Assembly (NCBI GenBank): GCA_011364925.1 | Contig: RDOA01000036.1 | Location: 1 to 37,789 of the forward strand | Direction: 5' to 3' | Source: Promethearchaeota archaeon | GTDB lineage: Archaea > Asgardarchaeota > Lokiarchaeia > Sigyniarchaeales > SOKP01 | DNA: 37,789 bases | In this document: in pieces, positions 1-37,789 of the stretch | Layout: the number at the start of each line of letters is the position of its first letter | How positions within the stretch are numbered: position 1 is the first letter of the stretch | Position numbers and translations under genes: made by a program | Notes under the pieces: generated by a model | Databases searched by the model: none | The model's input: the letters and a program-made list of their open reading frames with translations, nothing else | What the model was told of the DNA's origin: nothing

Positions 1-363
1 TCTCATAGGGCATTTTTCGACGCATGAGCCACAATTAATGCATGCATCTTCTTTCACATACCGGGCATGAGATAAAACCTTCACTGAGAAGTTACCAGCA
101 ATTCCCTCAACCTTTTGAACCTCTGATAATGTATGGAGTGTAATATTTGGATGTCGAGAACATTCTGCAAGTTTAGGTGCTAAAATACATATAGAACAAT
201 CGTTTGTCGGGAATGTTTTATCGAGCTGAGCCATTCTTCCACCGATACACGCATTTTTCTCAATCAATTCAACTTTTATTCCTCTTTCGGCTAAATCAAG
301 TGACGCTTGGATACCTGCTATACCTGCTCCAATAACCATAACACTTTTAAAATTTTCAACCAA
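1..363 (-). CDS. hdrA: HdrA-like heterodisulfide reductase subunit A, N-terminal part (cut by window edge)
   Basis: The minus strand is open from a TTG at 363 to the window edge, giving 121 codons. Visible in order: a Rossmann FAD-binding loop GAGIAG at residues 12-17, an E-x-x-x-C-I-G-G-R region near 35-43, the HdrA-type cysteine cluster CSICILAPKLAEC at 56-68, and the start of an inserted ferredoxin domain, CINCGSCVEKC at 108-118. This order is typical of HdrA, the flavin subunit that bifurcates electrons between ferredoxin and disulfide or other acceptors. The TTG is chosen because a GGTGA Shine-Dalgarno lies six bases upstream; a later ATG at 339 would start right at the FAD strand. It is divergent from the FrhB-like gene, which suggests a shared electron-transfer role. 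The C-terminal part lies outside the window. Confidence 0.9.
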   Translation of the reverse strand, partial: MVENFKSVMVIGAGIAGIQASLDLAERGIKVELIEKNACIGGRMAQLDKTFPTNDCSICILAPKLAECSRHPNITLHTLSEVQKVEGIAGNFSVKVLSHARYVKEDACINCGSCVEKCPMR

Positions 364-858
364 ATGATTTCACCAAATGTATTTAGAAAATGCCAATGGT
401 TTAGACTGTTGAAATTTTCATTTTAATTCTAACTAATTTACATGTTCCATTAATAATTTAATTAATCGATTTAATTAGAATTTTAATACTATTTATGATA
501 AGTTTCTTTAAAAGTATTTCTCTTTATGACGAAATATATAACTTTAATAAATGAAAAAAGAAAAAATCTTTATTTTTTGATCAAGATTTCGATAAAAATC
601 GTTTAAAAAAGAATAAATTTTTATATGTTTTTTGGTAATTTAATAATTAGGCTTCACTTCCCTTGAAACAATAATGACATTTTCGTTAATTTTATATTAC
701 TAATTTATTGGTAACCGCAGATGAGACTTAGAATAATGGAAGGTGGAGTATACCACGATAAATTTTTAAGTTGATCAACAATTATAGGTTAATTAATATT
801 AATTATTTATTGCCGCGTGGATGAAAAAAATACAAGAGAGATGTGAGTGTTAAAAACT
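364..858. other. Intergenic region between divergent hdrA and FrhB-like gene
   Basis: About 480 bases without a convincing gene. The sequence is very AT-rich and must hold the promoters of both divergent genes. A 17-codon ATG frame starting at 721 is too short to support. No tRNA, CRISPR or strong hairpin was seen. Confidence 0.6.
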
Positions 859-1968
859 ATGACTGAAAACGAAGTTAAACCTAAATCATTTTTAGATCTT
901 ATAAAAGAAGTACACGAAAAAGGTATTTGTGGAGAATGTGGAGGATGCGTGAGTTTTTGTTCAGCTGCTGATATAGGTGCTATTGATATCTCTTCGAGTG
1001 GTTTACCTTATTATTCAAATGAAGATAATTGTCTTCATTGCGGGATATGCTACTTAATATGTCCCGAAATTCATGAGTTAGACGCAGAATTAAATGCAAA
1101 ATATAATTTCAAACCCCCTATAGGGAATTGGTCAAAAATAGCCACAGCACACGCAATCGATCCTCAAATTCAAAAATTAGCTACAGATGGGGGAGTAGTA
1201 ACTGCAATATTAATTGCCATGCTCGAAAACAACTTAATTGATGCGGCAATTGTATCGAAAAAAATAGGACCGTTTCAAAGAACTCCATTTTTTGCCAAAA
1301 GCAAACAGGATATATTAGATGCAATCGGTACTAATTATAATGTTGAAGGTCCTGTATCGGAGTTAGGGAAATATAATACTTTCGTGCCGACCATTACAGA
1401 ATTAAAAAATGTGGTTAGTTCTGACAAATTCAAAATCGCCGTGGTCGGTGTTCCTTGTCAAATTCATTCTATTCGAAAAATGCAAGAATTAAAAATAATT
1501 CCTGCTCATGTAGTTGAATACACTTTGGGACTGTTTTGTTACGAGAATTTTAAATTTGATGAGGCTGCGCGGGCGAGAATTGAGGAAAGGTTTAATTTCT
1601 CCTTTAATGATATTATTAAGATGAATATAAAGGAGAATGTAATTATAAATCTTAAAGATCGAGAAGATCCTTTGATCATAGAATTCTCTGAATTGCAGGA
1701 TATTATGAGAAATGCTTGTAGAGTATGTGAAAACTTTACAAATTATTATGCTGATATTTCTTTTGGCGGTATAGCTTCAAAACAAGGATTTACAACATCT
1801 CTTATAAGAACACCTGCAGGAGAAAAGATTTATAATCTTGCTTTAAATAAAGGGTATATTTCTGAGCCAGGGGATTCTAATACATCTGTTGAAAAATCAA
1901 AAATGATGGCTCAAATTATTAGCTTTAGCAAAAGGAAAGCAAAAAGAGCAGAAGAATTTCAATCTTAA
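859..1968 (+). CDS. FrhB/FdhB-family coenzyme F420 dehydrogenase beta subunit
   Basis: A protein of about 370 residues with two N-terminal 4Fe-4S motifs (CGECGGCVSFC near residue 25-35 and CLHCGICYLIC near 60-70) followed by the FrhB core: a DGGVVTAIL stretch, the VGVPCQIHSIRK segment, and a YTLGLFCYENF segment. In this family the core binds FAD and exchanges electrons with F420 or a related deazaflavin/nicotinamide carrier. A further C-x-x-C pair (ACRVCENF) lies near residue 290. Next to hdrA it probably feeds electrons to, or takes them from, an Hdr-type complex; that pairing is inference. I chose ATG 859 with a GTGAG Shine-Dalgarno 11 bases upstream; GTG 847 in the same frame is a real alternative. 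The substrate carrier (F420 or other) cannot be told from sequence. Confidence 0.86.
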   Translation: MTENEVKPKSFLDLIKEVHEKGICGECGGCVSFCSAADIGAIDISSSGLPYYSNEDNCLHCGICYLICPEIHELDAELNAKYNFKPPIGNWSKIATAHAIDPQIQKLATDGGVVTAILIAMLENNLIDAAIVSKKIGPFQRTPFFAKSKQDILDAIGTNYNVEGPVSELGKYNTFVPTITELKNVVSSDKFKIAVVGVPCQIHSIRKMQELKIIPAHVVEYTLGLFCYENFKFDEAARARIEERFNFSFNDIIKMNIKENVIINLKDREDPLIIEFSELQDIMRNACRVCENFTNYYADISFGGIASKQGFTTSLIRTPAGEKIYNLALNKGYISEPGDSNTSVEKSKMMAQIISFSKRKAKRAEEFQS

Positions 1969-2316
1969 AATTATGGTTCGTATTTCCTATTAAATTCATA
2001 TTTTTATTTGGGAAGATGCTCAAAATTTTTTCTAATATTCCCATGAACATACGGTAGACAGAAGATAAAAAGATATATAAAGTCCTAATTTTATTACTTA
2101 ATTGCCATTTAGGAACAAGTTTGTAAGGTTTTAGGTTTCATTTAAGACGATAGAGAGAACGATTAGCTTTTAAAATTGAGATATAATCAATATTATCTGT
2201 ATATTAATTCCAAATAAAAACCAATTTAAGTTAATAATCAAATAAGAATCAATTGCAATTACATTCCAACGATAGCTTTACATGGAATAAAAAGATTAAA
2301 GAACGAGCGTCTCATT
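1969..2316. other. Intergenic region upstream of the small GTPase
   Basis: About 350 bases without a credible ORF. It holds one clear archaeal TATA-like stretch (2068-2081) roughly 235 bases before the GTPase start, which leaves a long unexplained leader or an unannotated RNA. No stable hairpin could be assigned by eye. Confidence 0.5.
2068..2081 (+). promoter_or_regulatory. TATA-box-like element
   Basis: AAAGATATATAAAG matches an archaeal BRE/TATA arrangement. Initiation about 25 bases downstream would give a leader of roughly 220 bases before the GTPase ATG, so it may instead drive a small RNA. Assigned by eye only. Confidence 0.35.
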
Positions 2317-2997
2317 ATGAAAATTACAGTTTCGGGCCCAACTCAGAGTGGGAAGTCAAGTTTCATTAAGTATTTTGACGAAAAAGCTCTGAATGTAGAA
2401 GCTAAAGCCAGAGATAATAAGTTTTACACAGTTGGAATGGATTTAGGTAGTGTAAAATTAAATGGATTTGATGTCTTCCTATTTGGAACTCCTGGTTTGT
2501 TAAGGTTTAATGTAATGAGAGATGTAGTAGTTCGTGGGGCAGATGGTCTTATTTTCATATTCGATGCAGCTCATCCGGAAAAAGATGAGGATGCAATCAT
2601 TATCCTGAACGCTCTTAGAAAGGCGATAGGACTTGATACTCCTATTGTGTACTTAGCCAATAAACAAGATATAGCTGGAGCACGCCATACTGAAGTTGTC
2701 AGGACTCAAAACTACTTACGCGATGATGCCGTGGTTTTCCCAACCAGTACTAAAACTGGGGAGAACTTAGATGAAGCGTTAAAATATCTTGTGAATCAAA
2801 TTTACGACCACTATTCTTCCCTTATTAAAGTGCTCCGTGCATACGAAACTGACATAGATGGGTTACAAGAAAAACTCAATAAGAATCCTGTTGAAATGAG
2901 AGATTTATTGAATAACCTTGAAATAAAACGATTTATTGAAGTTGACAGGATAAACAAAACATATAAAGTAAAACATGGCTTAAAACTCCTAATATGA
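2317..2997 (+). CDS. Small GTPase of the MglA/COG2229-like group with C-terminal extension
   Basis: 226 residues. The P-loop GPTQSGKSS is at 7-15, a candidate switch-I threonine is T38, the G3 motif is FGTPG at 56-60, G4 is NKQD at 115-118, and G5-like TSTKTG is at 143-148. FGTPG in place of D-x-x-G is normal for the COG2229/SRP-receptor-beta-like branch. The residue after it, where most members have Gln (GTPGQ), is Leu61, which resembles the hydrolysis-impairing Ras Q61L state. Residues about 165-226 form an extra C-terminal segment with predicted helices. No lipidation CAAX-type tail or membrane helix is visible. Asgard genomes encode many such GTPases, often with roadblock/longin partners; none is adjacent here. 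The start ATG has no strong Shine-Dalgarno. Cellular role unknown. Confidence 0.85.
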   Translation: MKITVSGPTQSGKSSFIKYFDEKALNVEAKARDNKFYTVGMDLGSVKLNGFDVFLFGTPGLLRFNVMRDVVVRGADGLIFIFDAAHPEKDEDAIIILNALRKAIGLDTPIVYLANKQDIAGARHTEVVRTQNYLRDDAVVFPTSTKTGENLDEALKYLVNQIYDHYSSLIKVLRAYETDIDGLQEKLNKNPVEMRDLLNNLEIKRFIEVDRINKTYKVKHGLKLLI

Positions 2998-3111
2998 ATT
3001 AATTATAATTAGCAAATCCTCCTCTTATTCTATAAAATACAAATCCTACTTGTTTTTATAATTAGAATTAGATGGATCATTAAAAAAATGCAATTTACCT
3101 TTTAGATTAAA

Positions 3112-3399
3112 ATGATATTAAAACTAAAAATAAAGTCAAATAGTAAAACAAATAAAACACAGCTCTATGTTTGGATCGAAAAAAACAAAGAATTTGAAGA
3201 TGATGCACAACAACTCATTCAATTTTTTAAGGATCAAATTCAAGTGAAAATTAAACTGGGACTACACACTTACTACAAGATTACCTCGGACAATCCTGCG
3301 ATAATGTTATCCCTCCTTACTGCAGTGCAAGAATTAATTCCAGATATTTATTTCAGCACAAATCAAAATCTTGACTTAGAAGAGGTTCCACAAATTTAA
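3112..3399 (+). CDS. Small hypothetical protein
   Basis: 95 residues, lysine- and glutamine-rich, no cysteine, no membrane segment. The likely secondary structure is two beta strands, a helix (about 28-44), two strands (48-65) and a helix (about 65-80). That pattern loosely resembles Pcc1/KEOPS-type or ACT-like small domains, but no diagnostic motif is visible, so function is left open. It lies between the GTPase gene and a tRNA gene on the opposite strand. The coding assignment rests on length and on its own start and stop in a region of otherwise closed frames. Confidence 0.55.
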   Translation: MILKLKIKSNSKTNKTQLYVWIEKNKEFEDDAQQLIQFFKDQIQVKIKLGLHTYYKITSDNPAIMLSLLTAVQELIPDIYFSTNQNLDLEEVPQI

Positions 3400-3480
3400 A
3401 CCTTTTAATTTAAGGAACTACTAATAGGTTTTTTTATTTTGTTAAGACTAACTTAATTTTATAAAGCATAATCATAAATA

Positions 3481-3554
3481 TGGGAGAGGGGGGATTCGAA
3501 CCCCCGACCACCTGGTCCCAAACCAGGAATCATACCAAGCTAGACCACCCTCCC
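3481..3554 (-). tRNA. tRNA-Pro (anticodon TGG)
   Basis: On the minus strand the 74-base sequence folds as a standard cloverleaf: acceptor GGGAGGG pairs with CTCTCCC with one G-U, the anticodon stem CCTGG/CCAGG holds loop TTTGGGA, and the T arm is GGGGG-TTCGAAT-CCCCC. Anticodon TGG reads proline. The discriminator is A. CCA is not encoded. No intron is seen. Confidence 0.96.
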
Positions 3555-3755
3555 TTTAAAATTGAGCAGATGTTTGATAGCCTATGTGATAATAAGGTAA
3601 TAAAAAATCATAAAAAGACAACAATAAGGATACAAATCTTTTTTCGATTTTTAATTTTTTTATTTCTTTATCCCGTTTAGTAGTAGATTTTGTTAAATCT
3701 AATAAATTAGGCATTATTTAACATCTTTAGATAAGCCCTCAAATTTCGCTTTAAA

Positions 3756-4325
3756 ATGACGAAGACAATTTATTTGCAGAAAATTGGAGAGATCGATTCT
3801 GGTATAGTAATAATTCTTAAAAAGAATTTGAAATGGTTCTTTAAAAACTATAACACTAAAATTGTCATCCTTCCAGATCAATTACCTCTATTAGATTCAG
3901 AGTATGATCCAAGAAGGAGACAGTATGATGCGCTAAAAATTAAAAATCGGTTAACTTCTCAAGCTATAAAAAATAAATTTTGGCGCATTTTAGGAGTACT
4001 GGATGTTGATATCTTCTCAAAATATTTGAACTTTATATTTGGGATCGCCGATCTGAAGAAAACTAAGTCTTTGGGAAGTGCCTTAATCTCGGTTACTCGT
4101 TTAAGAGAAACTTTTTATAGAAAGCCTGAAAATACGGCTCAATTCGAACAGAGAATACTCAAAGAAGCTATTCACGAGCTTGGTCACACATTTGGTTTAG
4201 AACATTGCGAGAACTTTTGTGTAATGCAATTTTCTAATTCTTTAGAAGATGCTGATAATAAACCGCACAATTTATGCGAAACATGTCTGAAAAAGTTAGA
4301 AAATTACTTGAATTATGAGTTCTAA
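3756..4325 (+). CDS. amzA: Archaemetzincin (zinc metallopeptidase)
   Basis: 189 residues. The archaemetzincin zinc signature is intact: HELGHTFGLEHC at 140-151 (three His ligands, catalytic Glu141), C155 and the Met-turn M157, and a second zinc knuckle C174-x-x-C177. Family members are about 180-200 residues, so the gene looks complete. It is a soluble protein without signal peptide, so it acts inside the cell; physiological substrates of archaeal archaemetzincins are not known. The 3' end overlaps the convergent ADP-ribosylglycohydrolase gene by four bases. Confidence 0.92.
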   Translation: MTKTIYLQKIGEIDSGIVIILKKNLKWFFKNYNTKIVILPDQLPLLDSEYDPRRRQYDALKIKNRLTSQAIKNKFWRILGVLDVDIFSKYLNFIFGIADLKKTKSLGSALISVTRLRETFYRKPENTAQFEQRILKEAIHELGHTFGLEHCENFCVMQFSNSLEDADNKPHNLCETCLKKLENYLNYEF

Positions 4326-5332
4326 CCTAAACTGTTTTTTTCAATGAATTTAAGATATAACCGTTCACTAATACTCAAGATCTCTTTATTATGTCTTACG
4401 AGATCTCTTAAATCATCGGGAATGTTTCCTAATCCAAAATAAGCTCCAGCTAAACTCCCCCCGATAGCGCCAACCGTATCGCTATCACCACCTGCAGTTG
4501 CTAGTTGAACGATGCAATCTTCAAACGAGTTAAGGTTTTTTAAAAAGATAAATATGGCACAAGCAACGGTACTCAATGTATATGGATGAACAAACGCTTT
4601 TCCTAAATATTCTTCTAAAAAGTAGGGAGCTTTTACACCTACTTGAGAAAACTTAATTAATCCCGCTTCAATCGAAATTTCGAGGCTCTCTTTAACTCGA
4701 TTTAAAATCTCGATAAATTCTTCCCATATTTTTTCCTGCGAGTGTGAAATTGACGCAATTATTGTGGCAAAGAACTCTTCAATTGAGAAACCAGTATCTA
4801 TGGATTTATCTAATAAGAAAGCTATAGCTCTCGCTATCACAATAGCACCCGCTGCTGCTGCTGGGTGAGAATGAGTAATTATACTTGACTTTAAAGCAAC
4901 ATTTATCAGTTTTTTTATTTCTTTACAAAAAAATAGTCCAATAGGAGAGACTCTCATGGCTGTACCATTACCACCTGAGTTTGATGCTGCTTTTTGCCAC
5001 GGAATTCCATACTTTAACTTTTGAATAGAGGAAATACACCCAAAACCAGGACCAATAGGTGGATCATCGAGCCATTTAACATACTCCCTGATAAAATAAT
5101 TTTCATTAAATCCAGAGCCTTGAATGAGAGCTTCCGCAGTGTGCAGTGTTAATTGAGTGTCATCAGTGTAAGTTCTGAATAATTTTCGTTTGTTTTTGAC
5201 AAATTCTTTAAAATCATCAAATTGTGAATAAATTATTTCCCTAATTACGCCCTCAAACGGATGACCTAAGGTATCTCCAATGCTTACTCCTAAGAGAGTA
5301 CCAGAAAACTTATCTAAATAATCAATTTTCAT
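4322..5332 (-). CDS. ADP-ribosylglycohydrolase (DraG/ARH family)
   Basis: 336 residues. Motifs of the ARH fold with its two metal ions are present: GVSIGDTLGHPFEG at 15-28, YTDDTQ at 55-60 (metal ligands T-D-D), GGNGTAMR near 120, HSHPAAAAGA near 155, and GGDSDTVGAIGG at 281-292, the C-terminal metal-binding signature. These enzymes remove ADP-ribose from proteins, nucleic acid ends or small molecules such as O-acetyl-ADP-ribose; which one applies cannot be read here. No ADP-ribosyltransferase lies beside it. The TAG stop sits inside the end of the convergent archaemetzincin gene. Confidence 0.92.
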   Translation of the reverse strand: MKIDYLDKFSGTLLGVSIGDTLGHPFEGVIREIIYSQFDDFKEFVKNKRKLFRTYTDDTQLTLHTAEALIQGSGFNENYFIREYVKWLDDPPIGPGFGCISSIQKLKYGIPWQKAASNSGGNGTAMRVSPIGLFFCKEIKKLINVALKSSIITHSHPAAAAGAIVIARAIAFLLDKSIDTGFSIEEFFATIIASISHSQEKIWEEFIEILNRVKESLEISIEAGLIKFSQVGVKAPYFLEEYLGKAFVHPYTLSTVACAIFIFLKNLNSFEDCIVQLATAGGDSDTVGAIGGSLAGAYFGLGNIPDDLRDLVRHNKEILSISERLYLKFIEKNSLG

Positions 5333-5510
5333 ATTTTTACAGAAATTTCTACCAAAATCATAATTAGCTTTGTATTTAATCTTTGTTAATAAACAAGAAT
5401 CTTAGTGCTCAAAAGGGAATGAATTTAGTTATGATTCCTTTAGCAATAATGCTTATAAGTGTATTATTCTACAATATACTTTAATCAGATTTTATTGTTT
5501 ACAGTTACAC

Positions 5511-5520
5511 TATAAATAAT
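5511..5520 (+). promoter_or_regulatory. TATA box of dapA
   Basis: TATAAATAAT lies 29-38 bases before the dapA ATG, so a start about 25 bases downstream would give a very short leader that still includes the GAGAG Shine-Dalgarno. By-eye assignment. Confidence 0.5.
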
Positions 5521-5548
5521 ATATTACAAATCTAAAAGTTGAGAGTTG

Positions 5549-6448
5549 ATGAAAAAACTAGATAAATTACAAAATGTTATTACAGCGATGATTACACCAT
5601 TTGATGAGAATTTGGTAATAGATGAGCAAAAATATAGAGAATTTATAAGATTTCAGATAGACAATGGCTGTCAACCGCTAACTATGGGTACTACGGGTGA
5701 ATCTGCGACGTTATCTCATGCAGAACACCACGACGCGATGAATATCGCTATTGATGAGGGGAAGAAGAGTGGAAAAGATCCCTTCATTTTAGCTGGTGCT
5801 GGAAGCAATTCGACAAAAGAATCTATTTCACTTTGTCAATACGCCGAAGAAGCTGGAGCAGATGGATGCTTAGTAGTCGTTCCGTATTATAACAAACCGA
5901 TGCAACATTCATTAATCGATCATTTTTCAGCTGTAGCAGATTCAGTTTCTCTTCCGATTATTATTTACAATGTTCCCAGTAGAACGGGGCGTAATATGGA
6001 ACCTGAAACCCTATCGAAATTAGCGTACAAAAAAGATAACATTGTTGGGGTTAAATGTGCGAGTGGAGACATTGATCAGATTACCAGAATTATTAAAACT
6101 ACTCCTGACGATTTTATAATTCTTAGTGGAGATGATGGTTTGACCTATCATATTATGGCTCTTGGTGGTAAAGGAGTTATAAGTGTAGCTTCTAACATTA
6201 TACCGGCTAAACTAGTAGAATTCACAAGCACTATGCTTAATGGAAATTGGGAAAAAGCTAGGAAAATGCAATTTGAATTATACGATCTCTTCAAAGTATT
6301 ATTCATTGAAACAAATCCTTCACCCGTGAAGTTTTGTGCTGAAGTAATGGGTCTCATGAATAAAAGGATGAGATTACCCTTAACTCCACCTCTAGAGGAA
6401 AACCAAGAAAAAATTAGGAAAGTGTTAAAAACTCTTAACTTAATCTAG
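5549..6448 (+). CDS. dapA: 4-hydroxy-tetrahydrodipicolinate synthase
   Basis: 299 residues from ATG 5549, which follows a TGAGAG Shine-Dalgarno; an overlapping TTG at 5546 is less likely. It condenses pyruvate with aspartate semialdehyde in the diaminopimelate/lysine route. The DapA TIM-barrel motifs are visible: GTTGESATLS (48-57, substrate-binding Thr-Thr), VPYYNKP (111-117, catalytic Tyr), YNVPSRTGRN (140-149, Arg for the semialdehyde carboxylate), VGVKCASGD (166-174, Schiff-base Lys169) and GDDGLT. The carboxylate-binding Arg in the SRTG context favours true DapA over related aldolases such as sialate lyase or 2-keto-3-deoxygluconate aldolase, and the adjacent dapB supports it. dapB follows 26 bases downstream, likely on one transcript. 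Confidence 0.95.
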   Translation: MKKLDKLQNVITAMITPFDENLVIDEQKYREFIRFQIDNGCQPLTMGTTGESATLSHAEHHDAMNIAIDEGKKSGKDPFILAGAGSNSTKESISLCQYAEEAGADGCLVVVPYYNKPMQHSLIDHFSAVADSVSLPIIIYNVPSRTGRNMEPETLSKLAYKKDNIVGVKCASGDIDQITRIIKTTPDDFIILSGDDGLTYHIMALGGKGVISVASNIIPAKLVEFTSTMLNGNWEKARKMQFELYDLFKVLFIETNPSPVKFCAEVMGLMNKRMRLPLTPPLEENQEKIRKVLKTLNLI

Positions 6449-6474
6449 CTTCTTATCATAATCGAGGGATTTAG

Positions 6475-7296
6475 ATGATAAAATTACTAATCCTAGGTCC
6501 AACAGGAACAACAGGAAGAATTATTTCCTCATTGGCTATAGAAGACGACGAAATAGAGGTCGTAGCTGCGTGTGATGTAACACAAATAGGTGAAGAATTA
6601 GGAGCCGTCTTAGCTGTTAACGATCCTAATAACATTCAAATCAACGATGTGAAAAATCTTCAAGAAATCATTAACAAAACTAAACCAGAAGTGGCTGTAG
6701 ATTTTACAACAGCAAAAGCAACTGAGAAAAATAGTATAATCTGTGTGGAAAATGGAATACGGTGCGTAATTGGGACAACTGCTTTGTCAAAAGAATTTTT
6801 AAATCAATTGAAAGACCTTGTAAAAAAGTATAACGCTCCAGCAATTATCTCTCCAAATATGGCTGCAGGCGTGAATGTCTTATTTAAAGTTTCCGAAATT
6901 CTAGCAAATTACTTAAACGAGTGGGATATTGAGATAATAGAGGCACACCATCATAGAAAAGTTGATGCTCCTAGTGGCACCGCTTTAAAAATTGGAGAAG
7001 TTATAAGTAATTCTATAGGATCTAACTTAAATGAAATCGCTAAATATGGAAGAGAAAAAGGTCCGAATAAACGATTAGTTGGAGCTAAAAATGAAATAGG
7101 TATCCATTCGATCAGAGGTGGTGATATTGTTGGTGATCATACTGTATTATTCGCTGGGCCAGGAGAACGAATAGAATTAAAACATCAGGCTCATAGCAGG
7201 ATGTGCTTCGCAGTAGGAGCTATTAAAGCAATTAAATTTATTGTCAAAGCGAAGGAAATAAAAATTTACACTACTAATGAAGTGCTAGGTCTGTAA
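6475..7296 (+). CDS. dapB: 4-hydroxy-tetrahydrodipicolinate reductase
   Basis: 273 residues. It has an N-terminal NAD(P)-binding loop GPTGTTGR (8-15), VDFTTAKAT at 75-83, the segment EAHHHRKVDAPSGTA (156-170) that is the DapB active-site signature with catalytic His and Lys, and RGGDIVGDHTV near 215-225. It reduces the DapA product to tetrahydrodipicolinate. The cofactor loop is GxxGxxG-like rather than the GAGGRMG of E. coli, normal for the archaeal/clostridial type. It forms an operon with dapA and converges on lysA across a 191-base gap. Confidence 0.95.
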   Translation: MIKLLILGPTGTTGRIISSLAIEDDEIEVVAACDVTQIGEELGAVLAVNDPNNIQINDVKNLQEIINKTKPEVAVDFTTAKATEKNSIICVENGIRCVIGTTALSKEFLNQLKDLVKKYNAPAIISPNMAAGVNVLFKVSEILANYLNEWDIEIIEAHHHRKVDAPSGTALKIGEVISNSIGSNLNEIAKYGREKGPNKRLVGAKNEIGIHSIRGGDIVGDHTVLFAGPGERIELKHQAHSRMCFAVGAIKAIKFIVKAKEIKIYTTNEVLGL

Positions 7297-7348
7297 AATA
7301 AAGAGAGATAAAATTATAAATTAATCAGAGCAGATCAGTATTATCATC

Positions 7349-7367
7349 AATCTAAGTTGTTTAGATT
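7349..7367. terminator. Hairpin between convergent dapB and lysA
   Basis: AATCTAA (7349-7355) and TTAGATT (7361-7367) form a perfect seven-pair stem around a five-base loop, midway between the two convergent operons. A T-run for the plus transcript follows at 7470-7480. Archaeal termination relies mainly on U-tracts, so the hairpin role is uncertain. Confidence 0.3.
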
Positions 7368-7487
7368 TCATTACACCAACTCTTCATCGAAACTACGTAA
7401 AGGGTATCCAATCCTTACGCAGCTCATATTTATAATTCTATCTCGTAATAAATAATATTATTTATGTTTAAATTTTTTTTACTTTTG

Positions 7488-8801
7488 CTACTTTAAATGT
7501 TCTGGAACTTTTTGAGCGTTTATTAGATCTTCTAATGTTTCTGCGTGCCTAATTTCATAAATTGAATTTTCATTAATTAGAATTTCAGCAGGTCTAGGTC
7601 TTGAATTGTATGGACTACTCATTACATATCCGTACGCTCCCGTGTCAAGAATGGCAAGATTATCTTTTTCTTTCAATTCTTTTAATTTTCGTTCTTTTCC
7701 AAGAACATCTCCAGATTCACATATAGGGCCCACAATATCATATTCAAATTCATTTCCTTTTTCTTTTAAATCGCAAGGGATTATATGATGATAACTGTTG
7801 TATAAAACGGGGCGAATTAGAGTATTGAATCCTGCATCGATTCCTGCAAAAAGCTTAAATCCATTGTTCTTTATTGTATTTATCTGTGTTAATAAAATTG
7901 TTGATTCTGCTACCAAAAATCGTCCAGGTTCAATCTTAATAGTAATATTACTTCGACCTCCCTTACTCAATAATTCGACAAAAGGTTCAACTACATATTT
8001 CTCATAATCGCTTAAATCTAGTGGTTCCTCATCTGGGCGATATGGAATCCCTAAACCACCACCAAAATCAATGAATTCAAACTCAATATCAAGTGTTTCA
8101 ATCAATTTCTTAACAATACTTATGTATTTTTCAACTGGGTTTGCGAAATCGAGCGCGTTGATTATGCCCGACCCAATGTGTTGATGAATACCAAACCTCT
8201 TAAAACCTGATTCTTTTGCTTTTCTGTAAGCTTCTACTGCCTGTTCTTCTAGTATCCCGAATTTAATGTCTTTGCCTGCTGTAACTGTGTGTTTATGGTG
8301 TCCCGCTCCAAATTCTGGATTAATTCTGAACGAGATGGTTTCTTTCTCCTTCCCTAGTCTATCATAAACTAATACCAGCCGTTTCAGTTGGCTAACACTG
8401 TCTAAATTGACCAGTATATTATTTTTAACGGCGAAAGTAAAGTCCTCGTCAGTAAACATATTCCCCGTATAAATTATCTTATCTGAAGATATGCCTGCTT
8501 TCAAACAAATGTAAATTTCTCCCCTTGATGTGCAATCAAAAGATGCTCCCTCTGAATTTAGAATTTTAAGAAGAGAGAGATTCGAATTTGCTTTTACCGC
8601 GTAATGTATATCGTTCTTCATATATACTCGACTTAAAAGCTCTTTCAAACTTCTATATCTTTCGCGAATAATTTGTTCGTTAGTTACATAAATCGGTGTT
8701 CCGTAAGTTTTAATAAGGTTCAGAGTACTCTGACCTGCGAAATATAATACCTTATCTTTATATTCTAATCCTTTTCTTTTTAACCAATCAGCATAATTCA
8801 T
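7488..8801 (-). CDS. lysA: Diaminopimelate decarboxylase
   Basis: 437 residues, the normal LysA length. It is a PLP enzyme that decarboxylates meso-diaminopimelate to lysine. Visible signatures: AVKANSN with PLP lysine K70, HQHIGSG at 206-212, FIDFGGGLGIPY at 243-254 (phosphate-binding glycines), KIEPGRFLV at 289-297, CESGDVLG with the catalytic cysteine C361, and GAYGYVMSSPYNSRPRP at 388-404. The CESGDVL context identifies LysA rather than ornithine/arginine decarboxylase. The ATG is preceded by AAGGT eight bases upstream. It follows dapF after 27 bases on the same strand, so both are probably cotranscribed. Confidence 0.95.
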   Translation of the reverse strand: MNYADWLKRKGLEYKDKVLYFAGQSTLNLIKTYGTPIYVTNEQIIRERYRSLKELLSRVYMKNDIHYAVKANSNLSLLKILNSEGASFDCTSRGEIYICLKAGISSDKIIYTGNMFTDEDFTFAVKNNILVNLDSVSQLKRLVLVYDRLGKEKETISFRINPEFGAGHHKHTVTAGKDIKFGILEEQAVEAYRKAKESGFKRFGIHQHIGSGIINALDFANPVEKYISIVKKLIETLDIEFEFIDFGGGLGIPYRPDEEPLDLSDYEKYVVEPFVELLSKGGRSNITIKIEPGRFLVAESTILLTQINTIKNNGFKLFAGIDAGFNTLIRPVLYNSYHHIIPCDLKEKGNEFEYDIVGPICESGDVLGKERKLKELKEKDNLAILDTGAYGYVMSSPYNSRPRPAEILINENSIYEIRHAETLEDLINAQKVPEHLK

Positions 8802-8828
8802 AGTTAATTACCTTAGTTATTTTAAAAA

Positions 8829-9710
8829 TTAAAATTCAATAGCGTCAATTACACCATCAAATACTTTTACGGCAGGACCTTCCATAAAAACGGATTCTCC
8901 TTTATAAGTAATTATTAGATCACCACCGTCATTATGGACTGTTACTGGAGTTTTTTCATTAAACAATCCTATAATCGTACCCGCAACTACGGCTGCGCAG
9001 GTGCCGGTTCCACACGAATTTGTTACTCCAACCCCCCTTTCAAATACTCTTAGCGACGCCTCATTTTTAGACAATACTTTTACGAATTCTACATTAGTCT
9101 TTTTTGGAAAAAGCTTGTTAGACTCGATTGCAGCCCCATATTTGTTTAAATCATCGTCATTAATGATTTCCTTGGTAAAAATAATAGCGTGAGGATTTCC
9201 CATAGAAACGGCAGTAAAATTGAAAATCTTATCAAATGCCACTATAGATTCATTAACACACTGGTTCACTGGATCTTCTAACTCAACGGGAATGCTTTCA
9301 CAATCCAAGATCGGTGTGCCCATATTAATTGTTACGGTTTTAACTTTATCGTTTAAAAGAGTGAGTTTAGCAATTAATATGCCTTTAAGAGTTTCGATTT
9401 CGATCTCATCTTTCTTATATATACCGTTTTCATAAAGATATTTGGCAAAACATCGAATTCCATTACCACACATCTCGCTTTCAGTACCATCGGGATTAAA
9501 CATTCTCATTCTTACTTCTGTTATTTTAGAACGACAAACGAACAAAACCCCATCAGCTCCAATAGAAAAATGAGGTTTACATAGAATTTTAGCCAAATCT
9601 GATTTTTTATCGTCAAGGATTCCATATTTAAGATTGTTAATTATTATATAATCATTACCCAGACCATGATACTTACCAAACTCTAAATTTTGTATTGTAA
9701 TTTTTTCCAT
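8829..9710 (-). CDS. dapF: Diaminopimelate epimerase
   Basis: 293 residues from ATG 9710. It converts LL- to meso-diaminopimelate. The two catalytic cysteines are in MCGNGIRC (C81 in this numbering) and SCGTGTCAA (C233); KYHGLGNDYI near the start and MGNPHA near 173 are further family hallmarks. A GTG at 9725 is in frame five codons upstream, but its own sequence (GTGAG) looks like the Shine-Dalgarno for the ATG, ten bases away, and the family N-terminus starts close to the GLGND motif. First gene of the minus-strand lysine pair; its promoter shares an 83-base gap with the divergent surface-protein gene. Confidence 0.94.
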   Translation of the reverse strand: MEKITIQNLEFGKYHGLGNDYIIINNLKYGILDDKKSDLAKILCKPHFSIGADGVLFVCRSKITEVRMRMFNPDGTESEMCGNGIRCFAKYLYENGIYKKDEIEIETLKGILIAKLTLLNDKVKTVTINMGTPILDCESIPVELEDPVNQCVNESIVAFDKIFNFTAVSMGNPHAIIFTKEIINDDDLNKYGAAIESNKLFPKKTNVEFVKVLSKNEASLRVFERGVGVTNSCGTGTCAAVVAGTIIGLFNEKTPVTVHNDGGDLIITYKGESVFMEGPAVKVFDGVIDAIEF

Positions 9711-9810
9711 CTTCAACAAACTCACATAATATTATAATTTTTAAATTTCAACAAACCTTAATTTTGTTTTAACGTTATATCAAACTTAAAATTAATACCT
9801 AATCAGAATT

Positions 9811-10326
9811 ATGAAACGAACCTACCTTGCGATTACACTTCTTACTTTAATGGCTTTAATTCCAACTGCAAGTGTTTTTGGATTTGAGCACATTGATAAT
9901 ATAAATGATGGCATCTCCGTTTATTTCTTAGTTCAACTTGATGTTGGTGAAAACATAGAAATCAATGTAACTCACGATGGTCACGGTAATTTTACCCTCT
10001 TTCTTTATGACACTCGTCCTACTGAATCCTTTATTAATATCGATAAAAGTCTCAATCCCGCTATCTTCGATGTAGCAATAGTTTATAGTATTGATGACGA
10101 TCCATACATCAACTACACCGTATCTGAATCTAAAATCTATTACATCGAACTAATTCTGATTGAAAACGGACCTGATACTTTCTTCTTCTATTGTAATAAA
10201 GATGATTTAACTCGGTATTATCTTCCTATCATTCCAGGGTACCAAATAAATATGTTAATCTTAACAGTTATTCTAACCTCCAGTTTGATTTTTATATTCA
10301 CGAAAAAATTCAAAAAGATGCAGTAA
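9811..10326 (+). CDS. Predicted surface protein with signal peptide and IPGY-type C-terminal anchor
   Basis: 171 residues with a clear signal peptide (K-R, hydrophobic 6-18, cleavage near S-V-F-G at 21-24), a beta-rich extracellular domain of about 115 residues with several N-x-S/T sites, and a tail IPGY (141-144) followed by one hydrophobic helix (147-164) and the basic end KKFKK. This tail pattern matches what I know as the Loki-type C-terminal sorting domain, analogous to PGF-CTERM processed by archaeosortases; that identification is from memory. The domain itself is not recognised. Divergent from dapF, with no obvious functional link. Confidence 0.72.
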   Translation: MKRTYLAITLLTLMALIPTASVFGFEHIDNINDGISVYFLVQLDVGENIEINVTHDGHGNFTLFLYDTRPTESFINIDKSLNPAIFDVAIVYSIDDDPYINYTVSESKIYYIELILIENGPDTFFFYCNKDDLTRYYLPIIPGYQINMLILTVILTSSLIFIFTKKFKKMQ

Positions 10327-10529
10327 TAATATCAAAATCCTTTTTTATCGTTCTTCTTCATATTTGACGAAATCCGAAGTTAAATATATTTAAGTTATGA
10401 TCGAATTCGTAAACATTATGTTAATCCTCTTTTCTTAACCGACTAAAATTACTCTTTTAGACGATCCTTGATCAATTTCCATCACATAATTTTAAATTCA
10501 ATTCACCAATAGCCTACCTATAGAATTAG

Positions 10530-10539
10530 TATTATAAAA
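10530..10539 (+). promoter_or_regulatory. TATA box of cdhD
   Basis: TATTATAAAA lies 54-63 bases before the cdhD ATG; the start of transcription is expected about 10555-10560, on top of a perfect palindrome. Assigned by eye. Confidence 0.4.
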
Positions 10540-10548
10540 CAAAGTGAT

Positions 10549-10560
10549 ACGAAATTTCGT
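10549..10560. promoter_or_regulatory. 12-base palindrome at the expected cdhD transcription start
   Basis: ACGAAATTTCGT is a perfect inverted repeat. It lies 10-21 bases after the TATA box and 33 bases before the ATG, a typical position for an archaeal repressor site. The binding protein is unknown. Confidence 0.35.
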
Positions 10561-10592
10561 TCGATGAGATTAGTAAGAAATTAGCCCAACTA

Positions 10593-11744
10593 ATGAAAGA
10601 AACAGAGGAAATTGAACTGAAGGATGTTGATTTATTCGCAGAATATCTAGAGTTCCAAATGTTACCTAGCATTATTCAATCTGCAGCTCAAGCCGTTCTA
10701 CCTGGAATTGGAAAGGCAGAATGGACTTCCACCAAGTTTTCTATAGATCTAGAATTTCCCGGGCAGATCGAAACGGTTGAATTTGTCAGATCAAATGGAA
10801 AAAAGGCTATAATTGGCGGAGAAAAAGTTCCTCCATTTTACAACTTTCTAGGGCTGGATAAAAGAAATCCTCACCCGCCTTTAGTTACTTACGATGTTTT
10901 TGACATGGGCTCTAAGATGATGTTGCCTAAACCAATCAAGCAAGAATATGGAGAAGTTCTAGGAGATCCAGCAGAATGGGCAAAATTTGCTGTTAATAAA
11001 TTTGGTGCGCAGAGTATAACTTTCCACTCTTTAGAAATCGATCCAGCGATGGGTGATGCGCCAGTTTCACAATCTGTAAAATATCTAGAGGATATATTGC
11101 AAGCCGTAGATGTTCCCGTTATTATTGGTTGTTCCGGAAATAAAGAAAAGGATGTCGAATTATTTAAAGCTACCGCAGCAGCGACCGAAAGTGAAGTTTT
11201 AATGTTGTCAGCAGCTGATAAAGCGACGTGGGAAGAAGTCATCCCATTAGCTGTTAAATACGATCATAACTGCTTACTTTGGACAAGCTTGGATTTAAAT
11301 AATCAGATAAAAATGAATAAAGACGCGATAGAATTAGGGTTACCACGAAATAGAATTGTTATGGATCCAACATGTGCTACTTTAGGCTATGGTATGGAGT
11401 ATTCCTTTAGCATTTATCAAAGAATGCGTATAGCAGGACTTCTAGGAGAACAAGATTTAGCCTACCCGATCAGCGGTGGAACTACGAACGCATGGGGCGC
11501 ACGCGAAGCATGGATGAGTGAGAAGCAAGCTCCAGAATGGGGTTTAAGAGAATATAGAGGTCCTATTTGGGAAATCATAAATGCGTTAACTTTAAGCTTA
11601 GTAGGTTTAGATCTTGCTATGATGTTTTCTGGAAGAGCAGCTAAGCATGTAAGAGAAATAACGCAACAATTTTTTGGAGAAATTCCCAAACACTTAGAAG
11701 CAAAGGGTTATTACGATTGGGTTTCAGCAAGGATAAAAAGGTAA
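10593..11744 (+). CDS. cdhD: Acetyl-CoA decarbonylase/synthase complex, delta subunit (corrinoid protein small subunit)
   Basis: 383 residues. CdhD forms, with CdhE, the corrinoid iron-sulfur protein that passes methyl groups to the acetyl-CoA synthase of the Wood-Ljungdahl pathway. Family landmarks in order: VTYDVFDMG (98-106), GDPAEWAKFAV (124-134), LEDILQAVDVPVIIGCSGN (165-183), the IVMDPTCATLGYGMEYS stretch (255-271), YPISGGTTNAWGAREAWM (291-308) and REYRGPIWEI (319-328). The TIM barrel is complete. No other ACS/CODH subunit is adjacent, so the complex is encoded elsewhere. The last 33 codons recur as a diverged fragment at 21931-22032. MtrH-like methyltransferases share the fold, but the SGGTTNAWGAREAW motif favours CdhD. 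Confidence 0.9.
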   Translation: MKETEEIELKDVDLFAEYLEFQMLPSIIQSAAQAVLPGIGKAEWTSTKFSIDLEFPGQIETVEFVRSNGKKAIIGGEKVPPFYNFLGLDKRNPHPPLVTYDVFDMGSKMMLPKPIKQEYGEVLGDPAEWAKFAVNKFGAQSITFHSLEIDPAMGDAPVSQSVKYLEDILQAVDVPVIIGCSGNKEKDVELFKATAAATESEVLMLSAADKATWEEVIPLAVKYDHNCLLWTSLDLNNQIKMNKDAIELGLPRNRIVMDPTCATLGYGMEYSFSIYQRMRIAGLLGEQDLAYPISGGTTNAWGAREAWMSEKQAPEWGLREYRGPIWEIINALTLSLVGLDLAMMFSGRAAKHVREITQQFFGEIPKHLEAKGYYDWVSARIKR

Positions 11745-11753
11745 AACAAACAG

Positions 11754-11770
11754 TTTTTTTTAATTTATTT
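11754..11770 (+). terminator. U-rich tract downstream of cdhD
   Basis: Eight consecutive T followed by AATTTATTT starting ten bases after the cdhD stop. Such U-tracts act as archaeal terminators; no stem precedes it. Confidence 0.4.
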
Positions 11771-11895
11771 TAATATTTTATAATATCTTCAAAAATTGAT
11801 CTTTATTATAAAATTTTCAAACTGTTAGATTTTAAATGGATAGTTTACCTTACCTTAATTAATTAAAAGCAAAAAATAGAAGCGATAACCGAAAA

Positions 11896-12843
11896 ATGAA
11901 CGAGTTCAAGATAAACAATTTATTAACTGTGAAGTTTAGATATCCATTAACAGAAATCTATGTCAACGGAAAGTATTTTATGCAGTGTAAAAAATTGGTC
12001 TTAAATTTATCAAGAAATCAATTAAAACAATACGATAGTATTGATTCTATCGACGGAGCTGCTGAAATTTACGATCATTACGTACGTGACCAAGAAATAC
12101 TTAAAGGAGATGGACCACCTGAAGTAGAAATCGACGAAGATTCTTCTTTAATTGACCCGAGAGAAGAATTTTGGGGTCATTGTAGCAATCTACAAGCGTG
12201 GGCTGAACACGACTACGATACAAGATTGCTGAAGGCAGATTTAGCATTTCCATTACTAGAAAAGCTTTCTAAAGTCGGAGACAAACGCGCTCAAGTCAGA
12301 TACAAAGAAGAGATCTTGAAGCGTCTTTCAGGTGGCACTAAGACTGTTGTAGAATTTCTTTTTGTTGAGGGTTATCAAGACGATTTAACTAACGAAGAAC
12401 TGTTATATGGATTACTTGAGCCGAGAGAAGCAGAAATTCTGATGGAAATACAACGAGAACTAAGTGTGATATATATGTTTGTTCCAAGTATCGATCGGAA
12501 CGTAGGACTTCAACATCCCGAAGATCCTTCTATGACTTATGAACAGAAAAGGAGCATCAGAGGGTTCTCGATAGAGGACAAGTGCGTGAAAGGGCTACAA
12601 CTCACGTTCGCTGAATTTCTTCATGTACCAACAGAAATACAAAATTTAAAAAAATTAAAACAAATGAGATTGAAAGGAAATTATTCAGAATTGAACTCAG
12701 ATGAAATCGTAAAAGGTATTCAGAAATTAAATGGACTTGAAGAACTCTTCTTAAGATCTAGCTTGGTACAAAACCTCGAGAAAACGAGTTTAAAAAAAAT
12801 AAAAAAAATAGGAAGAAAAATCTATCCTATAGTTGGAATTTAA
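11896..12843 (+). CDS. Asgard-type leucine-rich-repeat protein
   Basis: 315 residues. Residues 87-160 hold a conserved block I recognise as recurrent in lokiarchaeal LRR proteins: DPREEFWGHCSNLQAW (87-102), DYDTRLL (106-112), LAFPLLEKLSKVGD (116-129), then FLFVEGY (154-160). The C-terminal third (about 230-300) carries two to three short leucine-rich repeats (LQLTFAEFLHVPTEIQNLKKL, split around 235-255, and NGLEELFLRSS). It is probably a cytoplasmic protein-protein interaction module; partners are unknown. Its last codons overlap the convergent 820-residue gene by four bases. Confidence 0.75.
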   Translation: MNEFKINNLLTVKFRYPLTEIYVNGKYFMQCKKLVLNLSRNQLKQYDSIDSIDGAAEIYDHYVRDQEILKGDGPPEVEIDEDSSLIDPREEFWGHCSNLQAWAEHDYDTRLLKADLAFPLLEKLSKVGDKRAQVRYKEEILKRLSGGTKTVVEFLFVEGYQDDLTNEELLYGLLEPREAEILMEIQRELSVIYMFVPSIDRNVGLQHPEDPSMTYEQKRSIRGFSIEDKCVKGLQLTFAEFLHVPTEIQNLKKLKQMRLKGNYSELNSDEIVKGIQKLNGLEELFLRSSLVQNLEKTSLKKIKKIGRKIYPIVGI

Positions 12844-15302
12844 GGATTTATGTTGTAAAACAAATATTTTTTCATTATCAAACGATAGCCCGGAAACAAA
12901 ATCTCCATGCGTTCCATATACTCCTTAATGAATCTGTTAATTTGTGTGATATCACGCTTCGGATTATCGATATAATGGAAGTAGGAATTAATATCGCTAT
13001 TTTGCGCCCTAGTATCAGAGCTCCAAGCCTTAGGATAAATCCAAAGCTTTTGCCATGTTTCACTATCCCCCCTAAAAATGGTAGAATATTTACTAATTAT
13101 CATACTTTGTGAATATATCTCATTTGGTTCAAGGAATCCCTCTCGGTTAAAAGCAAAGATCATCTCACCATCGTTCCATGTTCCTGTAAGCTTCTTTACT
13201 ACAAATGTAAATTTACCAGTATAAAGAAGATTAATGACATGTTGTAGTTTGAATAAGTCATTATCGTTATTTAAATCTATATCTAGATATGTTTCTCCGT
13301 CTGGAAGTAGTTGAAAACTATAGTCCTCAGCATTTCTAAATAGCTCACCACCAGTATTAATATCCCCTCCATCAAAAAGAGGAAAAATTCTAATTTTCTT
13401 ACCGTCTCCTAATACATCAATAAGTCCCGTTAAATATTTACGAATATTATGGCTGTTTTGAAGTAATAGCTTAGCTCTATAAGTACTATATTCATCAGAT
13501 TCAAGCAAAGCACGCTTGCCCCAAGCTACAATCCCATAGTCAACTAGTTCAGACTGTTTAATTTCCAACTTAAATGGTTGTCTAGATTTTGGCATTAGAT
13601 AATTAAATTCCAGAATAAAACTATTTTGTTTTGACTCTGCTTTATCATTGTCCATAAATGATTCTATTTGAAGTCTCAAATATCCAGCGGTCTTAGAGCC
13701 TGCTCTCTCAGATATCAAACCTAGTCGAGCGTGTTCAATTAATTGATTAGCTAACCATTTATTTTTAGTTTTATCCATATAATAATGACCATCGATAATC
13801 TGTGTTTTAATCTTTTTTGCAATAAAATCTAAAGTTCCTGATTGGTCGTTCAAGAAGTTTCTACCCAGAATACTTACATCTGTAGGATTGAGATTATCGA
13901 AGCGGTAGCGTTCATAAGTAGATTCCAAATAAATGCCTATTTCTCTTGATAGACTGCGAATATTCTCTCCACTGAACCCACCAGAGGCTGTTAGAGAGAC
14001 AAGAGGTCCCAATGGAAGACTTAACATGTTGTCGTCAGTTTTAACATTTGCCATATTCTCAATTTCTAGATATAAATGAGATTCTAAGTGAAAAAAGCCA
14101 AATAGAAAAGTAATGGTGCTTATCATATCATTCTTACTAGTATAAGATACTAGCCTTTGAACAGGTCGATCGTATTGGAACGTTGACGGAATTAAACCAA
14201 TCTTAAATAAGAAATCCCTCATGTATTGACGCTCTTCAAGAGGTAAATCTTTAGCTTTACCTCTAGGTTCCAATGAAGGCCTATTCAGAATCTTGATACC
14301 AAAAGAACCAGCATTTCCATAGTAATCAATCATATTGGTGAACATTAACCGAATTGTGAAATGACCGAAGATAACTTTAGCCGACTCGAATATTTCGACA
14401 CCCATCCTAGCTTCTTCGACAGTACATTCTTTCCTGTTCCTTGTAATAGAGGCATCATCAAGTTTGTGGTATTTAGGTTTTCCTAGATTTAATAATTTAT
14501 CTCTCTCTCTGGCGTAAATAGAACCGTCGTTATGGGGATAGCCTGTTATTTTGTCATAAATTAGTTTTAACCATTCTTTGTTTGTTTGCTCGTAATTAAA
14601 CACTAATATTCCAGTTTTTGGATCAACCTTTTTCCAAATCAATGATTGGAGTTCTGCTTCTGTAAATCCTAGTTTCTTAAGAGCCGTGTTAACTTCAGCT
14701 AATCCCGGTCCCAGACTGAATTCCTCGAAATTAGTACCGTGAGGAATACCGTTTAAATAAGATAAAAACTTCATAGCGAGAGTCTGAGTTCGTTGAGTAT
14801 AGAATTGGGTGTAAGGATCGAATAATTCGTAAAATATCCTCATAAAAACCTCTTTGGTAAATTCTTCTCCATAAACAATAGAAGAATCTCTTTTTGCGAA
14901 GGGATCACATATAATTTTACCTGTTTCTTCAGTTGAACTTCGTTTAATTCCGAGATTAAGATGAGACTGGAAGTGTGGTTCAAGTCTTGTCAATTTATAA
15001 TGCAAATTATCGCTTCTTGTAGACGGATCAGTTAAATGAACGAGAGTTCCTAGGCTTAAATGTTCATCACTCTCAGTAAAAGAAAAGACAGTGTAGATAT
15101 CTACATATTCGTTGTTTAAGTAATTCTCGTAATCTCCCCAATACTCGTCGTTTAACCAAAACTCTAATCCCCCAAATTCAATTAAATCAGGATCGAAAAA
15201 TTTGCTTAACAAACAGTTTCCATCTATATATGTAAGCAATGCGTTTCTAATAACTTTCCCCTTTACTAGGATACCGTCAACATACCCTTCAGGCGTTTTC
15301 AC
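12840..15302 (-). CDS. Large unrecognised protein (820 residues)
   Basis: I do not recognise a family. The sequence is rich in aromatic and acidic residues, with few cysteines and no clear membrane segment. A Gly-rich stretch TASGGFSGENIRSLSREIG lies near residue 440, and aromatic/glycine-rich repeats FPLFDGGDINTGGELF occur near 645. It starts with GTG, whose first bases overlap the TGA of the upstream secreted-protein gene (a GTGA four-base overlap), so translation of the two is coupled. It has no signal peptide of its own, so it is cytoplasmic unless it is fused to the upstream protein by frameshifting. The open frame is long and uninterrupted, so it is surely expressed or recently so. Confidence 0.7.
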   Translation of the reverse strand: MKTPEGYVDGILVKGKVIRNALLTYIDGNCLLSKFFDPDLIEFGGLEFWLNDEYWGDYENYLNNEYVDIYTVFSFTESDEHLSLGTLVHLTDPSTRSDNLHYKLTRLEPHFQSHLNLGIKRSSTEETGKIICDPFAKRDSSIVYGEEFTKEVFMRIFYELFDPYTQFYTQRTQTLAMKFLSYLNGIPHGTNFEEFSLGPGLAEVNTALKKLGFTEAELQSLIWKKVDPKTGILVFNYEQTNKEWLKLIYDKITGYPHNDGSIYARERDKLLNLGKPKYHKLDDASITRNRKECTVEEARMGVEIFESAKVIFGHFTIRLMFTNMIDYYGNAGSFGIKILNRPSLEPRGKAKDLPLEERQYMRDFLFKIGLIPSTFQYDRPVQRLVSYTSKNDMISTITFLFGFFHLESHLYLEIENMANVKTDDNMLSLPLGPLVSLTASGGFSGENIRSLSREIGIYLESTYERYRFDNLNPTDVSILGRNFLNDQSGTLDFIAKKIKTQIIDGHYYMDKTKNKWLANQLIEHARLGLISERAGSKTAGYLRLQIESFMDNDKAESKQNSFILEFNYLMPKSRQPFKLEIKQSELVDYGIVAWGKRALLESDEYSTYRAKLLLQNSHNIRKYLTGLIDVLGDGKKIRIFPLFDGGDINTGGELFRNAEDYSFQLLPDGETYLDIDLNNDNDLFKLQHVINLLYTGKFTFVVKKLTGTWNDGEMIFAFNREGFLEPNEIYSQSMIISKYSTIFRGDSETWQKLWIYPKAWSSDTRAQNSDINSYFHYIDNPKRDITQINRFIKEYMERMEILFPGYRLIMKKYLFYNINP

Positions 15303-15940
15303 CTTTTTGTCGCTCCTTCAGAAAGAAAACTAATCGCATATAAAGGATCAAGTTCTGGATACGAAGAAGGATCGTATATATTATTTATTATTGTTCCATC
15401 AACTTCTAAATACAACCAATTATATGAGAAATTTGGTTGGACTAAGATCGAGATACTTCCTCCTGCGTCAAAATTAATATCGGTTGTAGAATCGAGATTC
15501 ACAGCAATAGTATCAGATTCGATATATAAAGGTTGAACAGAAATCCAATCAAAAATTCCGTTCTCTACATCGGATTGACTCACATCTATCGAATAGGACT
15601 GATTAACTGTTCCGAAATCAACAGGAAAGATATTCATACCATAACTTACATCGTATTGCGATCCATTAAACCAGAACTTTGTATAATCAATATTTTGGAT
15701 TTTACAGATAATATAAGACTCGTTATATGCGTTAAAAGTATTGTTTGTTTTCACCGTTCCTTCGTATAAAAAATCAGACAACTGAGGATTATACCACTTA
15801 CATGGTTTTTCGTTAAATTCTCCAACAGGAAGGTTAATAAGAGGTATAAATCCCGAAAAAAGCATAGCAAATACAATTGTAATTGCTACAAATGACTTGC
15901 TATACTTGTTTTTTATAATTCTATTTTTAGTAGTCGTCAT
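15299..15940 (-). CDS. Secreted or membrane-anchored hypothetical protein
   Basis: 213 residues. The N-terminus is basic (K-N-R-I-I-K-N-K) followed by a hydrophobic stretch at about 17-36 (FVAITIVFAMLFSGFIPLI), a signal peptide or signal anchor. The remainder is beta-rich with many N-x-S/T sites, as in archaeal surface proteins. No C-terminal helix is present, so it is either released, held by the N-terminal anchor, or continues into the next frame. The stop codon overlaps the GTG of the 820-residue gene. Three 9-base direct repeats lie in its upstream region at 16002-16027. Confidence 0.65.
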   Translation of the reverse strand: MTTTKNRIIKNKYSKSFVAITIVFAMLFSGFIPLINLPVGEFNEKPCKWYNPQLSDFLYEGTVKTNNTFNAYNESYIICKIQNIDYTKFWFNGSQYDVSYGMNIFPVDFGTVNQSYSIDVSQSDVENGIFDWISVQPLYIESDTIAVNLDSTTDINFDAGGSISILVQPNFSYNWLYLEVDGTIINNIYDPSSYPELDPLYAISFLSEGATKR

Positions 15941-16001
15941 AAAGACAATATTTAAATATTCCCATAAAAAGATCGTCCTTAATCATTTAATATAAAAAAA
16001 T

Positions 16002-16027
16002 GTCAATACGGTCAATACAGTCAATAT
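16002..16027. repeat. Three tandem 9-base repeats (GTCAATA core)
   Basis: GTCAATA occurs at 16002, 16011 and 16020, exactly nine bases apart. On the minus strand the copies lie in the upstream region of the secreted-protein gene (start 15940) and are followed by an AT-rich TATA-like stretch. The same triplet at the same spacing recurs at 19077-19102. Confidence 0.6.
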
Positions 16028-16060
16028 AAAATATTGAAAAGTAATTTGGATTAATCTTGT

Positions 16061-16603
16061 TCAAGATCTTTGAACAACGAAAATTGTAATTAAAACAATA
16101 AATGCGATTGTCCAACAAATAACATAGTATTTATAATATTTTGTCATCTCAAACTTTAAACGAATTAATCTTCTTATTCTATATTTCTTAATGAAATATT
16201 CCACATTTTCTGTTCCTAAAACCTTTCTCATGTTCTCAACGATTCTTCTTTTGTTATCCAAGTCCCATCTATCAGGGCAATAAGGAGTTATTTTCAAGAA
16301 TTCCTTATAAATCAATTTGTATATCGCATCAATTTTCTTTTTGAGATCTTCTTTATTAAACGGGTAATTAGGATCAAATATTAGCCTATAATACTCTCGA
16401 ATCGCATATGTAAATCCAACAATAGCTTTTTCGTTTCTCTCTCGCTTTTTTGTTCTAAAAATTGCAGTTATCTTTACTTGTTCAATTTTCTCTAACAATT
16501 GTTTGTAAGCTTCAAGAGAATTTTCCCCTTTTTCTACTCTTTCGATTAATTTTTTAATCCTATTTTTATATTCATCATTTTCTTTATTTTCCAAGTTTTT
16601 CAC
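16061..16603 (-). CDS. Tail-anchored hypothetical membrane protein
   Basis: 180 residues from a GTG at 16603 (no ATG is available before residue 135). Residues 10-60 are highly charged and helical, likely a coiled coil. A D-P-x-x-P-F-N-K-E-D block (77-86) is followed by a helix IDAIYKLIYKE (91-101). One hydrophobic helix at about 158-177 ends the protein, so the N-terminal part should face the cytoplasm. The 76-101 block is matched by the C-terminal end of the 70-residue protein encoded just upstream, so the two are related. Function unknown. Confidence 0.6.
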   Translation of the reverse strand: MKNLENKENDEYKNRIKKLIERVEKGENSLEAYKQLLEKIEQVKITAIFRTKKRERNEKAIVGFTYAIREYYRLIFDPNYPFNKEDLKKKIDAIYKLIYKEFLKITPYCPDRWDLDNKRRIVENMRKVLGTENVEYFIKKYRIRRLIRLKFEMTKYYKYYVICWTIAFIVLITIFVVQRS

Positions 16604-16664
16604 CTCATTCTACTTTCTTTTTGAATTTCAGATTAAAAAATTGAATATACAGACTTGGTTTTAT

Positions 16665-16877
16665 CTATTCCTCATAGATAAATACAAACATAAAATCAAT
16701 TTCCTCTCGGAATTGGTCTTTATCATATGGAGATTTAGGATCACTTCTTAAAAAATTTTTTTCGATACTCTCTGATGTAATTTCTCGTATAAATATCACG
16801 AACTCATGATCTTTATAAACCTTACTAAGAGTTTGAACTATTTGACTTGTAAAAGTTCTAACATTTTTATTTATCAT
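16665..16877 (-). CDS. Short paralogue (possibly truncated) of the 180-residue protein
   Basis: 70 residues. Residues 45-70 align without gaps to residues 76-101 of the downstream 180-residue protein: 9 of 26 are identical, with most others conservative, including DP, P, K, ID and IY. It stops exactly where the longer protein continues toward its membrane helix, so it lacks both the coiled coil and the anchor. It could be a soluble partner or a decaying copy. Separated from the longer gene by 61 bases. Confidence 0.45.
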   Translation of the reverse strand: MINKNVRTFTSQIVQTLSKVYKDHEFVIFIREITSESIEKNFLRSDPKSPYDKDQFREEIDFMFVFIYEE

Positions 16878-17187
16878 TATCTAAAATATAATTGATTAAT
16901 ATCTATAGTTGGATTATATTAATATTTTATAAGAAAATATATAAGGTTATACATAAAATCACCCGAAAGCTAACTTATATGGTTAGGCATGAAGCATCTG
17001 TAAAAAAAGGATCCAAAAATTTGAGGATTTTTTTGTAAAAAGCGCATAGAGGAAGTGAAAATTGAAATAGCCAAGAAGTTTTTATTTTCACATTTCTTTT
17101 TTTATTTAATACAATTCTTATTTAAAAAGAAATATTAGTTCTAATTTATTTCAACCAATAAAACATGTATGAAAATATCGAAGAATT
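16878..17187. other. Intergenic region between the divergent 70-residue gene and SRP54
   Basis: About 310 bases, AT-rich. A small CTAAC/GTTAG hairpin lies near 16971-16987. No gene or RNA family was recognised; specifically, nothing resembling SRP RNA was seen. Confidence 0.5.
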
Positions 17188-18549
17188 ATGGCGTTTAAGA
17201 AACTAGGGAAAGATTTAGAATCAATAATGCGGAAGTTACGAGGTTTATCTAAAATTGACAAGGAGGCAATTAACGTAATTATTCATGATTTGCAAAGAGC
17301 TTTATTAAGTGCTGATGTAAAAGTTGAGTTAGTTTTCCAGATGACAGAAAATATCAAAAAAGAAGCTATGAATAATGAATTAAAAAGAGCGAGAAGAAAG
17401 GATTTTGTAATTAAACTTGTTCATGATGAGTTAGTAAAAATAATAGGTGGAAAACCGACTCCAATTCGAATCAAATCTGGTAAGAGTAATATACTATTAC
17501 TTGTTGGAATCCAAGGTTCAGGGAAAACTACGACAATAGGGAAGTTACTGAGGTTCTACAAGAGCAAAGGATATAAGGTGGCCGCAGTTACGGCAGATAC
17601 ATGGCGACCAGGAGCATACGAGCAACTTGAGCAGCTTACGAGCCAAATTGGTGTAAAATGTTATGGAAATCCTAATGAAAAAAATACAATTAAACTTGTG
17701 GTTAGACAAACTAAAAAAGCCATAAATGACAAAAACGATATTATTATAGTCGATACAGCGGGGCGCCATAAGGAAGAAAAGGAACTAATGAAAGAAATGG
17801 AAAAAATTGAGGCTAATTTAAAACCTGACGAAGTGATCTTAGTAATTGACGGCAGTTTGGGGCAACAAGCTTATTCACAAGCAGAAGAGTTTGCTAAAGC
17901 TACTAATATTGGGAGTATTATTGTAACCAAATTAGATGGAACGGCTAAAGGAGGAGGAGCGCTTTCTGCTTGCGCTGCAACTAATCAATCTATAAGATTT
18001 ATAGGAGTTGGCGAAAAATTAGAGGATTTTGAAGAATTTAATCCAACAAGATTTATAGGCACTCTTCTAGGTATTCCTGATATAGGAAGTTTGGTGAATA
18101 GAGTACAAGAAGCTGAAATTAATATAGATCCAGATTCAGTTAAACGCATGATGAAAGGTAAATTTACACTGGACGATCTTTTAACTCAACTGAAAAATAT
18201 CAAGAGAGTTGGAAAAATAAAACAAATCTTCGCAATTATGGGAGGCGGCAATATACCTGAGGTTATAACTAATGATGCTGAAAAAAGCTTAGAGAAATGG
18301 GAAGTTATTTTAAATTCTTTGACTCAAGAAGAAAAGGACGACCCTAAAATTATAAAAAAAACTAGGAAAAGAAGAATTGGTATAGGAAGTGGGACAGACT
18401 ACGCTACAATAAATAGAATGCTCGACCAGTATAACCAAATGAAGAAATATATGAAAAAGGCTTTACAAATGCAACGGATGGGGAGAGGGGGTGGAACAAG
18501 TTTGCCACCAGGTTTTGATAATATATTTAGGGGATTCGATGGATTCTAA
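17188..18549 (+). CDS. srp54: Signal recognition particle 54 kDa protein
   Basis: 453 residues, normal for archaeal SRP54. The N domain (1-95) is followed by the G domain: P-loop GIQGSGKT (107-114), [12 protein letters not shown] (136-147), DTAGR (189-193), TKLDG (247-251) and AKGGGALS (253-260). The M domain (about 315-435) holds the [11 protein letters not shown] segment and the RNA-binding helix region with a methionine-rich end ([15 protein letters not shown]). It binds 7S RNA and signal sequences and docks on FtsY to target nascent proteins to the membrane. It is a single-copy housekeeping gene, which argues that the surrounding interval is not simply a mobile element. Confidence 0.97.
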
Positions 18550-18730
18550 ACTGATTATTTAGTTTTGATTAGTTTGGTAAATTTCTTATTATTATATTGA
18601 AAATATTTCTGAATATTCCAAGAAGGTTATAGATAATGGACAAGAGCATCTAGATGTGTATAACATGTGCTCAATCATAAGAGAATCTTTCTGTTGTTCT
18701 TCTTCAACTAAAAAAGACATTAATTAGTTA

Positions 18731-19111
18731 TTATTTTTTCTTCTTGTTCAGGAACAAATAACCAAGCGATTTCATCGTCCGGGATAGTCTAATCGCCTTC
18801 ATTATCTTACTCTTATCAAGATTCGCAGGAAGCCGGAGATTTCCTTTATTGAACTTCATTATTTTAATGAATTCAAAAATGCCTTCAACTAAGGCTTTAA
18901 TTTTAAATTCTTGAGGATTATTATCCAATTTGCCTGCAATTAAATTTGCTGAAACAGCGTCTAACATCAATTTTGACACGGGAATTCTTTTTAACCATGC
19001 TAATTCCTCGATTTTATCTTTTGTATCTTCATCTACACGAATCTGAATCCATTTATCTTTTTTCAATTTTTTTTTTGTATTGATTGTATTCAATGTATTG
19101 ACATTTTTCAT
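18731..19111 (-). CDS. Ribbon-helix-helix DNA-binding protein
   Basis: 126 residues. Residues 20-55 read as an RHH (CopG/Arc-type) fold: a short beta strand WIQIRVDEDT (21-30), a helix KDKIEELAWLKR, and a second helix starting at VSKLMLDAV. The C-terminal half is basic and helical and ends in a lysine run. The N-terminus (residues 3-12) is a tripeptide repeat VNT-LNT-INT encoded by three 9-base repeats. Its ATG overlaps by four bases the end of the radical-SAM remnant. RHH proteins usually repress their own gene; no toxin gene was recognised nearby, so I do not call it an antitoxin. Confidence 0.65.
   Translation of the reverse strand: MKNVNTLNTINTKKKLKKDKWIQIRVDEDTKDKIEELAWLKRIPVSKLMLDAVSANLIAGKLDNNPQEFKIKALVEGIFEFIKIMKFNKGNLRLPANLDKSKIMKAIRLSRTMKSLGYLFLNKKKK
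19077..19102. repeat. Three 9-base repeats inside the RHH gene 5' end
   Basis: GTATTGA (19077), GTATTCA (19086) and GTATTGA (19095) are spaced by exactly nine bases on the plus strand. Read on the minus strand they are the TCAATAC triplet also found near 16003-16027. Confidence 0.55.
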
Positions 19112-19545
19112 TTGTATAAATCACCCTCAAAAAAATTATTAGATTTAACGTAATTATTTAATAGTGGTTCGGTAGAAACATTTGTTTTATATCCAAAATC
19201 ATTAGCCAATTGTAAAGATAGAAAGCGATCTTTGAATCTTGGAGTATTCTTCTCCCATATTTCCAATGTAAAGTCATCTATACTTGTAATCGTTATCCTA
19301 TATTGAATTTTTTCTTTATATTTCCATAACGCGGAAACTGTTTTTGTCAAGGTAGCTAAATATGGTTTAGTAGTAATTAATACATCGTTTCCAGCCTTAA
19401 ACAATTTCCTTACAACTTTTAAATCACTCCATTCTTTAATTCCCGTTGCTTTCTTCTTTACTCTTTGCCTTACTTCAGTAATTTTTCCTTTTTCACCTCT
19501 ACTTATACCAACTTTCTTCAGTTTAAACCATAAAATAAAAAAAAG
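19108..19545 (-). pseudogene. Remnant of a radical-SAM (COG1533-like) protein
   Basis: The last 98 codons (from a TTG at 19404) encode the middle of a radical-SAM TIM barrel. Family blocks are KLFKAGNDVLITTKPYL, IQYRITITSIDDFTLEIWE, PRFKDRFLSLQLANDFGYKT and VSTEPLLNN, matching what I know as GNDVLIVSKPH, FRFTITS, FWEPNAPSF and TSVSIEPML in intact members. The frame stays open upstream to an in-frame TGA at 19546-19548. The CxxxCxxC cluster is absent, and the C-terminal third is missing because the frame ends in the RHH start. It cannot bind a SAM cluster, so it is a relic or a reused fragment. Diverged key positions (EKNTP for EPNAP) fit loss of function. Confidence 0.65.
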
Positions 19546-19674
19546 TCAAATTGGAGATTCGTTAATTCTTTTTGTTAAACCTATTCCTTCAATGAAAACA
19601 ATATTGGGATTCACTTTCGAGATTCTGAAGTTCCCTGCTTTTTCTTCCCAATAAATATTAGTTTTTATGGGCAT
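19546..19674 (-). CDS. Very short ORF (42 codons), doubtful
   Basis: Starts with ATG two bases after the stop of the deaminase remnant and ends at the in-frame TGA that precedes the radical-SAM remnant. The peptide (MPIKTNIYWEEKAGNF at the start) is not recognised. It may belong to the decayed gene that follows, since both are in the same frame. Confidence 0.3.
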   Translation of the reverse strand: MPIKTNIYWEEKAGNFRISKVNPNIVFIEGIGLTKRINESPI

Positions 19675-19676
19675 AA

Positions 19677-19847
19677 TTATTCAATTTCGCCTCTGTAGGC
19701 GGTTTCAACTATATTTTCATCTCTGATTAGTACAACTCCAACTTTAGGATGAATTTCTTCATCTTCATTCTTACAATTTAATGAGATTTCGATTGCTTTT
19801 TCAATACCTCTAATTATATAATCAGGAATATTGTATTGATTAGTCAT
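19677..19847 (-). pseudogene. N-terminal remnant of a cytidine/nucleotide-deaminase-like protein
   Basis: The 56 codons encode a deaminase N-terminus: a helix GIEKAIEISLNCKNEDE (14-30), then HPKVGVVLIRDENIV (33-47) and AYRGEIE (50-56). In intact members of this RibD/dCMP-deaminase-like group, RGE(x)xPGxHAE follows at once. Here a TAA falls just before the catalytic HAE motif, so the product cannot bind zinc. A PCxxC motif is not found downstream. It is probably a decayed gene; the helix and strands are well preserved, so the loss is not ancient. Confidence 0.6.
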
Positions 19848-20050
19848 TTCATCTATGAAATTATAATTTTAGACCTTCTTTTTAAATAGTCTTATTTTAA
19901 GTATTGGATTCCAACTAAATAAATTAATATTATTTATTAATTTTTAATTATCTTTGTCGAGAAATCCTCTTCCTTGAGGAAAATGGATTCTAACATTTTT
20001 ATTTTGTATATCATTATAAATAATTGAATTTCCTTTAGACAAATAGAATT

Positions 20051-20060
20051 TAATTATAAT
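20051..20060 (+). promoter_or_regulatory. TATA-like element of the 615-residue gene
   Basis: TAATTATAAT lies 22-31 bases before the ATG, a spacing that predicts a leaderless transcript. The surroundings are AT-rich, so this is weak. Confidence 0.3.
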
Positions 20061-20081
20061 CATTATAATAACGTAATAAAA

Positions 20082-21929
20082 ATGGGATTAGATATTAATA
20101 TCTACAATTTTTTTGATATAATTAAGGAATCTTATAGGTTCATAGACTTTAGAAGCATATTGTATAGAAAAAATAAAGTGTGGATTCGATTTCTAACTAT
20201 ATTGAGATTTTCTAATGAATCAGAAGAAGAAATAAAAAAAAGGTATGAAATACTTAAATTAAGGCGCTATAAAACTGACAATTTAATAATTGATTATCAA
20301 ATTCTCGAAGTTTCTGAATGGGAAGATAAGATTATTAGTATTTACGATGAACTTAATGAAGAGTTCGAAATATATGACTACAACGATTTTAGATACGATT
20401 ATAACAAATATAATAAATTCTTGGAGGATATGTTTAGCGATGTTAAAATCTCTCTGAATACACCCAATAGGAGATTCTTTTTAACTGAAAACGAGCTCAG
20501 TGAAAATAATCTAATTACTTTTAATTTAGGGTTTAATACAAATGAAAAACACTTAAATTTTAGTAATGTTGCGAATAGAGAAATTTTACTTTTAGGAGAT
20601 AATAATATCTATGATGTTATAAATCGTACATTTCAACTTGAGGGTTATGATTCAAACAACAATTTAAACATTTTAATTAATTTCCCGATATATTTCAGAT
20701 TTGTTAATTTACAATTTTCACAGCAGCAGCTAAGTGGAAAAATTATATATCATAAAATATATAAAGGCTCAAAAATCTTTTTCAGAATCTATTCTGAACC
20801 AAGTTTTCGTGAGGAATTTTTTGTAGGTGATAAAAATTTTATCATTGGAGAAGATTCTGAAGAAAATGTTGAGAAAAATAATGGACTAATTGAATGTTCT
20901 TTTAATATTTCTTTTAAAGAATTTGATTGCGATCCTAATTTTAAAATCAGAGTATACTGGAATAAAATTAAAACAAATATACTAGATTACCAGAATTCAT
21001 TCGATACTCCACGATATAATAAATTATTTGAAGAAATGAACTCTGAAATTAAATCTGAAGAAAAAAAATTGACTATTGATGATACCATTCAATTCAATGA
21101 AAATTTTATCGATATTGATTTTTCAGATTATGACCTTACATATTATAAATCATACATCGAATTAATTAACGGGATTGCTATTCATCCCGATTTCTATATG
21201 ATCTTACCACTTTTGTTGAGGACATTATTTGAAAATCTCCTCAAAGATATTTTCGCTCAAAGTCTGCACAATTCTAGTTCCGATCTTTATTATAGAGGAG
21301 GGAATCGACATCATGATTTTTCTAAGTTAATTGCTTTGTTAGATCTTCTCAAGGATAATGAATATGGTCCTTACATAAGTGGAAAAATAACAAAAGAGGT
21401 TATAAACGAATTAGAGGATATTCGTGAAATGGGAAACATAACGGTACATGATATTATACGTAAAACCCCATCAACTTATACTAAAGAAAAAAAGGATAAA
21501 ACAATAATAACTTTAAAACCTCTGCTAGTGGCATATAAGAATCTTAATGGAAAAAATATCCTTGTTAAAAATGAAAGGAAATATCAAATTAAACTTAAGT
21601 TGGGATTAATAAAAAAAGAAGATAAAAAAGATCAAACCAAAAGTAAAAAGAAAAAAAAATCAATAAAAAATAATCAGATTACGGACACCTCAAAAATATC
21701 AAGTCTCATGTCAGAAATAAGAGCTCTAATAACGAGTGATTCCATTGATTCTTTAAATATTCGAAATAAAATGGATGAACTTTTACTCAATTTGAAACCG
21801 TTACTTAACAATAGACAACGTGATGCCCTTGGAAAAATATACATTATCTTTAATCAATTCGTAGAGTCTGGATTTAAAGATTCTGCGCAAATTTTGTTTG
21901 ATGCGATAAATAAGATAATTTTAGGATGA
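20082..21929 (+). CDS. 615-residue protein with DUF4145/HEPN-like region
   Basis: Residues 1-350 are not recognised: asparagine-, phenylalanine- and acid-rich, probably beta-rich. Residues about 370-460 resemble DUF4145-type domains: a helix LPLLLRTLFENLLKDIF (375-391), DFSKLIALLDLLKD (412-425), and IREMGNITVHDI (447-458), which matches the IRxxGNxxxH ending of that family. A lysine-rich linker (about 505-535) and a helical C-terminal domain follow. DUF4145 domains belong to the HEPN-like helical group and often sit in defence or restriction loci; a role in defence here is only a hypothesis. The stop is one base before the cdhD fragment, so the gene directly abuts the repeat. Confidence 0.6.
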   Translation: MGLDINIYNFFDIIKESYRFIDFRSILYRKNKVWIRFLTILRFSNESEEEIKKRYEILKLRRYKTDNLIIDYQILEVSEWEDKIISIYDELNEEFEIYDYNDFRYDYNKYNKFLEDMFSDVKISLNTPNRRFFLTENELSENNLITFNLGFNTNEKHLNFSNVANREILLLGDNNIYDVINRTFQLEGYDSNNNLNILINFPIYFRFVNLQFSQQQLSGKIIYHKIYKGSKIFFRIYSEPSFREEFFVGDKNFIIGEDSEENVEKNNGLIECSFNISFKEFDCDPNFKIRVYWNKIKTNILDYQNSFDTPRYNKLFEEMNSEIKSEEKKLTIDDTIQFNENFIDIDFSDYDLTYYKSYIELINGIAIHPDFYMILPLLLRTLFENLLKDIFAQSLHNSSSDLYYRGGNRHHDFSKLIALLDLLKDNEYGPYISGKITKEVINELEDIREMGNITVHDIIRKTPSTYTKEKKDKTIITLKPLLVAYKNLNGKNILVKNERKYQIKLKLGLIKKEDKKDQTKSKKKKKSIKNNQITDTSKISSLMSEIRALITSDSIDSLNIRNKMDELLLNLKPLLNNRQRDALGKIYIIFNQFVESGFKDSAQILFDAINKIILG

Positions 21930-21930
21930 T

Positions 21931-22032
21931 AGACATGTAAAAGATATTACTGCGCAATTCTTTGCAGAAATTCCAAAAGTTATGGAAGATAAAGGATACT
22001 ACGATTGGGTTTCAGCAAGAATCAAAAAATAA
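21931..22032 (+). pseudogene. 33-codon fragment of a second cdhD 3' end
   Basis: The frame from 21931 to the TAA at 22030-22032 encodes a copy of CdhD residues 351-383, with 24 of 33 residues identical (for example QFF, EIPK, KGYYDWVSARIK). A 20-base stretch is identical at nucleotide level (22000-22019 against 11712-11731). It begins right after the stop of the 615-residue gene, has no start codon, and no upstream cdhD homology was found. Confidence 0.8.
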
Positions 22033-22047
22033 ATCTTTTTAAATCAC

Positions 22048-23412
22048 TTATTTTTTCTTTTTTTTCCTTAAATTTAATACAAAAAACAAGGTTACCAATT
22101 CTATACAAGCAAAAGCAATAAGAGAATAAAATTCTGAATCAAGATGAGTCAAGTAGTTAGTCATTAAAGTGATAAATAGTAAAGCCATAAAAACCATACC
22201 TAACAGATTGATGATGGGTTTACTTTGAATAACTTTACGTGATTTAAATGCGGTGTAATTAATTATAAAAAAAACTTGAGCGAAAATTAATCCAGCAATT
22301 CCTGCTATAGCTAATGCTCCACCGGTAATTAAAGATAATACAACGCTAAAAACACCAGTGATGATAATCGAATTATAAGGGACTTTATTCTTGCTTATTT
22401 TTGAAAAAAATCTTGGAAATACTTTATTAAAAGATACCATATATGCTAATCTCGAAGAACCTAGCATAGTTGCATTTAAAGAACTGGAGGTGGAAAGTAA
22501 CGCACCTATAATCATAACAAACATTCCGAGAGGACCCATAAAGTTAGATGCCGCATTTGCTATGGCTATTTCTGCATCGGAACTGCTCCCCCCGACTAAT
22601 CCTGAAACTCCTAGCACTGCTACTGCTGTAAAAGCTACAGCAATATAAATTAACATTGAAATAATTAAAGACCATTTCATCGTTTTCAACCCTCCATTAA
22701 CATCCTTCATTTCATAGGAATGATAGGCTATCAATTGAAATCCAACATAGGAAACTATAATTGAACCACTTCCAATGAAAATATCAGGGAATTTACTAAA
22801 TAATCCAGTATTGAATCCGACATTAGTTAAAAGCGTATTAGGAGTTTTGAGCGAATAATTAAGTCCAAAAATTACAAATAGGATGAGAATCAGTATCTGT
22901 AAGCTCACAATTATGTTCTGGATTCGAGAAGATTCTTTTGCACCCTTTAAGTTGACCAAAGCAAACATAGAAATTATAAAAGCAATAATTATGCTTATAA
23001 CTATAAAGTCATATTTAATATTGAATATGAGTAGAAAATAAATCGAGAAAGTATATGCGTACAGAGCCATAGTACTAATATAACCAAAATAGAGTAGAAT
23101 TCCAATAAACGGTCCTAAAAATGCTAGAGATGTATCACAAAAAACCTGTGAGACACAAGAATATTCTCCGCCGGGATCGCTCCATTTCTTAGTGAGTTTG
23201 GTATAAGAATATACATTGAATAATCCAATACATCCTGTAATCAAGTAAGACATATAAGCATATGGTCCGGTATAGGTAGAAATAGCCCCAATAACGCTGA
23301 AAATACCGCCTCCAATTAATCCTCCAATTCCAATCATTAAACAACTAAATTTACTTAAATGTTTATGAAATAAATGAGCTTCCGTCTTAACTGTTATTTC
23401 TGGCTTTTCCAT
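22048..23412 (-). CDS. APC-family amino acid permease
   Basis: 454 residues with about 12 predicted membrane helices. The N-terminal GIGGLIGGGIFSVIG (around 33-47) is the first helix of the APC (amino acid-polyamine-organocation) fold, which binds the substrate amino group, and DPGGEYSCV (79-87) marks the following loop. It should import or exchange an amino acid or amine across the cell membrane; the substrate is not readable. It has its own upstream region of about 320 bases. The C-terminus is basic and cytoplasmic. Confidence 0.9.
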   Translation of the reverse strand: MEKPEITVKTEAHLFHKHLSKFSCLMIGIGGLIGGGIFSVIGAISTYTGPYAYMSYLITGCIGLFNVYSYTKLTKKWSDPGGEYSCVSQVFCDTSLAFLGPFIGILLYFGYISTMALYAYTFSIYFLLIFNIKYDFIVISIIIAFIISMFALVNLKGAKESSRIQNIIVSLQILILILFVIFGLNYSLKTPNTLLTNVGFNTGLFSKFPDIFIGSGSIIVSYVGFQLIAYHSYEMKDVNGGLKTMKWSLIISMLIYIAVAFTAVAVLGVSGLVGGSSSDAEIAIANAASNFMGPLGMFVMIIGALLSTSSSLNATMLGSSRLAYMVSFNKVFPRFFSKISKNKVPYNSIIITGVFSVVLSLITGGALAIAGIAGLIFAQVFFIINYTAFKSRKVIQSKPIINLLGMVFMALLFITLMTNYLTHLDSEFYSLIAFACIELVTLFFVLNLRKKKKK

Positions 23413-23736
23413 AATGCTTAACTCTGTAATTCAAAAAATAGCGAAACAAACCTTCGGAAAATATAAATAGAATTAATTAAATCTGACTTAAAAAAATATC
23501 CTTTAAATTCTAAAGATGTATTTAAGCTTTATGGTTTCATGATTTAGATGTACTTAATTTTTCTTAAGGAACTTAAATATAATGGAGAAAAAAGAATGCA
23601 TGGGTGAAAAATTATCTAATATTCCATTAAAAATAGCAGAATTCACCTAGAATTCTATGAAAAAATCAACTTTGAGCACTATAATATCGGTAATAAGGTG
23701 TATCGGCTTAATTGGTTAAAAAAATTAAAAGTTATA
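23413..23736. other. Intergenic region between the permease and TusA genes
   Basis: About 320 bases. It holds the permease promoter region and one clear inverted repeat (23638-23656). A 22-codon ATG frame at 23582 that ends in the repeat is not supported as a gene. Confidence 0.5.
23638..23656. repeat. Inverted repeat AGAATTC-5-GAATTCT
   Basis: Two perfect seven-base arms with a five-base spacer (ACCTA), about 80 bases after the end of tusA and 226 bases before the permease start. It could be a regulator site or an RNA hairpin. Confidence 0.4.
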
Positions 23737-23967
23737 TTATTTGATTTTCTTTATCCTAATGAAATAGTCTTCCCCTTCAATTTTGAAATCTACAACTGAA
23801 TCTCCATGCGTTTCTATATACCGCTTAATGTTTTCACCAGATTCTCCAAAATCTCCCGATACTTCTAAAATTTCACCAATTTCCATTTCAGCTAATTTCT
23901 TTTTAGTCCGAGCAACTGGTAAAGGGCAAACTAATCCATCAAGCTTTAAATTATATGTTTTACTCAA
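23737..23967 (-). CDS. tusA: TusA-like sulfur-carrier protein
   Basis: 76 residues, the normal size. Residues 9-19 (LDGLVCPLPVA) contain the CPxP signature with the persulfide-carrying cysteine C14. TusA-like proteins pass sulfur in thiolation or in dissimilatory sulfur pathways. The start is TTG; an overlapping ATG is in another frame and closes at once. It is 21 bases after the DsrE-like gene, so both are cotranscribed and probably work as a sulfur relay pair. Confidence 0.9.
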   Translation of the reverse strand: MSKTYNLKLDGLVCPLPVARTKKKLAEMEIGEILEVSGDFGESGENIKRYIETHGDSVVDFKIEGEDYFIRIKKIK

Positions 23968-23988
23968 ATTTCATCATCTCATTATAAT

Positions 23989-24348
23989 TTAACTAAATAA
24001 AATATTATCTGCTTGGACGCACATATCTACAAATCCGTTCATGGTTGTAATTTCAATCCCTTCAATCAACTCTTCTGCAGAAACGCCTCTAGCTTTAATA
24101 CAGACCCCACACGCTTTTATTTCCCCACCTTCATCGATAACATCTCTAATCCATTTTTCGACATTATCATAAGTTGAAGGATTTTGACCTTTTTTACCAA
24201 CAAAAACGCCATCTTCAACTAAAAAAATATTGATTTTATGACCTTCCAGTAAGGCAGTATAGGCGAATCTTAACATCGTATAAGGTCTTTCGGAAGAGTA
24301 TGCACCGTTTCCAATTACAATCGTGAAAGTTTTTATCTTCTCTGGCAT
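23989..24348 (-). CDS. DsrE/DsrF-family protein
   Basis: 119 residues. It has the DsrE fold pattern: beta strand TFTIVIGNGAY (8-17), a helix TMLRFAYTALLEGHKINIFL (24-43), a GVF loop, and the ACGVCIKARG segment with C80 and C83, where the second matches the usual persulfide cysteine. These proteins exchange sulfur with TusA. First gene of the pair, divergent from a LysR regulator across 181 bases. The true acceptor (tRNA thiolation, cofactor sulfur, or sulfur respiration) is unknown. Confidence 0.88.
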   Translation of the reverse strand: MPEKIKTFTIVIGNGAYSSERPYTMLRFAYTALLEGHKINIFLVEDGVFVGKKGQNPSTYDNVEKWIRDVIDEGGEIKACGVCIKARGVSAEELIEGIEITTMNGFVDMCVQADNILFS

Positions 24349-24529
24349 GATACATTACTTAAAAATTAACATTAATCTATTAGATAGGTTAGAGAAATAA
24401 TAAGGATTTATTAATTTTTTCGTATAGATTTATTTATATTTTCGATAAATTAATTAATTATTGTAAAGCAATATTTAATTGGAATTACTTGATATTTCTT
24501 CAATATAACCAAATAGCAAAGTAAGAAAA

Positions 24530-25438
24530 ATGAACATTGAATACCTAAGAAACTTCGTCAAATTAGCGAATTACAAAAGTTTCTCAGAATTGGCTCGAGA
24601 TTTGCCCATTTCTCAGAGTACGCTCTCACATCAAATATCTCAGCTTGAGAAAGAATTTGGAGTCATACTAATAAATAGAAGTACAAAGAAATTTGAACTA
24701 ACTGAAGCTGGAGCGATTTTTTTAGAATATACTCGTAAGATCATCGAATTATTCGATACGTGCGTAGAAGAGATATCAAAATATAAAGATGTGAGTTATG
24801 AAGAAATAGTCATCTCGGCCTCGACAACTCCCGGTTCTCATATACTACCTCGAGATATTGCTGATTATCGGGATAAAAATCCAAACGTAACTTTTAAAAT
24901 AAAAATTAATAATTCACAGGAATCAATAGAAAATATTATTAAAAATGTGGCAGACTTTGCCGGTATAGGTAATTTCATTAATTATAATAGAGATGATTTC
25001 GATTTTATTAAAATTGGAGAAGACCAACTCAAGTTTATTTGCTCACCTAAACATAAATTATTAAAAAGTGCGAATAATCTAGTAAGTTTCTCTGAACTAG
25101 TCAAATTTCCTTTTATATGGCGGGAAAAAGGTTCAGGGATGAGAAATGCGTTTGAACAACAGTTTCCAGATTATAAAAGGTTAAAAGTTAAACTCGAGAT
25201 GAATGACAATGATTCTATAATTTCAGCAGTGAGTGAATCAAATTACATTAGCATAATGAGCGAAATTATGGCTAACAAGGCGGAAAAAGCAGGTTTAATA
25301 CGCACGTTGGAGATTAAAGGAGCCCCTGTAATAGTGAAGAGAGATTTGTTTTTCATTAAACTAAAAGGTAAGGAATTAAGCAAAATAAAAGCGGATTTTT
25401 GGGAGTATATAAGCAATAAAACAAAAATACATGAATAA
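24530..25438 (+). CDS. LysR-family transcriptional regulator
   Basis: 302 residues. The N-terminal winged helix-turn-helix reads NYKSFSELARDLPISQSTLS (14-33), then HQISQLEKEFG (34-44) and LINRSTKKFELTEAGAIFL. The C-terminal periplasmic-binding-like effector domain covers about 90-295. Length and architecture are normal. LysR proteins usually control a divergent neighbour, here the dsrE-tusA pair, so a sulfur-related effector is plausible but not shown. LysR regulators are less common in archaea than in bacteria, which suggests ancient acquisition. Confidence 0.92.
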   Translation: MNIEYLRNFVKLANYKSFSELARDLPISQSTLSHQISQLEKEFGVILINRSTKKFELTEAGAIFLEYTRKIIELFDTCVEEISKYKDVSYEEIVISASTTPGSHILPRDIADYRDKNPNVTFKIKINNSQESIENIIKNVADFAGIGNFINYNRDDFDFIKIGEDQLKFICSPKHKLLKSANNLVSFSELVKFPFIWREKGSGMRNAFEQQFPDYKRLKVKLEMNDNDSIISAVSESNYISIMSEIMANKAEKAGLIRTLEIKGAPVIVKRDLFFIKLKGKELSKIKADFWEYISNKTKIHE

Positions 25439-25517
25439 ATTATTACCTTATTCTCCTTAACTAATTGTTCTTTTGTAAGGTAGAAAAAGCTAAAAAAAAG
25501 AGAGAGTTATAGATAAA

Positions 25518-26939
25518 TTATTTAATTAAAGCTCCCGTTTTATCAAAATTCAGAAAATAACTAATTTTTTCTTTAAGAGGATAGAGTCCTTCTTTAAACA
25601 AAGTAATAAGGAAGATTGCAATGAAAAGGATGGATCCTAATCCTGGAGCGAAATTACTTGCTACATCGACTAACGTTGACGAAGGATCGAATGAAAAAAT
25701 AGTAAATATTAAGGAGCCGACTGCAACCAAAATTGAGATAAAAGAAATAACAACTGCCGTCCTTTTACTTATATCTAAATGTAAAGGACCGATATCTAAA
25801 TGAAAGTGTTTAGGTTGAACTATTATTGATAAAATTGAGTGGTTAATAATGTTGTCTTCAAAATCAATATACACGTGTAAATGTCTTCTTTCACCTTCTT
25901 TTTTATCCTTTTTACTACGATTCTTATTTTTTATCGGAAGCACTGAAAAAATCATAACCGGTGGATTTACCGCGTCTTTACTGACCTCTACTTTCCCGTA
26001 TAATGGATGCACTTCAAATCCTTCTCCTTCCACTCTTAAATCTAAAATTGGAGGCTCTTTTTTTGTAGTTTTTATCACAAAAGAAGTTTCAAATATAGTC
26101 TTTCCTTCCTCGTCTATGATTTTCAATTCTTTGTGAGAAAAGTAAACATAAAACAAATAACTCGTTTGCTCCATCATAACAGAATAGTATTGAAGCCCCA
26201 TATTTATTTCGTAAACCCTTTGTTTAGGTTCTTCTACCTTTCCTTCGTCTTTAGGGGGTTCACCGAGTACTCTTTCTTTCTCAACATATTGTAATTCATC
26301 GATAACAGATCTAGCTGGTGCTCCAGCTCCTGGTGGTGGAGGAGGCGCAGAAGGAGCCATTGAAGGTTCTGGCGGTGCCATTTCCTCCTCTTCTTCCATT
26401 AATTTGAACTCACCAAACTTCTCATCTCTCGACATTACCACTTCTTCATCAATAAAAATCCCATTGTCTGAATCCTCCATCTCATAGACACTTTCTTTCT
26501 TTTTCGCTTTTGCTGCTGGTTTTGGAGCTGGTGCCGAACGCTTTGCCTTTTGATTTTTAAACTTCTCCTTTTTTGCTTCCTTTTTTGATGCCTCTCTCTC
26601 TTTCGGTGCTTTTTCTCTTATATCTGCTTTCGGCTCTTTTTTCTCTTCTTGTTGTTCTTTTTGTTTCTTTGATATCAATTTCAATTGTTTTAATTTCGTT
26701 CTCTCTGAAAGAGCTTTAAGGGTTACAAAATCCACAAAAGCAATGTTTTGTCTAGTCAGGTGAGTACCCTCGAGTGAATTGTAAATATCATCCAATATCG
26801 TTGCAATGCGCACAGATTTCTTATAATTACCAATGAACACAAATTCAGGTAAGTATACAGATAAAACTTCTGTTTTTTTATCATAAAAGATTTTGTTTGT
26901 TTCAATTTCAAGTTTTTCTAGAGTTTGTAATGTTTCCAT
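25518..26939 (-). CDS. Membrane protein with proline-rich linker
   Basis: 473 residues of unknown function. Order: an N-terminal soluble region (1-95), a lysine/glutamate-rich low-complexity stretch (95-150), an acidic segment ending in a proline-rich block with PPPPP at 199-203 followed by GAGAP, a beta-rich domain (about 225-390) and two membrane helices (about 395-420 and 435-455), then a charged C-terminus. The beta-rich region with the MGLQYYSVMMEQ segment has the look of Asgard proteins associated with vWA domains, but I cannot confirm it. Downstream gene of a pair with the 336-residue membrane protein (30 bases apart). Confidence 0.65.
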   Translation of the reverse strand: METLQTLEKLEIETNKIFYDKKTEVLSVYLPEFVFIGNYKKSVRIATILDDIYNSLEGTHLTRQNIAFVDFVTLKALSERTKLKQLKLISKKQKEQQEEKKEPKADIREKAPKEREASKKEAKKEKFKNQKAKRSAPAPKPAAKAKKKESVYEMEDSDNGIFIDEEVVMSRDEKFGEFKLMEEEEEMAPPEPSMAPSAPPPPPGAGAPARSVIDELQYVEKERVLGEPPKDEGKVEEPKQRVYEINMGLQYYSVMMEQTSYLFYVYFSHKELKIIDEEGKTIFETSFVIKTTKKEPPILDLRVEGEGFEVHPLYGKVEVSKDAVNPPVMIFSVLPIKNKNRSKKDKKEGERRHLHVYIDFEDNIINHSILSIIVQPKHFHLDIGPLHLDISKRTAVVISFISILVAVGSLIFTIFSFDPSSTLVDVASNFAPGLGSILFIAIFLITLFKEGLYPLKEKISYFLNFDKTGALIK

Positions 26940-26969
26940 AATACTTTCTCCATGAAAATTCTTTTAAAA

Positions 26970-27980
26970 CTATTGACCTTTAAGGTCTCTTAGGTATGCT
27001 TTAAATTCCAAGACATATTTTTTAATATCTTTTAATTTTTCTATTTTTATATCTTTACCTATCACTTTTTCAATAGCGTCGTTCATCAATTGAAGGTCTT
27101 TATAAGCTTTAAAACTATCATAGATTGCTGTTTCAAAATTAGATGTCCATGGCTTTAACTTCGGATTGGAATCAATTCCTCTTAAGTCCCATTGAACGTC
27201 GCTTTTAACTACTTTGGTTAGGGGTTTTATGCTCAATTCGTCCCAGTTCTTGATGATCCATGGTGCATAGCTATGCAATTTGTCGTAGTCTAATTCTAAA
27301 TCATTTTTCCACTCGAATTGATGATCCCAATTAGCGACAGCTATAAAATTTTCGTTATTAGCATGTTCTCCCGGAAAAAATTTCCAAGAATTTCTGTCTA
27401 TTTTAACGCTTTTAAATGGAGTTCCTTCTCCACTTTGAAAGTAATATCCTATAATACTAGATTCTCCTTTATTAGATAAATTGAAGCGTAAATAAACCTC
27501 GATTTGAGTGATATCAATACTACTATTAAATAATTCTTCTTGAAGTAGTTTGTAAAACACATTTTTTGCTTTGTTTGGATGGCATTTTCCTGAAAACACA
27601 GGATAAAATGTAAAACAATAGAACACATTTTCTCCTTGAATGGGTCCTTTATAGACCTCTACCCAATTTTCTAATGGTTTGATTTGCACTTGAGACCGAA
27701 TAAAATAAAACAGCAAAACCGAATCTACAAGGGCTACAACAACGATTATTATAACGAAAAGAACGATGAAGAAATCTACGATTCTAAAAAAGACCGATAA
27801 AGAAATAAATATGAATAAACCTCCAGTTAGAAAGAAAAAGGTAATAAGCAAGTTTAAAGCCTCATGCTCCTTGTCTTTTTTTGAATATAAAATCGTTGGA
27901 GCATTATCAACTATTACTTCTTTGCTGAAGTCGTTTATGAAAGTTTGAAAATCAACTTTATTCCAATCAGAATTAGACAT
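26970..27980 (-). CDS. Hypothetical protein with two N-terminal membrane helices
   Basis: 336 residues. Two hydrophobic helices (about 42-65 and 68-95) form a hairpin with both ends on one side, leaving a soluble C-terminal domain of about 240 residues with many aromatics (YSKKDK, WKFFPG, WDLRG) and a helical end (285-335) rich in Lys and Glu. No known family recognised. It lies 30 bases upstream of the proline-rich membrane protein gene, so the two are likely an operon and possibly a complex. Confidence 0.6.
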   Translation of the reverse strand: MSNSDWNKVDFQTFINDFSKEVIVDNAPTILYSKKDKEHEALNLLITFFFLTGGLFIFISLSVFFRIVDFFIVLFVIIIVVVALVDSVLLFYFIRSQVQIKPLENWVEVYKGPIQGENVFYCFTFYPVFSGKCHPNKAKNVFYKLLQEELFNSSIDITQIEVYLRFNLSNKGESSIIGYYFQSGEGTPFKSVKIDRNSWKFFPGEHANNENFIAVANWDHQFEWKNDLELDYDKLHSYAPWIIKNWDELSIKPLTKVVKSDVQWDLRGIDSNPKLKPWTSNFETAIYDSFKAYKDLQLMNDAIEKVIGKDIKIEKLKDIKKYVLEFKAYLRDLKGQ

Positions 27981-28226
27981 TTTTAAGCTAAAAATTTTTC
28001 ATTCATTTAAAGGTAAATTGATATCAATATGGGGTAATTATTTTTATATTTTAGTAGGTATAGAATTACCATCTAAATTAAATACACCAATATAAAAAGA
28101 ACCAAATAAGTTGGAATTATTTTTTATTAAAATATCTGATCTATTTGGAGAACTGGAAAAATTATAAAATCTGGTTACCACTGAATTTTTAATTTTTGTC
28201 CTTCATTAAATCTCTTATACAATCGC

Positions 28227-30554
28227 ATGATAGATTTTGAAGATTTTCTTAAATTTATCAAGTCTCAAGACTTTTATTGCGGTCAAATATATCACATCGA
28301 ATATATTCCAGAAATTAAGCCCCGTTTTGAGAATTTGGATAAACCTTTAAGAAAGAGATTAGAACGATGGTTATATAGTAAAGGAATAAAATTATGGAGA
28401 CATCAAGCTGAAGCTATAAATTCAATCAAGCAAGGTAGTAATACATGTATAGTTACATCCACAGCATCAGGAAAATCTTTATGCTATAACTTACCTGTAT
28501 TAGATTACCTTCTAAACAATGAAAAAGCTACAGCTTTGTACCTTTTTCCGACAAAAGCGTTGGCTAGAGACCAATATGCTCAATTAAAAGAAATTTTAAG
28601 CGATACGAACATTAAAGAAAACCGAATTGGAGTCTACGATGGTGATACGAATTCGGATGAAAAAAGGCGCATTTTAACAAACGCAAATATTATTATCACA
28701 AATCCATATGGTTTACACTATTACTTACCATGGTTTAAGCAGAATTGGCGAAGAATATGTAGCAATCTAAAGTATATCGTTCTTGACGAGATTCACATAT
28801 ATAGAGGCGTCTTTGGGTCCAATTTTGCATTGCTCTTAAGGCGGTTGAAGAGAATACTAGACATCTTTGGAATTAAGCCAGTATGGATACTATCGAGTGC
28901 TACAATTAACAACGCGAAAGATTTCTGCGAGAAATTGATTGGCGAAGACTTTGTTATTGTCGATAAAGACGATTCCCCATCGGGAGCAAAAAACGTGATT
29001 TTATGGGATTTACCATACGATACATCGTCAGGCAAATATAGATCCGCCCATCAAGAAACCAAGAATTTGTTTGTTTCTCATCTAAAATATAAAGATGGGA
29101 TACAGACATTAACATTCACCCTGTCAAGAAAAATGGCTGAGTTACAGGCTATTTGGACTAAAAATGCTCTTCCTATGCTCAAAGATAAAATTAGCAGTTA
29201 CAGAGCAGGGATTAGTAAGAAAAAAAGAAGAGAAATCGAAGAAAAGTTTAAAAACAAAAGTATTATAGGAGTTAGTTCTACCAATGCATTAGAATTGGGA
29301 ATCGATATCGGATCACTTGATGCTACAATTAGTTCTGGTTTTCCTGGTACAATTTCAAGCTTTAAACAACAGATAGGGCGCTCAGGAAGAGGATCTGGTT
29401 TATCAATATCTACTTTTGTTCCTATGCAAAATCCACTAGATTTATTTTATGTCCATAACCATGACCAATTATTTGGTAATATTCAAGAACAAGTTTTTAT
29501 AACGCTAAAAAATAATTACATTTTAAAAAATCACTTATGCTGCGCCGCCAAGGAAATTCCTATAACGATCGATGAATACAAGAAGTTTGGGATTGAAGAT
29601 AAGGAGTTATTTGAAACTTGTGTTAATGAATTAATATCTGAATCGTTATTAATGAAACGGGTGGATAAATACTATTGGAAAGGAGAATTTTTTCCAAATG
29701 AGAAGTATAGCTTGAACGCTCTATCCTCAAAGAGTTATAAAGTCATTCTTCGGCAAAAAGGGAGAAATGAACTTCTAACTGTGGAAGACGAAAGTTATGT
29801 TTTTCGAGATTTGCATCCTGGAGCCGTATATCTTTATGAAACTGAGATATATATGGTCCAAGATTTAGATCTTGACGAAAAAATAGTGTATTTATCTAAA
29901 TCAAACGTAGAATTTTATACACAATCGCTTAAGCATACAGATATTACTCCACTTGAAATTAAATCGCAAGATAATACGGGTCTAAATGATTTAATTGAAA
30001 AATTTTTTGGAAATGTAAAAGTTGAGCACGAATATTATTCTTACAAAGTTATAGACACTTTAACGCAGGAAACCATTTCGAGACATCCACTCGATAATAT
30101 TCCGATCATAGAATTTGAAACTCAATCCGTTTGGTTTGGCATTCCGTTTGAATACCAAAAAGAATTAGAATTGAATGGGTTTGATTTAGGTGGCACCATT
30201 CACGCGGTGGAGCACGCAATGATCGCAATGGCTCCAGCGTTAGCTCAAATATCGAGGTGGGATTTGGGAGGAGTATCAATCGATTTCGATCCAGTTAAGC
30301 AACAACCTATTATTTACATTTATGATGCCTATAGAGGTGGTATTGGTATATCAGAACAATTATTCGCCAATCTAATTGAATTATTGAAATTATCCTTAAA
30401 GTTAATTGAATCTTGTAGTTGTAAAACCGATAATGGGTGCCCTTGTTGCGTAATGAGCCCAAAATGCGGTAATAACAACGAACCACTGGACAAAAACGGG
30501 GCTATTTTCTTACTAAGAAAACTCTTAAATTCAGATCAAATTAATTCAATTTAA
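28227..30554 (+). CDS. Hrq1/MrfA-type DEAH helicase with DUF1998 C-terminus
   Basis: 775 residues. Superfamily 2 motifs: Walker A TSTASGKS (77-84), FPTKALARDQ (107-116), DEIH (187-190), SSATINN near 230, the second RecA domain with SYRAGISKKKRR and STNALELGIDIGSLD, and GRSGRGSG. The C-terminal DUF1998-like zinc region has GGTIHAVEHAMI and the cysteine set CSCKTDNGCPCC near 722-733. This matches the YprA/MrfA and Hrq1 helicases, linked in bacteria and fungi to repair of crosslinked DNA. It should act on chromosomal DNA. Its stop abuts the stop of the convergent AOR gene with no gap. Confidence 0.92.
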   Translation: MIDFEDFLKFIKSQDFYCGQIYHIEYIPEIKPRFENLDKPLRKRLERWLYSKGIKLWRHQAEAINSIKQGSNTCIVTSTASGKSLCYNLPVLDYLLNNEKATALYLFPTKALARDQYAQLKEILSDTNIKENRIGVYDGDTNSDEKRRILTNANIIITNPYGLHYYLPWFKQNWRRICSNLKYIVLDEIHIYRGVFGSNFALLLRRLKRILDIFGIKPVWILSSATINNAKDFCEKLIGEDFVIVDKDDSPSGAKNVILWDLPYDTSSGKYRSAHQETKNLFVSHLKYKDGIQTLTFTLSRKMAELQAIWTKNALPMLKDKISSYRAGISKKKRREIEEKFKNKSIIGVSSTNALELGIDIGSLDATISSGFPGTISSFKQQIGRSGRGSGLSISTFVPMQNPLDLFYVHNHDQLFGNIQEQVFITLKNNYILKNHLCCAAKEIPITIDEYKKFGIEDKELFETCVNELISESLLMKRVDKYYWKGEFFPNEKYSLNALSSKSYKVILRQKGRNELLTVEDESYVFRDLHPGAVYLYETEIYMVQDLDLDEKIVYLSKSNVEFYTQSLKHTDITPLEIKSQDNTGLNDLIEKFFGNVKVEHEYYSYKVIDTLTQETISRHPLDNIPIIEFETQSVWFGIPFEYQKELELNGFDLGGTIHAVEHAMIAMAPALAQISRWDLGGVSIDFDPVKQQPIIYIYDAYRGGIGISEQLFANLIELLKLSLKLIESCSCKTDNGCPCCVMSPKCGNNNEPLDKNGAIFLLRKLLNSDQINSI

Positions 30555-32390
30555 TTATTTTAGACTATTTAAACCTAATTGCACTAATTTTTCTTTGCTA
30601 GGTTTCCCGGTATCTAATTCCCAATCGCGAAATTTGTAGAAGAGATTCTTAAGTTTCTCAAAATTAGGCGTTTTGTCTGCAGAGCCTCCACTTTCAAAAG
30701 GTCTTGTCAAAATACTAGGCAATCGATCGTCATTAGGAGTTAAACCCATTTTAATGTTAAAAAGGCGCTTCATATTCGCGATTCTTTCGCCATAGAGCTT
30801 AACTTCATTCAGATCAAATTTAAGACCTACAGTATTTTGAATTAACTCAGCAATTTGAGAAGGTAAAGGATTACAGAAAGAGCACATAATGATTGAACTG
30901 TATAAAGCTCTATAATCCATAATTAAAGAGCATACTTCCGCCATTTCTTCATCGTCTTTATACTTGTCAATGTTTCGAATTCCAATCTCTTCTAATGGAA
31001 CTCCAACTAAGACATAGTAGGCATCTAGTAAATTATGAGATGGTCCTTTTGATCCAATACCATAAGCTAGTGCCATACCGTAATTGGAGCGAAGATCGTG
31101 ATACGTAACCTCTAAACCATTAACAGTAGCGATTTCTTCCTGTGATATATTAAACTTTTTAGCGAGTGCGTTAGAGCCTTCAGCTAAAATTTTCCCTATT
31201 CCCTCCCTATTAACAATTTTTTCTAATATTTGTTCTATGGTTTTAAGATCATTCCATTTAGGAATTAATCCTTCAACCTCATTTGCATTTATACTACCTT
31301 TTTCGAAATGGTGAATAAGACAAGAAATAACCGCCCCGGAACTAATCGTATCTATACCATAATCAAAGCATTTTGTATTAATATGAACAATCCATTCCAG
31401 ATTATCATTTAACATTAGCGTTCCGTAAGACACAAGAGTTTCATATTCCGGACCTTCTATCTCGTCAGTTTTGTATTCCCCCTTCTGAATAGCAACCTTT
31501 CTGCCACAACCAATGACACAGGAATGGCAAAATCTTCTTTTTACTAAGATTGTTTCGGTAATTGTTGCTCCAGAAATCTTTGCAGCACCATCCCATTGAG
31601 GTTGGCTAAAATATTTAATCGGCAATTCACCACTCGTATTGTACATATCCATTGCACCAGCTGTTCCTAATTCTCCCAATACTTGAGAAGCAAACGAGGA
31701 TTTGACGTGATTTCTTGCGGTAATTATTGAAGCTCGCAGTTTTTCTTCATTTGCTACATCCAATTTAATGTTAGCTCCTCTCACAATAATTCCCTTCAAT
31801 TTTTTAGATCCAAAAATAGCTCCCATTCCAGTCCTTCCAGCAGCTCGTTGTTCAGAAACTATATTAGCGTACTTAATAAGATTTTCGCCAGCTTGTCCAA
31901 TACATGCGACTTTAGCACTTTCATCTCCAAAACTTTCCTTCAGTTTTTTAGTTGTATAATATGTTCCTTTTCCCCATAAGAAATCGGCATCTTTAATCTT
32001 TACTACATCATTGTCTATTTCTATATATACTGGATCCTTCGCAGCTCCTGAAATTATGATTCCATCATACCCTGCTTTTTTTATTTCAGCACCAAACCAG
32101 CTCCCACAATTGGATTCTCCCCATATTCCAGTGTACGGAGATTTTGAGCAAACAACCCATCTACCTGTATTCGGAGTAAAAGTTCCATTTAACGGTCCTG
32201 TCATAATCATAATTATATTTTCTGGAGAGAGTGGATCAGTATCTTTACTCAATTTATCGTATAAATAACGACAAGCATAACCGCTCCCTCCCAAGAAGTT
32301 TTTGGCGATTTCCTCTACAATAGGAACAATAGAAATATGCTTTGTCGTTAAGTTTAGATTCAATAATTGACCTCTAAAACCACCTAGTAT
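30555..32390 (-). CDS. Tungsten aldehyde:ferredoxin oxidoreductase (AOR family)
   Basis: About 610 residues. Counting from the in-frame TTG at 32363: FLGGSGYACRYL (23-34), GPLNG (56-60), NTGRW (65-69), WGESNCGSW (81-89), the QAGENLIKYANIV segment (157-169), AGRTGMGA (175-182), and the 4Fe-4S ligands C279-x-x-C282-x-x-x-C286 with a fourth Cys in the CSFCNP region near 495. It oxidises aldehydes with ferredoxin as acceptor, or runs in reverse from acids. The conserved family N-terminus (L-G-G-F-x-G-x-L-L-x-x-N-L-T) continues upstream of TTG to an ATA at 32390, which follows GGTGAG by five bases; this codon may be the true start. Confidence 0.9.
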   Translation of the reverse strand: MLGGFRGQLLNLNLTTKHISIVPIVEEIAKNFLGGSGYACRYLYDKLSKDTDPLSPENIIMIMTGPLNGTFTPNTGRWVVCSKSPYTGIWGESNCGSWFGAEIKKAGYDGIIISGAAKDPVYIEIDNDVVKIKDADFLWGKGTYYTTKKLKESFGDESAKVACIGQAGENLIKYANIVSEQRAAGRTGMGAIFGSKKLKGIIVRGANIKLDVANEEKLRASIITARNHVKSSFASQVLGELGTAGAMDMYNTSGELPIKYFSQPQWDGAAKISGATITETILVKRRFCHSCVIGCGRKVAIQKGEYKTDEIEGPEYETLVSYGTLMLNDNLEWIVHINTKCFDYGIDTISSGAVISCLIHHFEKGSINANEVEGLIPKWNDLKTIEQILEKIVNREGIGKILAEGSNALAKKFNISQEEIATVNGLEVTYHDLRSNYGMALAYGIGSKGPSHNLLDAYYVLVGVPLEEIGIRNIDKYKDDEEMAEVCSLIMDYRALYSSIIMCSFCNPLPSQIAELIQNTVGLKFDLNEVKLYGERIANMKRLFNIKMGLTPNDDRLPSILTRPFESGGSADKTPNFEKLKNLFYKFRDWELDTGKPSKEKLVQLGLNSLK

Positions 32391-32395
32391 AGTTA

Positions 32396-32401
32396 CTCAC
32401 C
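32396..32401 (-). promoter_or_regulatory. Shine-Dalgarno upstream of the AOR ATA codon
   Basis: GGTGAG on the minus strand, five bases before ATA 32390 and 32 bases before TTG 32363. An AGAGGT six bases before the TTG is a competing site, but those bases also encode conserved residues. Decides between the two starts. Confidence 0.5.
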
Positions 32402-32523
32402 ATAAGACAAATATTTGATTAATTTAGGTACTAGAACTCAATTTTAATTTATCTTTTTTATCATTGCACTCGATTAATCCAAGGTAACAATTTTTTTTAA
32501 ACTGAGTAAATATTATTCTATCT

Positions 32524-33024
32524 ATGAATAAAGATCTCGATTTAACATGGAGCGATCTTAAATCTCCTACGATGGCTCCCGACGATTATTTAGTAGAATT
32601 CGGAGACAAAATTAAATATAACTATAAAGTCTACGAACCAAAAGAAGAAGTAGTAGAAGGAATTAAAAACTTCTTAAAAAGTAAGAACGAACAGTTAAAA
32701 ATAGCTGCTTTTGGGGCTGATTGGTGTCCAGATTGCCATAAAAATGTACCCCGTATGATTAAATTAATAAAACAAATGAAATCAAAGGATGTTGAACTTC
32801 GTATCTTGTATGGAATTATGATCGATCCTTTACGCAAACCGGGAGAAACTTCATGGCATAAAACAAGATCCCCTCCAGAAGCTGTAAATCCTAAGTTTAA
32901 CCTAATAGCAATTCCCACATTTTACTTCTTCAATAAAGATGGTAAATACTTAGGTCAGATAATAGAGCATCCAAAAGAAACTATCGAAGATGATACTCTC
33001 GAAATTATTAAAAAACACCTCTAA
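32524..33024 (+). CDS. Thioredoxin-like protein
   Basis: 166 residues. The active-site CPDC (C68-x-x-C71) is preceded by FGADW (63-67), and the cis-proline motif is in IPTFYF at about 130-135, so the thioredoxin fold is clear. The N-terminal 45 residues are extra and not recognised. No signal peptide, so it is cytoplasmic. It should reduce disulfides, perhaps of redox enzymes. Divergent from the AOR gene. Confidence 0.85.
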   Translation: MNKDLDLTWSDLKSPTMAPDDYLVEFGDKIKYNYKVYEPKEEVVEGIKNFLKSKNEQLKIAAFGADWCPDCHKNVPRMIKLIKQMKSKDVELRILYGIMIDPLRKPGETSWHKTRSPPEAVNPKFNLIAIPTFYFFNKDGKYLGQIIEHPKETIEDDTLEIIKKHL

Positions 33025-33074
33025 TTATTATTTAAATTATTTAATTTACTCTTTTTATTCTTCAAGAATCAAGA

Positions 33075-33082
33075 TTTATATT
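33075..33082 (+). promoter_or_regulatory. TATA box of the DUF4139 gene
   Basis: TTTATATT sits about 27 bases before the ATG at 33105 and no Shine-Dalgarno is visible, so the transcript is probably leaderless. This also supports ATG 33105 over TTG 33081. Confidence 0.4.
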
Positions 33083-33104
33083 GGTAAATCGTTATACTAT
33101 CATC

Positions 33105-35144
33105 ATGTCGAAATTAAATGTTAAAAAAGTGATAATTTTCAAGCATGGAGTTTCTTACTACATCCTCGAAGGTACTGTTAAAGGAACTGACACTTTCGAA
33201 TTAGAGTTTAAAATTGACGAAATGGACGATGTACTAAAATCGCTCTTTGTTCTTGATACCAGTGAAAAAGGATACATTAGCTCGATCTCTTACGACGCGG
33301 CTTTAGACACCTCTCAATTATTAAAATCTATCATGCTGAACATACCTGACAAAGACTCTTTCTCTTCTCTAATTACGCAAATAAAAGGAGCGAATATTAA
33401 CCTTATAATAACGGGGGGAAAAACTATGTCTGGAAAGATCATGGGGATCGAAGAATTTGAGAAATTGAGCAAGGATGAAAAAATTGTTGAGAAACTGCTC
33501 ATACTCCTCCAAGATAACGAGGTCATATCGAAAATTAACTTTAGCGAGATAAAATCCTTTGACATTATGAACGAAGACATCAAAAAGGATTTAAAGTTTT
33601 TTCTCGATACTGTTATCTCAGGGAAGAAAAAAGACGCAAAGAAAATCGTTATAAATTGCGAATCGGGAGGGAATGACGATGTCGAACGAGTCATCTTTGT
33701 TTACTATATTCGAGAAAGTCCGATCTGGAAGACCTCATATCGTTTGATTATGAGTAAAGAGCAAGCGATAGAAGAAAAGTGCTTACTATCTGGTTGGAGT
33801 CTTATTGAAAATACGACTAATCAAGATTGGGAGGATGTTGAGTTATCATTGGTTGCCGGAATGCCCGTGTCTTTTAAATATGAGTTTTACCGACCTATTT
33901 TCATCCAAAGACCCGTTATTCAACCCCCAAAAGTGCTAACCGTTAAACCTACTGAAATAGAAGAGGCAATTGAAATGGAAAAGTATAAAGAATATGCCAT
34001 GGCGGAAATGGAACCGAGTGTTATGAGTAAAAAAGCTAAAGCGGTTCGAAGGGGAGCTCCTTCCCCTGCTCCAAGTGGAGCGTTAGCTTTCGGTTCTACA
34101 GGAGGCATGATGTCAGACGAAGCCTTACTTGATAAAGTAAAATCCCAAACAAAAATTCAAACAAAGGATTTAGGCGAATTATTTGAGTACAACATTTCAA
34201 ATCCTGTATCGATAAAAAGAAAACAGTCGGCATTAGTGCCTATTTTAACCGAATCCATTAAAGCTAGGAGGGTATTACTCTATAACAAAACCGAATACGA
34301 TAAAAATCCTAATGCTTGTCTTGAGATCACAAATAATACCAATCTAACGCTTGAAAGGGGACCCGTCACTATTATATACGACGATAATTTAGCTGGAGAA
34401 GCAATAATTCCCTTCCTTAACAAAGAGGATACTCGTCTATTGAATTACGCCGTTGAACAAGCGGTATTAGTAACTCACGAAGCTAAATCTGAAAGTTTAA
34501 ACGTACACAAAATTACGATTGGGAGTGGCTACTCCTATGAATATTATTACACAAATCAAACGACAACCTATAAAATAAATAATAAAACTAATGAAGAAAA
34601 GGAATTGTATTTAGACCATCCAAAAACCTACGGATACAAATTTATTGAAAAACCAATTGAACCAGAAGAAACACCTAATTTTTGGCGTTTTAAAATTACA
34701 TTAAAACCTAAGGAAGCAATTACATTTAAATTAAAAGAACAACGCGAAGATTATACTAGTTACTATATAAGGAATTGGTCGAAAGGCGACATTTTAAAGA
34801 GAGTGGGATTTTATGTCAAGCAAAAGTTCATTAACGAAAATCTTGAAACTCAACTAAAAGAAATCGCGGAATTAATACAAACACTAAACGATAAAACTAA
34901 CATGAGAGACAAACTATACGAAGAAAGAGACCTTATGTCCGAAGAACAGTCACGATTGAGAGAAAACATAGCCGTGTTAGGAGACGATACCCAATCTATG
35001 GCTTTAAAAGAACGTTACGTGAAAAAATTAAACGATCAAGAAAGTAGATTCGAAAAAATTTCTGCTGAGGTGAAAAAACTCGACAAGGAAATTGATTCAC
35101 TCAATAAATCTATTGAAAACAAAATGAATAAATTGAAAACTTAA
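33105..35144 (+). CDS. DUF4139-domain protein
   Basis: 679 residues from ATG 33105. The N-terminal region (about 1-190) starts with a beta strand VKKVIIFKHGVSYY. The DUF4139 core (about 200-590) contains VYYIRESPIWKTSYRL, SGWSLIENTTNQDWEDV, LSLVAGMPVSF and LERGPVTIIYDDNLAGEAII, the canonical order for this family, which is found in bacteria, archaea and some eukaryotes as a predicted beta-sandwich of unknown role. A low-complexity Pro/Ser/Gly stretch lies near 320-335 and a coiled-coil region (about 595-679) ends the protein. No signal peptide or membrane helix. Function unknown. Confidence 0.85.
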   Translation: MSKLNVKKVIIFKHGVSYYILEGTVKGTDTFELEFKIDEMDDVLKSLFVLDTSEKGYISSISYDAALDTSQLLKSIMLNIPDKDSFSSLITQIKGANINLIITGGKTMSGKIMGIEEFEKLSKDEKIVEKLLILLQDNEVISKINFSEIKSFDIMNEDIKKDLKFFLDTVISGKKKDAKKIVINCESGGNDDVERVIFVYYIRESPIWKTSYRLIMSKEQAIEEKCLLSGWSLIENTTNQDWEDVELSLVAGMPVSFKYEFYRPIFIQRPVIQPPKVLTVKPTEIEEAIEMEKYKEYAMAEMEPSVMSKKAKAVRRGAPSPAPSGALAFGSTGGMMSDEALLDKVKSQTKIQTKDLGELFEYNISNPVSIKRKQSALVPILTESIKARRVLLYNKTEYDKNPNACLEITNNTNLTLERGPVTIIYDDNLAGEAIIPFLNKEDTRLLNYAVEQAVLVTHEAKSESLNVHKITIGSGYSYEYYYTNQTTTYKINNKTNEEKELYLDHPKTYGYKFIEKPIEPEETPNFWRFKITLKPKEAITFKLKEQREDYTSYYIRNWSKGDILKRVGFYVKQKFINENLETQLKEIAELIQTLNDKTNMRDKLYEERDLMSEEQSRLRENIAVLGDDTQSMALKERYVKKLNDQESRFEKISAEVKKLDKEIDSLNKSIENKMNKLKT

Positions 35145-35267
35145 TAAAAAGCTTTAATAATTCATCTTTTCTTTCTTATTACAACATCATTAGATATCTC
35201 AATGATAAAAAAAAATAAATTCTATCAAAAATAATATCTAATGTTCTAGTTTTGTTAGGTGTGAAAT

Positions 35268-35480
35268 ATGAGTATTGATGAGCTTGAAGATCAAATCGAA
35301 AAACTTATGGATCAAAGAGATAAGCTAGAAGAAAAATGTGATACTTTACCAGAGTGCGAAAAAGATGACGGTTGTGAAACTTGTCAGGTGTATGAAAAGA
35401 TTGCCGCAATTGATGACAAAATTGAAGCTATAGAAGAAAAAATTGAAGGCCTAATGGGCAGTGAAGAAGACGAAGATTAA
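35268..35480 (+). CDS. Small coiled-coil protein with four cysteines
   Basis: 70 residues. Two helices (about 1-24 and 41-63) in heptad style flank a central loop with C24, C30, C36 and C39 (C-x5-C-x5-C-x-x-C), a possible zinc clasp. Very acidic C-terminus (SEEDED). The ATG follows GGTGTGAAAT. A T-run follows the stop. The function is unknown; a helical hairpin held by zinc is the simplest reading. Confidence 0.65.
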   Translation: MSIDELEDQIEKLMDQRDKLEEKCDTLPECEKDDGCETCQVYEKIAAIDDKIEAIEEKIEGLMGSEEDED

Positions 35481-35491
35481 TGTTTAAAAGG

Positions 35492-35501
35492 TTTTTTTTT
35501 T
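35492..35501 (+). terminator. U-tract downstream of the small Cys-rich gene
   Basis: A run of ten T, eleven bases after the gene stop at 35480, followed by AATTTTCTTTTT. A likely intrinsic archaeal terminator. Confidence 0.4.
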
Positions 35502-35519
35502 AATTTTCTTTTTACTCTA

Positions 35520-35712
35520 TTATATATCCGTTAATTCCTTAATTGCTAAATTTAACCCATTTTCCAAATTCACATTTGGAGAAAATCCCAATTTGTTTCT
35601 TGCTCTATCAGGTCTCGCGTAAAACTTATTTACATCGTAAGTTCTAGCTTTTTTATATTTTATTTTGCTCTCACTTCCGATTTTTTTAATAATAAGAGTA
35701 TTTTGGGGGATT
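35520..35712 (-). pseudogene. C-terminal remnant of a NAD-dependent epimerase/dehydratase
   Basis: The minus strand from about 35712 to the TAA at 35520-35522 encodes about 63 residues that read as the end of a GalE/SDR-type epimerase: SKIKYKKARTYDVNKFYARP, then DRARNKLGFSP, then NLENGLNLAIKEL. The RPDRARNKLGFSP segment is the family's C-terminal hallmark. No start codon, Rossmann fold or YxxxK is present; an upstream in-frame TGA closes the frame within about 20 bases of 35712. It is a broken gene, not the start of a neighbour. No gene on this strand is nearby to have carried it. Confidence 0.7.
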
Positions 35713-35817
35713 AATATAGATAATCATTTGAAAAAAAGTTTAAAAAAGATAATCATATTCTCCATTTTGTATTTAATAAAATTATGAATATAAATCAAAA
35801 AAGGTCGTGAAAATAAA

Positions 35818-37113
35818 ATGACTGGTAAAAAGTTTGAAGTCCAAGCCATTAACGACGAGATTCTCGAGAATTTTAACCTTAAAAATCGTTATGCTTTCCT
35901 GAATAATAATTTAATGGCTATTCTCTCAACAGAAGAATTCAATTTTTTAAAAGAAGTCCAGCGATTCTGTATGCGGTTCGAAAAAAAGAACGAAATCACC
36001 CACGGTCCCGAAGAAGATATCTACGAGTGGATCCCCGCTTTTGGTGAGAAAGGTTACATTACGCGCCAGCATTCTTTTGATATGTGTGATGTTCATTACA
36101 ATGAATGGGGTTTAGCTCTAGATTTAATGAGAAACATAGCGCTTGATATGTTCGATCCCCAATTTGCTATGGGAGGCGGAGCTACCGTACTGGCGATTAA
36201 TCCAGTATACGAACACCATGAGAATGTTCCTGCTAGATTAGATGCCCTTAGAGATTTGGTTACTGGAAATTCTCCGGGAGCAATCTTAATCACCGAGCCA
36301 GAAAGAGGATCTGACGCAGTTCATCAATTGACAACATGCACCGAACAGGACGACGGTTCATTTTTACTCAACGGAACTAAGATTTACAATACTAACGCCC
36401 CGAGATCGAAGTGGCTGGTATCCTATGCGACGGCGGAGCAGAATAACGGCAACATGATGGCACAATTCTTGATTAATTCTGAGTGGGGTGGCTTTAATGT
36501 TGAAAGGGTTAATATCCCTTGGGTTCCGAAGCTTTATTTAGGTAAGGAGACTTTTACCGATTTACGAGTACCAAAAGAATATATTCTTGGTGGAGTAGGG
36601 AAAGGTCGTGAACACCTTTTTGAAGGTCTAGTTCCAGAAAGAATCTCTATAGCAATGATGGGCGTTGCCGAAGCTTGGGGTGCTCTTGCTTACGCAGTAA
36701 TCTATGCTAACAATCGTAAGCAATTTAACCAGGAGATTCTCAAATTTCAAGGAGTAGGATTCTTGCTTGCTGATTTGTGGGCAAGAACAACTAACCTAAC
36801 AATTGGCTTATTGAAATTTTGTGAATCATACGATGAAAAATACGAAAAATTCGGTGGCGAGATTCCTAAAAACATCTCTCAAGCCATGGTCGCGTCTGCA
36901 AGTCAATTCAAGTATCAAGCTGCGAAACTCTCAAAAAAGGTGTGTTACGAGTGCGCTAACAACATGGGAGGCGCAGGGTTATGCGATAACACGTTAATGC
37001 ACGATTATCTTAATATTTCGAGAATCCAGGAAATCGTAGGTGGAAGTAGACAGATTCAGCAATATATTATGTCGTTATCGCTACGTACGCTATATAAAAT
37101 GTCCGTGTCATAA
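35818..37113 (+). CDS. Acyl-CoA dehydrogenase-family protein (first of a tandem pair)
   Basis: 431 residues. FAD-binding middle domain: ILITEPERGSDA (about 157-168) and LLNGTKIYNTN, with the helical C-terminal domain carrying LVPERISIAMMGVAEAWGAL (about 273-292), KQFNQEILKFQGVGF and ANNMGGAGLC. The position of the catalytic glutamate (the E of the YEGT motif in medium-chain enzymes) is glycine here: IVGGSRQIQ, G408; E405 is three residues earlier. The base may therefore lie elsewhere, as in isovaleryl-CoA dehydrogenase, or the protein may use another chemistry. Substrate unknown; ETF-like partners are not in view. The paralogue follows 163 bases later. Confidence 0.85.
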   Translation: MTGKKFEVQAINDEILENFNLKNRYAFLNNNLMAILSTEEFNFLKEVQRFCMRFEKKNEITHGPEEDIYEWIPAFGEKGYITRQHSFDMCDVHYNEWGLALDLMRNIALDMFDPQFAMGGGATVLAINPVYEHHENVPARLDALRDLVTGNSPGAILITEPERGSDAVHQLTTCTEQDDGSFLLNGTKIYNTNAPRSKWLVSYATAEQNNGNMMAQFLINSEWGGFNVERVNIPWVPKLYLGKETFTDLRVPKEYILGGVGKGREHLFEGLVPERISIAMMGVAEAWGALAYAVIYANNRKQFNQEILKFQGVGFLLADLWARTTNLTIGLLKFCESYDEKYEKFGGEIPKNISQAMVASASQFKYQAAKLSKKVCYECANNMGGAGLCDNTLMHDYLNISRIQEIVGGSRQIQQYIMSLSLRTLYKMSVS

Positions 37114-37124
37114 AATTGAATTCA

Positions 37125-37143
37125 TTTTTTTATTTTTATTTTT
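37125..37143 (+). terminator. U-rich tract after the first acyl-CoA dehydrogenase gene
   Basis: A T-rich tract of about 19 bases follows the stop at 37113 by 11 bases. It suggests that the two dehydrogenase genes are not strictly one transcript. Confidence 0.35.
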
Positions 37144-37276
37144 GGTAAGAAAAAGTTTACACTAAATATTAATAACAAAAACTAAGATAAACAAAATTAA
37201 AAAGAGAATCCATATTTTTCCTAGTAAGAAAATTACTCATATTTCTTCAATAGAAAAAAACAAAAGAGTAGGAAAA

Positions 37277-37789
37277 ATGGAAGAAAATCAAGACAAAGAA
37301 GATAAAAAGAAAACTAGATATATAACCCAAGCAATAAACGACGAGATTTTAGAAAAATTAAGCCTGAAGAATCGATACCAATTTTTAAATACAAATTTAA
37401 TGACCGTTCTTGATCCACCAGAATTTAACTTTCTTAAGAAAGTTCAGAAATTTTGTATGCGGTTCGAAAAAAAGAACGAGATCACCCACGGTCCTGACGA
37501 GGATGTTTACGAGTGGCTTTCTGCTTTTGGTGAGGAAGGTTTAATAACAAGAGCTCATAAGTTTGATATGCTCGATGTTGATTACCCCGAATGGGGGGCT
37601 ACGATGGATTTCATGAGAGCTCTTGCGTTAGAGTTTTTCGATCCACAATTTACAATGGCAGAAGGCGCCACTGTGCTAGCCGTTAATCCTTTAGTTGAGC
37701 ACCACGAAAATGTCCCGATCCGGTTAGAAGTCCTTGAAAAATTCGTGACGGGAAAAACACCCGGAGCTATCTTGATTACAGAACCTGAA
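37277..37789 (+). CDS. Acyl-CoA dehydrogenase-family protein, N-terminal part (cut by window edge)
   Basis: Open from ATG 37277 (after a GTAGG sequence) to the window edge, 171 codons. It is closely related to the first copy: the segments FCMRFEKKNEITHGP, VYEWLSAFGEEG, FFDPQFTMAEGATVLAVNP and PGAILITEPE all match at the same spacing. An extra N-terminal lysine/acid-rich tail of about 16 residues distinguishes it. A 41-base stretch (37454-37494) differs from the first copy (35968-36008) at one position only. The second half, with the catalytic-base position, lies outside. Confidence 0.88.
   Translation, partial: MEENQDKEDKKKTRYITQAINDEILEKLSLKNRYQFLNTNLMTVLDPPEFNFLKKVQKFCMRFEKKNEITHGPDEDVYEWLSAFGEEGLITRAHKFDMLDVDYPEWGATMDFMRALALEFFDPQFTMAEGATVLAVNPLVEHHENVPIRLEVLEKFVTGKTPGAILITEPE

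Follow-up and report, generated by a model that had tools for sequence, protein, structure and literature searches.

A syntenic gene pair of a Lokiarchaeial genome and a putative Asgard-wide family of membrane-anchored proteins with varied heads

Do two adjacent genes of a Promethearchaeota archaeon form a membrane operon, and does the proline-rich linker of one of the products connect the membrane to profilin and actin? The question is raised by two minus-strand open reading frames (ORFs) in the window, by which the whole analysed stretch of 37,789 nucleotides is meant. The upstream ORF (26970..27980, minus strand) encodes a protein of 336 residues, P336, and the downstream ORF (25518..26939, minus strand) a protein of 473 residues, P473; both are present as originally predicted, with 30 bases between the stop of the first and the start of the second. 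The original prediction, made from the letters alone, read them as a two-gene operon of unknown function and the linker of P473 as being in the style of profilin-binding sequences. Pfam and NCBIfam scans gave no match above cut-off for either protein; the weak Pfam matches of P473 (TFB6, Draxin and two more) fall mostly on its charged linker, are below cut-off and were discarded.

The gene pair and its neighbourhood

The usual gene order in relatives is helicase, P336, P473, LysR and DsrE, and the window holds the same syntenic neighbours: a divergent gene for a DEAD-box helicase with an MrfA Zn-binding domain (28227..30554, plus strand), a convergent gene for a LysR-type regulator (24530..25438, plus strand) and a gene for a DsrE-like protein (23989..24348, minus strand). 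Both genes of the pair are found in 43 genomes, against four with P336 alone and six with P473 alone; they lie on one contig in 34 of the 43 and share a strand in 33 of these 34. Their spacing in the 34 genomes is at most 200 bases in 15, 1.4-1.8 kb in 18 and 1.19 Mb in one (G053). Thirteen of the 18 wide gaps were read, and an opposite-strand gene for an FGGY carbohydrate kinase (one representative matches Pfam FGGY_N at E 6.3e-49) lies between P336 and P473 in 12 of them; the gap in G004 holds a different, same-strand ORF. Given this distribution of spacings, P336 and P473 are a syntenic pair that is operon-like in some genomes, and not an obligate operon. The predicted two-gene operon holds to the extent that the genes are close and co-directional in some relatives (15/34), but this close arrangement is not conserved across genomes and the operon is not general.

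The frequent co-presence of the two genes and their shared strand could also be taken to indicate a dedicated two-protein membrane complex encoded by an obligate operon. However, this is unlikely for three reasons: first, the genes are widely spaced in 18 of 34 genomes, mostly with a kinase gene in between where the gap was read, and are 1.19 Mb apart in G053. Second, three genomes of the group g5 have P473 without P336 in single-sequence searches. Third, P336 is found in the family f1 only (51 of 227 same-phylum genomes, and 47 of 97 relatives in a single-sequence search), whereas the anchor family of P473, described below, ranges far wider.

The two-helix membrane segment originally ascribed to P336 was recovered in a confident model (mean pLDDT 89.9), in which a short N-terminal part is followed by helices at residues 42-64 and 72-96 and then by an alpha/beta domain; the predicted membrane hairpin (residues 42-96) maps to 27693..27857, minus strand. 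No Foldseek match to the model was obtained at E 0.001, and comparison by hhalign of the anchor-family profile A8 with the P336 profile A2 (39 sequences drawn from the 47 genomes in which P336 was found) gave a probability of 0.5, which indicates no relation. Two assignments were tried and rejected. A sandwich of the necrosis-inducing-protein type reached a VIA-align Z of up to 8.5 (rmsd 3.0, 143 aligned), which is near background; the 39 P336 homologues together match 19 Pfam families at E 1, and this one is not among them. DUF2207_C was matched by 16 of the 39 members, at best with E 0.009, and the match in the window protein (residues 4-84) covers the helices and is not trusted. P336 is a membrane protein unrelated to the anchor family and seen only in the Loki family f1; it would be a separate membrane protein held in the same gene neighbourhood.

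Architecture and fold of P473

The model of P473 runs from a folded head through a disordered linker and a beta domain to two C-terminal helices, with a mean pLDDT of 61.6 that is lowered by the linker. The head, a predicted small alpha/beta domain (residues 1-92; 26664..26939, minus strand), has pLDDT block means of 81-92 over residues 11-90, and the linker (residues 93-236; 26232..26663, minus strand) falls below 50 across nearly all of residues 102-198 and 201-235. The beta-sandwich (residues 237-390; 25770..26231, minus strand) has block means of only 48-87, and the putative membrane helices span residues 392-416 (25692..25766, minus strand) and 423-450 (25590..25673, minus strand). An alignment of 40 rows was built from the window protein and the ORFs of 39 orthologues; fragments truncated at contig ends or by stops (for example L028, L030, L054, L068, L073 and L075-L078) were left out, and L064 and L066 were retained though 5'-cut. 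Median identity to the window protein, over 38-39 orthologues, is 53% in the head, 19% in the linker, 75% in the beta domain and 66% in the hairpin region, the sandwich being the most conserved part. One orthologue (L027, genome G017) has a DUF4332/helix-hairpin-helix domain inserted in the linker. Profiles were made from 32 of the 40 sequences (A1) and from 30 sequences (A3). In single-sequence searches, 49 of the 97 relatives proved to have P473, all in f1 apart from one f3 genome, and the P473 profile, run on one genome per species, found 48 loci, all titled Lokiarchaeota or Lokiarchaeia.

The number of K+R residues around the hairpin averages 3.4 before it, 0.025 in the loop and 4.5 after it (40 sequences), and the loop between the helices carries K or R in 1 of 40 sequences. 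Given that the outer ends of the hairpin are positive and the loop is nearly without positive charge, the positive-inside rule would place head, linker and sandwich in the cytosol and only the hairpin in the membrane.

The head gave no convincing Pfam or PDB sequence match. The order of its elements, taken from the whole-protein model and not from the head folded alone, is compatible with a beta-grasp, and a likeness to ubiquitin is therefore proposed from element order only and is unproven. Profile comparison with the beta-grasp-looking heads of relatives was negative, no sequence or profile relation of the P473 head to ubiquitin-like families was found, and the sub-threshold ubiquitin-like matches (USP7_C2, E 0.068; Ufm1, E 0.0025) are confined to relatives. 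The fold searches used whole models, so that a missing match to the head in them is uninformative.

The beta-rich domain noted originally is modelled, with moderate confidence, as a sandwich whose best fold matches are UPA domains. The top chains in VIA-align are rNLRP1 (7crv, Z 10.0, rmsd 3.2, 114 aligned), UNC5b (3g5b, Z 9.8, rmsd 3.0, 124 aligned) and rNLRP1 with DPP9 (7crw, Z 9.6, rmsd 2.8, 116 aligned), with CARD8 (7jn7, Z 8.8) and 6x6a (Z 8.2) lower; the aligned parts of these chains we take to be UPA domains. This raises the possibility that the sandwich is a true UPA domain and that P473 works like UNC5 or the NLRP1-type ZU5-UPA proteins, in the assembly or release of a signalling head. 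The domain resembles UPA (UNC5b, the FIIND of NLRP1/CARD8, ankyrin) in being a beta-sandwich of similar size, with the highest structural scores. Nevertheless, such an identity is improbable: in the same list other sandwiches score Z 7-9 (a BBSome chain 9.0, pilus chaperones 7-8, MSP domains 7.1-7.4), and the best Foldseek match, at E 2.5e-3, goes to an amylopullulanase. The UPA model PF17217 has no match at any P473 locus and none over cut-off in 77 genomes (0/77), the ZU5 model PF00791 has none over cut-off in the same number of genomes, with one weak match in a short broken frame, and the Pfam scan of P473 itself found no ZU5 domain; as sequence families, UPA and ZU5 were rejected. Furthermore, UPA proteins presumably carry a death-fold domain after the UPA, where P473 has a membrane hairpin instead. 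UPA is thus a fold lead only, and no account of ZU5 and UPA domains in archaea was found in the open full-text literature, which holds no preprints. A second comparison is with VAP/Scs2, which we take to consist of an MSP domain and a tail anchor and so to share with P473 a cytosolic Ig-like sandwich and a C-terminal membrane anchor; the structural scores of the MSP rows are only middling, and P473 differs in having a hairpin, not a single helix, and in its order of head, linker and sandwich.

A putative anchor family with permuted heads

A search with the C-terminal module of P473 gave weak matches in f8, another family of the phylum, to proteins in which a hydrophobic N-terminal stretch resembling a helix is followed by a linker, a sandwich and the same hairpin. 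The P473 profile A1 and the f8 profile A4 match each other by hhalign at E 1.9e-9 (probability 96), and A4 alone recovers ORFs bearing actin, TPR and LRR domains (E 6.4e-50 to 1.1e-18) as well as P473 (E 1.7e-6). With a combined profile, A5, the module was detected in 111 of the 227 genomes of the phylum, spread over 38 of 61 genera. Given that the search was iterative, drift was tested with A8, a profile made from members found with A5 but outside it: A8 matches A4 at E 7e-12 and A1 at E 3e-6 (probability 88), against a probability of 0.5 for the unrelated control A2. A profile of the GTPase-headed members, A9, matches A8 at E 8e-27 and failed to match A1 (probability 1.2) or A4 (probability 4.8) directly; on these profiles, the tie of the GTPase-headed group to P473 runs through A8.

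In a pool of 918 ORFs, A4, A8 and A9 reported no non-family ORF. A1 also lists non-family rows there, the three highest-ranking of which are fragments of P473 orthologues, and reaches few distant groups directly (f7 at 1.2e-7 and two f25 ORFs at about 1e-5, possibly via the linker); it found no ORF of the pool with a GTPase or actin head and none from f21, f24 or f27. A8 found one of the two actin-headed ORFs weakly (0.0035) and the other not at all. The CHAT-protease ORFs L283 and L284 match only A5 and not A1, A4, A8 or A9, and are tentative candidates for membership. Family members other than P473 were read in selected stretches, and the remainder of the 111 genomes were counted only. Four f1 genomes with no P473 match (G025, G032, G038 and G043) have a GTPase-headed member; neither P473 nor such a member was found in nine other f1 genomes lacking P473, several genomes being incomplete. 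The profile evidence identifies P473 as the Loki member of an apparently undescribed, Asgard-wide sandwich-plus-hairpin family with varied heads. No description of such a membrane-anchored family was found in the open full-text literature, searched by titles and the starts of abstracts, a body that excludes most subscription papers and all preprints.

Pfam recognises actin (E 1.1e-106 and 6.7e-86), Ras (6.8e-29, and in further heads 3.1e-29 and 5.5e-38), TPR and LRR among the heads, although in the LRR member the LRR is placed after the hairpin, not before it, and no linker precedes the sandwich. The remaining heads have no Pfam match over cut-off; kinase-N-lobe-like and SPFH-like heads suspected by eye (f27, f21, f24 and f22) were not accepted, with no Pfam match over cut-off and Band_7 at E 0.0057.

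The actin-headed form is found in one genome, G087, at two loci, and in both the order of the actin fold is permuted. The first ORF matches the actin model at 69-408 first and then at 5-69, and the second at 63-409 first and then at 6-70. Compared with intact actins of G087 and of the genome of the window, residues 4-297 of the first ORF align to 82-377 with 52% identity and residues 320-393 to 11-84 with 69% identity, and the second ORF has the same permuted order at 37-44% identity. Only 11 and 0 residues separate the preceding stop from the start, so that no in-frame N-terminus is hidden upstream of the actin heads. Both pieces thus resemble canonical actin and Lokiactin (PF00022; 52-69% identity for L271, the L234 ORF, and 37-44% for L317, the L235 ORF), whereas the G087 heads differ in their circular permutation and in carrying a membrane anchor, and occur in relatives only, not in P473.

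A comparable rearrangement is seen in the GTPase heads. In L241 and L272 the match to Ras begins at position 47 of the profile and the P-loop part (Roc 1-42) follows; in L277 it begins at 48 and has a second stretch. In six of the seven GTPase-headed ORFs the P-loop comes after the NKxD-like and SAK-like motifs, and the seventh, L275, has none of the three. The order of profile matches and motifs identifies the actin and Ras-like GTPase heads as circularly permuted, as judged from sequence. The GTPase heads have Ras-like motifs, as in Ras/Rab (PF00071), and are permuted as YlqF/HSR1 are, but their order is G3-G4-G5-G1-G2 and they are fused to a membrane anchor; the order in the YlqF/HSR1 GTPases we take to be G4-G5-G1-G2-G3. 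No description of permuted Asgard GTPases, or of Asgard small GTPases joined to a transmembrane domain, was found in titles and abstract starts of the open full-text literature, which holds few subscription papers and no preprints, nor was one of a permuted archaeal actin among the matches listed for the same literature, preprints lying outside it.

The linker and the link to actin

The APPPPPGAGAP stretch lies in the charged linker as predicted, but at residues 198-208 (26316..26348, minus strand) and not at 197-208. Its flanks are of charged low complexity, as had been stated: residues 91-242 comprise 23.7% D/E, 22.4% K/R and 11.8% P. When the linker is shuffled 2000 times, 0.45% of the shuffled sequences contain a proline run of at least five, and the run is thus longer than composition predicts. 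Codons for five prolines in a row are found at seven loci in the 3.9 Mb genome, in frame at four of the seven when P473 is counted, and three of the six other loci have an ORF with PPPP. In two other such ORFs, read by eye, the run stands just before a hydrophobic, membrane-helix-like stretch.

Across orthologues, proline content was kept (8-18% of the linker in 40/40 sequences) but the run varies: the longest run is at least four in 26 of the 40 sequences, at least five in 13, at most three in 14 and at most two in four. Given this variation and the median linker identity of 19%, no fixed profilin site appears to be conserved. Runs of four to six prolines nevertheless exceed those of shuffles (p < 0.05) in 23 of the 40 rows. 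At least 12 prolines per 60 residues are found in 67 of 104 anchor-family ORFs (those of at least 200 residues, P473 orthologues included) against 3 of 661 other ORFs of the same stretches, and a PPPP run in 46/104 against 4/661, counts that ignore relatedness and from which the contrast, not a p-value, can be used. Charged linkers poor in proline are found in the TPR and actin members and in most f27 members, and linker length and composition vary across the family.

It is possible, though it has the smaller share of our confidence, that the linker is a mere charged, proline-stiffened spacer that binds nothing specifically, and that in this family a shared membrane anchor carries heads unrelated to one another. 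The retention of composition at low identity, the family-wide variation and the stalk-like position of the run before the putative membrane helix of the two other ORFs point this way; the excess of runs over shuffles and the strong proline enrichment of the family speak against it, neither of which implies binding.

Profilin offers a more specific alternative, in which P473 is a membrane dock for profilin-actin whose polyproline recruits profilin. This is presumably how proline-rich linkers of the Ena/VASP and formin type act, and P473 resembles them in that its linker is disordered, predicted to be cytosolic and marked by runs of proline. The genome itself has a profilin-like ORF of 127 residues (G000:C16), which scores 21.8 bits in Pfam, below the cut-off of 25, and whose nearest PDB chain is 5zza (E 8e-5), and five actin-family matches, the five-proline pattern is rare in it, and an actin-headed relative exists. 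However, this reading is unlikely: the run varies among orthologues, similar linkers are also found on GTPase and other heads, and, in a further difference from Ena/VASP and formins, P473 has no Pfam domain over cut-off and no WH2-like motif, a regular expression for the latter matching 0/105 family ORFs and 6/813 other ORFs. Loki profilins 1 and 2 are reported not to bind VASP polyproline, although the authors of that work leave room for binding by Loki profilins (PMC8410842); for Ca. L. ossiferum, three profilin-like and eight gelsolin-like proteins are reported (PMC9834061). The profilin-binding style proposed originally thus found no support, and profilin docking by the P473 linker is possible and unproven. 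The wider idea of a membrane-actin link fared differently. A link between this type of anchor and an actin-family protein exists in one other genome of the phylum, G087, at two loci, but not in P473, for which the sequences lend the idea only indirect, family-level support.

In summary, P473 is probably a modular, cytosol-facing membrane tether of an Asgard-wide family, built as head, linker, sandwich and hairpin; the weakness of its direct profile ties to the members with GTPase or actin heads tempers this reading slightly. Going by the model and the charge pattern, the C-terminal two-helix hairpin would fix the protein in the membrane, and the sandwich, as the most conserved part, would lie on the cytosolic face and probably serve as a common docking or assembly surface. 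The long disordered linker, charged and often rich in proline, may allow the variable head to sample the cytosol close to the membrane and may also give low-affinity proline docking sites. The head would set the task; in relatives it is a Ras-like GTPase or an actin, both permuted, or TPR repeats, and in P473 a small alpha/beta domain.

A bolder extension, which we put forward tentatively and consider less likely than not, is that these proteins are an unrecognised Asgard class of hairpin-anchored, cytosol-facing tethers that place actin-like, Rab-like and other adaptor heads on the membrane by way of a disordered, often proline-rich linker, with P473 as the Loki version that belongs, through its linker, to the membrane-cytoskeleton interface. 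In such a class, permutation would couple nucleotide state to the membrane: the tether would leave from a nucleotide-responsive part of the head, presumably near the subdomain 1/2 junction in actin and in the interswitch hairpin in the GTPase, and a change of nucleotide state could be converted into a pull on the membrane or a release from it. Even apart from the anchor, an actin with circular permutation and Ras-like GTPases permuted to start with G3 would be out of the ordinary. Work on the origin of eukaryotic cells has yet to explain how the cytoskeleton and the numerous small GTPases of Asgard archaea are joined to the membrane, and a family detected in about half of the searched genomes (111/227), with a common membrane module and heads that include actin and Ras-like folds, would provide concrete proteins for such tests.

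Gene neighbourhood and unusual orthologues of P473

In 12 of the 13 wide-gap genomes read, those in which the genes of the membrane protein P336 and of P473 lie 1.4-1.8 kb apart, the two are parted by a gene for an FGGY carbohydrate kinase on the opposite strand (for example in L071, L072, L079 and L080). Synteny is conserved (cluster c9) for the 687-residue neighbour in the window (33081-35144, plus strand), whose sole match, to DUF4139, is weak (E 0.021). The P473 orthologue of genome G017 (L027, 1495-3288, minus strand) holds a DUF4332/helix-hairpin-helix domain inserted in its linker (E 2.3e-26), and that of G027 (L075, 4104-5587, minus strand) is divided by stops into two frames, indicating either a broken gene or an assembly error.

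The window's own genome encodes, on the plus strand of C101, a 147-residue protein (L209, 2679-3119) with no Pfam match above the cut-off and no convincing PDB match. By eye it is coiled-coil-like, and its C-terminal end carries a PPGGPPGGPPPPPGG tract along with a short LRGAIMGELKQLF motif; a similar LRGGMTQELKKLF follows the prolines of L278.

Further and tentative members of the anchor family

Family f27 contributes members of the anchor family, which share the C-terminal sandwich and hairpin of P473, in L305 (2204-4339, minus strand), L306, L307 and L308; their linkers are very acidic and their N-terminal repeats look like beta-grasp folds, the Ufm1 match of L305 (E 0.0025) falling under the cut-off. 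The combined anchor profile weakly matches the middle part of a CHAT-domain protein (L283, 2716-4845, plus strand; CHAT E 1.8e-30) and of a CHAT-like ORF that resembles it by eye (L284, 1545-3935, minus strand); a hydrophobic hairpin was sought in both and none was found.

Actin and GTPase heads on the anchor module

Two ORFs on separate contigs of genome G087 (L234, 1-1713, and L235, 2143-4401, both minus strand) join a circularly permuted actin fold to the anchor module through a charged linker. By eye, the phosphate-binding loops of these heads appear partly degenerate. In six further ORFs (L241, 5644-7200, minus strand; L272, 2561-4024; L273, 2698-4098; L274, 959-3100; L277, 64-2184; L279, 2062-3837) a linker connects the module to a circularly permuted Ras-like GTPase with the motif order G3-G4-G5-G1-G2, and a GTPase-headed anchor protein is present in four f1 genomes that lack P473.
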